This document shows positions 1 through 64,000 of a DNA stretch of 64,000 nt, in pieces. The position numbers and the translations under genes are program-made. The first letter of the stretch is position 1; every line of letters starts with the position of its first letter. A model generated the notes under the pieces. It searched no databases and was not told the origin of the DNA. It saw only the letters and a program-made list of their open reading frames with translations. This DNA is from Acidimicrobiales bacterium. GTDB taxonomy: Bacteria; Actinomycetota; Acidimicrobiia; Acidimicrobiales; SKKL01. The stretch covers positions 248,001 through 312,000 of the forward strand of contig JAXHLR010000002.1 in assembly GCA_034521975.1 (NCBI GenBank), in the 5' to 3' direction.

Positions 1-39
1 GGGCCCGATGTCGATGTCGTCGGACATGGCCCCAGACGG

Positions 40-45
40 TACCGT
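40..45 (+). promoter_or_regulatory. -10 element of Cpn10-like gene, leaderless
   Basis: TACCGT lies 7 bases before ATG 53, and no Shine-Dalgarno sequence precedes that ATG. The same TANNNT-to-start geometry recurs at many operon heads in this window, which is why ATG 53 is preferred to the ATGs at 8, 14 or 26. Confidence 0.5.
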
Positions 46-52
46 CGGCGAG

Positions 53-403
53 ATGAGCAACAGCGAGGGCGCCGGTCTGCCGGGCGACGACAAGCTGCCC
101 ATCAAGATGCTGAACGACCGGATCCTGGTGAAGATCGAACAGCCCGAGGGCGAGCGCAGGTCGTCGGGTGGCATCCTCATCCCCGCCACCGCGCAGAGCT
201 CCAAGCGACTCGCCTGGGCCGAGGTCGTTGCGGTCGGGCCCAACGTGCGCTCGATGGAGACCGGCGACCAGGTGCTGTTCAACCCCGAGGACCGCTACGA
301 GGTCGAGGTGCGGGGGACCGACTACATCATCTTGCGCGAGCGCGACATCCACGCGGTGGCATCGAGCCGCCTCGAAGAAGGCAGCACCGGCCTGTACCTC
401 TGA
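53..403 (+). CDS. GroES/Cpn10-family co-chaperonin-like protein
   Basis: A 116-residue protein of the Cpn10 fold. The conserved core begins near residue 19 with MLNDRILVKI, continues through GGILIPAT and WAEVVAVGPNV, and ends STGLYL. Cpn10 proteins cap the GroEL chamber during ATP-driven folding. Actinobacteria often carry this divergent paralogue, recognisable by the N-terminal KLPIKML and C-terminal STGLYL stretches, in addition to the true groES next to groEL; no groEL is visible here. The start at 53 is chosen because residues SNSEGAG...KLPIKML resemble the N-terminus of such paralogues and a -10 hexamer sits 7 bases upstream. Upstream in-frame ATGs from 8 would add 15 residues. Whether it works with GroEL is unknown. 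Confidence 0.8.
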   Translation: MSNSEGAGLPGDDKLPIKMLNDRILVKIEQPEGERRSSGGILIPATAQSSKRLAWAEVVAVGPNVRSMETGDQVLFNPEDRYEVEVRGTDYIILRERDIHAVASSRLEEGSTGLYL

Positions 404-429
404 GGTCGAGGCCGCGCGAACCTGGTCGG

Positions 430-792
430 ATGCTGGTGATCGACGCGGCCAACGTGATCGGGTCGCGCCCGACGGGATGGTGGCGCGATCGGCCGGGGGC
501 CGCACGAACCTTCGTGGGTCGCGTGCGGGCGACGGTGGCCGCGGGGAATCTCGATCCGCCGGTGACCGTGGTGCTCGAGGGCCGGTCCCGGTCAGGGGCA
601 GAGGAGGCGGATCACGACGGCGTGGCGGTCGTGCACGCGCTCGGCGAAGGCGACGACACCATGGTCTCGGTTGCCGAGACCAACCGTGACGTGGTGGTGG
701 TCACCGCCGACCGTGAGCTGGCCGCCCGGGTCCGAGCCGTCGAGGCGAAGGTCGTCGGTCCGAGCTGGCTGCTCGACCGCCTCGTCGACTGA
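430..792 (+). CDS. NYN/PIN-like domain protein, putative RNase
   Basis: A 120-residue protein. The first strand reads MLVIDAANVIGSRP with the acidic residue typical of NYN (YacP-like) nuclease domains. A central GDDTMV and a late VVTADRELAARV segment supply further conserved acidic positions. NYN domains are PIN-fold, metal-dependent RNases that often act in tRNA or rRNA processing. This is a single-domain form with no partner domain. It follows the Cpn10-like gene by 26 bases and may be co-transcribed; no clear Shine-Dalgarno sequence is seen. The substrate cannot be read from the sequence. The domain assignment is by motif, so a catalytically dead relative is possible. Confidence 0.65.
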   Translation: MLVIDAANVIGSRPTGWWRDRPGAARTFVGRVRATVAAGNLDPPVTVVLEGRSRSGAEEADHDGVAVVHALGEGDDTMVSVAETNRDVVVVTADRELAARVRAVEAKVVGPSWLLDRLVD

Positions 793-862
793 GGCTGGCG
801 GCCTGCTCTCCTGGCCTCAGCGTTCGGACGGAGCTCGGGGACGGTCCCGCTGTCCAATGCGA

Positions 863-890
863 CCTTGTAGATATGCATTGTTGCCTTGTA
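863..890 (+). repeat. Direct repeat CCTTGTA, 21-base period
   Basis: CCTTGTA occurs at 863-869 and 884-890, exactly 21 bases (two helical turns) apart, in an unusually A+T-rich patch. TTGTAG (865-870) and TAATCT (889-894) fit a -35/-10 pair with an 18-base spacer ahead of GTG 904, so the repeats would overlap both promoter boxes. Arrangement is consistent with an operator; this is inference. Confidence 0.35.
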
Positions 891-903
891 ATCTGACTCC
901 GCG

Positions 904-1200
904 GTGGTCGGGTCGCTGTCGAGGCGGCTCGGTGGGGTCGATGAAGCAGTCGCCGCCGACGTGCTCGGCGCGGTCATCGAGCTTCCCGAGACGATCGATC
1001 TGGTGTCGCTCCGGGCCTTGGGGTGGCCGATGGGTGAACTGGTCCACGCCGGAGCTCGCCTCGATCTCATCTCGCTCGAAGCGCTGGCGGCGGCGAGGCA
1101 TCTCTCCGCCGTCATCTGTCTCGCCGAAGTCGACGACAACGATCCTCTGCGGACGGCTGCGACCAGCTTCGGTGTCGAGCTCCGAACGGTTGGCGACTGA
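904..1200 (+). CDS. PIN-domain (VapC-like) protein, N-terminally short
   Basis: A 98-residue frame that resembles the C-terminal two thirds of VapC toxins: a helical RRLGGVDEAVAADVLGAV segment, an aspartate in LDLISLEALAAA where VapC has YDAxYVAxAE, and a final acidic patch AEVDDNDPLRTAA where VapC has TADxRLAxAA. The first beta strand with the leading catalytic Asp and following Glu is missing: upstream the frame is closed by TAG 868 and TAA 889, and other frames do not encode it. VapC toxins are RNases paired with a VapB antitoxin, and none is seen. It is therefore probably a remnant or a divergent non-toxic PIN protein. GTG 904 is the first usable start, about 9 bases after a possible -10 TAATCT. 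Confidence 0.4.
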   Translation: MVGSLSRRLGGVDEAVAADVLGAVIELPETIDLVSLRALGWPMGELVHAGARLDLISLEALAAARHLSAVICLAEVDDNDPLRTAATSFGVELRTVGD

Positions 1201-1223
1201 CGTCGTGGGACTCCTCGGTCGCG

Positions 1224-1832
1224 CTATGGGCCAGCCGCTTCGCGCGGGAGTTGGGACATCCAGACTCGGAACAGGTCCGTGTCGTACCGGTCGCGCACGA
1301 GCATCGGCGGCATCTCACTCGGGTACTCCCATCTGACTCGATCTTGATCGAGCCGGGCGAGCGTCTGGTACCAGTCACGGAGTCCCGAGCCGAGACGACG
1401 GTGCAGATCGAAGTTCCTCCGGCTACGAGTCGGGTCGGCGTCGCGCCGGCGCGACAGCGTTTCGTCGTCGGAGATGTTGACCAGCACGAGGTCGGCGATG
1501 CCCAACCGACAGGACGCGATGGCCTCGGTCGCCGCGTCGATGCCGGCTTCGAAGCGTTCCCACGAGATGACCCCCAGTCGCGCGAGGCAGTAGTCGTAGT
1601 GCAGCTTCAGTGGATCGGTGTCACACACCGCCAGGTCGCGCTCGGTCTCAACCCGAAGGGCCTCTGCCCAGCGGCGGCAGTTGACGTCGTTCCAGAACCG
1701 AGCGAGGCCGTCGTCAGACGAGGCTGCGGGCGGTTCGATCCGTTCCGTCTCGGCTACCACGCTGTCGGGTCCCTGTGCAACGCACCATGTGGTCTTTCCC
1801 GCCGCGCTGGGGCCCTCGACGACGACGATCAC
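1224..1832 (-). CDS. P-loop NTPase, small-molecule kinase-like
   Basis: A 202-residue protein starting at a GTG, with Walker A GPSAAGKT at residues 7-14. A CDTDPLKLHYDY segment near residue 90 and an RRRDADPTRSRRNF segment look like the substrate and lid regions of nucleoside- or antibiotic-type kinases of the adenylate-kinase-like fold. No exact family is recognised. It stands alone, converging on the PIN-like gene, 114 bases from the divergent HNH gene. A purine-rich GAGGAGGTGA lies about 15 bases upstream of the start, further than usual. Function is not assignable beyond probable ATP-dependent phosphotransfer in the cytosol; accessory location and lone status suggest a dispensable gene. 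Confidence 0.65.
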   Translation of the reverse strand: MIVVVEGPSAAGKTTWCVAQGPDSVVAETERIEPPAASSDDGLARFWNDVNCRRWAEALRVETERDLAVCDTDPLKLHYDYCLARLGVISWERFEAGIDAATEAIASCRLGIADLVLVNISDDETLSRRRDADPTRSRRNFDLHRRLGSGLRDWYQTLARLDQDRVRWEYPSEMPPMLVRDRYDTDLFRVWMSQLPREAAGP

Positions 1833-1910
1833 ACATCGGATCGTGTCACCTCCTCATCATTGAGTCACGGGCGTCTTCTGTGAGATTTCTTGAAGTTTCG
1901 GTGGTTGTGG

Positions 1911-1939
1911 TTGCGAACAGGTGTTCGAGCCGGTATTGT
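1911..1939 (+). promoter_or_regulatory. SOS (LexA) box and promoter of DUF222-HNH gene
   Basis: CGAAC-AGGT-GTTCG at 1914-1927 is a perfect match to the actinobacterial LexA box (CGAAC, four bases, GTTCG). It overlaps a -35 TTGCGA (1911-1916), which is separated by 17 bases from a -10 TATTGT (1934-1939). Seven bases follow before ATG 1947, so the message is probably leaderless and repressed by LexA. Several mycobacterial 13E12 genes are known LexA targets. Confidence 0.8.
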
Positions 1940-1946
1940 GGGGTGC

Positions 1947-3200
1947 ATGAGCGAACATCCGGCGGTGTTGGTGCGACAACTGGGGGAGGTGCTCGACGGG
2001 TTGGCTGGGGTCGACTGGGCTCTGGTCGATCCGGGGTCGGCGGCGGAGGTGTTGGTGGGGTTGATGGGGGCGGGTTCCAAGCTCGATGCGGTGACGGCGG
2101 CGGTGGCGGGCCGGGTGGAGGCGTCGCGGGTCTGGGCCGAGGACGGGTCCAAGTCCGCGTCGGCGTGGTTGGGTCGGGCCGCGGGTCGTGATCGGGCCGA
2201 GACCAAGGGCGTGTTCGGGCGGGCTCGGGCGTTGCGGGACATGCCCGGGACCGCGGCCGCCCACGAGGCGGGGGAGTTGTCGGCGCGTCATGTGCGGTTG
2301 TTGGCTCGGGCCCAGCGGATCAACCCCGAGGTGTTTGCCGGTGATGACGAGGCGTGGCTGGTGGCCCAGGCCCAGGTGTTGGGTTTCGACGATTTCGCCA
2401 AGGTGGTCGACTATTGGTGTCAGTGCGCGGCGCCTGATGAGGTCGAGGACCAGGCCCGGGCCCGTTACGAGGCCCGCCGGGCCCGACTCACCACTGGGTT
2501 GGACGGGATGGGCCATCTCGAGGTCGATCTCGACCCGGTCGCCCACGGCCTGTTCGCCGAAGCGTTGGCGAGGATCGAACAAGAACTGTGGGAGACCGAT
2601 TGGGCCGAGGCCCGCGACCGTCTCGGGGTCGACGCCACCAAGGCCGATCTGGCCCGCAGCGATGCCCAACGTCGCCACGACGCCCTGGTCGAGATGGCCC
2701 GGCGTTCCGCCGCGACCCCCGCCGGTGCCCGGAAACCGGTGCCGTTGATCACCGTGCACATCGACCACGACACCCTGGCGGGTCGGGTGTGTGAGCTCTC
2801 CACCGGCCAGGTCCTCACCCCCGGTGAGGTCCTGCCCCTGTTGAGCGAAGCCGACATCGAACGGGCCGTGTTCGACACCCCGTCGCGGCTGGTCGACCTC
2901 GGCGAACAGGCACGGTTCTTTGTCGGTGGCACCCGCCGAGCCGTACAGATCTGCCAACCCCAATGCGTGCACAACACCTGCGAGGTGCCCGCCGAACGCT
3001 GCGACGTCCACCACATCGAGGCCTGGCCCGCCGGGCCCACCACCCAAGCCAACGGCGAACCCCGCTGCCCCGCACACCACCCCGGCCGCCGCCGCACCGA
3101 CAAAGCCCGGCGACGACGAAGTGGCCGCGGCAGCAAGACAGACAGCAGCGCCGATGGAGACGACGATGGAGACGGCGAAGCCGACCAACCCGGCTCCTGA
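1947..3200 (+). CDS. DUF222 (13E12 repeat family) HNH endonuclease-like protein
   Basis: A 417-residue protein: a long helical DUF222 domain (about 10-290) including [16 protein letters not shown] and [12 protein letters not shown], then an HNH nuclease domain (about 325-385) with [12 protein letters not shown], a central N, and CPAHH, so metal- and DNA-binding residues look intact. The tail is Lys/Arg-rich and then Asp/Gly-rich. The family is multi-copy and spread by recombination in actinobacterial genomes; its cellular role is unsettled, but SOS control points to DNA-damage biology or mobility. ATG 1947 is chosen over the in-frame TTG at 1890 because the -10 box would otherwise lie inside the gene. 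It is a lone gene between divergent and downstream neighbours. Confidence 0.85.
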
Positions 3201-3247
3201 TCCTCCCACCTCGGTGGGAATCGTTCGGTGGGGTCGCGGCGCGCCCG

Positions 3248-3253
3248 TACGAT
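3248..3253 (+). promoter_or_regulatory. -10 element of hisI, leaderless
   Basis: TACGAT ends 6 bases before ATG 3260. No Shine-Dalgarno sequence is present, so initiation on a leaderless message is likely. A short CCCAC/GTGGG hairpin (around 3204-3218) lies between the HNH gene and this box and could be a weak terminator. Confidence 0.5.
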
Positions 3254-3259
3254 GGGGTG

Positions 3260-3631
3260 ATGCCCGCTGTGACACCCATACCGGTCGACGAGGCCGACCT
3301 GGCCGAGGTCCAGTTCGACGATGCCGGACTCGTGCCCGCCATCATCCAGGAGGACGGCACCGGCGAGGTGCTGATGTTCGCCTGGATGAACGCCGAGTCG
3401 TTGCGGCGCACCCTCGAGACCGGGCGCATCTGGCTGTGGAGCCGGTCCCGCCAAGAGCTGTGGTGCAAGGGCGAGACCTCCGGCGACCGCCAGTACGTGC
3501 GGCGGGGCTGGTACGACTGCGACGGCGACGTCGTGCTCTTCGCCGTCGAGCAGGAAGGCAGTGGGGCATGCCACACCGGCAACCACAGCTGCTTCTACCG
3601 GGAGTTCGGGCATGCAGCCGACCAGAGCTGA
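3260..3631 (+). CDS. hisI: Phosphoribosyl-AMP cyclohydrolase
   Basis: A 123-residue enzyme of histidine synthesis that opens the adenine ring of phosphoribosyl-AMP, in the cytosol. Diagnostic segments are [26 protein letters not shown] and the metal-binding cysteine set in YDCDGD, SGACHTG and HSCFYR. The length fits the stand-alone HisI without a HisE domain. The start at 3260 is set by the -10 box 6 bases upstream; the frame is open further back into the HNH gene but without family similarity. Its last 20 bases overlap trpE, whose Shine-Dalgarno sequence lies inside hisI, so the two are co-expressed. A hisI-trpE pair is common in actinobacteria. Confidence 0.93.
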
Positions 3632-5126
3632 GTTCCACCGCCTCGCTGCCGAGTACACGGTGGTGCCGGTCTGGCGCGAGCTGCTGGCCGACCTCATCAC
3701 CCCCGTCGCCGCCTTCGCCCGGCTCTGTGGCGACGACCAGCCGGGGTTCCTCCTCGAGTCGGTCGAGCACGGCGAACGGTGGAGCCGGTGGTCGTTCGTC
3801 GGCCGCAACCCCATCGGAACGATCACCTCCCGCGCCGGAGCGGTCGCCGTCGAAGGCGACCTGCCCGACGACCTGCCCCTCGACCAGGGGGTGCTCGCCA
3901 CCCTCGAGGAGCTGCTCGACTGCTACCGGTCGCCGTCGTTGCCCCACCTGCCTCCGCTGCACGGGGGCGTGGTCGGCCACCTCGGCTACGACGTGGTGCG
4001 CGAGGTCGAACGGCTCCCGAACGTGCCGCCCGACGACCGTGGGCATCCCGACGCCATGCTGTCGGTCATCGGGGAGCTGGCGGCGTTCGACCACTGGCGC
4101 CAGCGGGTCACCCTCATCGAGAACGTGATCGTGCCGCCGGGGGCGGACGAGGCCGAGCTCGACGCCCGCTACGACGACGCCGTCGCCCGGCTCGACACCT
4201 TGGCCCGCGACGGCGCCCGAGCCATCGACGAGCCGATCATGGACCCACCCGACGCCGACGAACTGCCCGAGTTCACCACCACCATGGGCGGTGCGCCCTA
4301 CGAACGGGCCGTCGACGCCGCTCGCGAGTACATCCTCGCCGGCGACATCTTCCAGGTGGTGCTCTCGCAGCGCTTCGACGTCGCCCTCGACGCCGACCCC
4401 TTCGACGTCTACCGGGTGCTGCGCCAGATCAACCCCAGCCCCTACATGTTCTTCGTGCGCCAGCCGGGGCTCAGCCTGGTCGGGTGTTCGCCCGAACCGA
4501 TGGTGCAGCTCCTCGACGGCCGGGTGATCTCCCGGCCCATCGCCGGCACCCGTCGGCGAGGCACCACCGAGGAGGACGACCGACGGCTGGGCGCCGAGCT
4601 GCTCGAGCACCCCAAGGAGATCGCCGAGCACGTCATGCTCGTCGACCTCGCCCGCAACGACGTGGGCCGAGTGGTCACCTTCGGCACCGAACGGGTCGAG
4701 GAGATGATGACCCTCGAGCGCTACAGCCACGTCATGCACATGACCTCGCAGGTAGCGGGCGAACTGGCCGAGGGCAGAACCCCCATCGACGTGCTGCGGG
4801 CCACGCTTCCCGCGGGCACGGTGTCGGGCGCGCCCAAGGTGCGGGCCATGGAGATCATCGACGAGTTCGAACCCACCAAGCGCGGTCCCTACGCCGGGGT
4901 GGTCGGCTACCTCGACTTCTCGGGCAACATCGACACCGCCATCGCCATCCGCACCATGATCATCGGCGACGACAACGTCGCGTCGGTACAGGCCGGCGCA
5001 GGGGTGGTGGCCGACAGCGTGCCCGAGCAGGAAGACCTCGAGTGCCGCAACAAGGCCAAGGCGCTGCTGGTGGCCATCCCGCCGGCCCGACGCATGACCG
5101 CGATCCGACGCAAGCACCAGGAGTGA
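3612..5126 (+). CDS. trpE: Anthranilate synthase component I
   Basis: A 504-residue chorismate-utilising enzyme that, with a glutaminase subunit not encoded here, makes anthranilate for tryptophan. N-terminal domain includes the feedback-site region ([16 protein letters not shown]); the catalytic chorismate-binding domain (about 240-490) shows [56 protein letters not shown] and [13 protein letters not shown] 3612 is preceded by GGGAG at 3600-3604 with 7-base spacing. No other trp genes follow; the next gene is ygfZ. No leader peptide with tandem Trp codons is visible, which fits transcription as part of hisI-trpE. Confidence 0.95.
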
Positions 5127-5134
5127 GCCCCCCG

Positions 5135-6046
5135 ATGTCACCGCTCGCCGACCAGATCCAACGCCTGCGCGACGACGCCGGGCTCGTACGCCTCGACCGC
5201 GAGGTCGTGCTGGCCCACGGAGACGCCGTCGTCGACTACCTCCAGGGCCAGCTCAGCCAGGACGTCGCCGCCCTCGAACCGGGACGGGCCGCGTGGTCGT
5301 TCATCCTCCAACCCCAGGGCAAGGTCGACGCCTGGTTCCGGGTCACCCGCGTCGACGACACCACCTTCGCCCTCGACATCGACGCCGGTTGGGCCGATCC
5401 GCTCGTCGCACGGCTCGAACGGTTCAAGCTCCGCACCCCGGTCACCTTCGAACGTCGCGACTGGACGGTGACCGCGCTCCGCGGCGCCGAGGTCCTGGCG
5501 CCACAATCACCGCCCAGCCCCGACCAAGGGGTGGCGGTGCCCGTCGAGTGGCCAGGCGATCGTGGCTGGGACCTGATCGGGCCCGGCGAGGTCACCTCCG
5601 GGCCACCAGAATGCTCGGTCGAGGCAATGGAGGTGCTGCGAATCGAGGCGGGACGCCCCCGCATGGGCCACGAGCTCGAGGCGTCGACCATCCCCGCCGA
5701 GGCCGGCGTCGTCCCCATCTCGGTGAGCTTCACCAAGGGCTGCTTCACCGGCCAGGAGCTGGTGGCCCGCATCGATTCGCGAGGCAGCCAGACACCACGG
5801 CGTCTCGTCGGCCTTCACCTAGAGAACCAACAGGCGCCGCCCCAGGGCGCCACGCTGGTCCACGACGACCGCGAGGTCGGACGCGTCACCAGTTCCGCCG
5901 ACGTCTCCTCGACCGGTCATCCGGTCGCGTTGGCCTATCTCAAGCGGGGCATCGACCTGCCCGCCGACGTCGAGATCACCGTCGCCGACCGCGTCGTTTC
6001 GGGCCGTGCCGTCGAGCTTCCGTTGGTGGAGGGTCGCCGGGCGTGA
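5135..6046 (+). CDS. ygfZ: YgfZ/GcvT-fold folate-binding protein
   Basis: A 303-residue GcvT-like protein. The YgfZ signature KGCFTGQE, containing the conserved cysteine, is at about residues 203-210, and the N-terminal HGDAVVDYLQGQLSQDV is typical. YgfZ/IBA57 proteins bind tetrahydrofolate and help assemble or repair certain iron-sulfur enzymes; the exact role is still debated. A weak AGGAG lies 11 bases before ATG 5135, just inside the end of trpE. Its stop codon overlaps the start of the next gene (GTGA), suggesting one transcript from hisI to the membrane protein. Confidence 0.88.
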   Translation: MSPLADQIQRLRDDAGLVRLDREVVLAHGDAVVDYLQGQLSQDVAALEPGRAAWSFILQPQGKVDAWFRVTRVDDTTFALDIDAGWADPLVARLERFKLRTPVTFERRDWTVTALRGAEVLAPQSPPSPDQGVAVPVEWPGDRGWDLIGPGEVTSGPPECSVEAMEVLRIEAGRPRMGHELEASTIPAEAGVVPISVSFTKGCFTGQELVARIDSRGSQTPRRLVGLHLENQQAPPQGATLVHDDREVGRVTSSADVSSTGHPVALAYLKRGIDLPADVEITVADRVVSGRAVELPLVEGRRA

Positions 6047-7260
6047 CCCAGGCGGGCGGGGGGAGCTGGCGGTGGCGGACCTACCCGCTGGCGATCCTGG
6101 TCGCCATCGTCGCCGCGGTGGTGCTGGTGGTGGTCTCCTCCGACGGCGCCAGCAGCCTGTCGGGGCGGCTCGGGGGAGACTTCCCCGAGTTCTACGCCGC
6201 CGGCCAGATCGTCGCTGACGGCGACGGCGATCGGCTCTACGAGGTCGACCGCCAGGTCGAGGCCCAGGCGCGCTACTGGGGTGAGGAGGGTTCGCTCATC
6301 CTGTTCGCCTACCCGCCCGTCGTCGCGGCCACCTACCGGGTGCTCGCCCTGCTCGACTATCGGTTGGCCTACCTCGTGCACACGCTGGCGATGATCGCCG
6401 CCCTCGGCGCGGCGGTGCTGGTGCTCCGCAGCGTGCTCCCCGTGCTGACGGTCCACCGGTACCGGCTCGCGGCGGTGGCGTTCACCCTCACCTTCCTTCC
6501 GATGTTCACCGGGGTCACGCTCGGACAGAACACGGCCTTGGTACTGTTGGCCGGAAGCGGAGTCTGGTGGGGACTCCACCACCATCGCGACCTGGTCGCC
6601 GGCGTGGCGATGGGCCTGCTCACCCTCAAACCCCAGTACGGGGTGCCGCTGCTCGCTCTGGTGGTGCTCGCCCGACGGTGGACCGCGGTCGCGGCGGCGG
6701 CGGTCACGACCGTCGTACTTTGGCTCGCTTCCGCGGCGGTGTCGGGCTTCGGTTGGATGGGCCCGTGGCTCGACCTCACCCGCTCGCTGAGCGAGATCGA
6801 CCAGGGAGCCAACCTCCACAACGAGGTCTCGTGGCTGGGCCTGGCAGAGGTGGCGCTGGGCGCGGGTTCAGGGGCTGCCCTGGCCATCGCCCTCGTCGCC
6901 GGCGCCACCACGGTGGCCGCGCTGGTGTGGCGGCTCTGGACCCGGCCGGTGCTCGATCACCTCACGGTGGCGTTGGTGCTGCCCACGCTGTTGGTGGTGG
7001 CCCCGCACTCGCTCTACTACGACGCCGGCATGCTGGTGGTGTCGGTGGGAGCGCTCATCACCACGATTCCCGAACGGCACCAACCCCAGGTGTTGGCCCT
7101 CTGGTGGGTGGCGGGGTTCGGACACCTCGGCGCGGCCATGCTGGGGGTGCAGCCGGTGGCGCTGCTGGTGATCGCCACCTGGGCCTGGGCCTGGCACGCC
7201 ACCAGCCCGACCCCCGAGGTCAGATCCCGTCGGCGACGCCCAGCAGACGTGACCGGCTGA
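6043..7260 (+). CDS. GT87/DUF2029-like polytopic membrane protein
   Basis: A 405-residue protein with about ten hydrophobic segments. After a first membrane helix (about 15-32) comes GGDFPEFYAAG, the position where GT87 polyprenyl-phosphate-mannose-dependent glycosyltransferases carry the conserved D-x-x-x-Y/F of the first external loop. Later LFAYPPVVAA and LKPQYGVPLL match GT87 (alpha-mannosyltransferase) motifs. Such enzymes extend lipoglycans or cell-wall glycans on the outer membrane face, using a lipid-linked donor. Start GTG 6043 overlaps the ygfZ stop by four bases. The 3' end overlaps the converging ABC permease gene by 41 bases. The acceptor is unknown. Confidence 0.72.
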   Translation: MTQAGGGSWRWRTYPLAILVAIVAAVVLVVVSSDGASSLSGRLGGDFPEFYAAGQIVADGDGDRLYEVDRQVEAQARYWGEEGSLILFAYPPVVAATYRVLALLDYRLAYLVHTLAMIAALGAAVLVLRSVLPVLTVHRYRLAAVAFTLTFLPMFTGVTLGQNTALVLLAGSGVWWGLHHHRDLVAGVAMGLLTLKPQYGVPLLALVVLARRWTAVAAAAVTTVVLWLASAAVSGFGWMGPWLDLTRSLSEIDQGANLHNEVSWLGLAEVALGAGSGAALAIALVAGATTVAALVWRLWTRPVLDHLTVALVLPTLLVVAPHSLYYDAGMLVVSVGALITTIPERHQPQVLALWWVAGFGHLGAAMLGVQPVALLVIATWAWAWHATSPTPEVRSRRRRPADVTG

Positions 7261-8044
7261 CTGCCTTCATCCCCCGCCACAGCCCCACCACCGCAAGGGC
7301 CCAGGCCAGCCCACCGATCACCACCGAGGCACGGGCCGCGCCGAAGAGCGCTCCGGTCGACTGCGAGTAGGCGACCATGATCAGCGGGATGCTCACCAGG
7401 CCCGAAGCCTGCTGAGCGGCGGCGGTGCTCTTCACCCGCGCCGAGAGTCGCAGCACGACCGATAGTGCCAGGGCGAGGAACGGAGGGATGACCCACAGCA
7501 TCAGGACCCACCACTCCGATGTGGGGAAGAACCAGCCGCCCACATCCGGCCCCACGATCACGTTGACGATGAGCGAGTAGATGCCGAACCCGACGATGGT
7601 GGTGGCATAGCCCGGCAGGAGACTGGCCAGCAGTTTGCCGAGGTAGATCGCACGGACGTCGGCGGGGGAGTGGGCGAGGAACTCACCGGTGCCCCGCTCG
7701 CGCTCGCCCACGATCGACGCCGCACCGACCGCGGTGGAGATCGTGAGCGGAACGACCACTGCCACCGGTCCGAACAGGTACACCGCCAGGACGTAGCCGG
7801 CCCGGCCGGCATCGGAGTTGCCCCGGACGTTCTCCTGGGCGGTGGCAGGCAGCATCTCGAGGGTCTGGGAGATCTGGGCGACGGCATCGACATCGCCGAT
7901 CGCGGTGATGCTCGAGAGCAGGACGAGGGGGACGATGACGAAGAACAGGCCACCGAGGAACATCATCGGCAACCAGAAGTCGCGGGCCCCGATCAGCTGC
8001 TTGAGGTCGGTGCGAGCCACGGTGAGGATGTGACCGACGTTCAC
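7220..8044 (-). CDS. ABC-2 type transporter permease
   Basis: A 274-residue membrane protein with about six helices. It has the N-terminal cytoplasmic segment plus first helix typical of ABC-2 permeases (ARDFWLPMMFLGG), a coupling-helix region ERERGTGEFLAHSPADVRAIYLGKL, and a C-terminal helix bundle. It pairs with the ATPase encoded immediately upstream (GTGA overlap at 8041-8044), forming an exporter or a membrane-remodelling pump. The substrate is not evident. GTG is the start, fixed by the overlap. The 3' end overlaps the GT87-like gene in the opposite direction. Confidence 0.85.
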   Translation of the reverse strand: MNVGHILTVARTDLKQLIGARDFWLPMMFLGGLFFVIVPLVLLSSITAIGDVDAVAQISQTLEMLPATAQENVRGNSDAGRAGYVLAVYLFGPVAVVVPLTISTAVGAASIVGERERGTGEFLAHSPADVRAIYLGKLLASLLPGYATTIVGFGIYSLIVNVIVGPDVGGWFFPTSEWWVLMLWVIPPFLALALSVVLRLSARVKSTAAAQQASGLVSIPLIMVAYSQSTGALFGAARASVVIGGLAWALAVVGLWRGMKAVSRSRLLGVADGI

Positions 8045-9036
8045 GGGGTCTCCCCTCCGGTCGACGCTGCTCGGGCGGCTCGGGCCTCGGAGCGGACGGC
8101 GAAGTACAGGTCCTCGAGGCTCGGCCGGTGGGGTTCGACCCTGGTGAGGCGCACCCCGGCCGCGACCAGGTCGGCGACCACGTCGGCCACGGCGGTGTGC
8201 TCGTCGAGTTGGACCGTGGCCAGGCTCTGGCGCTGGTAGCCGAGGACCCCCGGACGGTGGCGGAGCTGGTCGAGGGTCGCCGGGTCCTCGGCCTCGAGTC
8301 GCAGGGACAGTCCGGGCCAGTAGCGCGCCACCAGCTCTTCGTTGGTCCCCGACACCAGGTTGGTGCCCTCGTCGAGCACCACGATCTGTTCGGCCAGTCC
8401 CTCGGCCTCCAGCAACAGGTGGGTGCACATGACGATCGTCGATCCATCGGTCCGCATCTGGCGGATGAGGTCGAGCACCGCGTACGACGACTCCGGGTCG
8501 AGTCCAGAGGTGGGTTCGTCGAACAGCAACAGGTCGGGCTCGTGCAGCACCGATCGCGAGAGGGCGAGGCGGGTCTTCATCCCGGTGGAGTAGCCCCCGA
8601 CCTGCTGGTCGAGAGCGTGCTCGATCTCGAAGCGGGCCGCGGCCTCACGGATGCGGCCGTCGGCGTTGCGTCCCAGTCCGTACAGCTGCGCGGCGTAGCG
8701 AAGGTTGTCCCACCCGCTGAGCCGGTCGTAGAGGGCGGGCTTGGCCGACACGACCCCGCAGCGACGCCGGACCTCCTCGCCGCGGTGAGCAGGATCGAGT
8801 CCGAACACCCGAACGCTGCCTCCATGGGGGTCCAACGCGCCGGTGATCATCCGCACCGCGGTGGTCTTGCCGGCGCCGTTGGGACCGAGCAGCACGGTGA
8901 TGCTCTGGGTGGGCACGACCAGATCCAGCCGGTCGAGTGCCCGGACCGGGCCGAAGACCCGGCTGACGCCGTCCAGCACGACGGCGGGGACCGCGTCGGG
9001 GATGTCGCGAGGCAGCGGTGTGGTGGTCCCCGTCAT
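8041..9036 (-). CDS. ABC transporter ATP-binding protein
   Basis: A 331-residue cytosolic ATPase. Walker A GPNGAGKTT (about 53-61), signature YSTGMKTRLALSR, Walker B LLLFDEPTSGLDPES and an H-loop CTHLLLEAEGL are all intact. The C-terminal 80 residues form the extra domain common in ABC-2 (CcmA/DrrA-like) exporters, ending with the typical PSLEDLYF motif. AAGGTG 8 bases before the ATG serves as Shine-Dalgarno. It is divergent from ruvC across about 105 bases. It drives the permease encoded next. Substrate unknown; drug, lipid or peptide export are possible. Confidence 0.88.
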   Translation of the reverse strand: MTGTTTPLPRDIPDAVPAVVLDGVSRVFGPVRALDRLDLVVPTQSITVLLGPNGAGKTTAVRMITGALDPHGGSVRVFGLDPAHRGEEVRRRCGVVSAKPALYDRLSGWDNLRYAAQLYGLGRNADGRIREAAARFEIEHALDQQVGGYSTGMKTRLALSRSVLHEPDLLLFDEPTSGLDPESSYAVLDLIRQMRTDGSTIVMCTHLLLEAEGLAEQIVVLDEGTNLVSGTNEELVARYWPGLSLRLEAEDPATLDQLRHRPGVLGYQRQSLATVQLDEHTAVADVVADLVAAGVRLTRVEPHRPSLEDLYFAVRSEARAARAASTGGETP

Positions 9037-9128
9037 CGGTTCGTGCACCTTGATCTGGTCGGCGCACACGGTGTCGATCTGTAGCTCTCGCGACCGCGAC
9101 CATCCCCGAATCGTTCCACCACCCCGAG

Positions 9129-9148
9129 TATGGTCGTACTGGTGTTCG
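9129..9148 (+). promoter_or_regulatory. -10 and LexA-like box at ruvC
   Basis: TATGGT (9129-9134) ends 7 bases before GTG 9142, so ruvC is probably leaderless. CGTAC-TGGT-GTTCG (9135-9148) matches the LexA box found at 1914-1927 except for one base in the left half and sits across the inferred transcription start, where a repressor would block initiation. ruvC is a LexA target in mycobacteria. Confidence 0.65.
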
Positions 9149-9639
9149 TTCTTGGCATCGACCCCGGGCTCTCGCGCTGTGGCTACGCCGTGGTCGACCC
9201 GCGTCCGCGTCCGGCCCGGGCCGTGGCCATCGGGGTGCTGCGCACCTCGCCGTCGGATCCGCTCCCCACCCGACTCGCCGAGCTGCAGGCCGAGGTCAAG
9301 GCCCTGCTCGACGAGTTCCTCCCCGCCGTCGTGGCCATCGAGCGGATCTTCTTCCAGCACAACGTGCGCACCGCGGTGTCGGTCGGCCAGGCCTCGGGCG
9401 TGGTCATCGCCGAGGCGGCGAGCCGGGGCTGTGAGGTGGTCGAGTACTCACCCAACGAGGTGAAGCTGGCCGTCACCGGCGACGGCGCGGCCGACAAGGC
9501 GGCGGTGGGGGCCATGGTCACCACGCTGCTGGCGTTGCGCCGACCCCCCGAACCGCCCGATGCCGCCGATGCCGCCGCCCTGGCGCTGTGCCACCTCGCC
9601 CACGCGCCGCTGTCCGCTGCCATCGGAGGTCGCCGATGA
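9142..9639 (+). CDS. ruvC: Holliday junction endonuclease RuvC
   Basis: A 165-residue resolvase that nicks Holliday junctions as part of RuvABC. The first catalytic Asp is in FVLGIDPGLSRCG, the Glu in VAIERIFFQHN, and the final acidic cluster in DAADAAALALCH. Length is normal. GTG 9142 is preferred over ATG 9130 because it gives the usual N-terminus MFVLGIDPG and lies 7 bases after a -10 box; the earlier ATG would lie within the promoter. It overlaps ruvA by ATGA, forming ruvC-ruvA-ruvB. Confidence 0.95.
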   Translation: MFVLGIDPGLSRCGYAVVDPRPRPARAVAIGVLRTSPSDPLPTRLAELQAEVKALLDEFLPAVVAIERIFFQHNVRTAVSVGQASGVVIAEAASRGCEVVEYSPNEVKLAVTGDGAADKAAVGAMVTTLLALRRPPEPPDAADAAALALCHLAHAPLSAAIGGRR

Positions 9640-10241
9640 TCGGGTCGTTGCGTGGCACCCTGATCGATCGCACGCTGTCGGGTGAGGTGCTCGTCGAGGT
9701 GGCCGGCATCGGCTACCGGGTGGTGGTCAGCCCGTCCACCGCCGTCGCCATCGGCGAGGTCGGCGACGACGTCTTCCTGCACGTCCACCACCACCTCCGC
9801 GAGGACGCCCAGACCCTCTACGGGTTCGCCGACCGCGACGAGCGCATCGCGTTCGAGGCCCTGCTCGGCGCCCATGGTGTCGGTCCGTCGCTCGCCCTGG
9901 CCATCTTGTCGGTGCACCCGCCGTCGGCGCTGGCCCGCGTCCTCGCCGACGACGACCTCGCATCGCTGTGCCTGGTTCCGGGTGTCGGCAAGAAGACCGC
10001 GGCCCGTCTGCTCGTCGAGCTGAAGTCCCGCCTCGATGTCCCCGATCTCGAATCGTCGGCCACGAGCGAGACGTCGTCGAACGGTTCGGGTGGCTCGTCG
10101 CGCTCCGATGTCCACGACGCGCTTGCCGGCCTCGGGTACTCCAGCGACGAGATCCGCGAGGCGGTGCGCGACCTCCCGAACGACGGCGACGCCTCCCATC
10201 TGCTGCGTGAGGCACTGCGGCGCCTGGCCGGGGCCCGATGA
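9636..10241 (+). CDS. ruvA: Holliday junction branch-migration subunit RuvA
   Basis: A 201-residue protein that binds four-way junctions as a tetramer and loads RuvB. The N-terminal OB-fold begins [11 protein letters not shown]; two helix-hairpin-helix motifs follow ([14 protein letters not shown] and [17 protein letters not shown]). A Ser/Gly linker at about 145-155 leads to the C-terminal RuvB-contacting domain ([16 protein letters not shown]). The ATG overlaps the ruvC stop, and the stop overlaps the ruvB start, so the three are translationally coupled. Confidence 0.95.
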
Positions 10242-11317
10242 GAGAAGAGCTGCTCGACCCCGAACCGGGGCCCGACGATCACGACGCCGAGGGCGCGCTC
10301 GGTTGGGCGGCGGCAACACCAGGGGCCGACGAGGCCGGTCTGCGGCCCCGACACCTGGGCGAGTTCGTCGGTCAGGCCGAGCTCAAGGAGCACCTCGGCA
10401 TCGTGCTCGAAGCGGCACGCCGCCGGGCCCAGGCGGCCGACCACCTGCTTTTCGCCGGGCCGCCGGGTCTGGGCAAGACCACGCTGGCCGGCATCGTCGC
10501 CGCCGAGATGGGCGTCGGGATCCACGTCACCTCCGGTCCTGCGCTCGAGCGCGCCGGCGACCTCGCCGCCATCCTCACCCAGCTGGCCGACGGCGACGTG
10601 TTGTTCATCGACGAGATCCATCGGCTCTCTCGTGCGGTCGAAGAGGTGCTCTATCCGGCCATGGAGGACTTCCAGATCGACATCGTGCTGGGCAAGGGGC
10701 CTGCCGCTCGTTCCCTGCGCCTCGATGTGCCTCGCTTCACCCTCGTCGGCGCCACCACCCGCACCGGGCTCATCACCGGACCGCTGCGCGACCGCTTCGG
10801 CCTGGTGGCCAGGCTCGACTACTACGCCGCCACCGATCTCGAGTCCATCGTCGTGCGGACCGCGGGCATCCTCGGCGTCGAGCTGCACGACGCGGGCGCG
10901 GTCGAGATCGCACGCCGCGCGCGGGGAACCCCCCGCATCGCCAACCGGCTCCTGCGGCGGGTGCGCGACTTCGCCGAGGTGCGCGGCACCGGCGTGGTCG
11001 ACCACGCCACCGCCCACGACGGCCTCGCCCTGTTCGGGGTCGACGAGCTCGGTCTCGACAAGATCGACCGGGCCATCCTCGATGCGCTCTGCAGTCGCTT
11101 CGGTGGCGGCCCGGTCGGTCTGTCCACCCTGGCGATCAGTGTGGGCGAACCCTCCGAGACGGTCGAAGACGTCTACGAGCCGTTCCTCATCCAGCTCGGT
11201 CTGCTCATGCGCACGCCACGTGGCCGGGTGGCCACGCCGACTGCGTGGAGCCACCTCGGGCTCATCGCTCCCCAGGCCCCTTCGGCCGATCCAGAGCCGC
11301 CCAGCCTCTTCGAGTGA
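10238..11317 (+). CDS. ruvB: Holliday junction branch-migration ATPase RuvB
   Basis: A 359-residue AAA+ motor. It has Walker [10 protein letters not shown], Walker [10 protein letters not shown], sensor region [19 protein letters not shown] with the arginine finger, and the C-terminal winged helix ([14 protein letters not shown]). The N-terminus has about 30 extra acidic residues before the [11 protein letters not shown] core, within the range seen in actinobacteria. It forms hexameric rings that pump DNA through RuvA-bound junctions. Overlap ATGA with ruvA. It is the last gene of the SOS-controlled unit; queA has its own -10 box about 30 bases downstream. Confidence 0.96.
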
Positions 11318-11346
11318 GCGCTGGTGGTCGGACCACCCTGGGGCCG

Positions 11347-11352
11347 TAGTGT
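11347..11352 (+). promoter_or_regulatory. -10 element of queA-tgt
   Basis: TAGTGT, 10 bases before ATG 11363 and 4 before an alternative in-frame GTG at 11357. No Shine-Dalgarno sequence is seen, suggesting a leaderless or near-leaderless message for queA-tgt separate from ruvCAB. Confidence 0.4.
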
Positions 11353-11362
11353 TTCGGTGCCC

Positions 11363-12385
11363 ATGGATCTCGCCGACTTCGACTACGACCTCCCCGACGA
11401 GCGCATCGCCCAGCATCCGATCGAGCCCCGTGATGCGGCGAAGCTGCTGGTCGACCACGGCCCCGGCCACCGCCCCGAGGACCGCCAGGTGTGCGACCTG
11501 GCCGAGCTGCTGGGGCCCGGCGATGTCGTGGTCGTCAACCACACCCGGGTGCTGCCCGCCCGACTCCACCTGGTCAAGCCCACCGGCGGAGCGGTCGAGG
11601 TGCTGCTGCTCGAGCCTGATCCGACCCACAGCCAGGTGTGGGAGGCGCTCGTCAGGCCAAGCCGAAAGGTGGCCCCCGGCACCCTCCTGACACCGGCCGG
11701 CGACGACGCCGGGCTCGGTGTCGAGGTAGGCGACGACCTGGGCGAGGGTCGCCGACTGGTGCAGGTGCGGACCACGGGGATGGATCTGCTCGACGCGCTC
11801 GACCGCTACGGCGAGGTGCCGCTCCCGCCCTACATCACCGAGACCCTCGACGACCCCGAGCGGTATCAGACGGTGTTCGCCGACCGCCCCGGATCGGTTG
11901 CGTCCCCCACCGCCGGGCTGCATCTCACCACCGAACTGCTGGCGCGGATCGAGGCGAACGGGGTGCCGGTGCATCCGGTCGAGCTGGTGGTGGGACTCGG
12001 CACCTTCCGTCCGATCACCGCCGATCGGGTGGAGGACCACCGGATGCACGCCGAGCGCTACCAGGTCCCCGCCGAGACCATGGCCGCCTGCCGCGATGCC
12101 GACCGGGTGGTCGCCATCGGCACGACGGTCACCCGTGCCCTCGAGTCGGCGGCGACCAGCGGCGAGCGGTGTGGTCGGACCGACCTGTTCATCCACGGCG
12201 ACCACGACTGGAAGGTCGTCGACGCGCTGCTCACCAACTTCCACATCCCCCGCTCGTCGCTGCTGGTGATGGTCGACGCCTTCGTCGGTCCCCGCTGGCG
12301 CGATCTGTACCGGCACGCCCTCGACCACGGCTACCGGTTCCTGTCCTTCGGCGATGCCATGTTCCTCCAGCGGGGTGGCCGATGA
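11363..12385 (+). CDS. queA: tRNA preQ1(34) S-adenosylmethionine ribosyltransferase-isomerase
   Basis: A 340-residue enzyme that transfers and isomerises the ribosyl group of AdoMet onto preQ1-modified tRNA, giving epoxyqueuosine. Family marks are DFDYDLPDERIAQHPIEPRD, VVVNHTRVLPARL, VASPTAGLHLT, VGLGTFRPI and TNFHIPRSSLLMV-like TNFHIPRSSLLVMV. Length is normal. It overlaps tgt by ATGA. Presence of queA with tgt shows that this organism modifies the wobble base of GUN-anticodon tRNAs, a pathway absent from many actinobacteria. Genes for making preQ1 are not in the window. Confidence 0.94.
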   Translation: MDLADFDYDLPDERIAQHPIEPRDAAKLLVDHGPGHRPEDRQVCDLAELLGPGDVVVVNHTRVLPARLHLVKPTGGAVEVLLLEPDPTHSQVWEALVRPSRKVAPGTLLTPAGDDAGLGVEVGDDLGEGRRLVQVRTTGMDLLDALDRYGEVPLPPYITETLDDPERYQTVFADRPGSVASPTAGLHLTTELLARIEANGVPVHPVELVVGLGTFRPITADRVEDHRMHAERYQVPAETMAACRDADRVVAIGTTVTRALESAATSGERCGRTDLFIHGDHDWKVVDALLTNFHIPRSSLLVMVDAFVGPRWRDLYRHALDHGYRFLSFGDAMFLQRGGR

Positions 12386-13503
12386 GGCTCGACATCGATC
12401 TGGTCGCCTCCGACGGTGCCGCCCGCACCGGGTGGGTCACCACCCCGCGAGGCCGGTTCGCCACCCCGCAGTTCATGCCGGTGGGTACCAAGGCCGCGGT
12501 GCGGGCCCTCGACACCGTCGACCTCGAGGCGCTGGGCGCCGAGATCGTGCTCGGGAACACCTACCACCTCATGCTTCGGCCAGGTGCAGACCTGATCGAC
12601 GGGCAGGGTGGTCTGCACCGCTTCATGGACTGGGGCGGTCACCTGCTCACCGATTCGGGTGGCTACCAGGTGTTCTCCCTCGAACCCAGGGTCACCGATG
12701 AAGGGGCGACCTTCGTCTCCACCTACGACGGCAGCACCCATCACCTCAGCCCCGAGGAGGCGGCCCGGATCCAGGCTGGCCTCGGCGCCGACATCCAGAT
12801 GGTGCTCGACGTCTGCCCCCCGTTGCCGTCGGCACCCGAGGTCATCACCGACGCGGTCGACCGCACCACGCTGTGGGCCGAACGGGGCCGGGCCGCCTTC
12901 CTCGCCGAGCGGGAGCACCGTCTGGCCCAAGGTCGCGACCAGGCCCAGTTCGCCATCGTGCAGGGCGGACTCGACGTCCAGCTGAGGGTCACCAGCGCCA
13001 AGGCCCTGGTCGGCATCGGCTTCGACGGCTACGCCATCGGAGGCCTGTCGGTGGGCGAGAGCCGGGCCGAGATGGTCGAGGCGCTGGCCGCCACCATCGA
13101 TCAGCTCCCCGCCGATCAGCCCCGCTACCTGATGGGCGTCGGCGACCCTGCCGGGCTGGTCGAAGCGGTCACGCTCGGAATCGACATGTTCGACTGCGTG
13201 CTCCCCACCCGCCTGGGTCGCCACGGCATGATCCTCACCAGCGAGGGTCGGATCAACCTCCGCAACCGGCGGTTCGCCACCGACGACGATCCGCTCGACC
13301 CGGGGTTCGTGGCCAGCCCGGCTCACCGCTACTCCCGGGCCTACCTGCGGCACCTGCTCATGATCAACGAGCCCACCGCCCACCGGGTGCTGACCCTGCA
13401 CAACCTCGCCTGGACCTTCGACCTGGTGCACCGCATGCGCACCGCGATCGAGGCGGGCACGTTCGAGTCCCTGCGCCGCGAGGTGCTGGCGGTGTGGGGT
13501 TGA
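12382..13503 (+). CDS. tgt: tRNA-guanine transglycosylase, zinc cysteines absent
   Basis: A 373-residue enzyme that exchanges guanine-34 for preQ1. Catalytic and substrate-binding segments are intact: DSGGYQVFSL with the general-acid Asp, IVQGGLD, GYAIGGLSVGE and the nucleophile Asp in GIDMFDCVLPTR. The zinc site is not: the usual C-x-C-x-x-C after LDP is replaced by PGFVASPAHRYSRAYL (F, A, A at the three cysteine positions), while the fourth ligand His in LTLHNL remains. The surrounding sequence aligns without gaps and the reading frame is clean, so this is substitution rather than frameshift. The zinc loop normally holds the fold and contacts tRNA. It overlaps queA by ATGA. Confidence 0.92.
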   Translation: MRLDIDLVASDGAARTGWVTTPRGRFATPQFMPVGTKAAVRALDTVDLEALGAEIVLGNTYHLMLRPGADLIDGQGGLHRFMDWGGHLLTDSGGYQVFSLEPRVTDEGATFVSTYDGSTHHLSPEEAARIQAGLGADIQMVLDVCPPLPSAPEVITDAVDRTTLWAERGRAAFLAEREHRLAQGRDQAQFAIVQGGLDVQLRVTSAKALVGIGFDGYAIGGLSVGESRAEMVEALAATIDQLPADQPRYLMGVGDPAGLVEAVTLGIDMFDCVLPTRLGRHGMILTSEGRINLRNRRFATDDDPLDPGFVASPAHRYSRAYLRHLLMINEPTAHRVLTLHNLAWTFDLVHRMRTAIEAGTFESLRREVLAVWG

Positions 13504-13552
13504 CCGGGTCGGCGGCCGAGCGGTCAGGTACCACTGGGTCGGTGGTCGCGAC

Positions 13553-13558
13553 TAGCGT
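13553..13558 (+). promoter_or_regulatory. -10 element of yajC-secDF
   Basis: TAGCGT at 13553-13558 would start transcription near 13565, giving a leader of about 30 bases that carries GGAAGG (13582-13587). This fits a leadered promoter for yajC-secD-secF. Confidence 0.35.
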
Positions 13559-13599
13559 GACCCTCCGGTCTGATCGCCATCGGAAGGCTGTTGTTCGCC

Positions 13600-13950
13600 G
13601 TGGACCTGCTCATCTTTCTCGCTGTCATGGTGCTGTTCGTCTGGGGGTTCATGATCCTGCCCCAGCAGCGCCGCGCGAAGCGCCACAACGAGCTGGTCGC
13701 CTCGATCCAGCCCGGTGACGAGTTGCTGACCACGGCGGGGATCTACGGCACCGTCACCGACGTCTTCGACGACGACATCTTCCTCGAGGTCTCGCCCGGC
13801 GTCGAGATCCGCATCGCCAGCGCGGCGGTGGCCTCCAAGATCGACTTCGAGGACGACGCCGGCGACGACCGCGCCGACGACGACCGCGCCGACGACGACA
13901 GCGCCGCCGACGACACCAGCGAAGGCGATGACGCCGTCGAGGACCGCTGA
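13600..13950 (+). CDS. yajC: Preprotein translocase subunit YajC
   Basis: A 116-residue single-pass membrane protein (helix about 3-21) with the family motif FMILPQQRRAKRHNEL followed by LVASIQPGDELLTTAGIYGTV. YajC joins SecD and SecF to assist SecYEG-driven export. The C-terminal 30 residues are an Asp/Ala-rich tail made by a short DNA repeat. Start is uncertain: GTG 13600 lies 12 bases after GGAAGG, and TTG 13591 (adding MFA) lies only 3 bases after it. The stop overlaps the secD start as TGATG. Confidence 0.88.
   Translation: MDLLIFLAVMVLFVWGFMILPQQRRAKRHNELVASIQPGDELLTTAGIYGTVTDVFDDDIFLEVSPGVEIRIASAAVASKIDFEDDAGDDRADDDRADDDSAADDTSEGDDAVEDR
13858..13917 (+). repeat. 15-base tandem repeat in yajC tail
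   Basis: Four imperfect 15-base units of the type GCCGACGACGACCGC encode a repeated ADDDR-like pentapeptide. The period is a multiple of three, so length changes would stay in frame; the acidic tail is likely to vary between strains. Confidence 0.7.
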
Positions 13951-15362
13951 TGCGCAGACAGGAACTGGTGCCGCTGCTGGCGATCGTGATCGTGACCGCG
14001 GCGGCACTGATCTACACCTTCGCGGCCGGCAACCAGCCCCTGCTCGGCCTCGACCTGCAGGGCGGGGTATCGGTGGTGCTCCAGCCCACCGATCCGGCCT
14101 CTGACGAGGACCTCGACCAGTCGATCAACATCATGCGTCGCCGGGTCGACGCCCTGGGCGTGGCCGAGCCCGAGGTGGCCCGTCAGGGTGACACCATCAT
14201 CGTCCAACTCCCCGGTGTCGACGAGCCTCAGCGGGCCCTCGACCTCATCGGCCAGACCGCCGAGCTGCGGTTCCGTCCGGTGCTCGAGGAGGTCGGACCC
14301 GACGTCGAGCTCACCGAGCCCGAGGACGACATCGCCGAGGACGAGGTGGTGCTGGCGGGCGACGACTCGGTCGGCGTCGAGCGCCACTACCGGATGGGGC
14401 CGACGGCACTCACCGGAAGCGGCATCTCCGGCGCCGAAGCGCTCTACAACCAGCAGGCACTCGAGTGGTTGGTCCAGGTCGACCTCAAGAGCGGAGCGGA
14501 GGGGATCGAACCGTTCAACGAGCTGGCCAGTGCCTGCTTCGCGCGCCAGCCCCAGTGTCCCACCGGCCAGCTCGGCATCGTGCTCGACGGCGCCGTCATC
14601 TCCGCACCGGTGTTCCAAGAACCCCAGTTCGACGATGCGGTCACCATCACCGGCAACTTCGATCAGGAGGGCGCCCAGGACCTCGCCCTCGTGCTGCGCT
14701 TCGGTGCATTGCCGGTCGAGCTCGAGACCCAACAGACCCAGACCGTGTCGGCCACCATCGGCCGCGACGCCCTCGATGCCGGGATCGTGGCCGGCCTCGT
14801 CGGCGTGGTGCTGGTGGCCATCTACATGATCGCCTACTACCGATTGCTGGGCATCGTGGCCATGCTGTCGCTGGGCGTGTCGTTCGCCCTGTTGTGGTCG
14901 ATCATCAGCTGGCTCGGAGAGGCCCAGGGATTGGCCCTCACCTTGGCGGGAGTGACCGGTCTCATCGTCGCGGTGGGCGTGTCGGTCGACTCGAACGTCG
15001 TCTACTTCGAGAACGTGAAGGAGGACGTGCGCGAGGGGCGGCCCGTGCGATCCTCGGTCGAGCGTTCCTTCAAGACGGCGTTCTCCACCATCGTCAAGGC
15101 CGACGTCACCACTCTCATCGGAGCGGGGTTGCTCTACTGGCTCACCATCGGTCCGGTTCGGGGCTTCGCGCTCTACCTCGGGCTGGCCACCATCCTCGAC
15201 CTCATCGTGTCCTACTACCTGATGCGCCCCTTTGTCATCGGTCTCGGGCGGTCGCACCGTCTCCGGGGGAGACCGGGCTGGTTGGGGATCCCGGCCACCG
15301 AGCCGGTGGCCGGCGCTGCGCCCTCGGTGCGCGAACCGGCGACGCTGGGAGGTGGCCGATGA
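13950..15362 (+). CDS. secD: Protein translocase subunit SecD
   Basis: A 470-residue membrane protein that uses the proton motive force to finish export. Helix 1 is at about 7-25, followed by GLDLQGGVSVVLQ, the large periplasmic P1 region with MRRRVDALGVAEPEV, and the C-terminal five-helix block holding the SecD motif AGVTGLIVAVGVSVDSNVVYFE. An acidic insert (about 112-133) interrupts P1. Start overlaps the yajC stop as TGATG and the end overlaps secF as ATGA, so stoichiometry is probably set by coupling. Confidence 0.95.
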   Translation: MRRQELVPLLAIVIVTAAALIYTFAAGNQPLLGLDLQGGVSVVLQPTDPASDEDLDQSINIMRRRVDALGVAEPEVARQGDTIIVQLPGVDEPQRALDLIGQTAELRFRPVLEEVGPDVELTEPEDDIAEDEVVLAGDDSVGVERHYRMGPTALTGSGISGAEALYNQQALEWLVQVDLKSGAEGIEPFNELASACFARQPQCPTGQLGIVLDGAVISAPVFQEPQFDDAVTITGNFDQEGAQDLALVLRFGALPVELETQQTQTVSATIGRDALDAGIVAGLVGVVLVAIYMIAYYRLLGIVAMLSLGVSFALLWSIISWLGEAQGLALTLAGVTGLIVAVGVSVDSNVVYFENVKEDVREGRPVRSSVERSFKTAFSTIVKADVTTLIGAGLLYWLTIGPVRGFALYLGLATILDLIVSYYLMRPFVIGLGRSHRLRGRPGWLGIPATEPVAGAAPSVREPATLGGGR

Positions 15363-16513
15363 GCATCGCCGGACGGCTCTACAGCGGCAACCCCGGCTTC
15401 GACTTCCGCCGGGCGTGGGGCAAGGCGCTGATCATCTCGGTGGTGCTGGTGGCGATCTGCGTCGCCTCGTTGGCGATCCGTGGCCTCGAACTGGGCATCG
15501 ACTTCGAAGGGGGCGGCGTGTGGGAGGTTCCCTCCGCCGACCTGTCGGTCGAGGAGACCCGTGATGCGCTCCGCCCCATCGATCGACACGACGCCCGCAT
15601 CCAAGAGCTCACCTCCGCCGCCGGTTCCCGCACCATCCGGGTGCAGGCCGGGGTCGACGCGGTCGACGACAGCGACGAGATCGTTGGCGCTCTGGCCGAG
15701 GCCGCCGGCACCAGCCCGGATCAGGTGTCGATCAACACGGTCGGTCCGACCTGGGGCGACGAGATCACCGGAGCGGCCGAGCGGGCGCTGATCTACTTCT
15801 TCATCGCCATCGCGGCGTACCTCTCGATCCGGCTCGAGTGGCGGATGGCCGCGGGCGCGCTGGTCGCGGTGGTCCACGACATCGCCGTCACCGTCGGTGT
15901 GTACTCGCTGTTCCAGTTCACCGTCACCCCGGCGACGGTCATCGCCTTCCTCACCATCCTCGGCTATTCGCTCTATGACACCGTCGTCGTGTTCGACAAG
16001 GTCAAGGAGTCGACCCACCTGGTCGGCACCAGCACCAAGATGACCTACACCGACATGGCGAACTACGCCACCAACGAGGTGTTCATGCGGTCGGTGAACA
16101 CCACGATCACCTCGCTGCTGCCCATCGTCTCGATCCTCCTGGTCGGCTCGCTGCTGCTCGGTGCGACCACCCTGCAGGAGTTCGGCATCGCACTCGCGAT
16201 CGGCCTGGCGGTCGGCGCCTACTCGTCGCTGTTCGTCGCCGTTCCCGCCGTCACCTGGCTCAAAGAGCGCGAGTCGCAGTTCGCCGAGATCAGCCGCAAG
16301 CTGGGCGGCAACCGCTCGACGCCGGTCGAGGCGACCGAGGTGGCGGGCATGGCCAGCGCCGGCCGCAAGGCGGCCCGCGACGACGCCAAGACCGCCCGGC
16401 AGTCCCGGACGTCCTCGTCGCCGGACAGGGCCGGACCCGCGGCTCCCACGCCCCGTGTCACGCCCACCCTCACCCACCCTCCGAGACCCCGCAAGAAGGG
16501 CAAGCGACGCTGA
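15359..16513 (+). CDS. secF: Protein translocase subunit SecF
   Basis: A 384-residue partner of SecD. It shows GIDFEGGGVWEV after the first helix, the helix block with VVHDIAVTVGVYSL, ILGYSLYDTVVVFDKVKE and VNTTITSLLPI. The last 70 residues are a hydrophilic Lys/Arg-rich tail ending KKGKRR, likely cytoplasmic. It is last in yajC-secD-secF. In many actinobacteria apt (adenine phosphoribosyltransferase) lies between secF and rel; here it is absent and rel follows after 79 bases. Confidence 0.95.
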   Translation: MSIAGRLYSGNPGFDFRRAWGKALIISVVLVAICVASLAIRGLELGIDFEGGGVWEVPSADLSVEETRDALRPIDRHDARIQELTSAAGSRTIRVQAGVDAVDDSDEIVGALAEAAGTSPDQVSINTVGPTWGDEITGAAERALIYFFIAIAAYLSIRLEWRMAAGALVAVVHDIAVTVGVYSLFQFTVTPATVIAFLTILGYSLYDTVVVFDKVKESTHLVGTSTKMTYTDMANYATNEVFMRSVNTTITSLLPIVSILLVGSLLLGATTLQEFGIALAIGLAVGAYSSLFVAVPAVTWLKERESQFAEISRKLGGNRSTPVEATEVAGMASAGRKAARDDAKTARQSRTSSSPDRAGPAAPTPRVTPTLTHPPRPRKKGKRR

Positions 16514-16547
16514 AGTCGAGATCGTCACCGTGGGTGCAGGTCCCCGG

Positions 16548-16583
16548 TAGCCTGAAGGCATGACGACCACCAGCAGGGACTGA
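16548..16583 (+). promoter_or_regulatory. Promoter and 7-codon leader ORF before rel
   Basis: TAGCCT (16548-16553) ends 6 bases before ATG 16560, the leaderless geometry of this genome. That ATG opens a 7-codon ORF (MTTTSRD) ending at TGA 16581-16583, in frame with and 9 bases before the rel ATG at 16593. Ribosomes would therefore start on the leader ORF and must reinitiate for rel. Confidence 0.45.
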
Positions 16584-16592
16584 GCGGCGGTC

Positions 16593-18809
16593 ATGGCCAC
16601 CGTCGACCGCGTCCTTCCCTGGCGGCGCGAGCTGGCGCCGCCGTCGGTCGAGGTCGCGCCGCTCGTCGCGCGCTTCAAGGGGCGCGACTCCCGCGCCCAG
16701 GCGGCGATGATCACCCGGGCCTACGAGATCGGCCGCGACGCCCACCAGGGACAGACGCGGGTGTCCGGCGAGCCCTACATGACCCACCCGCTCGCCGTGG
16801 CCAAGATCGTGGCCGATCTCGGCCTCGACGCGGTCACCATCGCCGCCGCGCTCCTGCACGATGCGGTCGAGGACACCGGCATCGAGGTCGCCGACCTCGA
16901 ACGTGAGCTCGGCCCCGAGGTCGCCGCCATCGTCGACGGGGTCACCAAGCTCGACCGGCTCAAGTTCGACTCGAAGGAGGCTCAGCAGGCCGCCACCATG
17001 CGCAAGATGCTGGTGGCCATGGCCAAGGACCTGCGGGTCCTGATCATCAAGCTCTCCGACCGGCTGCACAACATGCGCACCATCGCCGCCATGCCCTCGT
17101 GGAAGCAGGCCAGGACCGCCCAGGAGACCCTCGACATCTACGCGCCGCTGGCCCATCGCCTGGGCATGCAGGAGCTCAAGATGCAGCTCGAGGACCTCTC
17201 CTTCTCGGCGATGCATCCCAAGCGCTACGCCGAGATCGACCAGATGGTCTCCACCCGCGCCCCCGAGCGCGAGTTGTACGTCATCCAGGTGCTCGAGCAG
17301 GTGCGGGCCCGGTTGGCCGAGACCAACGTCGAGGCCGAGGTCACCGGTCGCCCCAAGCACTACTGGAGCATCTACGAGAAGATGGTCGTCAAGGGCCGCG
17401 AGTTCGACGACATCTTCGACCTGGTGGGCATCCGGGTCACCGTCGACACGGTCAAGGACTGCTACGCCGCGTTGGGGTCCATCCACGCCACGTGGAAGCC
17501 GGTGCAGGGACGGTTCAAGGACTACATCGCCATGCCCAAGTTCAACCTCTACCAGTCCCTGCACACCACCGTCATCGGTCCCCAGGGCAAGCCGCTCGAG
17601 GTCCAGATCCGCACCTCGGAGATGCACAGCAGGGCCGAGTTCGGGGTGGCGTCGCACTGGAGCTACAAGGACGCGGCGTCGAGCGAGGACGTGGCCTGGC
17701 TCAACCGCATCATCGAGTGGCAGCAGGAGACCTCCGACCCCTCGGCGTTCATGGCCAACCTCAAGATCGACCTCGAACAGGACGAGGTCTTCGTGTTCAC
17801 GCCCAAGGGTCGGGTCATCACCATGCCGGTGGGGGCCACCCCGATCGACTTCGCCTACACGATTCACACCGAGGTGGGCCACGCCTGCATCGGCGCCCGG
17901 GTCAACGGTCGGCTGGTGCCGCTCGACTCCAAGCTCAACTCGGGCGACACCGTCGAGATCTTCACCTCCAAGGTCGAAGGGGCCGGGCCCTCGCGCGACT
18001 GGCTCAAGATCGCGGTCACGCCACGGGCCACCAACAAGATCCGGCAGTGGTTCTCCCGTGAGCGACGCGAGGATGCCATCGAGACCGGCCGCGACGAGCT
18101 CGAACGAGCGCTGCGGCGCGAAGGGCTCCCGGTCCAGAAGCTCACCAACTCTCCGCTGCTGAAGGAGGTTGCCGAGTCGCTCAACTACGCCGACGTCGAC
18201 GCGCTGCACGCGGCGATCGGCGAGCACCACGTGTCGGCCAAGTCCGTGGCCGGACGGGTGGGCAAGGCGCTCCGGGGCGGAGAACCCGAGATCGAGGAGC
18301 AACTGCCTCGCACGGCGCGCACTGCCAAGAACCGACCGGGCGCCTCGTCCTCGGGTGTTCACGTCGAAGGGCTCGACGATGTCATGGTGCGGCTGTCGCG
18401 CTGCTGCACGCCGGTCCCTGGCGACGAGATCATGGGGTTCGTGACCCGCGGCCGGGGTGTGTCGGTGCACCGCGCCGACTGCGCCAACGCGGTGTCGCTC
18501 ATGTCCGGTCAGGCCGACCGGCTCATCGACGTCGAGTGGGACTCCGCCCCGTCGGGGTTCTTCGTCGCGTCGATGGAGGTCAAGGCCCTCGACCGGTCGC
18601 GCCTGTTGCGCGACGTCTCGGCGGTGCTGGCCGACCACCACGTCAACATCATCTCGTGCACGACCACCACCGGCAACGACCGAGTCTCCAAGCTGCGGTT
18701 CGACTTCGAGCTCGGCGACCCGTCACACCTCGACTCGCTGATCGGCACCGTGCGCAGCATCGATTCGGTGTACGACGCCTACCGCGTGGTCCCCGGCAAG
18801 GGCGGGTGA
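16593..18809 (+). CDS. rel: Bifunctional (p)ppGpp synthetase/hydrolase
   Basis: A 738-residue long RSH protein controlling the stringent response. The hydrolase domain has the HD motif in LLHDAVEDTG (about 88-97), and the synthetase domain has GREFDDIFDLVGIRV, RFKDYIAMPK and YQSLHTTVIG; the RFKD form is that of bifunctional enzymes. TGS (about 395-455, VFTPKGRVITMP), helical, zinc-finger-type SRCCTPVPGD and ACT (C-terminal, VHRADC then EVKALDRSRLL) domains complete the regulatory half. ATG 16593 has only a distant AGGGA, 13 bases upstream, and lies just after the leader ORF. Both activities look intact. Confidence 0.95.
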   Translation: MATVDRVLPWRRELAPPSVEVAPLVARFKGRDSRAQAAMITRAYEIGRDAHQGQTRVSGEPYMTHPLAVAKIVADLGLDAVTIAAALLHDAVEDTGIEVADLERELGPEVAAIVDGVTKLDRLKFDSKEAQQAATMRKMLVAMAKDLRVLIIKLSDRLHNMRTIAAMPSWKQARTAQETLDIYAPLAHRLGMQELKMQLEDLSFSAMHPKRYAEIDQMVSTRAPERELYVIQVLEQVRARLAETNVEAEVTGRPKHYWSIYEKMVVKGREFDDIFDLVGIRVTVDTVKDCYAALGSIHATWKPVQGRFKDYIAMPKFNLYQSLHTTVIGPQGKPLEVQIRTSEMHSRAEFGVASHWSYKDAASSEDVAWLNRIIEWQQETSDPSAFMANLKIDLEQDEVFVFTPKGRVITMPVGATPIDFAYTIHTEVGHACIGARVNGRLVPLDSKLNSGDTVEIFTSKVEGAGPSRDWLKIAVTPRATNKIRQWFSRERREDAIETGRDELERALRREGLPVQKLTNSPLLKEVAESLNYADVDALHAAIGEHHVSAKSVAGRVGKALRGGEPEIEEQLPRTARTAKNRPGASSSGVHVEGLDDVMVRLSRCCTPVPGDEIMGFVTRGRGVSVHRADCANAVSLMSGQADRLIDVEWDSAPSGFFVASMEVKALDRSRLLRDVSAVLADHHVNIISCTTTTGNDRVSKLRFDFELGDPSHLDSLIGTVRSIDSVYDAYRVVPGKGG

Positions 18810-18826
18810 ACCGGGCCGGAACGCCC

Positions 18827-19690
18827 TCAGCGCACCACGGCGAGGGGGATCGTGGTGTGAGAGGCGAGATAGGAGGCCACCGGCCCCAGGTCCTTGTTGA
18901 CCGTCCCGGCACCGAGGGCACCGACGACCAGCAGGTCGGCGTGGTGTTCGGCCGCCGTGTCGGGCAGCATCCGGCGGGGATCGCCGTCGACGATCAGCGC
19001 CTCGGAGACCTCGTGCCGGCTGAGTGCCTCCTCGCGCTGGGCCGCCATCTGCTCGTCGACCGCCGAACGGATGCTGAGGGTGACATCGGCAGGCAGATGC
19101 GCTCGCTCGATGTCGAAGACGTGGATGGTGGTCACCGAGGCGCCGGTGTCTCCGGCGAGACCGATCGCCAGGTCGAGGGCCCGTTTCGAGAGCTCGGAGT
19201 CGTCGACGCCGACCGCGATCGAGGACAGTGTCGACTCGGCGGTGGTCCGTTCGGGGCCGGGGACCATCACCACCGGGCATGGTGCGTGTTCCAAGCAGTG
19301 GCGACTCACCGACCCGAGTCGGAGACCGGCGAAGCCGCCATGGCCCCGCGAGCCGACCACGAGCATCCTGGGTCGGGTCTCGGCGGCATGGTTGATCAAC
19401 GCAGTCGCTGCCGGGCCTCGGAGGACCTCGCTGGTGACGGGGATCCCATCGGGGAGGCTCGAGCTCACGAGCTCCCGTAGCGCGGACTCGACCTCCTGGT
19501 CGACCTCCTCGGGTGTGTGCGAGGTGAGGCGGCTCCACGGAAGCGGGATCGTGCTCGGGTACTCCCAGGTCTGCACGACCCGGAGCGGAAGTCCGAGCCC
19601 GGCGGCCCACCGCAGCGCGGCCTGAGAGGATTCGGAACCGTCGACGGCGACGACGACGTCGGTGGGCTGGGTGCTCGGAACTGTAGCCAT
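18827..19690 (-). CDS. Universal stress protein, tandem UspA domains
   Basis: A 287-residue protein with two UspA domains. The first (about 8-143) begins DVVVAVDGSESS and ends in the ATP-binding GSRGHGGFAGLRLGSVS; the second (about 156-285) begins IAVGVDDSELSKRAL and ends VVGALGAGTVNKDLGPV, where the ATP-motif is less complete. Tandem Usp proteins bind ATP and are induced by hypoxia or stress in actinobacteria. ATG 19690 lies 6 bases after a minus-strand TAGGCT, so it is probably leaderless. It is divergent from hisS and converges on rel. Confidence 0.9.
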   Translation of the reverse strand: MATVPSTQPTDVVVAVDGSESSQAALRWAAGLGLPLRVVQTWEYPSTIPLPWSRLTSHTPEEVDQEVESALRELVSSSLPDGIPVTSEVLRGPAATALINHAAETRPRMLVVGSRGHGGFAGLRLGSVSRHCLEHAPCPVVMVPGPERTTAESTLSSIAVGVDDSELSKRALDLAIGLAGDTGASVTTIHVFDIERAHLPADVTLSIRSAVDEQMAAQREEALSRHEVSEALIVDGDPRRMLPDTAAEHHADLLVVGALGAGTVNKDLGPVASYLASHTTIPLAVVR

Positions 19691-19696
19691 GGTTGG

Positions 19697-19702
19697 AGCC
19701 TA
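19697..19702 (-). promoter_or_regulatory. -10 element of universal stress gene
   Basis: On the minus strand TAGGCT, then six bases, then the ATG. No Shine-Dalgarno sequence. It shares the roughly 110-base divergent region with the hisS promoter. Confidence 0.45.
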
Positions 19703-19785
19703 CGGATCGCCCCGGCATGCTCCAAGGGTCCAACGTCTCCTTCGCCGGGTCGACAACCGGTTCGGAGGGCGGGCGGGCCGACCGG

Positions 19786-19791
19786 TAGCCT
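19786..19791 (+). promoter_or_regulatory. -10 element of hisS-aspS, leaderless
   Basis: TAGCCT ends 7 bases before GTG 19799; no Shine-Dalgarno sequence. No T-box or other leader is possible with this start. Confidence 0.5.
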
Positions 19792-19798
19792 CGCCGCC

Positions 19799-21058
19799 GT
19801 GGCCAGTCCATCCTTCAGCGCCCCCAAGGGCACCCGCGACATACTCGCCCCCGAATCGGGACGCTGGGCGGCGCTGATCGCTCGGTTCGCCGTGCTGGCC
19901 GAACAGGCGGGCTATGGCCTGGTGATCAGCCCCATGTTCGAGGATCTCGAGGTCTTCCAGCGGGTGGGCGAGTCGACCGACATCGTCACCAAGGAGATGT
20001 ACGACTTCGAGGACAAGGGAGGCCGCCGCATCGCCCTGAGGCCCGAGGGTACCGCCTCGGTCGTGCGGGCCTTCGTGCAGCACCGGCCCACCGAGGTCCC
20101 CTGGAAGGCCTGGTACGTGGCGCCCAACTTCCGGTACGAACGCCCCCAGGCCGGGCGCTACCGTCAGCACCACCAGCTGGGGGTCGAGGCCTTGGGCAGC
20201 GCTGATCCCGACGTCGACGTCGAGGTCATGGCCCTCCAGGCCGACTTCTACCGTTCGCTCGGGCTGACCGAGGTCGAGCTCATCGTGAACTCGATGGGTT
20301 CGACCGAGGACCGCGCCGGCTACAGCCGCCGTCTCGGAGCCTGGCTCGAGGATCGGGTCGACCAGCTCGATCCGGCCGACCGGGCCACCGTTGCCACCAA
20401 CCCCATGCGCGTGCTCGACTCCAAGCGCCCCACGACCAGGGCCGTCACCGACGAGGCACCCCAGACCGTCGATGGGCTCTCGCCCGATGCCGCCGCCCAC
20501 TTCGAACAGGTGCTGGCCGGTCTCGACGACCTCGGGATCGGGTACCGGATCGAGCCGCGCCTGGTTCGGGGTCTCGACTACTACACCCACACCACCTTCG
20601 AGTTCGCGGCCAACGCCCTCGACTCGGCCCAGAACGCCATCGGTGGCGGTGGGCGCTACGACGGGCTGGCCGAGGCGCTCGGTGGGCCCGCCACCCCGGG
20701 TGTTGGCTTCGGCTCGGGCATCGAGCGGATCCTGCTGGCGTGCGAGGCCGAGGGCGTGTTCCGCGATCCAGCCGAGCAGGCCCGGGTGTTCGTGGTCGAC
20801 GTGGTCGACGGCACCCACGCCCGACGGATCACCACCGAGCTGCGCCGGGCCGGCATCGCGGCGGACCGGGTCTTCGACGGGCGCTCCATGAAGTCCCAGA
20901 TGAAGGCCGCCGACCGCTCGGGCGCGGCGTTGGCGCTGATCATCGGCGAGGATGAAGCCGCGGCCGGCGAGATCACCGTGCGCGACCTGCGCCACGGTGG
21001 AGACCAGGAACGAGTCGCGACCGACGATCTCGTCGACGACTTGAGGAAGAGACTGTGA
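19799..21058 (+). CDS. hisS: Histidyl-tRNA synthetase
   Basis: A 419-residue class II synthetase charging tRNA-His. It shows KGTRDILAPES at the start, motif 1 region, motif 2 RYERPQAGRYRQHHQLG, the histidine-binding LVRGLDYYTHTTFE, motif 3 GFGSGIERILLA and the C-terminal anticodon-binding domain from about residue 325. GTG 19799 is chosen for the -10 spacing; the frame is open further upstream but without family sequence. It overlaps aspS by GTGA. The hisS-aspS pair after rel is a standard actinobacterial order. Confidence 0.95.
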   Translation: MASPSFSAPKGTRDILAPESGRWAALIARFAVLAEQAGYGLVISPMFEDLEVFQRVGESTDIVTKEMYDFEDKGGRRIALRPEGTASVVRAFVQHRPTEVPWKAWYVAPNFRYERPQAGRYRQHHQLGVEALGSADPDVDVEVMALQADFYRSLGLTEVELIVNSMGSTEDRAGYSRRLGAWLEDRVDQLDPADRATVATNPMRVLDSKRPTTRAVTDEAPQTVDGLSPDAAAHFEQVLAGLDDLGIGYRIEPRLVRGLDYYTHTTFEFAANALDSAQNAIGGGGRYDGLAEALGGPATPGVGFGSGIERILLACEAEGVFRDPAEQARVFVVDVVDGTHARRITTELRRAGIAADRVFDGRSMKSQMKAADRSGAALALIIGEDEAAAGEITVRDLRHGGDQERVATDDLVDDLRKRL

Positions 21059-22812
21059 CCGATACACCGACATCCACCACCCCCATGCGATCCGACATGT
21101 GCGGACGGCTCGGCACCGCCGACGTCGGCCGGCAGGTCGCACTCTGCGGGTGGGTCGCCCGCCGCCGCGAGCACGGCGAGCACCTGGCCTTCGTCGACCT
21201 GCGCGACCACACCGGTGTGGTGCAGTGCGTGGTCGACAACGCGCACGACCTGCGCTCGGAATACGTGCTGCGCATCACCGGAACCGTGCGGCACCGGCCC
21301 GAGGGAACCACCAACCCCAACCTGGCCACCGGCGAGGTCGAGGTCGGCGACTGCAGCGTCGAGGTCCTCTCGACCGCCGAACCACCGCCGTTCTCGGTCG
21401 ACGAGCGGCTCGACACCGACGAGACGGTGCGCCTGCGCCACCGCTATGTCGATCTGCGCCGCGACCGGATGCAGCGGAACCTCCGGCTGCGCGCCACGGT
21501 CAACAGCGCGATCCGGGGCGCGATGGAAGAGCAGGGCTTCGTCGAGATCGAGACCCCCATGCTCATCGCCTCCACCCCCGAGGGCGCTCGCGACTTCGTG
21601 GTGCCGTCGCGATTGAAGCCGGGGTCCTTCTACGCCCTCCCCCAGAGTCCGCAGCTGTTCAAGCAGCTGTGCATGGTCGGCGGCATCGATCGCTACTACC
21701 AGATCGCCCGCTGCCTGCGCGACGAGGACCTCCGAGCCGACCGCCAGTTCGAGTTCATGCAGCTCGACGCCGAGGCCAGCTTCGCCACCCAGGAAGAGGT
21801 GCTGGAGTTCATCACCCATGCGGTGTCCGCCGCGGTCGAGGCGGTCACCGGCGAGCGCCCCGGCGAGGTGCCCCACATGACCTGGCACGACGCCATGGAG
21901 CGATTCGGCAGCGACAAGCCCGACATCCGGTTCGGTATGGAGCTGGTCGAGCTCACCCCGACGTTCGCCGACACGGAGTTCAACGCGTTCGCGGCCGACT
22001 GTGTCAAGGGCATCCGGGTGCCGGGTGGTGCCGACCGCACCCGCAAGCAGCTCGACGACCTCACCGAGACCGCAAAGCGGTTCGGCGCCAAGGGCCTGGT
22101 GTGGATGAAGGTCGAACCCGACCGCACCCTCACCTCACCGGTCGCCAAGTTCTTGAGCGAGGCCGAGTTGGGGTCGATCGCCGACACCCTCGACGCCGAA
22201 CCGGCTGATCTGTTGCTGCTCGTGGCCGACCAACGCCGCACCGTGCAGCACGTGCTGGGTCTGCTCCGCCTCGAGCTCGGGCGACCGCCGGTGAACGAGG
22301 GTGGTCTGCAGTTCCTGTGGGTCGTCGACTTCCCGCTGTTCGAGGGGCTCGGCGACGACGGGTCACCGATCCCCGCCCACCACCCGTTCACCATGCCCCA
22401 CCCCGACGACCAGCACCTGCTCGACGCCACCGGCGAGGCGCTGCTCGCTGTCCGCTCTCAGGCCTACGACCTGGTGGTCAACGGCTGGGAGCTCGGTTCG
22501 GGCAGCGTCCGTATCCATCGCTCCGACGTCCAGCAGCAGATCTTCGCGCTGCTCGGCATCACCGAGGACGAGGCCAGAGCCAAGTTCGGGTTCCTGCTCG
22601 AGGCGTTCCGCTACGGTGCCCCACCCCACGCCGGGTTCGCCTTCGGGATCGACCGGCTCGTGGCGATCCTCGCGGGGGAGGAGAACATCCGCGAGGTGAT
22701 CGCCTTCCCCAAGACCCAGTCGGGGGGCGATCCGCTCACCGAGGCACCGAGCCCCATCGACCCTGCCCAACTCGACGAGCTGGGCCTGCGGCTGCTGCCG
22801 CCGCAGACCTAG
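21055..22812 (+). CDS. aspS: Aspartyl-tRNA synthetase, probably non-discriminating
   Basis: A 585-residue bacterial-type class II synthetase: OB-fold anticodon domain (about 12-110), catalytic core with motif 1 IETPMLIASTPEGARDF, motif 2 RCLRDEDLRADRQFEF, the GAD insert (about 290-400) and motif 3 FGIDRLVAILAGEENIREVIAFPK. In the anticodon domain WVARRREHGEHLAFVDLRD has His at the position that is His in characterised non-discriminating enzymes and Leu in E. coli; this suggests charging of both tRNA-Asp and tRNA-Asn, with GatCAB correction. That reading is inference. GTG start overlaps the hisS stop. Confidence 0.95.
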   Translation: MTDTPTSTTPMRSDMCGRLGTADVGRQVALCGWVARRREHGEHLAFVDLRDHTGVVQCVVDNAHDLRSEYVLRITGTVRHRPEGTTNPNLATGEVEVGDCSVEVLSTAEPPPFSVDERLDTDETVRLRHRYVDLRRDRMQRNLRLRATVNSAIRGAMEEQGFVEIETPMLIASTPEGARDFVVPSRLKPGSFYALPQSPQLFKQLCMVGGIDRYYQIARCLRDEDLRADRQFEFMQLDAEASFATQEEVLEFITHAVSAAVEAVTGERPGEVPHMTWHDAMERFGSDKPDIRFGMELVELTPTFADTEFNAFAADCVKGIRVPGGADRTRKQLDDLTETAKRFGAKGLVWMKVEPDRTLTSPVAKFLSEAELGSIADTLDAEPADLLLLVADQRRTVQHVLGLLRLELGRPPVNEGGLQFLWVVDFPLFEGLGDDGSPIPAHHPFTMPHPDDQHLLDATGEALLAVRSQAYDLVVNGWELGSGSVRIHRSDVQQQIFALLGITEDEARAKFGFLLEAFRYGAPPHAGFAFGIDRLVAILAGEENIREVIAFPKTQSGGDPLTEAPSPIDPAQLDELGLRLLPPQT

Positions 22813-22815
22813 CCC

Positions 22816-22841
22816 TCGGCTGACCGGGCCGGGTCAGCCGA
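22816..22841. terminator. Bidirectional hairpin between convergent genes
   Basis: A 10-base-pair stem (TCGGCTGACC with GGTCAGCCGA) around a 6-base loop lies just after the aspS stop and includes the stop codon of the opposing gene. There is no U-tract, so it may act as a processing or Rho-assisted terminator in both directions. Confidence 0.5.
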
Positions 22842-23499
22842 CCCGCAGCTCGACCACCACGCTCCCTTCGAGGGCGGTGGGGAAGCGGGCCACCCCCGCC
22901 TCGGTCGCCCCGGGTCCGTCGGGGTGGATGTCGATCAGCACGCGGCCTCGTGGGCCACTCGCGACGAGGTGCATCATCGACACGTGCTCGATGTCATAGC
23001 CCAGACGCTCGAGCTCGTCGATCATCCCGGTGCGGACCACCTCGGCGCTGGCCTTCTCCGTGGCCACGATCACGTGGGTGGCGACGTCGACCCGGGCATC
23101 GAGCTGGGTCAACGGCACCAGCTCGTGGGGCAAGGTGATGCCCGCCAGCAGCTCGGGCAGGGTGGGTGCGCCGGTGGGGATGCCGGGCGTGTCGGCGGGA
23201 GGTGGGACGTGCCCGGTCGAGGGTGGCGTCTCTTCGTCGTGGTCGCCGGTTGGGGGTGAGTCTTGAACGGGCTCAGGGGATGCCGCCTGAGGATCAAGCC
23301 GGAACGTCTCGTCACCGGGCTCGGGGGGTGGAGGTGCGGGCCACTCCTTGTCGAGCAGGCCACCCGAGGACGCCGGCGCGGGCCCGACATCGGATCCACC
23401 GGCGAGCTTGGCCCGGCGACTCCTGACCCGCCGGATCACGAAGATGACCAGCGAGACCACGACCCAGGTCCAGAACAGGACGACGACCCACTGCGGCAT
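22834..23499 (-). CDS. Membrane-anchored protein of unknown function
   Basis: A 221-residue protein. An N-terminal helix (about 3-20, WVVVLFWTWVVVSLVIFVI) with a following RRVRSRRAK stop-transfer cluster predicts a short outside N-terminus and cytoplasmic bulk. A low-complexity Pro/Asp/Glu linker (about 35-105) leads to a compact C-terminal domain of about 110 residues that includes HVIVATEKASAEVVRTGMIDELERLGYDIEHVS and ends SVVVELRVG. No family is recognised. ATG at 23499 is chosen because it places the hydrophobic segment at the very start; upstream frame is open but lacks sense. It is divergent from rarA. Confidence 0.65.
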   Translation of the reverse strand: MPQWVVVLFWTWVVVSLVIFVIRRVRSRRAKLAGGSDVGPAPASSGGLLDKEWPAPPPPEPGDETFRLDPQAASPEPVQDSPPTGDHDEETPPSTGHVPPPADTPGIPTGAPTLPELLAGITLPHELVPLTQLDARVDVATHVIVATEKASAEVVRTGMIDELERLGYDIEHVSMMHLVASGPRGRVLIDIHPDGPGATEAGVARFPTALEGSVVVELRVG

Positions 23500-23570
23500 G
23501 GACAGATGGTGGCACGTCAGCGCGCTTGACTCGCGGAGCATCCGCCGCGCGGCAGTGCTGCTGGGGTCGC

Positions 23571-23576
23571 TACCCT
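23571..23576 (+). promoter_or_regulatory. -10 element of rarA operon, leaderless
   Basis: TACCCT ends 6 bases before GTG 23583, with no Shine-Dalgarno sequence. Confidence 0.45.
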
Positions 23577-23582
23577 CGGTCC

Positions 23583-24923
23583 GTGGCCGACGACCTCTTT
23601 GCCGCCGCGGCATCGCAGCGACTCGCCGCCCGCGCTCCGCTGGCGGCGAGGCTCCGGCCCCGCAGCCTCGACGAGGTGGTCGGCCAGCACCATCTGCTGG
23701 CACCCGGGGCGCCGCTGCGCACCCTGATCGAGCAGGACCGCATCTCGTCGGTGATCCTCTGGGGGCCACCAGGGACCGGCAAGACCACCCTGGCCCGGCT
23801 CATCGCCGACACCACCAGCAACGCCTTCGAGCAGCTCAGCGCCGTGTCGGCATCGGTCAAGGATGTCCGCGAGGTGATCGCCAAGGCCGAGGAACGGCTC
23901 GGCCAGCACGGGCACCGCACCATCTTGTTCCTGGACGAGGTTCACCGGTTCAACAAGGCGCAACAGGATGCCCTGCTGCCCTCGGTCGAGTCGGGCCTGC
24001 TCACCCTGGTGGCCGCGACCACCGAGAACCCCTACTTCGAGGTCAACCCGCCACTGCTGTCGCGCTCCACGCTGTTCCGGCTCGAAACCCTCGACCGCGA
24101 CGCCACCCTCGACCTGTTGACCCGGGGCCTCGCGGCCGAGGAGGCCACCGCGGACCGGGACGCGCTCGACCACCTCGCCGACCAGGTGTCGGGCGACGGG
24201 CGACAGGCCCTCACCGCCCTCGAGGTGGCGGTCGCCCTGGCGGCAGGGGGCGACGCTGGTCCCGCTCACGTCGAGCTCTCCCATGCGGAGGCGGCGGTGG
24301 CCACCAAGGCCCTGCGCTACGGGCGCGACGCCCACTACGACGTCATCAGCGCCTTCATCAAGAGCATCAGGGGCTCGGACCCCGACGCCGGCCTCTACTG
24401 GCTGGCTCGCATGCTCGACGCGGGCGAGGACGCACGCTTCATCGCCCGGCGCCTGGTGATCCTCGCCTCCGAGGACATCGGCATGGCCGACTCCACCAGC
24501 CTCGTGGTCGCCAACGCCGCAGCCCGCGCCGTCGAGTTCGTCGGGCTGCCCGAGGCCCAGCTCAACCTGGCCCACGCCGTGGTCCATCTGGCCACTGCTG
24601 CGAAGTCGAACCGGGTGACGATGGCGCTCGGACGGGCCAAGGCCGACGCGCAACGGGGCGGTGACGATGCCGTGCCGGTTCACCTGCGCGACTCGCACTA
24701 CCAGGGGGCAACGGTGCTCGGGCACGGCCGGGGCTACGACTATCCTCACGACGACCCGCGGGGATGGGTGCCACAGCAGCACCGGCCCCCCGGTCTCGAC
24801 GGTGTCGTGTACTACGAGCCGTCATCGCACGGAGCCGAACAGGAGATCGCCACCCGGATGGCCACGCGAACCACAGAAGCCTCCAGCGGCCACCTACCGG
24901 ACGACCAGGATCGCTCCTCGTGA
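23583..24923 (+). CDS. rarA: Replication-associated recombination protein A (RarA/MgsA)
   Basis: A 446-residue AAA+ ATPase of the clamp-loader type that acts at stalled replication forks. It has RLRPRSLDEVVGQHHLL, Walker A WGPPGTGKTTLAR, Walker B ILFLDEVHRFNKAQQD, sensor ATTENPYFEV, and the C-terminal MgsA tetramerisation domain with HYDVISAFIKSIRGSDPDAGLYWLARM and ASEDIGMAD. The Cys/His-free C-terminal tail after about 415 is variable. Start GTG 23583 follows the -10 box by 6 bases. Overlaps the DUF948 gene by GTGA. Confidence 0.94.
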   Translation: MADDLFAAAASQRLAARAPLAARLRPRSLDEVVGQHHLLAPGAPLRTLIEQDRISSVILWGPPGTGKTTLARLIADTTSNAFEQLSAVSASVKDVREVIAKAEERLGQHGHRTILFLDEVHRFNKAQQDALLPSVESGLLTLVAATTENPYFEVNPPLLSRSTLFRLETLDRDATLDLLTRGLAAEEATADRDALDHLADQVSGDGRQALTALEVAVALAAGGDAGPAHVELSHAEAAVATKALRYGRDAHYDVISAFIKSIRGSDPDAGLYWLARMLDAGEDARFIARRLVILASEDIGMADSTSLVVANAAARAVEFVGLPEAQLNLAHAVVHLATAAKSNRVTMALGRAKADAQRGGDDAVPVHLRDSHYQGATVLGHGRGYDYPHDDPRGWVPQQHRPPGLDGVVYYEPSSHGAEQEIATRMATRTTEASSGHLPDDQDRSS

Positions 24924-25276
24924 GCGCCGCCGATCTGGCCGCGGTCATCGTCGCCATCGCCGCCATCGTGGCGCTGGTGGTGCTGCTCTTTGCCGTCGTG
25001 TCGATCATCTCCACTCTGCGGTCGCTGCGCGACACGATCGAAGCCATCAGGGTCGACGCCGTACCCGCGGTCGCCGACCTGCGACGGGCAGCCGGAGCGG
25101 CCAACCAACAGCTCGACCGGGTCGACGAGCTGCTCGACACCGCCGAATCGGTCTCCACCACCGTCGACTCGGCCTCGAAGCTCACCTACCTGGTGGTGTC
25201 CAACCCGGTCATCAAGGTCGTCGCCTTCGGCGCGGGCGCCGGACGAGCCATGCGCCGTCTGCGTCGAGGGAGATGA
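24920..25276 (+). CDS. DUF948 membrane-anchored protein
   Basis: A 118-residue protein: N-terminal membrane helix (about 5-28) and a helical cytoplasmic or external part with amphipathic repeats (LRRAAGAANQQLDRVDELLDTAESV), typical of DUF948. In actinobacteria it sits with a DUF6167 gene between rarA and alaS, as here, and its function is unknown. Start and end overlap both neighbours (GTGA, ATGA), so it is made with them. It may form a membrane-tethered coiled coil. Confidence 0.8.
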   Translation: MSAADLAAVIVAIAAIVALVVLLFAVVSIISTLRSLRDTIEAIRVDAVPAVADLRRAAGAANQQLDRVDELLDTAESVSTTVDSASKLTYLVVSNPVIKVVAFGAGAGRAMRRLRRGR

Positions 25277-25521
25277 CGATGTTTCGTCGACTCTTCTGGC
25301 TCGTCGCCGGGGCTGCGTTCGGGTTCGGGATCTCCTTTTGGCTCATGCGGGCGGTGCGCCAGACCGCGGCCCGCTACACACCGGCGGGCATCGGCGAGAA
25401 CCTGTCCGATGCCATACGTCAGCTCGGCACCGACCTCCGCGAGGCAGCGGCCGAGGGGCGTGCCGCCATGGCCGAGACCGAAGAACGGATGCGGGCCGAG
25501 ATCGCCGGTCCCCGTCGGTAG
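25273..25521 (+). CDS. DUF6167-like small membrane protein
   Basis: An 82-residue protein: MTMFRRLFWLVAGAAFGFGISFWLM forms the N-terminal helix, followed by a short linker and an amphipathic helix ending AEIAGPRR. Size, order and the FRRxFWxxAGAA start match the DUF6167 family that precedes alaS in actinobacteria; function unknown. Overlaps DUF948 gene by ATGA. Its stop codon TAG is also the first three bases of the proposed alaS -10 box. Confidence 0.7.
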   Translation: MTMFRRLFWLVAGAAFGFGISFWLMRAVRQTAARYTPAGIGENLSDAIRQLGTDLREAAAEGRAAMAETEERMRAEIAGPRR

Positions 25522-25524
25522 GCT
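25519..25524 (+). promoter_or_regulatory. -10 element of alaS operon
   Basis: TAGGCT, 9 bases before ATG 25534, overlaps the stop codon of the preceding gene. The leader would be one to three bases. Confidence 0.4.
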
Positions 25525-25533
25525 GGTCGGATC

Positions 25534-28116
25534 ATGAGAGCCACCGAGCTTCGTCGCGCCTACACCGACTTCTTCACCGCTCGCGACCACACCGCGGTGC
25601 CGTCGTCGAGTCTCATCCCCACCCACCCCAGCGCGCCCATGTTCACCAACTCGGGCATGATGCAGTTCGTGCCGTACTTCCTCGGCGAGGAACCGGTGCC
25701 CTTCTCGCCCAAGCGTGCGGTGTCGGTGCAGAAGTGCGTGCGTGCGGGCGGCAAGCACAACGATCTCGACGCCATCGGTCGCTCGTTGCGGCACCTCAGC
25801 TTCTTCGAGATGCTGGGCAACTTCAGCTTCGGTGACTACTTCAAAGCCGACGCCATCGTCTGGGCCCACGAGTTCGTGACCGAGGTGCTCGGCATCGATC
25901 CCGGCCAGATGTGGATCACCGTCCACGTCGACGACGACGAGGCCGAAGAGCTCTGGGTCGACGCTGCCGGGTTCCCCCACGAGCGCATCCAGCGCCTCGA
26001 CAAGGACAACTTCTGGGAGATGGGCGACACCGGTCCCTGCGGTCCCAGCTCCGAGATGTTCTTCGACTCCGGGCCCGAGTGGGGCCCCGACGGCGGTCCG
26101 GCGAACCCGGCCGCCGAGCAGCGCTTCGTCGAGTTCTGGAACCTGGTGTTCCCCCAGTACTTCCGCCAGCCCGACGCCAGCCTCACCGACCTCGAGGCCA
26201 CGGGCATCGACACCGGCGCCGGACTCGAACGGATCCTGGGCGTGATCGACGGCTCGCCCAGCCTCTATGTCGCCGATTCGCTCAGCGCGCTCATCGACGA
26301 GGCCCAAGGGGTCACCGGCACCCGACTCGGCTCGAGCGATCTCGGCGACATCGGCCTGCGCCTGCTCGCCGACCACACCCGCACGATGTCGTTCCTCATC
26401 GCCGACGGCATCGTCCCCTCCAACGAGGACCGCGGCTACGTGCTGCGGCGCATCATCCGCCGGGCCATCCGCTTCGCCTACCTGCTGGGGGTCGAGCGAC
26501 CGGTCTGTCCACCGCTGGTCGAGCGCTGCATCGACATCATGGGCGACGACTACCCCGAGCTCGTCGACGGCCGCGACCTGGTGCTCGGAATCGTCAGCCG
26601 CGAGGAGGACCGGTTCCGCCAGACGCTGCGCACCGGCTCGCAAACCCTCGACACCGCGCTCGACGAGCTCCCCGAGGGCGGCGAGCTTCCGGGCGCGGTG
26701 GCCTTCCAGCTCCACGACACCTACGGCTTCCCCCTCGAGGTCACCCAGGAGGTGGCCGAACTGAAGGGGTTCACCGTCGACCAGGCAGGGTTCGACGCAG
26801 CCATGGCCGAGCAGCGGAACCGGGCCAAGGCCGCCCGCAAGGGCGGGGGAGTAGCCGCAGGGGAAGAGGCCGCGGAGCACCAGCGCCTCCTCAACGAGCA
26901 CGGGCCCACCACCTTCACCGGCCGCGACGAGGTCGAATCCGCCGCGACCGTCATCGCCAGGATCGGCGACGAGCTCGTGCTCGATCGGACCCCCTTCTAC
27001 GCCGAGTCGGGTGGTCAGGTGGGCGACACGGGTCGGATCACCTCACCCACCGGCACCGCCGAGGTGCTCGACACCACCTACGCCCTGCCCGGCTTGCCCC
27101 GCCACCACGTCCGGATGCTCGAAGGAGACATCGAGGTCGGCCAGTCGGTCACCGCCACCATCGACGCCGAGCGACGGGCCAGGATCAAGCGCAACCACAC
27201 CGGCACCCACATCCTGCACTGGGCCCTTCGCGAGGTCCTCGGCGACCACGTCAAGCAGCAGGGGTCGCTGGTCGCTCCCGACCGCCTGCGCTTCGACTTC
27301 AGCCACTTCGACGCCCTCACCCCCGAACAGATCACCGCCATCGAAGACCTCGCCAACGTCGAGATCCTCGGCAACGCCCCCGTTCGCCACTTCGAGACCT
27401 CCAAGGCCGAAGCCGAACGGCTCGGTGCCATCGCGTTCTTCGGTGAGAAGTACGGCGACACCGTCCGGGTCCTCGAAGCCGGCGAGCACTCCATCGAGCT
27501 GTGCGGCGGCACCCACGTGCACGCCTTGGGCGACATCGGCCCGATCAAGATCATCAGCGAGAGCTCCATCGGCTCCAACATCCGCCGCATCGAAGCGATC
27601 ACCGGTACCGGGCCGATCGAGCGACTGCGTCACGAGGAGCAGCTGCTCGACCAGGCCTCCGACCTGGTCGGCACCGGCCCCGACGAGGTGGTCGAGGGGA
27701 TCGAGAAGCGGTTGGGCGAGCTCAAGGATCTCCGTGACGAGGTCAAGGCCCTGCGCCGCCAGGTGGCCCGGGGAGAGGCCAGCACGCTGGCCGCCGATGC
27801 CGTCGACGGCGTGGTGGTGGTTCGGCGCGACGACCTCAGCCGCGACGAGCTGCGCGACCTTGCCGTCGCCATCCGCGAGCAGCCCGAGGTCCGCGGGGCG
27901 ATCCTCGGCAGCGCGCCCGAATCGGGTGGCGTCGCCATCGTTGCCGCAGTTGCCCCCGACAGCGGCCTGCACGCCTCCGAGCTGATCGGCCCTGCCGCCA
28001 AGATGGTCGGCGGTGGCACGGGCAAGAACGCCGAGCTGGCGGTGGCCGGTGGGCGCGACCCCGACCGGCTCGATGAGGCACTCGATCTGGTCCGCGAGTC
28101 GGTCAACGGGGCATGA
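25534..28116 (+). CDS. alaS: Alanyl-tRNA synthetase
   Basis: An 860-residue class II synthetase. Catalytic core (about 1-245) includes PMFTNSGMMQFVPYFLG, RHLSFFEMLGNFSFGDYFK and GAGLERI; tRNA-recognition helices follow. The editing domain has the zinc-binding HTGTHILH (about 556) and CGGTHVHALGDIG (about 656) that clear Ser- and Gly-tRNA. The C-terminal region ends with the DHHA1-type VGGGTGKNAELAVAGGRD. Length is slightly below the usual 875-890. It overlaps ruvX by ATGA, and the group alaS-ruvX-mltG-aroE is a standard actinobacterial cluster. Confidence 0.96.
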   Translation: MRATELRRAYTDFFTARDHTAVPSSSLIPTHPSAPMFTNSGMMQFVPYFLGEEPVPFSPKRAVSVQKCVRAGGKHNDLDAIGRSLRHLSFFEMLGNFSFGDYFKADAIVWAHEFVTEVLGIDPGQMWITVHVDDDEAEELWVDAAGFPHERIQRLDKDNFWEMGDTGPCGPSSEMFFDSGPEWGPDGGPANPAAEQRFVEFWNLVFPQYFRQPDASLTDLEATGIDTGAGLERILGVIDGSPSLYVADSLSALIDEAQGVTGTRLGSSDLGDIGLRLLADHTRTMSFLIADGIVPSNEDRGYVLRRIIRRAIRFAYLLGVERPVCPPLVERCIDIMGDDYPELVDGRDLVLGIVSREEDRFRQTLRTGSQTLDTALDELPEGGELPGAVAFQLHDTYGFPLEVTQEVAELKGFTVDQAGFDAAMAEQRNRAKAARKGGGVAAGEEAAEHQRLLNEHGPTTFTGRDEVESAATVIARIGDELVLDRTPFYAESGGQVGDTGRITSPTGTAEVLDTTYALPGLPRHHVRMLEGDIEVGQSVTATIDAERRARIKRNHTGTHILHWALREVLGDHVKQQGSLVAPDRLRFDFSHFDALTPEQITAIEDLANVEILGNAPVRHFETSKAEAERLGAIAFFGEKYGDTVRVLEAGEHSIELCGGTHVHALGDIGPIKIISESSIGSNIRRIEAITGTGPIERLRHEEQLLDQASDLVGTGPDEVVEGIEKRLGELKDLRDEVKALRRQVARGEASTLAADAVDGVVVVRRDDLSRDELRDLAVAIREQPEVRGAILGSAPESGGVAIVAAVAPDSGLHASELIGPAAKMVGGGTGKNAELAVAGGRDPDRLDEALDLVRESVNGA

Positions 28117-28544
28117 GCCGAGCCCTCGGCATCGACCTGGGCACCAAGCGGATCGGCGTCGCGGTCAGTTCGGGAACCCTGGCCACCCCCTACGAGGTGG
28201 TCGTTCGCTCGGGTGACCGCTCCCGCGACCATGCTCGGATCGCCGAACTGGCCGTCGAGACCGGTGCCGAGGTCGTGGTGGTGGGGATGCCGCTCTCGCT
28301 GGACGGAACGATGGGTCCGGCCGCACGAGCGGCTGAAGCCGAGATCGCCGAACTGGCCGACACCCTCGAGGTCCCCGTCGCGGCCTACGATGAGCGCTTG
28401 ACCACCGTGACCGCCGACCGGCAGCTCATGGGCCAGAACCTCGGCGCCGGTGCCCGCCGCCAGGTCGTCGACAAGGTCGCGGCATCGGTGATGCTGCAGG
28501 CCTGGCTCGATGCCGGTCCCCCCTCCGAGGGCGACCGACCGTGA
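28113..28544 (+). CDS. ruvX: Putative Holliday junction resolvase-like / pre-16S rRNA nuclease
   Basis: A 143-residue YqgF-family RNase H-fold protein. Acidic catalytic residues are in RALGIDLGTKRIGVAVS, VVGMPLSLDGTMG, YDERLTTVTADRQL and KVAASVMLQAWLD. E. coli YqgF matures the 5' end of 16S rRNA; the resolvase role is less certain. It overlaps alaS (ATGA) and mltG (GTGA). Confidence 0.92.
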   Translation: MSRALGIDLGTKRIGVAVSSGTLATPYEVVVRSGDRSRDHARIAELAVETGAEVVVVGMPLSLDGTMGPAARAAEAEIAELADTLEVPVAAYDERLTTVTADRQLMGQNLGAGARRQVVDKVAASVMLQAWLDAGPPSEGDRP

Positions 28545-29800
28545 CCGATCCCCGCCTGTTCGACCAGGACACCGCCACCGAAGTCCGCGACACCCCGGGG
28601 TCAGGGGACGAGCCCCACGGCGAGCGTCCGCCGGTCGGGGCGAGCCGTCCTCCCGATGCCTATCCGCCGCCCGACGAACCCGCAGTCCACCCCGGTGCCG
28701 GATCGGGCCCACCGCTCGATGCCCGCGAGTACGTGCGGGTCGGTCAACCTCCTGGCCCCATCCGCAAGGTGTTGTTCACCACGCTCGGCGTGCTGATCGT
28801 CCTCGGTGTCCTGGTCGGCAGCGCCGGCCTGTGGATCCAACGCCAGATCAACCCCACAGGCGGCCCCGGCGATGCGCTGAGCATCACGATCCCCAGCGGG
28901 TCCACCGTCGACGACATCGCCAGCCAGCTTGCCGAGGAAGGTGTGGTCTCGAACCCCACGGTGTTCCGCTACTACCTCCGCTGGAAGCGGATCGACTCCT
29001 TCCAGGCCGGCGAGTACACGCTGGTGGAGAACTCCGCGTTCGGCGATGTCATCGACACGCTGGCCGCCGGTCCGGCACCCCCGGAGACCGACCGCTTCAC
29101 CGTCCCCGAGGGGCTCACCCTCGACGAGATCACCGAGCTGCTCGACGAGGACGTCCCGGGATTCGACGCCGACGAGGTGTCGGGTGCCCTCATCCGGATG
29201 GAGAGCCCGTGGCGACCGGGCAACATCGACAGCTGGGAGGGACTCCTCTTCCCCGACACCTACGAGTACAACACCGACGACAACACCCAAGAGATCCTCC
29301 AGCGCATGAAGGATCAGTTCGACCAGGTGGCTCGATCCGTCGGGTTGGACCCCTGGATGAACATCGATCCCGCCACTCTCGCCAACACCGGTCTCACGGC
29401 CTACGACCACATCATCATCGCCTCGATGATCGAGGAGGAGGCCCGCCTCTCCGAGGAGCACGCGATGATGTCCCGGGTGATCCACAACCGCTTGGCGCTG
29501 GGCATGAACCTCGGCATCGACGCCACGGTGCTCTATGCGCGGGGACCCGAGCGCGACGGCCCGCTCACCGATGCCGACCTCGCCATCGACTCGCCCTACA
29601 ACACCCGTCTCAACCCCGGGTTGCCGCCGACGCCGATCGCCGCCCCCAGCCGCAGCGCGCTCGACGCCGCGCTGCACCCGGCCGAGGGGCCATGGCTCTA
29701 CTACGTGCTGGCGGGCGAGGACGGCAGTCACTTCTTCACCGACGACTACGACGAGTTCCTGCGGGTCCGCGACGAGTCGCGGGCCGCCGGCCTCTTCTGA
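28541..29800 (+). CDS. mltG: Endolytic peptidoglycan transglycosylase
   Basis: A 419-residue protein. A long cytoplasmic N-terminus (about 1-75, Pro/Asp-rich) precedes one membrane helix (about 78-98); the external part contains a LysM-like region (ITIPSGSTVDDIASQLAEEGVV) and the YceG catalytic domain with the Glu in ASMIEEEARL and the VIHNRLALGMNLGIDATVLYA segment. MltG cleaves nascent glycan strands and sets their length. Start GTG 28541 overlaps the ruvX stop. Confidence 0.93.
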   Translation: MTDPRLFDQDTATEVRDTPGSGDEPHGERPPVGASRPPDAYPPPDEPAVHPGAGSGPPLDAREYVRVGQPPGPIRKVLFTTLGVLIVLGVLVGSAGLWIQRQINPTGGPGDALSITIPSGSTVDDIASQLAEEGVVSNPTVFRYYLRWKRIDSFQAGEYTLVENSAFGDVIDTLAAGPAPPETDRFTVPEGLTLDEITELLDEDVPGFDADEVSGALIRMESPWRPGNIDSWEGLLFPDTYEYNTDDNTQEILQRMKDQFDQVARSVGLDPWMNIDPATLANTGLTAYDHIIIASMIEEEARLSEEHAMMSRVIHNRLALGMNLGIDATVLYARGPERDGPLTDADLAIDSPYNTRLNPGLPPTPIAAPSRSALDAALHPAEGPWLYYVLAGEDGSHFFTDDYDEFLRVRDESRAAGLF

Positions 29801-29808
29801 GGGGGGCC

Positions 29809-30651
29809 ATGGGCAGCCCGCGCCGGATCGGCGCCACCACCCAGCTCGCCGCGGTCATCGGGCACCCGGTGCGACACTCGCTGTCCCCTGTGCTGCACAA
29901 CGCTGCCTTTGATGCGCTCGGGCTCGACTGGGTCTATCTCGCCCTCGAGGTCGCACCCGACCGGGGTGAGGCCGCGGTGCGGGCTGTCGCTGCGCTCGGC
30001 CTCCGTGGCCTGTCGGTCACGATGCCCCACAAGGATGCCGCCGCAGCCGCGGTCGACGAGCTGTCACCGGTGGCGGCAACGCTGGGTGCGGTGAACTGCG
30101 TCGTCAACCGTGACGGCGTGCTCGTGGGCGAGAACACCGACGGCGACGGGTTGGTCGCCTCCCTGCGCACCGATCACGGGATCGACCCCCACGGCATGCG
30201 ATGCGTGGTGATCGGAGCCGGGGGAGCGGCGCGCTCGGTGATCCTGGCTCTGGCCGAAGCCGGAGCCAGCGAGGTCGGGGTGGTCAACCGGACCCACGCG
30301 CGGGGCCTCCAGGCCGCGGCGCTGGCCGGCGGGGCGGGCAGGGTCGTCGCCGCCGATGCCGTCGCCGCCGCCGACCTCGTCGTCAACGCCACGCCCATCG
30401 GTATGGTGTCGGGGTCGCCCGAGGCGCCCGCGATCCCCCTCGACCCCACCTTGCTCGGTCCGGGTCAGGTGGTGGCCGACCTGGTCGTCCACCCGCTCCG
30501 GACCCGCCTGCTCGACGAGGCCGAACGACGGGGAGCGATGGCGGTCCCAGGGTTGGGGATGTTGGTGCACCAGGCCGGCCTCGCGTTCAGCCTCTGGACG
30601 GGCCATCCGGCACCGATCGAGGCCATGTGGCAGGCTGTGAAGCCTGGTTGA
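29809..30651 (+). CDS. aroE: Shikimate dehydrogenase
   Basis: A 280-residue NADP-dependent enzyme reducing 3-dehydroshikimate. It shows substrate-site VIGHPVRHSLSPVLHNAAF, catalytic Lys in SVTMPHKDAAAAAV, ENTDGDGLVASL, the dinucleotide fold VVIGAGGAARSV with VVNRTHARG, and the C-terminal GLGMLVHQAGLAFSLWTG. ATG 29809 follows a GGGGGG run 3 bases upstream and the mltG stop by 8 bases. It is separated from aroK-aroB-aroQ by the DUF4388 and prepilin peptidase genes. Confidence 0.94.
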   Translation: MGSPRRIGATTQLAAVIGHPVRHSLSPVLHNAAFDALGLDWVYLALEVAPDRGEAAVRAVAALGLRGLSVTMPHKDAAAAAVDELSPVAATLGAVNCVVNRDGVLVGENTDGDGLVASLRTDHGIDPHGMRCVVIGAGGAARSVILALAEAGASEVGVVNRTHARGLQAAALAGGAGRVVAADAVAAADLVVNATPIGMVSGSPEAPAIPLDPTLLGPGQVVADLVVHPLRTRLLDEAERRGAMAVPGLGMLVHQAGLAFSLWTGHPAPIEAMWQAVKPG

Positions 30652-30759
30652 CTGCACCAGGACGTCGAGTGGATCGACGCGACTTTCGGGCGCGAAACGT
30701 GAAGTTCTCGGGCTCACATGCCGATGAGGAGACGAAGCAGAACGGGTACGGAGGTCCAC

Positions 30760-32067
30760 GTGGCTCTGCAAGGAACACTCGAAACGTTCGCACTGGCCGA
30801 TGTGCTCCGACTCCTCGCGTCCACCAAGAAGACGGGCGTGTTGCGCATCGACGGTGATCGTGGCAACGGCAGCCTCTCGGTGGTCGACGGTGAGCTGGTG
30901 GGGGCGTCGGCGACCGGAGCCCCGCGTGCCGAACGGCCGGGAGAGGTCCTGTTCGAGCTTCTGCGCTACGGCGATGGGTCGTTCGTCTTCGACAGCGACA
31001 TCGAGGTCACCAGCCAGGGCGAACACCAGGAGAACGTCGAAGAAGCGCTGGCCGATGCCGAGGAGCAGCTCCGGGAGTGGCGCGAGATCGAGGCGGTGGT
31101 GCCATCTCCCACCCGGCTCGTGACCTTGGACCCCGAGCGCGGCGAGGAGCAGATCACCCTGACCGCTCCACAGTGGAAGGCGGTCGTCGCCCTCGGCGAC
31201 GGCTGCACGACCGAGGTCCTCTCCGAGCGCCTTGGCATCTCCGAGCTTCCCGCCTCCCGCGTCGTTCGCGACCTGGTCGAGCTCGGCGCGGCCAGGGTCG
31301 GCGAGGAGGAGCTTCGCACCACGACCCAGCCCGAACCGCCCGCCGACGCGGGCTCCGAGCCCGACACCACATCCGAATCAGCAGCGGTCATCGACCTGGC
31401 CCCGGTGGCGCCGACCGAATCGGTCGCACCCGACGACAGTGAGGCCCCTGCCGCAGCCGCGGCGGACACCGGCATCTCCTTCGCCGACACCGAGTCGCTG
31501 ATCGCTCCGACGCCCGAGTCGTCACCGCCGCCGCCACCGCCGCCACCGCCACCTTCTGGCACCGACGGGCCGTTGCTCAGCACCGATGCCTCCGGGTCCG
31601 GTCCTTCAGCAGCCTTCGCCCCGCCGCCGACCGATGCCGCCGAGTCGAACCAGGCCGCCTTCGCCCCGCCACCACCACCCGCTGCACCCACCGCCGAGGA
31701 TCCCATCGCCGGCTGGAACGATGACCCCGACGACGACGGCCTCTCGAGCTTCCACAGCGACGAGGAGTCGGTTCCGTTGTTCGGAGCGTCCGAGGAGGCC
31801 CCCGGGCCCGATGATCCGTTCGGCCCCGACCCGTTCCAGATCCCCACGTTCGGCTCGCCCGAGGACGCCCGCGAGGCCGAAGAGGCCTCGGAGATGGCTC
31901 GCCAGCTGGCCAACCTCAGCCCCCGGGCCCAGCAAGCGGTGGCTGCCGCAGCCTCGGCCGACACCGACGAGGAGCGCGAGCAGGCCATCGCCCGGGCCCA
32001 GGACGCCTCGGGTGAACCCATCAACCGAAACCTGTTGTTGAAGTACCTCTCGTCGGTCGACGAGTAG
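30760..32067 (+). CDS. DUF4388-domain protein with long disordered middle
   Basis: A 435-residue protein. The N-terminal DUF4388/PATAN-like domain (about 1-105) begins MALQGTLETFALADVLRLLASTKK and contains VDGELVGA; in gliding and twitching bacteria this domain occurs in response-regulator-linked proteins. A winged-helix-like patch follows (WKAVVALGDGCTTEVLSERLGI). Residues about 190-370 are Pro/Ala/Asp-rich, including ten consecutive prolines; a short helical end follows (SPRAQQAVAAAAS...LLLKYLSSVDE). GTG 30760 is chosen because GGAGG (30750-30754) precedes it by 5 bases. The next gene is a prepilin peptidase, suggesting a pilus or surface link, which is inference. Confidence 0.75.
   Translation: MALQGTLETFALADVLRLLASTKKTGVLRIDGDRGNGSLSVVDGELVGASATGAPRAERPGEVLFELLRYGDGSFVFDSDIEVTSQGEHQENVEEALADAEEQLREWREIEAVVPSPTRLVTLDPERGEEQITLTAPQWKAVVALGDGCTTEVLSERLGISELPASRVVRDLVELGAARVGEEELRTTTQPEPPADAGSEPDTTSESAAVIDLAPVAPTESVAPDDSEAPAAAAADTGISFADTESLIAPTPESSPPPPPPPPPPSGTDGPLLSTDASGSGPSAAFAPPPTDAAESNQAAFAPPPPPAAPTAEDPIAGWNDDPDDDGLSSFHSDEESVPLFGASEEAPGPDDPFGPDPFQIPTFGSPEDAREAEEASEMARQLANLSPRAQQAVAAAASADTDEEREQAIARAQDASGEPINRNLLLKYLSSVDE
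31525..31554 (+). repeat. Ten-proline codon run
   Basis: Ten successive CCG/CCA/CCT codons within the DUF4388 gene. Such runs stall ribosomes unless EF-P is active; efp lies 4.6 kb downstream in this window. Confidence 0.8.
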
Positions 32068-32117
32068 CCCACCAGCTGCGTCGAAACGGCCAGCTCGGGC
32101 ACGCGCGCCACAACCAC

Positions 32118-32123
32118 TAGGGT
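32118..32123 (+). promoter_or_regulatory. -10 element of prepilin peptidase gene
   Basis: TAGGGT ends 8 bases before GTG 32132; no Shine-Dalgarno sequence. Confidence 0.4.
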
Positions 32124-32131
32124 CCTCCGGC

Positions 32132-32944
32132 GTGAGCGGGATCGTCACCATCCTGGCGGCGGTGCTGGGTCTGATGATCGGTCCGGTGCTACGACGGGCG
32201 ATCGACCAGGTGCCCGGGCGCCAGCCGCTGTTCAGCCGACCGGGGCACGAGTTGGTGCCGATCCGATCCTGGCTCGATGCCGAACCGGCAGGGACGGCCG
32301 TGCTGGTCGGGTCTCCTGACGACCGTGACGACGGCACCGCCGAGATCGCGATGCGCCGGTGGCGGGCGCCGGCGGTCGATCTCGGGACGGCGGTGGTGCT
32401 CGCCGTGCTCGCCCACCGAATCGGCTGGACCCCGGCGTTGCCCGCGTTCCTCGTGTTCGGCGCTGCCCTCGTGGTGGCCACGGTCATCGACATCGACCAC
32501 TACCGGATCCCCGATCGCGTCGTCTTCCCGGCGTTGGCGGTCACGGTTCCCGTGCTCGGGGCGGCCGCGCTGATCGACAGCGTTACGGGAGCCTTCGTCG
32601 CCGCCGTGGTTGGAGCGGTGGCCTACTTCGCGTTCTTGTTCGTGTTCTTCTTCGTCTGGCCGCGGGGGATGGGCTTCGGCGACGTGAAGCTGGCGCTGAT
32701 TCTCGGTCTGCACCTCGGCTGGGCGGGGTCGCTCGTCACCATCGACGGCCAACCGGTCCATCGAGGCATCGAATGGGGGCTGCAGCTGGTCCTGATGGGC
32801 GCGCTGGCGGGCAGCCTGCTCGGCGCAGCGATCGGTCTGGCCGTGCTCATGGTGCTCGGCCGAAAGGGGGCGTTCCCGTTCGGACCTGCCCTGTGTCTCG
32901 GTGCGTTGCTGGCCGTGGTGTTCAGCGGCCAGGTCCTGAACTGA
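32132..32944 (+). CDS. Prepilin peptidase (A24), N-terminal cysteines absent
   Basis: A 270-residue polytopic aspartic protease. The two catalytic aspartates are in TVIDIDHYRIPDRVV and MGFGDVKLAL, the latter being the GxGD motif. The cytoplasmic N-terminal region (about 20-75) occupies the place of the methyltransferase domain but has none of the CxxC pairs of classical PilD, and a long GxxPGRQPLFSRPGHE stretch instead; it probably cleaves but its methylation activity is doubtful. Substrates would be type IV or Tad pilins or pseudopilins, none encoded nearby. In many actinobacteria a prepilin peptidase sits between aroE and aroC/aroK, so position is conserved. Confidence 0.8.
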   Translation: MSGIVTILAAVLGLMIGPVLRRAIDQVPGRQPLFSRPGHELVPIRSWLDAEPAGTAVLVGSPDDRDDGTAEIAMRRWRAPAVDLGTAVVLAVLAHRIGWTPALPAFLVFGAALVVATVIDIDHYRIPDRVVFPALAVTVPVLGAAALIDSVTGAFVAAVVGAVAYFAFLFVFFFVWPRGMGFGDVKLALILGLHLGWAGSLVTIDGQPVHRGIEWGLQLVLMGALAGSLLGAAIGLAVLMVLGRKGAFPFGPALCLGALLAVVFSGQVLN

Positions 32945-32969
32945 AGCTCCCGAGTGCCAGGGGCATGGG

Positions 32970-32975
32970 TAAGGT
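32970..32975 (+). promoter_or_regulatory. -10 element of aroK operon, leaderless
   Basis: TAAGGT ends 7 bases before ATG 32983, with no Shine-Dalgarno sequence; head of aroK-aroB-aroQ-pepP. Confidence 0.45.
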
Positions 32976-32982
32976 TCCAGCG

Positions 32983-33516
32983 ATGGCGAGCACTTCGATC
33001 TCGGGCCACCTGGCACTCGTGGGGCTGATGGGCACCGGAAAGTCCTCGGTCGGCCGGATCCTGGCCGAGCGCATGGGTCGCGAGCTGATCGACACCGACG
33101 ATCTGGTCCAAGGCGTCACCGGCCGCTCGATCGGCGAGCTGTTCGCCGGCGAGGGTGAGGCGGCGTTCCGTCGCTACGAGCTGGACTCGCTCCACCGCTC
33201 GCTGACCCGGACCGAGCCCGTGGTCGTAGCGACCGGGGGAGGGGTGGTGCTCACGCCCGATGCCCGTCTGGCCCTCGGACGCGACGCCACGGTGGTGTGG
33301 CTGAGGGCCGATCCCGGGATGCTCGCTCAGCGCCTCGACGGCGATCGGCGCCGTCCGCTCCTCTCGGGCCACGATCCACTGGCGACGCTCCGTGACCTGC
33401 ACGACCACCGGGCACCGCTGTACGCGGAGGTGGCCGACGTCGTCGTCGACATCGGGCACCGCAGCGCCGACGAGGTGGCCGACGAGGTGCTGGGCGTGCT
33501 GGGCTGGCAGCCATGA
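32983..33516 (+). CDS. aroK: Shikimate kinase
   Basis: A 177-residue ATP-dependent kinase phosphorylating shikimate. P-loop VGLMGTGKSSVGR (about 11-23), shikimate-binding Asp in LIDTDDLVQ, Arg in AAFRRYE, glycines in VVATGGGVVL, lid Arg in RRRPLLS and adenine-region Arg in DHRAPLYAEVAD are all present. Overlaps aroB by ATGA. The chorismate synthase gene aroC, usually just upstream, is not here. Confidence 0.94.
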   Translation: MASTSISGHLALVGLMGTGKSSVGRILAERMGRELIDTDDLVQGVTGRSIGELFAGEGEAAFRRYELDSLHRSLTRTEPVVVATGGGVVLTPDARLALGRDATVVWLRADPGMLAQRLDGDRRRPLLSGHDPLATLRDLHDHRAPLYAEVADVVVDIGHRSADEVADEVLGVLGWQP

Positions 33517-34523
33517 TCACCGTCCCCATCCGCCTCGCCGACCGCTCCTATGACGTGGTCGTCGGCCGCGGTGCGCGCAGCGATCTGCCATCGCTCATAC
33601 CGCCGTCGGCGCGCCGAGCGGCGATCGTCACCCAGGACCACCTCGACATCGTGGTCGACCCCGGCATCGAGCACCGGCGATTCACCATCGGCGACGGCGA
33701 GGCGGCCAAGGATCTGCACACGGTCGAGTCGCTGTGCAGCCAGTTCGCCGCATGGGGGCTCACCCGCACCGATGTCGTGGTCGCGGTCGGTGGTGGGCTC
33801 GTGACCGACGTTGCCGGGTTCGCCGCTGCGGTCTATCACCGGGGCATCGCCGTGGTGCACGTCGCCACCACGCTGTTGGGCCAGATCGATGCCGCCATCG
33901 GGGGCAAGACCGGGGTCAACCTGCCCGAGGGCAAGAACCTCGTCGGTGCCTTCTGGCAGCCATCGGGGGTCATCTGCGACACCGAGCTGCTCGACACGCT
34001 GCCACCTCGCGAGCTGCGCAGCGGGCTCGGCGAGCTGGCCAAGTACCACTTCCTCGGCGGGGGCGATCTCGACGCCCTCGACCTCGACGAGCGGGTCGCT
34101 CGCTGTGTCGAGATCAAGGCCGACATCGTCGCGTCCGACGAGCGGGAGTCGGGGCGGCGGGCGACGCTCAACTACGGCCACACGCTCGGCCACGCGGTGG
34201 AGATCGCCACCGAGTTCGACCTCCGCCACGGTGAAGCGGTGGCCATCGGCCTGGTCTACGCGGCCGAGCTCGCCCGCCGTCTCGGGCGCATCGACGCCGA
34301 CCGCGTCGCCGAGCACCGCCGCGTGGTGGCTGCCTACGACCTGCCCCAGGACCTTCCCGGGGCGCTGGAGGACGACGAGCTCATGTACCTGCTCGCCCGC
34401 GACAAGAAGGCACTCGACGGTCTCACCTTCGTGCTCGACGGTCCCGACGGGATCGAGGTGGTCGCCGACGTCAAACCGGCGCTCGTCCGCGAGACGTTGG
34501 CCGCGATCAGGAGGTCGTCGTGA
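33513..34523 (+). CDS. aroB: 3-Dehydroquinate synthase
   Basis: A 336-residue NAD- and zinc-dependent enzyme that cyclises DAHP. It shows VVVAVGGGLVTDVAGFAAAVYHRGI, the TTLLGQIDAAIGGKTGVN signature, GLGELAKYHFL with the zinc Glu, NYGHTLGHAVE with a zinc His, and RHGEAVAIGL. Slightly shorter than the 360 residues typical. Overlaps aroK (ATGA) and aroQ (GTGA). Confidence 0.95.
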   Translation: MITVPIRLADRSYDVVVGRGARSDLPSLIPPSARRAAIVTQDHLDIVVDPGIEHRRFTIGDGEAAKDLHTVESLCSQFAAWGLTRTDVVVAVGGGLVTDVAGFAAAVYHRGIAVVHVATTLLGQIDAAIGGKTGVNLPEGKNLVGAFWQPSGVICDTELLDTLPPRELRSGLGELAKYHFLGGGDLDALDLDERVARCVEIKADIVASDERESGRRATLNYGHTLGHAVEIATEFDLRHGEAVAIGLVYAAELARRLGRIDADRVAEHRRVVAAYDLPQDLPGALEDDELMYLLARDKKALDGLTFVLDGPDGIEVVADVKPALVRETLAAIRRSS

Positions 34524-34963
34524 GCCGTTCCACCGTGTTGATCCTCTCGGGTGCCAACCTGGCGATCCTGGGTGAGCGCCAACCCGAGATCTACGGCACC
34601 ACCACCCTCGATCAGCTCATCGACCTGGCCGAGCGACGGGCAGCGACCCACGATCTCGACGTGGAGCACCACCAGAGCAATCACGAGGGAGACCTGGTCG
34701 ACACCATTCTCGCCGCCAGGGGCAGGGTCGGAGCGATCATCGTCAACCCCGGTGCGTTCACCCACTACGCCTGGTCGATCCACGACGCGCTCGCTGCGTT
34801 CGACGGTCCCGTGATCGAGGTGCACCTGTCGAACCCCAACGCCCGCGAGCCGTGGCGGCACACCTCGGTCGTGTCGCCGGTCGCGGCCGGGACCATCGCC
34901 GGACTGGGGTCGCTCGGCTACGAGATGGCCGTCGATGCCGTCGCCGCGCTGCTCGAGCCGTGA
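34520..34963 (+). CDS. aroQ: Type II 3-dehydroquinate dehydratase
   Basis: A 147-residue dodecameric-type dehydratase. The active-site Arg and Tyr are in GERQPEIYGTTT, His in NPGAFTHYAWSIHDAL and His in EVHLSNPNAREPWRHTS. The opening motif is LSGANLAILG rather than the usual LNGPNLNLLG, a mild divergence that keeps the key Asn. GTG start overlaps the aroB stop; the stop overlaps the peptidase start. Confidence 0.92.
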   Translation: MSRSTVLILSGANLAILGERQPEIYGTTTLDQLIDLAERRAATHDLDVEHHQSNHEGDLVDTILAARGRVGAIIVNPGAFTHYAWSIHDALAAFDGPVIEVHLSNPNAREPWRHTSVVSPVAAGTIAGLGSLGYEMAVDAVAALLEP

Positions 34964-36084
34964 CCACCACCTCGTGGCCTGCGCCGAACCTGCCGGCCAT
35001 GGAGCGCAGCGCCCGGTTCGATCGTGTGCGCCGGGAGATCTCCCGACACCGGGCCGATGCCCTGCTGGTCACCAAGCTGGTCAACCTCCGGTGGTTGACG
35101 GGTTTCAGTGGTTCTGCCGGAATGTTGCTGATCCTGCCCCGCCGATCGGTGCTGATCACCGACGGTCGCTACCGCGAGTCCGCTTCTGCCGAGCTCGCAG
35201 ATGCGCGAGTGGACGCGGAGCTCGCGGTCACCAGCGCACCGGGGGAGGTGCTCTCGGAGCTGACCCGCGAGGAGGAGCTCGGCTGTGTCGCGGCCGAGGC
35301 CGACGACCTCTCCTGGGCGAGCGCCCAGGTTGCCGACGCCAGCTGGTTCCCCGATGCCGAACTGGTGCCGACGACCGGGTTGATCGAGTCGCTGCGCGAG
35401 GTGAAGGAGTCGGCCGAGATCGCCCGCGCCGAAGCGGCTGCGGGCATCGCCGACGCAGCACTGGCCGAGGTCGTTCCCATGCTTCGTGCCGGTGCGACCG
35501 AGGTCGAGGTCGCGGTCGCCCTCGAGTCCGCCATGCGACGTCTCGGCGCCGAGGAGCCGGCGTTCGACACCATCGTGGCGTCAGGACCCAACTCGGCGGT
35601 ACCCCATCACCGCCCCACCGGCCGGGTGATCGAACAGGGTGATCTCGTGGTCATCGACATGGGGGCCACCGTCGACGGCTACCGATCCGACATGACCCGC
35701 ACCTTCGTGATCGGCGAGCCCTCCGACACCGCCGGGCGCCTGCTCGAGGTGGTGGCCGCGGCCCAGGCCGCCGGGGTGGAGGAGGTGGTCGCCGGCAGGC
35801 CGTGTCGTGACGTCGACGCCGCCGCTCGGAGGGTGGTCGCCGAGGCCGGGTGGGCCGAGGCGTTCGTACATCCCACCGGTCATGGGGTGGGCCTCGAGAT
35901 CCACGAGCGCCTTCGTCTCGCCGCGACCTCCGATGATACGCTCGCCGTCGGCCACGTGGTGACCGTCGAACCCGGGGTCTACCTGCCAGGGTTCGGTGGG
36001 GTCCGCATCGAGGACACCGTCGAGGTCACCGGCACCGGCTGTCGTCGTCTCACCCGTTCGTCCCACCACACCGTCCTCGGTTGA
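34960..36084 (+). CDS. M24-family aminopeptidase (Xaa-Pro peptidase-like)
   Basis: A 374-residue two-domain peptidase. The N-terminal creatinase-like domain (about 15-140) contains NLRWLTGFSGSAGMLLI; the pita-bread catalytic domain has the five metal ligands in VIDMGATVDGYRSDMTRTF, HPTGHGVGLEIHE, TVEPGVYLPGFGGVRIED. It probably removes N-terminal residues next to proline in the cytosol. Its place between aroQ and efp is conserved in actinobacteria, where it is annotated pepP or pepQ. GTG start overlaps the aroQ stop. Confidence 0.9.
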   Translation: MTTTSWPAPNLPAMERSARFDRVRREISRHRADALLVTKLVNLRWLTGFSGSAGMLLILPRRSVLITDGRYRESASAELADARVDAELAVTSAPGEVLSELTREEELGCVAAEADDLSWASAQVADASWFPDAELVPTTGLIESLREVKESAEIARAEAAAGIADAALAEVVPMLRAGATEVEVAVALESAMRRLGAEEPAFDTIVASGPNSAVPHHRPTGRVIEQGDLVVIDMGATVDGYRSDMTRTFVIGEPSDTAGRLLEVVAAAQAAGVEEVVAGRPCRDVDAAARRVVAEAGWAEAFVHPTGHGVGLEIHERLRLAATSDDTLAVGHVVTVEPGVYLPGFGGVRIEDTVEVTGTGCRRLTRSSHHTVLG

Positions 36085-36096
36085 GTCCGACCCCCT

Positions 36097-36120
36097 CATC
36101 TGTCCGCCCATCTGTCCGCC
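36097..36120 (+). repeat. 12-base perfect tandem duplication before efp
   Basis: CATCTGTCCGCC occurs twice in direct succession in the 55 bases between the peptidase and efp. It separates the two genes without an evident promoter; it could be a recent slippage duplication. Confidence 0.75.
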
Positions 36121-36139
36121 CGCGCGAGGAAGCACCAGC

Positions 36140-36703
36140 ATGCCCGCAGTCTCGACCAACGACCTGAAGAACGGGATGACCCTTGCCATCGACGGCGATC
36201 TGTTGAACGTCGTCGAGTTCCAGCACGTCAAGCCCGGCAAGGGCGGTGCCTTCGTCCGAACGAAGCTCAAGAACGCCCGCACCGGCGCCATCGTCGATCG
36301 CACCTTCCGTGCCGACGAGAAGCTCGAGCGGGCCATGATCGACAAGCGCGAGATGCAGTACCTCTACCACGACGGCACCGACTACATCTTCATGGACAGC
36401 GAGACCTACGACCAGCTCCACGTGCCTGCCGAGACCCTCGGCGACGCGGCGGGCTATCTGGTCGAGAGCGACACGGCCGTGCTCCAGATGTTCGGCACCG
36501 AGATCGTCGGGGTCGAGCTGCCCGCGGCGGTCGAGCTCACCGTGGCCGAGACCGAGCCGGGCATGCAGGGCGATCGGGTCTCGGGTGCCCGCAAGCCGGC
36601 GACCCTCCAGACGGGTCTGGTCGTGCAGGTGCCACTGTTCGTCAACGTGGGTGATCGGCTCAAGATCGACACCCGCTCGGGCGAGTACATCACCCGCGCG
36701 TGA
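36140..36703 (+). CDS. efp: Elongation factor P
   Basis: A 187-residue factor that relieves ribosome stalling at consecutive prolines. KOW-like domain I carries the loop VKPGKGGAFVRTKLKN with the tip Lys; domains II and III follow, ending VNVGDRLKIDTRSGEYITRA. The tip is Lys with flanking Gly, the form used in actinobacteria without EpmA or rhamnosyl-modification. GAGGA lies 9 bases before ATG 36140. Overlaps nusB by GTGA. Confidence 0.95.
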   Translation: MPAVSTNDLKNGMTLAIDGDLLNVVEFQHVKPGKGGAFVRTKLKNARTGAIVDRTFRADEKLERAMIDKREMQYLYHDGTDYIFMDSETYDQLHVPAETLGDAAGYLVESDTAVLQMFGTEIVGVELPAAVELTVAETEPGMQGDRVSGARKPATLQTGLVVQVPLFVNVGDRLKIDTRSGEYITRA

Positions 36704-37098
36704 GCGCCAGCCGCCGCGAGGCCCGCGAACGGGCCCTCGGGCTCCTCTACGAAGCCGAGGCACGCGACGTCGCCCCGGCGGCGGTGCTCGAATCGCTTCC
36801 GGTGCCTCCCGATCCCTACGCCGTCGACCTCGTCGTCGGGGTGGGCGACGACCAGGAGACCATCGACGAGCTCATCGGGCGCTTCGCCAAGGACTGGAAG
36901 CTCGAACGCATGCCTGCGATCGACCGGGCGGTGCTGCGGATGGCGATCCACGAGCTGATGTCGTGCCACGAGGTGCCGACCGGTGTCGCCATCTCCGAAG
37001 CGGTCGATCTCGCCACCCAGTACTCCACCGACGAATCGGGCCGGTTCGTCAACGGCATGCTGTCGCGCATCGCCGCCGAGGTCCGTCCCGACCCCTGA
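36700..37098 (+). CDS. nusB: Transcription antitermination factor NusB
   Basis: A 132-residue all-helical protein that with NusE (S10) binds boxA of rRNA leaders. It begins RREARERALGLLYEAE and ends with DLATQYSTDESGRFVNGMLSRIA, both typical. GTG overlaps the efp stop. It is the last gene before the pyr promoter. Confidence 0.94.
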   Translation: MSASRREARERALGLLYEAEARDVAPAAVLESLPVPPDPYAVDLVVGVGDDQETIDELIGRFAKDWKLERMPAIDRAVLRMAIHELMSCHEVPTGVAISEAVDLATQYSTDESGRFVNGMLSRIAAEVRPDP

Positions 37099-37108
37099 CC
37101 GTGCCTGC

Positions 37109-37114
37109 TATGAT
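37109..37114 (+). promoter_or_regulatory. -10 element of the pyr operon
   Basis: TATGAT at 37109-37114 predicts transcription from about 37121, giving a leader of about 50 bases that contains the PyrR-binding loop and a strong Shine-Dalgarno sequence. Confidence 0.5.
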
Positions 37115-37124
37115 CTCGCTCTGA

Positions 37125-37155
37125 CCGTGAAGCGGGTCCCGTGAGGCCCGAACGG
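37125..37155 (+). promoter_or_regulatory. PyrR-binding RNA hairpin
   Basis: Lower stem CCGT (37125-37128) with ACGG (37152-37155); a purine bulge GAAG (37129-37132) on the 5' side; upper stem CGGG (37133-37136) with CCCG (37147-37150); loop TCCCGTGAGG (37137-37146). This fits the known PyrR consensus UCCNGNGAGG with 5' purine bulge. The Shine-Dalgarno sequence AGGAAGG (37158-37164) begins 3 bases after the hairpin, so bound PyrR would hinder ribosome loading. Confidence 0.85.
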
Positions 37156-37171
37156 ACAGGAAGGCACGCAC

Positions 37172-37762
37172 TTGGCTCGACGTGAACGACCACACACGCC
37201 CCCGCGCGGGGGCGTTTTTCTTGCCCGCAGCCAGGTCCTCGACGCCGACGACATCCGGCGGGCGCTGCGCCGCATGGCCCATGAGGTGATCGAGCGCAAC
37301 CACGGGCTCGAACACGTGGTGGTGATCGGGCTCCAGACCGGCGGGGTCCCCCTGGCCGGGGCGCTGGCCGAGGCTCTCGCCGCCATCGAAGGTCGTCAGG
37401 TCCCAACCGGCTCGCTCGACGTGGCCTTCCACCGTGACGACATCGGGCTGCGGCCGATCATGCCCGAGGCGGTCACCGAGATCCCGGTCGACCTCACCGG
37501 GCGAGTGGTCGTCCTTGTCGACGACGTGCTGTTCACCGGGCGCACCGTGCGGGCTGGTCTCGACGCGCTCGCCAACTTCGGGCGGCCGCAGGCCATCCAG
37601 CTGGCGGTGATGGTCGACCGTGGCCACCGCGAGCTGCCCATCCGTCCCGACTTCGTGGGGAAGAACCTGCCCACCCGTCGCGACGAGGTGGTCGATGTGA
37701 CCCTCGATGGCGTGCGCCTGGGCGAGCTCGGCGACCCACCAACGGGGGAGGGGGACAGGTGA
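37172..37762 (+). CDS. pyrR: Pyrimidine operon regulator / uracil phosphoribosyltransferase-like
   Basis: A 196-residue protein: PRPP-binding loop [21 protein letters not shown] (about 113-133), [11 protein letters not shown], and [10 protein letters not shown]. PyrR senses UMP/UTP and binds the leader hairpin to reduce pyr expression; many also have UPRTase activity. TTG 37172 is 7 bases after AGGAAGG and is the only usable start: no ATG, GTG or TTG lies between it and the conserved [17 protein letters not shown]. The first 17 codons therefore run through an intrinsic terminator (37197-37219) and add a PRGG-containing N-terminal extension not usual in PyrR. GTGA overlap with pyrB. Confidence 0.9.
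37197..37219 (+). terminator. Intrinsic terminator inside pyrR codons 9-16
   Basis: CGCCCCC (37197-37203), loop GCGC, GGGGGCG (37208-37214), then TTTTT (37215-37219): a perfect 7-base-pair G+C stem plus U-tract. It is translated as the PPRGGVF stretch of PyrR. Ribosomes moving through it would prevent folding. Confidence 0.85.
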
Positions 37763-38709
37763 AGCACCTCCTGTCGATCCGCGATCTCGGAGCCGACGGC
37801 ATCGCCGAGGTTCACGACCTCACCGACAGCTTCGTCGAGGTCAGCTCCCGGGCCATCCCCAAGGTCCCGGCGCTGCGGGGCCGAACGGTGGCGTGGCTGT
37901 TCTACGAGGACTCCACACGCACCCGCACCTCCTTCGAGGCCGCCGCCCGCCGACTGTCGGCCGACACGGTGAACTTCAGCGTCGGGTCGTCGTCGGTGAA
38001 CAAGGGCGAATCGCTGCGCGACACCGCCCTCACCATCCAGGCCATGGGCGTCGATGCCATCGTGGTGCGCCACGCCTCGGCGGGGGTGCCGTGGCAGCTC
38101 ACCCGCTGGCTCGACGCCTCGGTCGTCAACGCGGGCGACGGGTGGCACGAACACCCGACACAGGCACTGCTCGACACCTACACGCTGCGCGAGCGGCTGG
38201 GAGGCCTCGATGGCCGGCGCATCGCCATCATCGGCGACATCAAGCACTCGCGGGTGGCGGGCAGCAACGTGCACGCGTTCACCGCCATGGGTGCCGAGGT
38301 GGTGCTGGTGGCACCGCCAACGTTGCTACCGGCGAACCTCGATGCCTGGCCGGTCGAGGTGAGCCACGACCTCGATGCCGTGTTGCCCACCGTCGATGTC
38401 GCCTACACCCTGCGGATGCAACTCGAACGCCAGCGCGCCGCGCCGGTGCCGAGCCTCCGCGAGTTCACCCACCGCTACGGGCTCAGCGCCGAGCGGGCCG
38501 CGCGGCTGCCCGAGCACGCGTTGGTGATGCACCCCGGACCCATGAACCGGGGTGTCGAGATCGCCGCCGAGGTGGCCGACGGGCCCCGGTCGGTGATCCT
38601 CGACCAGGTCCGGAACGGGGTGGCGGTGCGCATGGCGGTGCTGTTCTTGTTGTTGGGGTCGGGACGTCCCGACGAACGAGTGGAGGGGACGGTGGCCGCA
38701 CGTGGCTGA
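37759..38709 (+). CDS. pyrB: Aspartate carbamoyltransferase, catalytic
   Basis: A 316-residue enzyme making carbamoyl-aspartate. It shows [12 protein letters not shown] for carbamoyl phosphate, [38 protein letters not shown] and [12 protein letters not shown]. There is no pyrI, as usual for this operon type. The end overlaps pyrC by 8 bases. Confidence 0.95.
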
Positions 38710-39982
38710 ACTGGTCATCAGGGGCGGGACGATCATCGACCCGAACGGCAGTCACGAGACCGACGTGGCCATCGCCGACGGTCGGGTGGTCGAGCTCGGA
38801 ACGGATCTCGATGGCGACCGGATCCTCGACGCGTCGGGCTGCATCGTCAGTCCCGGCTTCGTCGACCTCCACACCCATCTTCGCCAGCCCGGCCGCGAAG
38901 AGGCCGAGACCATCGGGAGTGGGGCCAGGGCGGCCGCCCGGGGCGGCTTCACCGCCGTGGTCGCCATGCCGAACACCACGCCGGCCATGGACTCGGCCTC
39001 GGTGGTGGCCGAGGTCCTCGAGCTCGGCAACGGCGTCTCCTGCGAGATCCTGGCGTCGGGTGCCATCACCGTGGGGCGCGAGGGCGAACAGCTGTCGCCC
39101 ATGGGCGAGCTGGCCGATCTGGGGGTGAACATCTTCACCGACGACGGAACCGGGGTGCAGGACGACGCGGTCATGCGGCGCGCCATGGAGTACGCCCGCG
39201 GGCTGGGGGTGACCCTGGCCCAGCACTGTGAGGTGACCAGCCTGTCGGCCGGGACCTGCATGCACGAGGGCGAGTGGTCGACCCGTCTCGGGTTGCCGGG
39301 CCAGCCCGCAGAGGCCGAAGAGCTGATGGTGTCCCGCGACATCGCCCTGTCGGGCCTCACGGGTGCACGGATCCACTTCCAGCACCTCTCCACCGGTGGT
39401 TCGGTCGAGCTGGTGCGGGCAGCCAAGGCCCAGGGCCTCCCCGTCACCGCGGAGGCCGCCACCCACCACTTCACCCTCACCGACGCGTGCGTCGGGTCCT
39501 ACGACCCGGTGTTCAAGGTCCACCCGCCCCTGCGCAGCAGTGCCGACGTGGCTGCAGTGCGCGCCGGGCTCGTCGACGGCACCATCGACGCCATCGCCAC
39601 CGACCACGCGCCCCACACCAGCCAGGACAAGGAACGACCCTTCGACGCCGCGCCGCCGGGCATGCTGGGGCTCGAGACGGCCCTGGCGCTGGCCATCACC
39701 GAGCTCGGTGATCAGCTCGACCTCGACCACATCGTCGCACTGCTCTCGTGGCGCCCCGCTGTCATCGCCGGCGCCGCCGACCGCCACGGTCGTCCCGTCG
39801 CTCCGGGCGAGCCGGCCAACCTGGCCGTGTTCGACCCGACCGCCACCTGGACCGTCGACCCCGCCGACACCGCCAGCCGAAGCCGCAACACCCCCTATGC
39901 CGGTCGCACCCTCACCGGCCGAGTCCGCCACACCCTCTTGTGGGGCCAACCCACCGTGATCGATGGAGCAACCACCCGATGA
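38702..39982 (+). CDS. pyrC: Dihydroorotase
   Basis: A 426-residue zinc amidohydrolase (class I). Metal residues are in [14 protein letters not shown], an Asp in NIFTDDGTG, His in [11 protein letters not shown] and Asp in [12 protein letters not shown]. It cyclises carbamoyl-aspartate. GTG 38702 lies inside pyrB and the stop overlaps carA by ATGA. Confidence 0.95.
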
Positions 39983-41081
39983 CCATACGCCCTGCACTGC
40001 TGGTCCTCGCCGACGGCACCACCTTCGAAGGTGAGGCCATCGGCGCCGAACCACCCGGTGGGATCGCCACCGGTGAGGTCGTGTTCAACACCGTGCTCAC
40101 CGGCTACCAGGAGGTCATCACCGACCCGTCCTATGCCGGTCAGATCATCACCTTCACCTATCCCCACATCGGCAACTACGGCACCAACGCGGGCGACGAC
40201 GAAGCCGCCCATCCCGCCTGCCGGGGCGTCGTGGTGCGCGAGATGGCGCGCCGGCACAGCAACTGGCGGGCCACCGACGGCCTCGACTCGTTCCTGCGCC
40301 GACACGGTGTGGCCGGGATCGGTGGGGTGGACACGCGACGCCTCACCCGCCACATCCGCGAGGCAGGGTCGATGCCCGCCGCCTTCGGTACCGCCGACCA
40401 CTCGGCGCTGGTCGCGGCCGCGGCGACCGAGCCGGGCACCGAGGGCATCGATCTCGTCGACACGGTCAGCACCGGCGAGGCCTACACCGTCGGCCACGGG
40501 CCGAAGCGCATCGTCGCCTACGACTACGGCATCAAGTCGACCATCCTGCGCCATCTGGGCGAGCTCGGGGTGGTCGAGGTGGTGCCGGCCTCGACCCCGG
40601 CGGCGGCGGTGCTCGAGCGCCGGCCCGACGGCGTGTTCCTCTCCAACGGGCCCGGCGACCCTGCCGCGGTCTCCTACGCCGTCGACGCGGTCCGTGACCT
40701 GCTGGGCCAGGTACCGGTGTTCGGCATCTGCCTCGGCCACCAGCTCATGGCGGTGGCCCTCGGGGGCAGCACCCACAAGCTGGCGTTCGGTCACCACGGT
40801 GGCAACCACCCGGTGCGACACCTCCACAGCGGCGCAGTGGAGATCACCAGCCAGAACCACAACTACGCGGTCACCGAGGGCAGCCTCGACTCGGCCGAGG
40901 TCACCCACGTCAATCTCAACGACGGGGTCATCGAAGGCATCCGCAGCACCGAGGTTCCGGCGTTCAGCGTCCAGTACCACCCCGAAGCCGGTCCCGGGCC
41001 CCACGACTCGCGCTATCTGTTCACGCTGTTCGACCGGCTCATGGAGGGCAAAGACCTCGCCGCGCTGAAGGGAGCGAACTG

Positions 41082-41082
<1 letters not shown>
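39979..41082 (+). CDS. carA: Carbamoyl-phosphate synthase small subunit
   Basis: A 367-residue glutaminase subunit. N-terminal interaction domain includes [20 protein letters not shown]; the class I amidotransferase has the catalytic Cys in [12 protein letters not shown] and His/Glu in [14 protein letters not shown]. It supplies ammonia through a tunnel to CarB. Overlaps pyrC (ATGA) and carB (TGATG). Confidence 0.95.
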
Positions 41083-44368
<3,286 letters not shown>

Positions 44369-44372
<4 letters not shown>

Positions 44373-45313
44373 CCCGACACCGGCGCGGTCCTCGCGACTC
44401 GGTCGACCTGTCGGTCGAGGTGGGCTCGGTGCGGCTTCCCAATCCCGTGATGACCGCATCGGGGACCGCGGGTCACGGCGCCGAGCTCGGCGCCTATGTC
44501 GATCTGGCCGGCCTCGGCGCGGTCGTGGTCAAGTCGTTGTCGGCCGAGCCCTGGCCCGGGAACCCGCCACTGCGTGTTCATCACACTCCTGCGGGGATGA
44601 TCAACTCGGTGGGTCTGCAGGGTCCCGGGGTGGAAGCGTGGCTGGCCGAGGATCTACCGCCGCTGATCGACGCCGGTGCCCGGGTGGTGGTCAGCATCTG
44701 GGGCCGCACCGTCGACGAGTACCGTGCCGCGGCCGAAGCCGTCGCGGCCGCGCCCCCCGAGGTGGTGGCCGTGGAGGTCAACCTGTCGTGTCCCAACCTG
44801 TCCGGTCACGGCATCTTCGCCCAGTCGGCCGCCGACAGCGCCGCGGTCATCGAGGCCGCGGCGGTGTGCGGACGTCCGCGGTGGGCGAAGCTGACCGCTC
44901 TGGTCACCGATCTGCCGGCGATCGCCGGGGCGGTGCTCGATGCCGGCGCCGAGGCGCTCACCCTGATCAACACCGTTCCCGGACTGGTGATCGATCTCGA
45001 GGATCGCCGGCCGGTCCTCGGGGGAGGTCCCGGGGGCGTGTCGGGTCCCGCCATCCATCCGGTGGCGGTCAAGGCCGTCAGCGACTGCCGCGTCGCCCAC
45101 CCCCACGCCTCGATCATCGGTGTCGGCGGCATCGCCACCGGTGCCGACGCGGTCGAGATGGTGATGGCGGGCGCGGACGCGGTCCAGGTCGGCACCGCCA
45201 CCTTCGCCGATCCCCGGTCTGTCGCCAAGGTCCTCCACCAGCTCGAGAACTGGTGTGTCGACCACGGCATCACCCGAGTCGCCGACCTGACAGGAGCAGT
45301 CCATGACCGATGA
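44369..45313 (+). CDS. pyrD: Dihydroorotate dehydrogenase, class 1 (1B-like)
   Basis: A 314-residue flavoprotein. The active-site base is Cys in [14 protein letters not shown], which marks class 1; class 2 quinone enzymes have Ser. [46 protein letters not shown] and [16 protein letters not shown] resemble the 1B enzymes, which need the FAD/iron-sulfur subunit PyrK to pass electrons to NAD. No pyrK is next to it: carB overlaps pyrD directly. Its last 11 bases overlap pyrF. Confidence 0.93.
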
Positions 45314-46043
45314 TCCCACGAGCTCCACCTCGGCCACCGAGGTCGACCTCGACGACTTCGACGACCCCGGTCCCTGGGATCACCTCGCGCTCGTCCTCGA
45401 CGTCGACGACCACGTGGCCGCCATGCGCCTCGCCGGGCAGCTCCGTCCGTTCTTCCGGGTCGCCAAGGTCGGCCTCGAGCTCTACAGCGCCGTCGGACCC
45501 GAAGTGGTCACCGGGCTGATGAACCTCGGCTACGACGTGTTCTGCGACTTGAAGCTCCACGACATCCCCACCACGGTCAACCGGGCCTCCCGGGTGATCG
45601 GCGCGCTCGGTGCGAGCTACCTCAACGTCCACACCTCGGCCGGAGTCGACGTGGTGCGCGCCGGGGTGGAGGGGTTCGCCGATGGGGCCGAGCGGGCGGG
45701 CCTCCCGGAACCGATGATGCTCGGCGTCACCGTGCTGACCAGCGACCAGGACTCATCCGAATCGGTCCTGCGCCACCGGCTCGACGTCGCCGTCGAAGCC
45801 GGGTGTGGGGGAGTGGTCTGTGGCGCTCCCGACCTGGCCACGGTTCGCGAGGTCGGACCGAGCCTGTTCACCGTCGTCCCCGGTATCCGACCCGAAGGGG
45901 CCGACCACCACGACCAGATTCGAGTCGCGACCCCGCGTGCCGCGCTCGACGCCGGGGCCGACCTCTTGATCATCGGCCGCGCGGTCACCCAAGCCGATGA
46001 TCCCGAGGCCGCCGCCGTCGACATCGTCGAGAGCCTCTCCTGA
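45303..46043 (+). CDS. pyrF: Orotidine-5'-phosphate decarboxylase
   Basis: A 246-residue TIM-barrel enzyme making UMP. Catalytic Lys/Asp set is in VFCDLKLHDIPTTV; VGLELYSAVGP and VVPGIRPEG are family marks. An N-terminal acidic extension of about 25 residues precedes the barrel. AGGAG 7 bases upstream lies inside pyrD. It is the last gene of the pyr operon; pyrE is not in the window. Confidence 0.94.
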   Translation: MTDDPTSSTSATEVDLDDFDDPGPWDHLALVLDVDDHVAAMRLAGQLRPFFRVAKVGLELYSAVGPEVVTGLMNLGYDVFCDLKLHDIPTTVNRASRVIGALGASYLNVHTSAGVDVVRAGVEGFADGAERAGLPEPMMLGVTVLTSDQDSSESVLRHRLDVAVEAGCGGVVCGAPDLATVREVGPSLFTVVPGIRPEGADHHDQIRVATPRAALDAGADLLIIGRAVTQADDPEAAAVDIVESLS

Positions 46044-46071
46044 ACCGTGCCCCGAACCCGTCCGCGGGCGC

Positions 46072-46077
46072 TACTGT
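46072..46077 (+). promoter_or_regulatory. -10 element of mihF, leaderless
   Basis: TACTGT ends 6 bases before ATG 46084 with no Shine-Dalgarno sequence. Confidence 0.5.
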
Positions 46078-46083
46078 CGGAAC

Positions 46084-46410
46084 ATGACCCAGCCCCCTCA
46101 GCTCACCGACGAGCAACGCCAGGCCGCGCTGGCCAAGGCTGCCGAAGTGCGTCGCGAGCGCGCCGAGGTCAAGGAGCGTCTCAAGATGGGCTCCATCAGC
46201 CTCGCCGAGCTGCTCGACACCGCCGGCACCAACGACACCATCGCCAAGATGAAGGTCCTCGCCGTGCTCGAATCACTGCCTGGTGTCGGCAAGGTCAAGG
46301 CCCGCCGCACCATGGAGCGCATCGGCATCAGCGAGACCCGGCGGGTGCGGGGGCTCGGCGACCAGCAGCGCAAGGCCCTCATCGAGGCCTTCCCCTCGCC
46401 CTACCGGTAG
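46084..46410 (+). CDS. mihF: Integration host factor, actinobacterial type
   Basis: A 108-residue nucleoid protein unrelated to proteobacterial IHF. It has an N-terminal helix (LTDEQRQAALAKAAEVRRER), LKMGSISLAELLD, and the helix-two-turn-helix/HhH-type DNA-binding LPGVGKVKARRTMERIGI with RGLGDQQRKAL at the end. It bends DNA and supports phage integration and chromosome organisation. The order pyrF-mihF-gmk-rpoZ is conserved in actinobacteria. ATG 46084 is fixed by the -10 spacing. Confidence 0.93.
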   Translation: MTQPPQLTDEQRQAALAKAAEVRRERAEVKERLKMGSISLAELLDTAGTNDTIAKMKVLAVLESLPGVGKVKARRTMERIGISETRRVRGLGDQQRKALIEAFPSPYR

Positions 46411-46424
46411 GTGCCACCATCATC

Positions 46425-46967
46425 GTGATCGTCGCCGGCCCCGGCGGGGTGGGCAAAGGAACCGTGGTGCGCGAGCTCGTCGAGCGCGACCCCAAGCTCT
46501 GGTTGAGCCGTTCGTGGACCACCCGCGACCGCCGCCCGGGCGAAGCCGAGGATGCCTACCACTTCGTCTCCCGCGAGCAGTTCGAGGCGCGCGTCGCCGC
46601 CGACGGGTTCCTCGAATGGGCCGACTTCCTCGGTCAGCTGATGGGCACCCCCACGCCCGACGGCCTCCCCGAGGGCGTCGACCTGGTGCTCGAGATCGAT
46701 GTCCAGGGGGCCGAGCAGGTCCTGTCCCGCGACCCGGATTCGCTGTTCGTCTTCATGGACGCACCGTCGCGCGAGGAGCAGGCGGCACGGCTGCGGGTGC
46801 GTGGCGACTCCGAGGAACAGGTCGCCAGGCGATTGGCCAACGCCGATACCGAACGTGCACGCGGAGAAGCCCTGGGTGCCACGGTGGTGGTCAACGACCA
46901 GGTCGAGAAAACCGTCGCCGAGCTCGAGGCACTCATCGCCGAGGCCAGGGACCGACGAGCGAGCTGA
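46425..46967 (+). CDS. gmk: Guanylate kinase
   Basis: A 180-residue kinase converting GMP to GDP. P-loop is VAGPGGVGKGTVV, with Gly where Ser is usual; GMP-binding SRSWTTRDRRPGE and DAYHFVSREQFE and the LVLEIDVQGAEQV segment are typical. Start is GTG 46425, which gives MIVAGPGG; upstream only ATC codons remain before the mihF stop, so a rare ATC start cannot be excluded. No Shine-Dalgarno sequence is seen, suggesting coupling to mihF. Confidence 0.92.
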   Translation: MIVAGPGGVGKGTVVRELVERDPKLWLSRSWTTRDRRPGEAEDAYHFVSREQFEARVAADGFLEWADFLGQLMGTPTPDGLPEGVDLVLEIDVQGAEQVLSRDPDSLFVFMDAPSREEQAARLRVRGDSEEQVARRLANADTERARGEALGATVVVNDQVEKTVAELEALIAEARDRRAS

Positions 46968-46999
46968 GGCGATGCTGGGGTGGCAGCACCTCCCGCTGC

Positions 47000-47005
47000 T
47001 AGTCT
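47000..47005 (+). promoter_or_regulatory. -10 element of rpoZ
   Basis: TAGTCT predicts a start near 47012 and a leader of about 27 bases holding GGAG (47030-47033) before ATG 47039; a conventional leadered promoter. Confidence 0.4.
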
Positions 47006-47038
47006 TGTTGGTCGGCCTCGCCCACCTCTGGAGCACCC

Positions 47039-47338
47039 ATGACCCAGTTCAACGACTCGATGATGAACCCCTCGCTCGAGGACCTGCTCGAGCGCACCGG
47101 ATCCAAGTTCGACCTGGTCACCCTCGCTTCGCTCCGAGCCCGCCAGATCAACAGCTACTTCGGCCAGCTCGGCGACGCCGGTGGCCCCGCCATCCCACCG
47201 CAGGTGGCCTCCACCGCTCGCAAGCCGCTGTCGATCGCCTTCGAGGAGATCGCAGCCGACAAGATCGTGGCGCGGCGCACCGACACGCCGGACGCGTCCG
47301 ATGAGTCCGCTGCCGACACCGACAGCCCGACCGAGTAG
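47039..47338 (+). CDS. rpoZ: RNA polymerase omega subunit
   Basis: A 99-residue omega subunit, which wraps the beta-prime C-terminus during core assembly. MNPSLEDLLERTGSKFDLVT and RARQINSYFGQLG, then KPLSIAFEEIAADKI, match the actinobacterial form. The last 18 residues are Asp/Ser-rich. coaBC follows after 9 bases. Confidence 0.93.
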   Translation: MTQFNDSMMNPSLEDLLERTGSKFDLVTLASLRARQINSYFGQLGDAGGPAIPPQVASTARKPLSIAFEEIAADKIVARRTDTPDASDESAADTDSPTE

Positions 47339-47347
47339 CCCACCGTC

Positions 47348-48547
47348 GTGATCGACGGTCGCCGCATCGTCCTCGGTGTCACCGGCGGCATCGCCGCGTA
47401 CAAGGCGGTCGAGGTCTGCCGGAGGTTGGTCGACGCGGGCGCGCACGTCAGCCCCGTCCTCACCAACGGGGCGCTCCACTTCGTCGGTGAGACCACCTTC
47501 TCGGCATTGGCGTCGGAACCGGTGCAGCGGTCGCTGTGGAACGAAGCCAGCCCCATCCCCCACACCCGGCTCGGTCAGGGTGCCGACCTCGTCCTGATCT
47601 GTCCCGCCACCGCGAAGGTCATCTCCGACCTGCGCACGGGTCGGTCCCACGACCTGCTCACCGCCACGTCACTGGCCACCCGTGCCCCCGTCGTCATCTG
47701 CCCGGCCATGCACACCGAGATGTGGGAACACCCCGCAGTGCAGGAGAACCTCTCGGTGCTCGCCGAGCGGGGGGTGTACATCGTCGCCCCCGAATCGGGC
47801 CGCCTCGCCGGGGGCGATGTCGGTGCCGGACGCCTGGCCGACCCCGCCGCCGTCGTCGCCGCGGTCGAACGGGTGCTCGGGCCCGGCGACCTCACCGGCA
47901 CCAAGGTCGTGGTCACCGCCGGCGGCACCCGCGAGGCCATCGACCCGGTGCGCTTCATCGGCAACCGGTCCTCGGGCAAGCAGGGCTTCGCCCTCGCGGC
48001 CGAGGCCAGGTCACGAGGCGCCGAGGTCGTGCTCGTGACCAGCGTCGCGCCGCCACCGAACCTGGGCGTCGAGGTCGTCACCGTCGAATCCGCCGCTCAG
48101 ATGCTCGATGCGGTCAGGGCCCACGCGGCGTCGGCGGGCATCGTCGTGATGGCGGCCGCCGTCGCCGACTTCCGACCCGTCGAGGTGGCCGACACCAAGC
48201 TCAAGAAGCACGACGGTGCACCCCGGATCGTCCTCGAGCCCACCGTCGACATCCTGGCCGAGCTCGGGCGAGACAAGCCGTCGGGACAGATCCTGGTGGG
48301 ATTCGCCGCCGAGACCGACGACGTCGTCGCCAACGCCCGCGACAAGCTGACCCGCAAGAACGCCGACGTCATCGTCGCCAACGACGTCTCGGCCCCCCAG
48401 GTGGGGTTCGAGCACGACACCAACGCCGTCATGATCATCGGCACCGACGGAATGGACCACACTGTTGGTCTCACCGACAAGCGTTCGGTGGCCAGAGCGG
48501 TCATCGACGCGGTCGTGGCACGGCACTCGCCCGTTCCCACGACCTGA
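47348..48547 (+). CDS. coaBC: Bifunctional phosphopantothenoylcysteine decarboxylase/synthase
   Basis: A 399-residue coenzyme A enzyme. The N-terminal flavin-dependent CoaC part has [12 protein letters not shown] and [11 protein letters not shown], where many bacteria have PAMN; the His form is frequent in actinobacteria. The CoaB part starts at about 185 with [27 protein letters not shown] and includes the catalytic region AAVADFRP and KLKKHDG. It works in the cytosol with CTP. GTG start. Confidence 0.94.
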
Positions 48548-48578
48548 ACCCATCCCTGTCCACCTATCCAGGAGCACA

Positions 48579-49775
48579 ATGAGCCGTTTCACCTTCACGT
48601 CCGAGTCCGTGACCGAGGGCCACCCCGACAAGATGGCCGACCAGATCTCTGACTCCATCCTCGATGCCCTGCTCGAGCAGGATCCTCAGAGCCGGGTCGC
48701 ATGCGAGACGCTGGTCACCACCGGGTTGGCGATCGTGGCCGGAGAGATCACGACCGAGGCCTACGTCGACATCCCGAGCGTGGTGCGTCGCACCATCAAC
48801 GAGATCGGGTACAACCGCGAGTCGTACGGCTTCGACGGGAACACCTGCGGGGTGATGGTCACCATCGACGAGCAGTCGCCCGACATCGCCCAGGGTGTCG
48901 ACGCGTCGGAGGAGGTGCGCTCGGGCGGCTCCGGCGAGGAAGCCCTGATGCAACAGGGTGCGGGCGACCAGGGGATGATGTTCGGCTACGCCTCGAACGA
49001 GACCGACGCGCTGATGCCCCTGCCGATCCACCTCGCGCACCGCATGGCCGAGCGCTTGTCCGAGGTGCGCAAGGCGGGCACCGTTCCCTACCTGCGCCCC
49101 GACGGCAAGACCCAGGTCAGCTTCGACTACGAAGACGGCAAGCCGGTCCGCTTGCGCACCGTGTTGGTGTCCACCCAGCACGACGAGGGCATCGATCGCG
49201 ACTCGATGATCCGTCCCGACCTGATCGAACAGGTCATCCGTCCGGTCATCCCCGAGCGCTACGCCGACGACGACTACGAGGTCTATGTCAACCCCACAGG
49301 CCGCTTCGTGATCGGCGGCCCGGTCGGCGACGCCGGGCTCACCGGGCGCAAGATCATCGTCGACACCTACGGCGGCATGGGTCGCCACGGAGGTGGCGCC
49401 TTCTCCGGAAAGGACCCGTCCAAGGTCGACCGCTCGGCCACCTACGCCGCCCGGTGGGTGGCCAAGAACCTCGTGGCTGCCGGCGCGGCCGAGCGCTGTG
49501 AGGTCCAGGTGGCCTATGCGATCGGCGTGGCTCGTCCGATCTCTGTCATGGTCTCCACCTTCGGCACCGGACGGGTGGAGGAGGCCGAGATCGAGCGGGC
49601 GGTCAGCGAGGTGTTCGACCTGCGTCCCGCGGCCATCGTCAAGGAACTCGATCTGCGCCGCCCCATCTACCGGCCCACCGCCGCCTATGGGCACTTCGGC
49701 CGCCCCGACGACATGTCGTTCACCTGGGAGCGCACCGATCGGGTCGACGACCTCAAGTCCGCACTCGGGCTCTGA
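48579..49775 (+). CDS. metK: S-adenosylmethionine synthetase
   Basis: A 398-residue tetrameric enzyme making AdoMet from methionine and [54 protein letters not shown] and [17 protein letters not shown] are canonical. AGGAG 4-5 bases before ATG 48579 is a good Shine-Dalgarno sequence. No SAM riboswitch is visible in the 31 bases after coaBC. Confidence 0.96.
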
Positions 49776-49779
49776 GCCG

Positions 49780-51504
49780 CTGCCAACCGCGCCGCGGGTT
49801 GTTCGGGTCCTTCCCGACGTACCCGCCATCGACCGCGAGTTCGACTACCTCGTCCCCGACTCGATCCCCGAGATCGGGATCGGCGACATGGTCCGCATCT
49901 CGTTGCACGGTCGGCGCGTGGGTGGGTGGGTCGTCGCCACCGATGTCGAGCCCCCACCAGGGGTGCGACTGCTGGCGCTCTCCAAGCGCAGCGGCGTCGG
50001 CCCGTCGGGCGAGCTGATCGAGATGGCGGCCTGGGCGGCATGGCGCTTCGCCGGTCGCCGGGCCAGCTTCTTGGCCACGGCCTCGCCTCCCACCACCGTC
50101 GCGGGGATCGAGCGGCGGCCTCGCTCGAACGACCCGGTGCCGGTGGTGGCCGACGAGATCGTCGCCGCCTTCGGCACCGGTGTGTCGGTGCTGCGCCGAC
50201 CTCCCACGACCGATCCGGTCCCGGTCGCGGTCGCCGCGTGCGCTCGAGGCCAGGCGTTGGTGCTCGTGCCCACGGTCACCGGTGCCAGGCAAATGGCGTT
50301 GGCGCTGCGCCGCGCCGGGATCGAGGTGGCACTGCACCCACGCGACTGGGCGGCGGCGGCAGCGGGGGCGTCGGTGGTGGGTACGAGGGCTGCGGCGTGG
50401 GCGCCTGCTCCGGATCTCGCGGCGGTGGTGGTGTTCGACGAGCACGACGAGGCGTGGCAAGAGCAACGGGCCCCCACCTGGCACGCGCGCGAGGTCGCGG
50501 TCGAACGGGCTCGTCGCGCCGGAGCTCCGTGCGTGCTGGTGTCGGCCACGCCGTCACTCGAGGCGCTGACCGTCGGGTCGCTCTCGGCGCCGACGCGTGC
50601 GGGCGAGCGGGCGGGATGGCCGCTGTTCGATGTGATCGACCGCAGACAGGACGACCCGATGAGAGGCGGACTGTGGTCCGAGCGCCTCACGCCCATGCTG
50701 CGGTCGGCCGAGCGCGCGGTGTGCGTGTTGAACCGAACCGGACGCTCGCGCCTGATGGCGTGCGGCCGGTGCGGCGACGTCAGCCGGTGTGAGCACTGCG
50801 ACGGAGCCATGGTCCAGGCCGACGGTGATCGGCTGCAATGCCGACGTTGCGGCGGTGAGCGCCCGGTGATCTGCCAGGCGTGCGGTGCGACGAACCTGCG
50901 CAACATCAGAGCGGGCGTCACCAGGGCGCGCGAGGAGCTCGAGGCGCTGGTGGGCGAACCGGTGGTCGAGGTGACGGGTGCGTCCGACACCGAGATCGCC
51001 GATGCGCGCGTCTACATCGGCACAGAAGCGGTGCTTCACCGCGTCGGTGGGGCCTCGCTGGTGGCGTTCCTCGACATCGACCAGGAGCTGCTGGCGCCCC
51101 GATACCGTGCCGGCGAGGAGGCGCTGGCGCTGCTGGCGAGGGCCGCCCGGCTGGTGGGGCCCCGTTCCGGTGGTGGTCGTGTCGCCGTGCAGACCCGGGT
51201 GCCCCGCCACGACGTGCTCCAAGCGGCGCTGACGGCCGATCCCGCACGGTTCTCCGCGGCCGAGGCTGCACGCCGTGCGACGTTGCACATGCCTCCGGAG
51301 ACAGCGATCGCCGAGGTGTCGGGCCAGTCGGCCGCCGCCTTCGTGGCCGAGCTCGGCTCGCCGGCCGGGGTCGAGGTGCTCGGGCCCTCCGACGGGCGCT
51401 ACCTGCTGCGGGCACCCGACCACGACACGCTCTGCGATGCGGTGGCATCGACACCGCGGCCATCGGGCCGGCTGCGGATCGCCATGGATCCGGTCCGGGT
51501 GTGA
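49780..51504 (+). CDS. priA: Primosomal protein N' (PriA), helicase motif I lost
   Basis: About 575 residues. The N-terminal DNA 3'-binding domain begins VVRVLPDVPAIDREFDYLVPD. In the helicase half Walker A is absent: where GVTGSGKTE is expected the sequence reads SVLRRPPTTDPVPVA. A degraded Walker B remains as VVVFDEHDEAW. The zinc modules are intact (CGRCGDVSRCEHC, CRRCGG, CQACG). Actinobacterial PriA is known to lack ATPase motifs and probably keeps only its loading role in replication restart. Start is uncertain: family sequence begins near 49795; CTG 49780 is the nearest plausible codon after the metK stop, while the first ATG in frame is 49687, inside metK. Confidence 0.85.
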   Translation: MPTAPRVVRVLPDVPAIDREFDYLVPDSIPEIGIGDMVRISLHGRRVGGWVVATDVEPPPGVRLLALSKRSGVGPSGELIEMAAWAAWRFAGRRASFLATASPPTTVAGIERRPRSNDPVPVVADEIVAAFGTGVSVLRRPPTTDPVPVAVAACARGQALVLVPTVTGARQMALALRRAGIEVALHPRDWAAAAAGASVVGTRAAAWAPAPDLAAVVVFDEHDEAWQEQRAPTWHAREVAVERARRAGAPCVLVSATPSLEALTVGSLSAPTRAGERAGWPLFDVIDRRQDDPMRGGLWSERLTPMLRSAERAVCVLNRTGRSRLMACGRCGDVSRCEHCDGAMVQADGDRLQCRRCGGERPVICQACGATNLRNIRAGVTRAREELEALVGEPVVEVTGASDTEIADARVYIGTEAVLHRVGGASLVAFLDIDQELLAPRYRAGEEALALLARAARLVGPRSGGGRVAVQTRVPRHDVLQAALTADPARFSAAEAARRATLHMPPETAIAEVSGQSAAAFVAELGSPAGVEVLGPSDGRYLLRAPDHDTLCDAVASTPRPSGRLRIAMDPVRV

Positions 51505-51547
51505 CGAGGATCCGAACCTGAACCTGGCCGGTCCGAACGCTTCGGGG

Positions 51548-52207
51548 TCAGGCGCGGTCGAACGCCTCGCGTGCGTCGACCACCACCGGCGGCCGGTCCC
51601 AGTACGGAGGCGGGTCGAGCGGGTCGAGCTCGATCGGTACCCACTCGGTCCAGGTGCCGTCGAAGGGCCCGACACCCTTGCGGGCAGCGGTCTGCAGGTC
51701 GTCGCGGAGCGCTTCGACGCGGCGCACCTCGCCCGGCGAGAACAGCCGCTGCTCGCTCGCCCAGTTCCAGTGGTCGGTGTCCTTCCAGAAGGTGTTGCCG
51801 TCCGGCAACACGATGAGGTCGAGCCACAGGTCGAGCGTGTCGATCACCAGCCCGTCGGGGTGGCGGCTGATCGGGCGCTCGAAGTTCAGGTACCAGCAGA
51901 GGAACTCGCCGGATTCGGGGGCGAACAGGTGCATGACGTTGAAGTAGCGGTCCGGGCGGTGACGGCACACGCCCACGAACTGCGCCCCGGAGGAGGCCTC
52001 GAGCGTCCACTCGCCCGACCGGAAGCTCTCCCGGACATGGTGCATGTCGTGACTGTTCCGGGGTAGGTGACACGTGCTTCCCGGGATGCTGAGGGTGACC
52101 AGCTCGTCGGGGCCGTCGTCGAGGAGCAACTGGGGTTGCGCCGACCAGATCCGTCCCTGGTGGATGCTCCGCTTCACGATGATGTGGAGTTCCTCGCCGC
52201 TCACCAC
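51548..52207 (-). CDS. DUF402-domain protein
   Basis: A 219-residue protein. DUF402 core (about 85-165) shows FNVMHLFAPESGEFLCWYLNFERP, DTLDLWLDLIVLPDG and FWKDTDHWNWA, with the conserved Asp/Glu that bind metal in nucleoside-diphosphatase and RNA-binding relatives (YgaC/FAU-1 family). Its cellular substrate is unknown. GTG at 52207 is chosen because GGGAG precedes it by 5 bases; the open frame extends 40 codons upstream to another GTG without family similarity. It lies downstream of the RsmC-like gene on the same strand and converges on priA. Confidence 0.75.
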   Translation of the reverse strand: MVSGEELHIIVKRSIHQGRIWSAQPQLLLDDGPDELVTLSIPGSTCHLPRNSHDMHHVRESFRSGEWTLEASSGAQFVGVCRHRPDRYFNVMHLFAPESGEFLCWYLNFERPISRHPDGLVIDTLDLWLDLIVLPDGNTFWKDTDHWNWASEQRLFSPGEVRRVEALRDDLQTAARKGVGPFDGTWTEWVPIELDPLDPPPYWDRPPVVVDAREAFDRA

Positions 52208-52321
52208 GTGTACTCCCGCCCCCTGTCGTCTCGACCGCTGCGTTCCACAGACTGACAGATCCAACCCCGTGAGTCGGTGATCCCGGTCCCCGTGCCCGGT
52301 TGCCGCCGCCTGCGTGCCATC

Positions 52322-52349
52322 TGTCACCCTTCGACCACTCGGGGTGACA
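52322..52349 (-). terminator. Hairpin downstream of RsmC-like gene
   Basis: TGTCACCC (52322-52329) is fully complementary to GGGTGACA (52342-52349) across a 12-base loop, 23 bases beyond the stop of the minus-strand methyltransferase. There is no U-tract. It probably separates this gene from the DUF402 gene; the remainder of 52208-52372 shows nothing else I can support. Confidence 0.4.
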
Positions 52350-52372
52350 TCTTGAGCCTCGGTGAGGTGGCC

Positions 52373-52993
52373 TCAGTCCCGATGGCCGACCCTGGGAGCG
52401 ACGTCGAGGAGGCGGTACCCCATCCGCGATCGACGGCGTGTCACCTCGAACCCGGCCTCGGACAACCATCGGGCGAGTGAGTCGGCCCCGAGGTGGCGGC
52501 TCACCACGAGGTGAGCTCCGCCCTGCGGGTGCATCCGCGCCAACCACGAGGACAGCATGTCGTGGACGGCCTGCTTCCCGATGCGGATCGGAGGGTTGGA
52601 CCAGATCTGTCCGAACACCAGGTCGGGGTCGACATCGTCGGGGGAGGCGACCAGCACCCGGTCGGCGACTCCTTGGAGCTCGGCGTTGCGCCGGCACAGG
52701 TCCCTGGCCCGCTGGTTGACATCGACCGCCCAGACCGTCGCGTCCGGACAACGGTGGGCGAGGGTGATGGCGATCGGGCCGTACCCGCACCCCAGATCGA
52801 GCAGGGGGCCGTGACCGGCATCGGGCTCGGGTCCTTCGAGCAGCAACAGCTTGGTGCCCGGATCGACACGATCGGCGGAGAACACCCCCGAGTCGGTCTG
52901 CAGGTGACACGACAGGTCAGGCAGCACCAGCGCCACCTCCCGGATCCGGGAGCGGGCGGTGGGGTCGGGGTCGAAGTAGTGCCCCGGGCTCAT
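52373..52993 (-). CDS. RsmC-like class I methyltransferase
   Basis: A 206-residue protein. AdoMet-binding motif I is LLDLGCGYGPIAITLA (about 69-84), acidic motif II VWAVDVNQRARDL, and the N6/N2-methyltransferase catalytic motif is IWSNPPIRIGK, the NPP(F/I) form of the RsmC/RlmG group. The upstream HYFDPDPTARSRIREV and the SGVFSADRVDPGT segment are typical of the single-domain actinobacterial relatives of RsmC, which methylates G1207 of 16S rRNA; the target here is not proven. The ATG at 52993 lies downstream of a divergent promoter shared with def. Confidence 0.82.
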   Translation of the reverse strand: MSPGHYFDPDPTARSRIREVALVLPDLSCHLQTDSGVFSADRVDPGTKLLLLEGPEPDAGHGPLLDLGCGYGPIAITLAHRCPDATVWAVDVNQRARDLCRRNAELQGVADRVLVASPDDVDPDLVFGQIWSNPPIRIGKQAVHDMLSSWLARMHPQGGAHLVVSRHLGADSLARWLSEAGFEVTRRRSRMGYRLLDVAPRVGHRD

Positions 52994-53025
52994 CGGTTGT
53001 CCGGCTGCAGCAGTTCCACACCGCG

Positions 53026-53035
53026 ACGGTAGTCT
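53026..53035. promoter_or_regulatory. Overlapping divergent -10 boxes (RsmC-like / def)
   Basis: Plus strand TAGTCT (53030-53035) ends 7 bases before ATG 53043 of def. Minus strand TACCGT (53031 down to 53026) drives the methyltransferase gene with a leader of about 25 bases. The two hexamers share two base pairs, so the promoters cannot be occupied at once. Confidence 0.5.
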
Positions 53036-53042
53036 TTGCCGG

Positions 53043-53576
53043 ATGGCCCCCTTCGAGATCCGCACCTTCGGCGATCCGGTGCTGCGCCGTGTCGCCCACG
53101 AGGTCACCGACATCGACGGCCGTCTCGCCCGCCTGGTCGAGGACATGCTCACGACCATGTACGGAGCTCCCGGGCTCGGGCTCGCCGCACCCCAGATCGG
53201 TGTCGGCAAGCGGGTGTTCGTCTACGACGTCGGCGAGGGTCCCGAGGCGCTGGTCAACCCCACGATCGCCGAGTCCGACGGCGAGTGGTGCTACGAGGAG
53301 GGATGCCTCTCGGTGCCCGGCTACACCTTCGAGATCGTGCGGCCGAAGCAGGTGCACCTCACCGGGCTCGACCTCGACGGCAACGAGGTCTCGTTGGAGG
53401 CCGACGAGCTGCTCGCTCGGTTGTTCCAGCACGAGCTCGACCATCTCGACGGGATCCTCCTGCTCGAGCGCCTCGCCGACGACGAACGCACGCGCGCCCT
53501 CAGGGCGCTGCGCGAGGACACGCTGGCTGCAGCCGACGACCAGACGCGGCCCACCGGTGGGCTCGCGCTCGGCTGA
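53043..53576 (+). CDS. def: Peptide deformylase
   Basis: A 177-residue metalloenzyme that removes N-formyl groups from new proteins. All three motifs are present: GLGLAAPQIG, EEGCLSVPG with the metal Cys, and QHELDHLDGIL with the metal histidines and catalytic Glu. Length is typical. Probably leaderless. fmt follows after 2 bases. Confidence 0.96.
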   Translation: MAPFEIRTFGDPVLRRVAHEVTDIDGRLARLVEDMLTTMYGAPGLGLAAPQIGVGKRVFVYDVGEGPEALVNPTIAESDGEWCYEEGCLSVPGYTFEIVRPKQVHLTGLDLDGNEVSLEADELLARLFQHELDHLDGILLLERLADDERTRALRALREDTLAAADDQTRPTGGLALG

Positions 53577-53578
53577 CC

Positions 53579-54466
53579 GTGGTCGTTCCTGCGCCGAACC
53601 AGCCTCGACGTCTGGTCTATCTCGGCACACCCGAGGCCGCCGTGGCGCCGCTGCAGGCCCTACACGACGCCGGCTTCGAGATCGCCCTGGTGGTCACCCG
53701 CGCCGACAAGCGCCGCGGCCGCGGATCCGGTCTGTCGCCAAGTCCGGTGAAGGTGGCAGCGAGCGAGCTGGGGATCCCTGTCACCACCGACGTCGATGCC
53801 GTGATCGACAGTGGTGCCGACCTCGGGGTCGTCGTGGCCTTCGGCCGCATCATCAAGCCCCACGTGCTCGACGCCGTCCCCATGGTCAACCTGCACTTCT
53901 CCCTGCTGCCCCGGTGGCGCGGTGCCGCCCCGGTCGAGCGGGCCATCCTCGCCGGCGACGACGTGACCGGCGTGTGCGTCATGGCGGTCGAGGAGGGGCT
54001 CGACACCGGCGGTGTCTACCGCTCGGCGGAGGTCGACATCGGCCCGGACGAGACTCTCGACGAGTTGCGCGGGCGGTTGGTAGAGCGGGGGTCGCAACTG
54101 TTGGTCGCTTCCCTGAGCGAAGACCTCGGTGATCCCGTGCCGCAGGAGGGCGAACCCACCTACGCCGACAAGATCGAGCCCTCCGAGCTCGAACTCGATT
54201 GGGGTCGTCGCGCAGTCGAGCTGCATCGGGTCGTGCGGCTGGGCGGTGCCTGGACCACCTGGCGGGGGCGTCGCCTCAAGGTCCACGTCGCCCGGTTGGT
54301 GCCCGAACACCGTGGTGAGCCGGGTTCGCTCGACGGTCGGACGGTCGCCGCCGGTGAGGGCGGGTTGGAGCTGATCGAGGTCCAGCCCGAAGGCAAACCT
54401 CGACAAGACGCCGCGGCATGGCTCAACGGCGCCCGACCGGGCCCCGACGACCGGCTGGGTCGATGA
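53579..54466 (+). CDS. fmt: Methionyl-tRNA formyltransferase
   Basis: A 295-residue enzyme that formylates initiator Met-tRNA using 10-formyltetrahydrofolate. LVYLGTPEAAVAPLQAL opens the formyltransferase domain; the active-site region is NLHFSLLPRWRGAAPVERAI with the following GVCVMAVEEGLDTG. The C-terminal OB-like domain starts near 205. GTG 53579 just after the def stop. Overlaps rsmB by ATGA. def-fmt form the initiator formylation cycle. Confidence 0.95.
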   Translation: MVVPAPNQPRRLVYLGTPEAAVAPLQALHDAGFEIALVVTRADKRRGRGSGLSPSPVKVAASELGIPVTTDVDAVIDSGADLGVVVAFGRIIKPHVLDAVPMVNLHFSLLPRWRGAAPVERAILAGDDVTGVCVMAVEEGLDTGGVYRSAEVDIGPDETLDELRGRLVERGSQLLVASLSEDLGDPVPQEGEPTYADKIEPSELELDWGRRAVELHRVVRLGGAWTTWRGRRLKVHVARLVPEHRGEPGSLDGRTVAAGEGGLELIEVQPEGKPRQDAAAWLNGARPGPDDRLGR

Positions 54467-55635
54467 CCCGGCGCCGGAGCGGCTCCCGGCAGACCATCAC
54501 CAGGACCGAGCCACCCGGCGTCGTGGTGCGCCGCCTGGCCATCGAGGCGATGGTGCGCATCGAGGTCGATCGGGCGTACGCGAACCTGGCCCTGCCGCCG
54601 ATGCTGGGGCGCAGCACGCTCGATGAGCGCGATCGTGGCCTGGTGACCGAACTGGTCTATGGAGCGACCCGCATGCAACGGGCCTGCGACCACCTGGCCG
54701 ACCGGTTCGTCCTGCGCGATGTCGATCCGGCGGTTCGAGCGGCGCTACGGGTCGGTGTCTACCAACTGGCGTTCACCAACATCCCCGCCCACGCGGCGGT
54801 GTCGGCGACGGTGGGTGCGGTCGATGGAGCGGCCCGGGGGTTCGTCAACGCCATCCTCCGCAAGGTGGCGGGCGCCGCCATCGAGTGGCCCGACCTCGCT
54901 ACCCGACTCAGCTACCCCGACTGGATCGTGGATCGGCTCTCGATCGATCTCGGTGCCGACGTGGCCCTGGCGGCGCTGGAGGCCATGAACCAGGCTCCGG
55001 CGGTGACGGTTCGATCCGACGGCTACACCCAGGATCGGGGCTCGCAGTGGGTGGTCGAGCTGGTGGGCGCCCAGCCGGGGGAGCGGGTTGGCGACCTGTG
55101 TGCCGCCCCCGGGGGGAAGGCGACCGGACTCGCGTCATCGGGGGCGTGGGTGGTGGCGTCGGACCTCACCGCCCAGCGCGCGGGGCTGATCGGTGGAAAC
55201 GTCGAACGAACCGGCCACCGCGGGGTCGCGGTGGTGGTGGCCGACGCCACTGCTGCGCCCTATGCCCCGGACAGCTTCGACCGGGTGCTCGTCGATGCGC
55301 CCTGCTCGGGGCTCGGGGTGCTGCACCGCCGCCCGGATGCACGCTGGAGGATCGCCCCCGATGACGTCGAGCACCTCGCCGCCCTGCAACGTCGGATCAT
55401 CGACGCGGCAGTGCCGCTGGTTCGGCCCGGGGGTGTGCTCGTGTACAGCGTGTGCACGATGACCGATGCCGAGACACTCGGCATCGACCAGCACCTGGCC
55501 CAGCATCACCCCGAGATGGAGGCGCTCGAGCCCCCAGGCGAACCGTGGGTCCCCCACGGTCGGGGAGCGCTGTTGTTGCCCCAGGCCGCCGGGACCGACG
55601 CCATGATGGTGCTGCGCCTTCGCCGGCCCCGTTGA
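54463..55635 (+). CDS. rsmB: 16S rRNA (cytosine-967-C5) methyltransferase RsmB
   Basis: A 390-residue protein: an N-terminal NusB-like helical domain (about 20-140) and a Rossmann methyltransferase. Motif I region VGDLCAAPGGKATGLA, motif IV with the assisting Cys in VDAPCSGLGVLHRRPD and motif VI with the catalytic Cys in VYSVCTMTDAE are intact. Overlaps fmt by ATGA, a conserved arrangement. Confidence 0.94.
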   Translation: MTRRRSGSRQTITRTEPPGVVVRRLAIEAMVRIEVDRAYANLALPPMLGRSTLDERDRGLVTELVYGATRMQRACDHLADRFVLRDVDPAVRAALRVGVYQLAFTNIPAHAAVSATVGAVDGAARGFVNAILRKVAGAAIEWPDLATRLSYPDWIVDRLSIDLGADVALAALEAMNQAPAVTVRSDGYTQDRGSQWVVELVGAQPGERVGDLCAAPGGKATGLASSGAWVVASDLTAQRAGLIGGNVERTGHRGVAVVVADATAAPYAPDSFDRVLVDAPCSGLGVLHRRPDARWRIAPDDVEHLAALQRRIIDAAVPLVRPGGVLVYSVCTMTDAETLGIDQHLAQHHPEMEALEPPGEPWVPHGRGALLLPQAAGTDAMMVLRLRRPR

Positions 55636-55651
55636 TCACCGAGGAGTCGAC

Positions 55652-56134
55652 ATGTCCGATCATCCACAACCGCTCTGTGCCAAGGTCCTCACCGTGTCCG
55701 ACGGGGTGGTGGCCGGGACCCGCGAGGACAGCTCGGGTGAGGCGCTGGCGACGCGCTTGACCCAGGCGGGATGGACCGTGCTCGACCACCGAGTGGTCGC
55801 CGACGGCACCCAGAGCGTCCGTGAGGTGCTGCTGGAGATGGCGCGGGACTTCAACGGGCTCATCGCCACCACCGGCGGAACCGGGTTCGGTCCTCGCGAC
55901 CTCACGCCCGAGGGCACCGCGGAGGCGATCGACCGTGAGGCTCCGGGCATCGCCGAGGCCATGCGGCTGGTCAACCCGCTCGGGCGGCTGTCCCGAGGCG
56001 TCGCCGGTACCATCGGTGAGGCGCTCGTGGTCAACGGGCCCGGGTCCACCGCGGGCGCGGTCGAGACCCTCGAAGCCGTGCTCGACGTGCTGCCCCACGC
56101 CGTCCGGCTGCTCGCAGGCGACACCGCCCACTGA
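55652..56134 (+). CDS. MoaB/Mog-family molybdopterin biosynthesis protein
   Basis: A 160-residue MogA/MoaB fold protein: KVLTVSDGVVAGTREDSSG, ATTGGTGFGPRDLTPEGT for MPT binding, and VVNGPGSTAGAVETLEAVL. These adenylylate molybdopterin before molybdenum insertion. GAGGAG lies 5-6 bases before ATG 55652. It is the only molybdenum-cofactor gene here; its place after rsmB may be chance. Confidence 0.85.
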   Translation: MSDHPQPLCAKVLTVSDGVVAGTREDSSGEALATRLTQAGWTVLDHRVVADGTQSVREVLLEMARDFNGLIATTGGTGFGPRDLTPEGTAEAIDREAPGIAEAMRLVNPLGRLSRGVAGTIGEALVVNGPGSTAGAVETLEAVLDVLPHAVRLLAGDTAH

Positions 56135-56245
56135 TCTCGCGTCTGGTCACCGTGGCGTGTCACCTGCGCCAGCGGAGGTGACCAGAGTCCGGGTGGTCTC
56201 GGTGCCCGCACCGAGGTCGAGTGTGCTGCTCGCGACCGGGCCGGG

Positions 56246-56251
56246 TACCGT
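56246..56251 (+). promoter_or_regulatory. -10 element of the riboflavin operon
   Basis: TACCGT predicts transcription from about 56258, placing the whole FMN aptamer in the transcript. Confidence 0.5.
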
Positions 56252-56274
56252 TTGATGTGACAACTACACGACAT

Positions 56275-56390
56275 CTCGCGGGGTTGGGTGAAACTCCCGA
56301 CCGGCGGTGAGAGCCCGCGAACCCTGGCTCCGGCCAGGGCCGACCCGGTGGAACTCCGGGGCCGACGGTGACAGTCCGGATGGGAGCGAG
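56275..56390 (+). ncRNA. FMN riboswitch aptamer (RFN element)
   Basis: The conserved RFN cores are present: GGGTGAAACTCCCGACCGG, CGGTGAGAGCCCGCGA and, after a variable P4-like hairpin, GGTGGAACTCCGG then CGGTGACAGTCCGGATG, ending GGGAGCGAGAG. Helix P1 pairs CTCGC (56275-56279) with GCGAG (56386-56390). FMN binding stabilises P1 and should lower expression of the riboflavin genes. Confidence 0.95.
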
Positions 56391-56416
56391 AGCACGCAGG
56401 GCACCGGTCCCTGCCC

Positions 56417-56460
56417 GCTCGCGCCTGTCCGGGCGCCCGCCCGTGAGGCGAGGAGCGAGC
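56417..56460 (+). promoter_or_regulatory. FMN riboswitch sequestrator hairpin
   Basis: GCTCGCGCCT (56417-56426) pairs with AGGAGCGAGC (56451-56460) through nine base pairs and one mismatch, burying the AGGAG that serves ribD. The CTCGC inside its 5' arm (56418-56422) duplicates the 5' strand of aptamer helix P1, so the P1 3' strand can pair with either, giving a translational on/off switch. Confidence 0.7.
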
Positions 56461-56468
56461 AGCACCGG

Positions 56469-57542
56469 ATGAGCGACGAGCGCGACACGAGCCACATGGA
56501 GCGGGCGTTGACCAATGCCGCCTCCGTGCAGGGCCTCACCGCGCCCAACCCCTGGGTCGGGTGCGTGGTCGCGCTGGCCGACGGCCGGACCGTCGACGGT
56601 GTCACCCATCCCGCCGGTGGACCCCACGCCGAGGCCCACGCGCTCGAACAGCTCGGCGGTGCGGCCCAGGGAGCGACCCTGTATGTCACCCTCGAGCCCT
56701 GCGCCCACCACGGTCGCACCCCGCCCTGCACCGACGCCATCATCGCCGCTGGGGTCGAGCGGGTGGTCGTCGCCATCGAGGATCCCGATCCCAACGTGGG
56801 TGGTCGTGGCGTCGCCGCCCTGCGTGCTGCAGGCATCGCGGTCGAGATCGGCTCGATGGCCGGTGAGGCCACCCGGCTGCTGGCGCCCTACCTCACCCAC
56901 CGCAGGACCGGGCGCCCCTCTGTCGTGCTGAAGCTGGCGGCCACCCTCGATGGCCGAACCGCAGCCCCCGACGCCACCAGCCGCTGGATCACCGGGCCCG
57001 AAGCCCGTGCCGATGTCCACCGTCTCCGAGCGGCCAGCGACGCCATCCTCGTCGGTGCCGGCACCGTTCGCGACGACGACCCCGCGCTCACCGTCCGCGG
57101 CGTCGAGTCCCCGCTGCCCGGAATCGTCCACGAACCGTTGCGGGTGGTGCTGGGTCACGCCCCGCCCGACGCGCGGGTCCACCCCGCGGTCGAGATGTCG
57201 GGCGATCTGGGAGAGGTGCTCGACGAGCTCGGCCGCCGGGGTGTCCTGCAGCTGCTGGTCGAAGGCGGGCCGACGGTGGCCGGAGCCTTCCACCGGGCCG
57301 GTCTCGTCGACCACTACGTCGTCTACCTCGCACCGGCGCTCTTCGGCGGCGACGATGCCCGCCCCCTGTTCACCGGAGCCGGTGCGTCCACCATCGACGC
57401 GCTGTGGCGGGGGTCGGTGGCGGGCATCGAGCGGTTCGGCGACGACCTCCGCATCGACCTCCACCCCCTACCAGCCGACACCACCCATGGCGTCCCTGAC
57501 GGGTCGGCCTCGACCCGTCTCGAAGAGGAGATCCCCACATGA
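56469..57542 (+). CDS. ribD: Bifunctional diaminohydroxyphosphoribosylaminopyrimidine deaminase/reductase
   Basis: A 357-residue two-domain enzyme of riboflavin synthesis. The zinc deaminase part has [13 protein letters not shown] and [14 protein letters not shown]; the NADPH reductase part starts near 145 ([22 protein letters not shown]) with [15 protein letters not shown] and [15 protein letters not shown] 56469 lies 13 bases after the AGGAG held in the sequestrator. Overlaps ribBA directly by ATGA, leaving no room for ribE. Confidence 0.95.
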
Positions 57543-58834
57543 CCGAGCGTCGCGACCCAGTGTTCGCCGCCATCCCCGATGCCATCGCCGCGATCGGGCG
57601 GGGTGAGGTCGTCGTCGTGGTCGACGACGAGGATCGCGAGAACGAGGGCGATCTCATCATGGCCGCCGAGGCGGCCACGCCCGAGAAGGTGGCGTTCTAC
57701 GTGCGCCACACCTCGGGGGTGATCTGCGTGGCCCTCACCGGCGAACGCTGCGACGCGCTCGGTCTGCCACTGATGGTCGCCGACAACACCGAGTACCAGC
57801 GCACCGCCTTCACCCACACCGTCGACTACCGGCACGGCACCACCACCGGCATCTCCGCCGGTGACCGCACGGCCACCATCCGGGCACTGGCCGACCCCAC
57901 CGTGGCCTGGAGCGACTTCAACCGTCCCGGCCACCTGTTCCCGCTCCGGGCCCGTGACGGGGGAGTGCTCAAGCGGGCCGGTCACACCGAGGCGGCGGTC
58001 GACCTGGCAAGCCTGGCCGGGCTCCAGCCGGCCGGCGCCCTGTGCGAGATCGTGAACGACGACGGGACCATGGCCCGGGTACCCGATCTGGCGGTCTTCG
58101 CCGCCGAGCACGGCCTGTTGATGATCTCCATCGCGGACCTGATCCGCCACCGGCGGGCCAACGAGAAGCTGGTGGTGGCGACCGGTCAGGGCCGGGTGCC
58201 CACGCGGTGGGGAACCTTCGTCGCCCACGCCTATCGCTCGCTCATCGACGGGACCGAGCACGTGGCGTTCGTGAAGGGCGACGTCGCCGGCGGAGATCCG
58301 GTCCTGGTGCGCGTGCACAGCGAGTGCCTCACCGGCGACATCTTCGGCTCACTGCGCTGCGACTGCGGCCCTCAGCTCCACGCGGCACTGTCGAGGATCG
58401 CCGAGGAGGGCTCGGGCGTGGTGGTCTACCTGCGAGGCCACGAAGGCCGTGGGATCGGTCTCGGGCACAAGCTGCGGGCCTACGGGCTCCAGGACTCGGG
58501 TCACGACACGGTCGATGCCAACCTCGAGCTCGGGTTGCCGATCGACAGCCGGGAGTACGGTGTTGGCGCCCAGATCCTGGTCGATCTCGGCGTGGACAAG
58601 CTGCGGGTCCTCACCAACAACCCCGCGAAGTACGGGGGTCTGCAAGGATTCGGGCTCGAGGTGGTCGAACGGGTGCCGCTGCAGTCGACGCCCACCATCG
58701 AGAACATCAACTACCTGCGGACCAAGCGCGCCCGCCTCGGACACCTCCTGGAGGGACTGGATGACACCGGACTCGAGCCTCACGACGCCGATCCCGCCCA
58801 GCACCAGCCAGGACAGGAGGCTGCAGGTGATTGA
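57539..58834 (+). CDS. ribBA: Bifunctional DHBP synthase / GTP cyclohydrolase II
   Basis: A 431-residue fusion. The RibB half (about 1-205) shows [29 protein letters not shown] and [10 protein letters not shown]; the RibA half has the zinc cysteines in [17 protein letters not shown], the catalytic [18 protein letters not shown] and [16 protein letters not shown]. The last 20 residues are a variable tail. Its stop overlaps the start of ribH by 8 bases. Confidence 0.95.
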
Positions 58835-59294
58835 GGGATCGCTCGCCGGTGCCGGCCTGCGCATCGGGGTCGTGTGCGGTCGGTTCAACGACTTCGTCAC
58901 CGACCGGCTCCTCGGTGGGGCCGAACGGGCGCTGCGCCGACACGGGGTCGACCCGGCCGACACCACGGTCGTGTGGGTGCCCGGAGCGTTCGAGATCCCC
59001 TTCGCCGCCCGGCAGCTTGCCGTGGGGGGCACCGTCGACGCCGTGGTGACCCTCGGGGCCGTGATACGCGGGGCCACCGGGCACTACGAGCAGGTCGCCG
59101 GCCAGTGTGCAGCGGGGGTGCAACGCGCCGCCCTCGACACCGGTGTGCCGGTGATCTTCGGGGTGCTCACCACCGACACCGTCGACCAAGCCATCGAGCG
59201 CGCCGGGGCCAAGGCGGGCAACAAGGGCGAGGAGGCGGCTGCGGCAGCGATCGAGATGGCCAACCTGGTGCGGACGCTCACCAAGGACACGTGA
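58827..59294 (+). CDS. ribH: 6,7-Dimethyl-8-ribityllumazine synthase
   Basis: A 155-residue lumazine synthase. [32 protein letters not shown], the catalytic His in [14 protein letters not shown] and [19 protein letters not shown] are typical; it assembles into pentamers or icosahedra. GGAGG is 6 bases before GTG 58827. The product is the substrate of riboflavin synthase, which is not encoded in this operon. Overlaps the next gene as TGATG. Confidence 0.95.
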
Positions 59295-59524
59295 TGGAGA
59301 CCGCCACCGGAACCGTCACCGACTTCGACGACGCCGCGGGCTACGGGACCGTCACCGACAGCGGGGGCGAGCAGTGGTTCTTCCACTGCACCGCCATCGC
59401 CGATGGCACCCGGACCATCCAGATCGGCACCAAGGTCGCGTTCGACCTCGTCGCCGGGCGCCTCGGCGAGTGGGAGGCCTCAGGCCTGCGCCCGCTGCAG
59501 GTGGCCGAGCCTCCCCCGTCCTGA
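59294..59524 (+). CDS. Small cold-shock-domain-like protein
   Basis: A 76-residue beta-barrel-type protein: TGTVTDFDDAAGYGTVTDSGGEQWFFHCTAI resembles the cold-shock opening GTVKWFNxxKGFGFI...VFVHxSAI, with only part of the aromatic RNP1/RNP2 residues. The rest (VAFDLVAGRLGEWEASGL) is consistent with the fifth strand. It might bind RNA or single-stranded DNA weakly. It is translationally coupled to ribH, so it is made under FMN riboswitch control. Family membership is by resemblance. Confidence 0.7.
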   Translation: METATGTVTDFDDAAGYGTVTDSGGEQWFFHCTAIADGTRTIQIGTKVAFDLVAGRLGEWEASGLRPLQVAEPPPS

Positions 59525-59549
59525 TGCCGGCGACGGATCGCTGGGTGAC

Positions 59550-60041
59550 TCAGGAGCCGTCGTCGCCGCCGGGGTCACCGCTGCCGGCATCGGCGGCTGC
59601 CTTGACCTGCACGTAGGCGAGTTGGATCTGGGCCAGGGCGTCGCGCAGGGTCGTTCCGTCTTCGCCCATCTGGTCGCCGACCGCGTCGAGGACGCCCGCC
59701 AGGGCGTCGATCGCCAGCTTGGCCTCGTCGACCTTGGGCGCGTCGGCGCCGAGGTGGATGGCGGCCAGCTCGTAGAGCCCCATGGCGTGGTTGGCGACCA
59801 CCACCGCGGCGGGGGTCTCGGCCATGTGCTGGCGAGACTCGGCCATCTGGGCGATCATCGCCTTGGCCTGCTCCTGCTCCTCGGGCGAGAGGCGGTCGAA
59901 CTCGGCCCGCTGCTCCTCGGTGAGCCCGGCCAGGATGTCAGGTCCGGCGTCGCCCTGGCTGGGTGGGGTCTGGCCATCGGCGGGTTCGGAGGGCTGGTTG
60001 CGGTCGACGGGGTGTTCTCCACCGGGGGTCCACAAGCTCAT
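59550..60041 (-). CDS. DUF1844-family protein
   Basis: A 163-residue soluble protein. N-terminal 45 residues are polar and variable; a Glu-rich helix follows (LTEEQRAEFDRLSPEEQEQAKAMI), then the DUF1844-like helical core with VVVANHAMGLYELAAIHLG, VDEAKLAIDALAGVLDAVG and LRDALAQIQLAYVQVKA. Function unknown. In actinobacteria it lies beside infC, as here, divergently. AAGGA is 9 bases before the ATG at 60041. Confidence 0.78.
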   Translation of the reverse strand: MSLWTPGGEHPVDRNQPSEPADGQTPPSQGDAGPDILAGLTEEQRAEFDRLSPEEQEQAKAMIAQMAESRQHMAETPAAVVVANHAMGLYELAAIHLGADAPKVDEAKLAIDALAGVLDAVGDQMGEDGTTLRDALAQIQLAYVQVKAAADAGSGDPGGDDGS

Positions 60042-60126
60042 CGGGTCGATCCTTCGGTCGTCATCGGTTCTGCCAGGCCGCCCGGCATGGCGCTGCACCG
60101 GCGTGGTTCTCGTTGTTCGTTCCTGG

Positions 60127-60132
60127 TACTCT
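60127..60132 (+). promoter_or_regulatory. -10 element of infC operon
   Basis: TACTCT predicts transcription from about 60139, giving a leader of about 215 bases before infC. Confidence 0.45.
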
Positions 60133-60138
60133 AGGCCG

Positions 60139-60353
60139 ACAATTGAGAACGGAAAGCGGGGTCCCAACCCCCACCCTTCCACCGGGTCCGGCGCTGGCCG
60201 GAACCACCAGGTGAGTCGGGTCGATCGACACGCTGCTGTCGCCACCGGTGACAGCGGTCGCGGACGTCGGCTTTCCGGCGTCCGCTTCGTGGTTTTGCGG
60301 ACGGTCCCAGACACCCAGCGCACAGAGAGGATCTGCGCATCGATGAGGAGTGA
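60139..60353 (+). ncRNA. Structured infC-rpmI-rplT leader RNA
   Basis: No coding sense is seen. Three hairpins can be drawn: CCGGC/GCCGG (60188-60201); GCTGTCGCC with GGTGACAGC around a 3-base loop (60235-60255); and GCGGACGTCGG with CCGGCGTCCGC around CTTT (60260-60285). The CGTCCGC arm of the last can alternatively pair with a second GCGGACG at 60297-60303, so two mutually exclusive folds exist. Leaders of this operon are controlled by L20 or IF3 in other phyla; the mechanism here is inference. Confidence 0.5.
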
Positions 60354-60974
60354 GTGGCGATAGCTGCGCCGGCGAACAACGAGCCCCGTATCAACGATCG
60401 CATCCGAGCCCGCGAGGTTCGTCTCGTGGCCGCCAGCGGCGAACAGATCGGGATCAAGCCCCTTCCCGAGGCGCTGGCCATGGCACGCGAGCAGGACCTC
60501 GATCTGGTCGAGGTGGCCGACAAGGCCAGCCCGCCCGTGTGCAGGATCATGGACTACGGGAAGTACAAGTACGAGGCCGCACAGCGAGTCAAGGAGTCCC
60601 GCAAGAAGAGCACCAACATCGTCGTCAAGGAGATGAAGTACCGTCCCAAGATCGGCGGCGGCGACTTCGACACCAAGACCCGCAAGGTCGAGGAGTTCCT
60701 TGGCGAGGGCCACAAGGTCAAGGTCACCATCATGTTCAGGGGGCGCGAGATGCAGCACCCCGAGCTCGGCAAGAAGATCCTCGACGAGGTGGCCGAGAAG
60801 GTGTCCGACGTGGCCAGGGTCGAGGTGGTGCCCAAGCTCGACGGTCGCAACATGATCATGGTGCTGGCCCCCGACAAGAAGGCCCAGGCCGCAGCAGCCA
60901 AGCGCGACGCCGACGATGCGTCCGATCCAGATCCCGACACGTCCGACCCGGACGCGTCGACCCCCGACAACTGA
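60354..60974 (+). CDS. infC: Translation initiation factor IF-3
   Basis: A 206-residue factor that prevents premature 50S joining and checks the start codon. N-domain INDRIRAREVRLVAASGEQIGIKPLPEAL, linker SPPVCRIMDYGKYKYEAAQR, C-domain YRPKIGGGDFDTKTRKVEEFL and FRGREMQHPELGKKIL are canonical. A 30-residue Asp-rich tail extends the C-terminus. GTG 60354 follows GAGGAG by only 3 bases, and a 6-codon ORF (ATG 60343, MRSEWR) overlaps the start in another frame. The start is GTG, not the AUU used for autoregulation in E. coli. Confidence 0.95.
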   Translation: MAIAAPANNEPRINDRIRAREVRLVAASGEQIGIKPLPEALAMAREQDLDLVEVADKASPPVCRIMDYGKYKYEAAQRVKESRKKSTNIVVKEMKYRPKIGGGDFDTKTRKVEEFLGEGHKVKVTIMFRGREMQHPELGKKILDEVAEKVSDVARVEVVPKLDGRNMIMVLAPDKKAQAAAAKRDADDASDPDPDTSDPDASTPDN

Positions 60975-61032
60975 ACGACCTCCCGGCCCCGGCATCCGCG
61001 TGGGGCCCGGGGATCACACCACGAGGTATCCC

Positions 61033-61230
61033 ATGCCCAAGATGAAGACCCACCGCGGGGCCAAGAAGCGCTTCAAGGTCACCGGAACGGGCAAGATCGT
61101 GCGCCGCAAGGCGTTTCGAGGCCACTTCCTCGAAAAGAAGCCATCGGAGCGCACCCGCCGCCTGGCCCGACCCGCCGAGGTCACCGGGGGCGACAAGGCC
61201 AAGGTGCAGCGCCAGCTCGGCATGCGCTGA
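61033..61230 (+). CDS. rpmI: 50S ribosomal protein L35
   Basis: A 65-residue basic protein: PKMKTHRGAKKRFKVTGTGK and RRLARPAEV are typical. GAGG lies 7 bases before ATG 61033, 58 bases after infC. Part of infC-rpmI-rplT. Confidence 0.95.
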   Translation: MPKMKTHRGAKKRFKVTGTGKIVRRKAFRGHFLEKKPSERTRRLARPAEVTGGDKAKVQRQLGMR

Positions 61231-61276
61231 GCCCGCATCGCCACCCCTCATTCCACCGACTTGAAAGGAGCGCCCC

Positions 61277-61660
61277 ATGGCCAGGGTCAAGCGCGCTGTT
61301 CACTCCAAGAAGCACCGCCGGTCCACCCTCGAGCGGGCAAAGGGCTACTACGGCAACAAGAGCCGGTCGTACCGTGCCGCCAACGAACAGGTCATGCACT
61401 CGTTGCAGTACGCCTACCGCGATCGGCGCGCCCGCAAGGGCGAGTTCCGCAAGCTCTGGATCCAGCGCATCAACGCCGCCTGCCGCCAGCACGACATGAG
61501 CTACAGCCGGTTCATCGCCGGGTTGCGCCTGGCCGAGATCGATGTCGATCGTAAGATCCTCGCCGACCTCGCCGTCACCGACGCCGCCGCCTTCGCCGCT
61601 CTGGTCGACGCGTCGCGCACGGCGCTCGACGCCAACGAGGCCGGCTCCACCGCGTCCTGA
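61277..61660 (+). CDS. rplT: 50S ribosomal protein L20
   Basis: A 127-residue protein with [56 protein letters not shown] and [30 protein letters not shown] 6 bases before ATG 61277 is the strongest Shine-Dalgarno sequence of the operon. L20 is needed early in 50S assembly and is the regulator of this operon in E. coli and Bacillus. Confidence 0.96.
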
Positions 61661-61671
61661 GCCGGGCCCCG

Positions 61672-62547
61672 ATGCCGCCACTGGCCGCATCCAACCATCG
61701 GATCCGTCGGCTGCGGCGCCTGCTCGGGCGCCGCAGTGCGCGTCTGGACGAAGCCGTGTTCGTGCTCGAGGGGCCCACCCTCGTGGGCGAGGCGCTCGAC
61801 GCCGAGTGCGGTGTGGAGGCGGTGTTCGTGGACGAGCAGTACGACGACGCCACGGGGTCGGTCGATCGTGCCGAACGGGCCGGGGTGGCGGTGCACCTGG
61901 TCAGCGCCGGTGTGCTGGGCACCCTCACCGACGTGGTCACCCCGCGCCCGATCCTGGGCGTGGCGACGCTCCCGACGTTCGGCCTCGGCGAGGTGGTGGA
62001 GCGCTGCCAGGCGACCCGACACCACCTGGTGGTGCTGGCCGACGTTCGCGATCCCGGCAACCTCGGCACGATCATCCGGGCCGCGGCCGCCTCGGGCGCG
62101 GCCGGCGTGATCGCCACGAAGGGCACCGTCGACCCGTGGTCGCCCAAGGTCGTGCGGTCCTCGGCGGGCGCGGTGTTGTCGGTCCCGATCGTCACCGGGC
62201 TCGATCTCGCCACCACGCTGCAGGCGTGCGCCGAAGCGGAGATTCCCACGTGGGGAACCGTCGTGGGCGAGGCCACCGCCTATGACCAAGCCCTGTTGGG
62301 CGGGGCGTTCGCCGTCGTGCTCGGCAACGAGGCGCGCGGCCTCGACCGGGCGGTCGACCAGCTGATCGATCACCGGCTCACCATCCCCATGGAAGGCTCC
62401 ACCGAGTCGCTCAACGTGGCCATGGCGGCCTCGGTCGTGTGCTTCGAGGCGCTGCGCCAGCGGCGACGGGGACCGGTGCCACCGATGGGTTCGTCCGAAT
62501 CCGATTGGACGACGCCGCCTGGTGGCGACAAGGTGATCGGTTCATGA
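61672..62547 (+). CDS. SpoU/TrmH-family RNA 2'-O-methyltransferase
   Basis: A 291-residue SPOUT enzyme. An N-terminal substrate-binding domain (about 1-95, LRRLLGRRSARLDEAVFVLEG) precedes the knotted domain with VVLADVRDPGNLGTIIRAA (motif 1), VVLGNEARGLDRAV (motif 2) and IPMEGSTESLNVAMAASVVCFE (motif 3). It methylates a ribose in rRNA or tRNA; relatives next to pheS are often called tsnR or rlmB, but the target cannot be read here. Stop overlaps pheS as ATGA. Confidence 0.9.
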   Translation: MPPLAASNHRIRRLRRLLGRRSARLDEAVFVLEGPTLVGEALDAECGVEAVFVDEQYDDATGSVDRAERAGVAVHLVSAGVLGTLTDVVTPRPILGVATLPTFGLGEVVERCQATRHHLVVLADVRDPGNLGTIIRAAAASGAAGVIATKGTVDPWSPKVVRSSAGAVLSVPIVTGLDLATTLQACAEAEIPTWGTVVGEATAYDQALLGGAFAVVLGNEARGLDRAVDQLIDHRLTIPMEGSTESLNVAMAASVVCFEALRQRRRGPVPPMGSSESDWTTPPGGDKVIGS

Positions 62548-63575
62548 TCGCCGAACTGCAACGCCTGGAACGAGAGGGACTCGAGGCCGTGGCCGCCGTC
62601 GACGACCTCGACCGGTTGCGGACCCTCGAGACCGAGCTTCTGGGCAAGCGCTCCGAACTCACCAGGCTCAAGGCCGGGTTGGGTCAGCTCGACCCCGACC
62701 AACGCCGCAGCGCAGGTGCCCGGCTCAACGAATGCCGACAGAACCTCGAAGCGGCCATCGCCGACCGCCGCCGGGACCTCGAGGCCACGGCTCGCCGTCA
62801 GCGCCTCGAGGCCGAGCGACTCGATCTCACCGAGGTGGTCGACGGGCCCCGGCTGGGACACCTCCACCTGGTCACCCAGGCCCACGACGAGCTCGAGGAC
62901 ACCTTCTGCGGCATGGGCTTCACCATCGCCGAGGGACCCGAGATCGAGACCGAGTGGTACAACTTCGGCGCGCTCAACTTCCCGCCCGGCCACCCGGCGC
63001 GGGCGATGTACGACACCCTCTATGTCGAGTTCGGCGAACCGGAGTCGACCCTGTTGCGCACCCACACCTCGCCGGTGCAGATGCGGGTGATGGAGCACAA
63101 CGAACCCCCGATCTATGTCGTCTGCCCCGGGCGGGTGTTCCGCAGCGACACCCCCGACGCCAGCCACATGCCGGTGTTCCACCAGATCGAAGGGCTCGTC
63201 GTCGACCGCGACATCTCCATGGCCGACCTCGCCGGCACCCTCGACGAGTTCACCACCGCGTACTTCGGTGGCGCGATCCACGCCCGTCTCCGGCCGTCGT
63301 ACTTCCCGTTCACCGAGCCCTCAGCCGAGTTCGACATCACCTGCGTCCTCTGCGAGGGCGAGGGCTGTCGCACCTGTTCCCGCACCGGCTGGATCGAGCT
63401 GGGTGGCTGCGGGATGGTGCACCCCAACGTGTTGCGCAACGGAGGGATCGACCCCGAGGTCTACACCGGGTTCGCCTTCGGGTTCGGCACCGACCGCCTG
63501 TCGCTCATGCGCTACGGCATCAGCGACCTGCGCGACATGTTCAGCAACGACATCCGGTTCCTCCGCCAGTTCTAG
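62544..63575 (+). CDS. pheS: Phenylalanyl-tRNA synthetase alpha subunit
   Basis: A 343-residue class II subunit. N-terminal coiled coil (about 1-95), then motif 2 region VFRSDTPDASHMPVFHQIEG, a CVLCEGEGCRTC insertion with four cysteines that may bind zinc, GCGMVHPNVL and motif 3 FGFGTDRLSLMRYG, where Asp replaces the Glu found before the invariant Arg in most PheS. ATG 62544 overlaps the methyltransferase stop. The stop TAG is the beginning of the AGGAG that serves the small ORF before pheT. Confidence 0.95.
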   Translation: MIAELQRLEREGLEAVAAVDDLDRLRTLETELLGKRSELTRLKAGLGQLDPDQRRSAGARLNECRQNLEAAIADRRRDLEATARRQRLEAERLDLTEVVDGPRLGHLHLVTQAHDELEDTFCGMGFTIAEGPEIETEWYNFGALNFPPGHPARAMYDTLYVEFGEPESTLLRTHTSPVQMRVMEHNEPPIYVVCPGRVFRSDTPDASHMPVFHQIEGLVVDRDISMADLAGTLDEFTTAYFGGAIHARLRPSYFPFTEPSAEFDITCVLCEGEGCRTCSRTGWIELGGCGMVHPNVLRNGGIDPEVYTGFAFGFGTDRLSLMRYGISDLRDMFSNDIRFLRQF

Positions 63576-63585
63576 GAGCAGGCAG

Positions 63586-63642
63586 ATGCTTCCCACCATC
63601 ACGTGCCAGCCGAGCGCGCCGCTCCCGGGAGCGGCCACATGA
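63586..63642 (+). CDS. 18-codon ORF coupling pheS to pheT
   Basis: ATG 63586 has an ideal AGGAG (63574-63578) 7 bases upstream. The ORF encodes MLPTITCQPSAPLPGAAT and stops at TGA 63640-63642, overlapping the pheT ATG at 63639 as ATGA, the coupling form used throughout this window. No family similarity. Likely role: carries ribosomes through the palindrome that hides the pheT Shine-Dalgarno sequence. It could also be a short functional peptide. Confidence 0.5.
   Translation: MLPTITCQPSAPLPGAAT
63618..63635 (+). repeat. Perfect 18-base palindrome over the pheT Shine-Dalgarno sequence
   Basis: GCCGCTCCC followed by GGGAGCGGC. The right half contains GGGAG (63627-63631), 7 bases before ATG 63639 of pheT, paired to CTCCC in the left half. 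As RNA it would fold back and hide the ribosome-binding site until translated through. Confidence 0.65.
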
Positions 63643-64000
63643 AGGTCCTGTTGTCGTGGCTCCGCGACTTCGCTGCGTTCGAGGGCGATCCTGTCGAGCT
63701 GGGACGGACGATGAGCGACCTCGGCATGGCGGTCGAGTCGCTCGACCGGTTGGGCGAGGGCCTCGATGGCATCGTCGTGGCCAGGGTGCTCGATCTGCGT
63801 CCGCATCCCGACGCGGACCGCATCCAGCTGGTCGACGTCGACGCCGGTGACGGCCAGGCCCAGCAGGTCTGCTGTGGTGCGTTCAACATGTCGATCGGCG
63901 ACCACGTCCCGCTGGCCACCGTCGGCACCACCATGCCCGGCGGCATGGAGATCGCGCGGCGCAAGATGCGCGGCGAGTGGTCCAACGGGATGCTGTGCTC
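63639..64000 (+). CDS. pheT: Phenylalanyl-tRNA synthetase beta subunit, 5' part
   Basis: The first 120 residues of PheT, cut by the window end with no stop. MKVLLSWLRDFAAFEGDPVEL and LGMAVESLDRLGEGLDGIVVARV are the usual start. The tRNA-binding (EMAP-like) domain follows with RPHPDADRIQLVDVDAG, QQVCCGAFNMSIGDHVPLAT and ARRKMRGEWSNGMLCS. It forms the alpha2-beta2 enzyme with PheS. ATG 63639 overlaps the stop of the coupling ORF. Confidence 0.94.
   Translation, partial: MKVLLSWLRDFAAFEGDPVELGRTMSDLGMAVESLDRLGEGLDGIVVARVLDLRPHPDADRIQLVDVDAGDGQAQQVCCGAFNMSIGDHVPLATVGTTMPGGMEIARRKMRGEWSNGMLC

Follow-up and report, generated by a model that had tools for sequence, protein, structure and literature searches.

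In the Acidimicrobiales genome considered here, pyrR is probably controlled by a translated terminator that PyrR itself gates. A PyrR-type loop adjoins the ribosome-binding site of the gene, an intrinsic terminator lies within its first codons, and binding of the regulator would block translation and leave the terminator free to form. Sequence comparison provides support for this explanation: the anatomy of the leader and the position of a -10-like element fit it, selection acts at the RNA level, the arrangement does not depend on the gene upstream, and it recurs before carA.

Layout of the pyrR leader

The stretch of DNA analysed, 64 kb in length and referred to below as the window, carries the gene order efp-nusB-pyrR-pyrB-pyrC-carA-carB, all on the + strand. 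NCBIfam matches identify nusB, pyrR, pyrB and pyrC, while the other three genes we take to be efp, carA and carB from reading their translations. nusB ends at 37098, just 5' of the pyrR leader. The main features are as follows.

37106–37114, + strand: extended -10-like element TGCTATGAT, from sequence; predicted transcript start at about 37121
37125–37155, + strand: PyrR-type loop, putative binding site, from sequence, fold and conservation
37158–37164, + strand: Shine-Dalgarno sequence AGGAAGG, 2 nt 3' of the loop, from sequence
37172–37762, + strand: pyrR, TTG start, 196 amino acids (NCBIfam NF003549)
37196–37215, + strand: putative terminator hairpin ACGCCCCC-GCGC-GGGGGCGT, codons 9–16 of pyrR, -16.6 kcal/mol
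37215–37219, + strand: putative terminator U-tract (GTT TTT codons), from sequence and codon bias in relatives
from 37759, + strand: pyrB (NCBIfam), would be cut off by the terminator
from 38702, + strand: pyrC (NCBIfam), would be cut off by the terminator
reading frame to 41082, + strand: presumed carA, from its translation, would be cut off by the terminator

The loop consists of a lower stem of CCGU (37125–37128) and ACGG (37152–37155), an upper stem of CGGGUC (37133–37138) and GGCCCG (37145–37150), and the hexaloop CCGUGA. Its exact pattern occurs once in this genome and it is presumably of the PyrR type, as judged from the consensus features that we associate with PyrR loops and from its conservation in the loci compared here. 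The Shine-Dalgarno sequence is followed, after a 7-nt spacer, by the TTG start at 37172, and the hairpin begins 24 nt after the first base of that codon. A preliminary description of this DNA had placed the loop, the Shine-Dalgarno sequence, the TTG and a terminator in pyrR codons 9–16 at these positions, and each of them is confirmed.

When a strict terminator was defined as a hairpin of -12 kcal/mol or below that ends 3' in four or more T in a row, that of the pyrR leader was the only one on either strand of the whole 64 kb. The fold of the 108-nt leader as a whole was not unusual relative to shuffled sequences (z -0.52), a comparison that is uninformative here. No Rfam family reached its gathering score at the loop, and the four matches obtained up to E = 10 over 36900–37400 included no PyrR leader family. 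Elsewhere in the window an FMN riboswitch (RF00050, 98.6 bits) is located at 56270–56395 on the + strand. A sigma-70 scan requiring a -35 hexamer yielded no promoter in 36000–39000. Neither a promoter-like sequence nor a TANNNT site occurs in the window between the hairpin and the region encoding the PyrR fold, an absence that agrees with the preliminary description.

The encoded protein is a PyrR, with a score of 219.8 bits for NF003549 against a cut-off of 138. PyrR relatives in the PDB align only from residue 19 onward, leaving residues 1–18 outside the known fold, and residues 1–13 have pLDDT values below 50 in a structural model; together the low model confidence and the onset of alignment place the extension outside the enzyme fold. 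The next in-frame ATG, GTG or TTG after the start at 37172 is the ATG at 37274 (codon 35), within the PyrR fold, and thus initiation at one of these codons could not skip the hairpin here. The earlier claim that no later start could do so holds for the window. In 30 of 39 genomes (93 of 140 loci) there is an ATG at codon 23, 3' of the hairpin, where the window has CTC. This ATG aligns to a residue of the PyrR fold, and internal initiation may occur there in the relatives. In the loci compared, the extension also carries AERERR directly after the start, a conserved protein motif in which R4, E5 and R6 are each present in 85 of the 86 loci with a 17-codon extension. Its codons, unlike those of the hairpin, show synonymous variation near background, and the version in the window is ARRERP (37175–37192).

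Conservation in the order and selection on the RNA

pyrR was detected in 39 of 41 genomes, that of the window included, and the 39 span 36 families. The order set of 148 loci, reduced to 140 once loci identical over 100 nt were removed, comprised these 39 together with 80 relative contigs and further order members. The contigs were the best 80 of 532, metagenome assemblies according to their titles, and all were placed in the order by similarity, some being titled only as Actinomycetota, bacterium or Acidobacteria. Alignment A1 and model R1 cover 30 of the 39 loci; those left out (L015, L027, L029, L031, L032, L033, L035, L036 and L039) mostly lack the terminator. Matches to R1 occur in 188 of the 198 genomes from the order and in 65 of the 149 from the phylum, and since the model includes coding positions these counts are no independent proof of the terminator. 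Loci from about L074 to L088 were read by script, and the automatic choice of start was wrong or doubtful in some cases, for example L015, L199, L201 and L140.

A PyrR-type loop was recognised by eye just 5' of pyrR in all 39 genomes and by a regular expression in 137 of 148 order loci, with most of the 11 loci missed showing variant or partly shown loops by eye. The upper stem carries base changes on both sides (A1, 30 of the 39 loci). Of 128 order loci, 123 carry a TANNNT sequence in the 25 nt immediately 5' of the loop, where random stretches would give 4.2, and in 80 it sits at one single offset. This fixed -10-like element argues that the hairpin belongs to pyrR's own leader, and is not the end of an upstream operon, and that the transcript should begin at the loop. 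The genes upstream vary. A nusB match was obtained by tblastn in 49 of 127 order loci and in 78 there was none, some perhaps having been missed; among 16 of these 78 that were inspected by reading frames, several have no adjacent same-strand frame, and four upstream frames that were tested yielded one Uma2, two GNAT and one without a match. Loci L008, L012 and L197 retain the terminator behind a context other than nusB. As judged from these comparisons, the terminator is independent of the upstream gene.

The strict terminator is present in 25 of the 39 genomes and weaker or absent in 14. Among 132 loci with an open extension it occurs in 76, against a mean of 2.87 and a maximum of 8 in 200 synonymous recodings, in which codons were redrawn from the pyrR usage of the compared loci. 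A looser test for a perfect stem gave 27 of the 37 loci tested from the first set of 39, against a mean of 3.19 and a maximum of 8 in such recodings. The strict definition was fixed after a laxer one had proved too permissive because the V-F-V codons are T-rich: it accepted 99 of 132 loci, but also 61.9 on average (maximum 74) after recoding. By the strict test the terminator is weaker or absent in 56 of the 132 loci, and losses take several forms: there is no extension in L036 and L039, an extension without a hairpin in, for example, L031, L033 and L035, whereas in others, such as L009, L024 and L026, the stem remains but its U-tract is weak or absent.

Codon choice follows the needs of the hairpin and its U-tract. 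GTT encodes V(-3) in 80 of 99 loci and V(-1) in 59 of 91, each against a background of 8.9%, F(-2) is TTT in 53 of 123 against 15.7% and G(-5) is GGG in 79 of 110 against 21.4%, with tiny binomial p values from tests that ignore shared ancestry. Synonymous changes are depleted at codons 9, 10, 13, 14 and 15, and close to background at codons 2–8 and at codon 11, the third base of which falls in the hairpin loop.

The silent third positions of the P(-8) and G(-5) codons oppose each other in the stem. They are paired in 76 of 83 loci (CG 68, GC 4, TA 4, with 7 mismatched) against 62.3 expected, a number reached in none of 5000 permutations, which likewise disregard shared ancestry. Where GTT is present at -3 all 65 loci are paired (CG 61, TA 4), whereas without it 11 of 18 are (CG 7, GC 4, mismatched 7); in this set, then, every locus with a mismatch has also lost the U-tract codon. 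All four GC pairs are in loci without GTT. A changed pair with an intact U-tract is confined to the four TA loci, which seem to represent two lineages (L199/L201 and L212/L223), and few independent compensations therefore underlie the silent-site pairing. The other silent pair in the stem, T(-9):G(-4), hardly varies and gave no signal (88 of 103 against 87.1 expected; 1623 of 5000 permutations as high).

A strict terminator can persist on an altered stem where the peptide differs, as in L020 (ACGCGCCC/GGGCGCGT), L037 (GTGCCCTC/GAGGGCAC), L034 (CGCCGCC/GGCGGCG) and L028 (a 12-pair stem), and further variants followed by only three T in a row in L046, L047, L053 and L091. Leaders usually fold into the terminator stem, with a median pair probability of 0.97 and values above 0.9 in 77% of 96 loci. 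A competing upstream pairing of the 5' arm lies within 3 kcal/mol in 24 of the 96, the lowest stem probability being 0.03, and an antiterminator is accordingly possible in some loci.

On these sequence data the terminator is neither a chance occurrence nor a by-product of the peptide, and selection acts on the RNA. Peptide conservation as the cause of the hairpin is ruled out by the synonymous recoding and the silent-site pairing. Pausing at Pro-Pro was also considered as the purpose of the conserved codons and dropped, PP having been lost in L020, L046 and L091, which retain the hairpin. The comparison of 5' regions among relatives thus came out mostly in favour of the preliminary description. 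Its proposal that the regulator's own N-terminus serves as the leader peptide is well supported by anatomy and conservation; its model of a translation-gated terminator is partly supported, with PyrR binding, termination in the cell and melting of the hairpin by the ribosome as predicted steps. The phenomenon also reaches further than that description, to carA and to separate leader frames in other classes.

Leaders before carA and in other classes

More than one R1 match was found in 9 of the 198 order genomes, and in five genomes, from one family and two genera, the second match precedes carA. CarA was identified by PF00988 in G396, and the other four carA genes were read from translation. 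The leader is here a separate open reading frame of 22–31 codons, the stop of which overlaps the carA start by four bases in all five (L283, L284, L285, L286 and L287), and a terminator-like hairpin with a T run lies inside it in four of the five. Among the pyrR copies of these genomes a four-T tract is present only in G417 (L274), and the pyrR terminator is weak or lost in G437, G396, G005 and G456 (L275, L276, L279 and L280). The differing losses suggest that the pyrR and carA leaders evolve separately, with carA keeping in three genomes the feature that pyrR has lost; a joint decay of the two, considered for G005, is contradicted by the five-genome comparison. In a sixth genome, G057 (L281), carA is preceded by a loop and a leader frame of 35 codons in which the scan detected no terminator. 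This carA leader (L281:1500–1700) forms a long stable hairpin, with a z of -2.03 for the whole stretch and no U-tract. Weak R1 matches are also present in G389, G426 and G331 (L289, L291, L282 and L290; E 3.6e-4 to 0.005).

Outside the order, pyrR was present in 137 of 148 class genomes, of which about 90 5' regions were read, most low-scoring or small-genome matches being omitted, and in 153 of 158 phylum genomes, of which about 70 were read, mainly one or two per family; near repeats were retained in both sets. In other orders of the class the loop occurs in 52 of 54 loci and the terminator, by a looser scan, in 19. A start was assigned in 17 of these, and the terminator is in frame with it in all 17, whereas each of the other two frames gives 11. 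Three loci from these orders (L055, L059 and L066) have terminator-like hairpins within a different PyrR extension, the peptide of which carries GGRFVF.

In other classes the loop is present in 52 of 59 loci and a terminator in 25. In 23 of the 25 the frame that opens at the chosen start is distinct from pyrR. It runs through the stem in 19, against 10 and 18 of 25 in the other two frames, and a hairpin crossed by an open frame thus says little in DNA so rich in GC. Several of the leader frames (in L124, L128, L134, L137 and L143) are 15–16 amino acids long, with a stop that directly follows the U-tract and overlaps a start of pyrR. A leader stop near the gene start was found in 13 of 23 loci, a nearness that is weak evidence because TGA after A, G or T automatically creates a start codon in one frame. 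Six loci (L155, L159, L160, L167, L168 and L173), whose class we guess to be Actinomycetes, have the loop and start and no terminator. In L139 a partial duplicate of the pyrR 5' end is visible by eye between the leader terminator and pyrR.

Whether PyrR-gated translated terminators constitute a general and probably old pyrimidine control in several actinobacterial classes, with either a separate leader peptide that stops at the start of the following gene (pyrR of other classes and carA of one family) or, in the present order, a fused PyrR N-terminus, we judge to be evenly balanced, and the weak frame control leaves this wider reading only moderately supported.

Proposed mechanism, alternatives and known systems

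Judging by the conserved -10-like element, the transcript would begin at the PyrR loop. When pyrimidine nucleotides are ample, PyrR would bind the loop beside the Shine-Dalgarno sequence and block initiation at the TTG; the untranslated RNA would then fold the hairpin of codons 9–16 and RNA polymerase would halt at the U-tract, silencing pyrR together with its downstream genes. When pyrimidines are scarce, the loop would be unoccupied, a ribosome would initiate and its footprint would hold the hairpin open, allowing transcription to continue. No antiterminator would be required, translation itself being the antiterminator, and the first 16–17 codons of pyrR would encode a leader peptide joined to PyrR itself.

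The chief doubt about this PyrR-gated mechanism concerns timing. The hairpin follows the first base of the start codon by 24 nt in the window and mostly by 23–24 nt in the order loci, which requires either immediate loading of the ribosome or a pause of the polymerase. The available parts of PMC5021804 report for pyrBI of Escherichia coli that a terminator within a leader reading frame can be overcome by a ribosome, and also that the pyrL hairpin in a translated reporter still lowered expression about 18-fold. In PMC4824070, as far as its available parts go, a terminator placed 30 bp after an AUG worked in E. coli without ribosomal repression, which suggests that a pause or second input is probably needed here. 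The timely arrival of the ribosome may depend on transcription being slow at low UTP, as it is in pyrBI; such a UTP-dependent slow-down would solve the timing and make the device a two-input sensor.

Carried further, the same thought gives an alternative in which the terminator mainly reads the speed of RNA polymerase and PyrR is a separate translational block: at high UTP the polymerase would outrun the ribosome and terminate, and at low UTP the ribosome would melt the hairpin. This would answer the timing problem, and the available parts of PMC4824070 and PMC5021804 describe the same layout for E. coli pyrBI, with a terminator within the leader gene. We nevertheless consider it unlikely; no U-rich tract lies 5' of the hairpin in the window, and the loop stays by the start where the terminator is absent (L036 and L039), such that control by PyrR looks constant.

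Attenuation of the Bacillus type, in which the free leader would form an antiterminator that PyrR dissolves and the frame through the terminator would be incidental, appears quite improbable. A PyrR and a PyrR-type loop 5' of a terminator are what it predicts, as are the competing pairings found in a quarter of the leaders folded, but the terminator stem is the usual fold and the hairpin lies 3' of the Shine-Dalgarno sequence and start codon, inside the gene. Still less probable, in our estimate, is a role of the hairpin in mRNA stability or in initiation at weak starts, with no termination: 79 of the 109 order loci with a fused leader were assigned a GTG or TTG start and the distance from start to hairpin is nearly constant, yet the U-tract is also under selection, as the GTT excess at V(-3) and V(-1) indicates. 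That the hairpin ends the efp-nusB unit and overlaps pyrR by chance is hardly credible and was rejected, for in spite of the adjoining nusB, matched upstream in many order loci, most of the loci searched gave no nusB match, the hairpin is kept behind other genes, pyrR has its own -10-like element 5' of it and a copy precedes carA.

Parts of the proposed PyrR-gated control have counterparts elsewhere. Mycobacterial PyrR acts by translational repression through a loop beside the pyrR ribosome-binding site, and we know of no terminator in that repression; the proximity of the loop to the Shine-Dalgarno sequence (2 nt) and start is shared, whereas control by translation only does not describe the present case, in which a conserved terminator is present. 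E. coli pyrBI is controlled by UTP through polymerase pausing, without PyrR. Its leader gene, pyrL, encodes a separate leader peptide, whereas the frame in the window is the regulator's own N-terminus beside a PyrR loop. A pyrimidine operon and a terminator inside a reading frame are common to both, and translation suppresses that of pyrBI, according to the available parts of PMC5021804 and PMC4824070. By analogy, the device would work like pyrBI with PyrR as gatekeeper.

PyrR attenuation in B. subtilis is described, in the available part of PMC4347634, as using an antiterminator and an anti-antiterminator. PyrR, a putative PyrR-binding loop and an intrinsic terminator are shared with that system, but here the terminator is inside the coding sequence and not upstream, and no conserved antiterminator was found in the leader among the 96 loci, 24 of them with competing pairings. 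The M-box of Mycobacterium tuberculosis combines a translational platform with Rho-dependent termination (PMC12810186, available part). It resembles the present case in tying ligand control of translation to termination, and differs in that the RNA senses the ligand and Rho is needed, whereas here a protein binder is predicted, with an intrinsic terminator in the first codons. The arrangement was not found described in the open-access literature among the matches listed (which include the best 20 of 27, 10 of 652 and 10 of 62), subscription papers falling mostly outside this scope, and this is weak evidence of novelty.

If the proposed control operates, it would show how repression of translation can silence the transcription of an operon with neither Rho nor an antiterminator, and it would link three separately known pyrimidine controls, those of Bacillus PyrR, mycobacterial PyrR and E. 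coli pyrBI. Attenuators within coding sequences can escape screens of untranslated regions, and one attenuator survey speaks, in its available part, of UTR sequences (PMC2965389). The N-terminal extension of these PyrR proteins would be explained largely by a regulatory RNA and not by protein function and, if the wider reading is true, the regulator's own protein sequence would have been shaped by the terminator that it controls.
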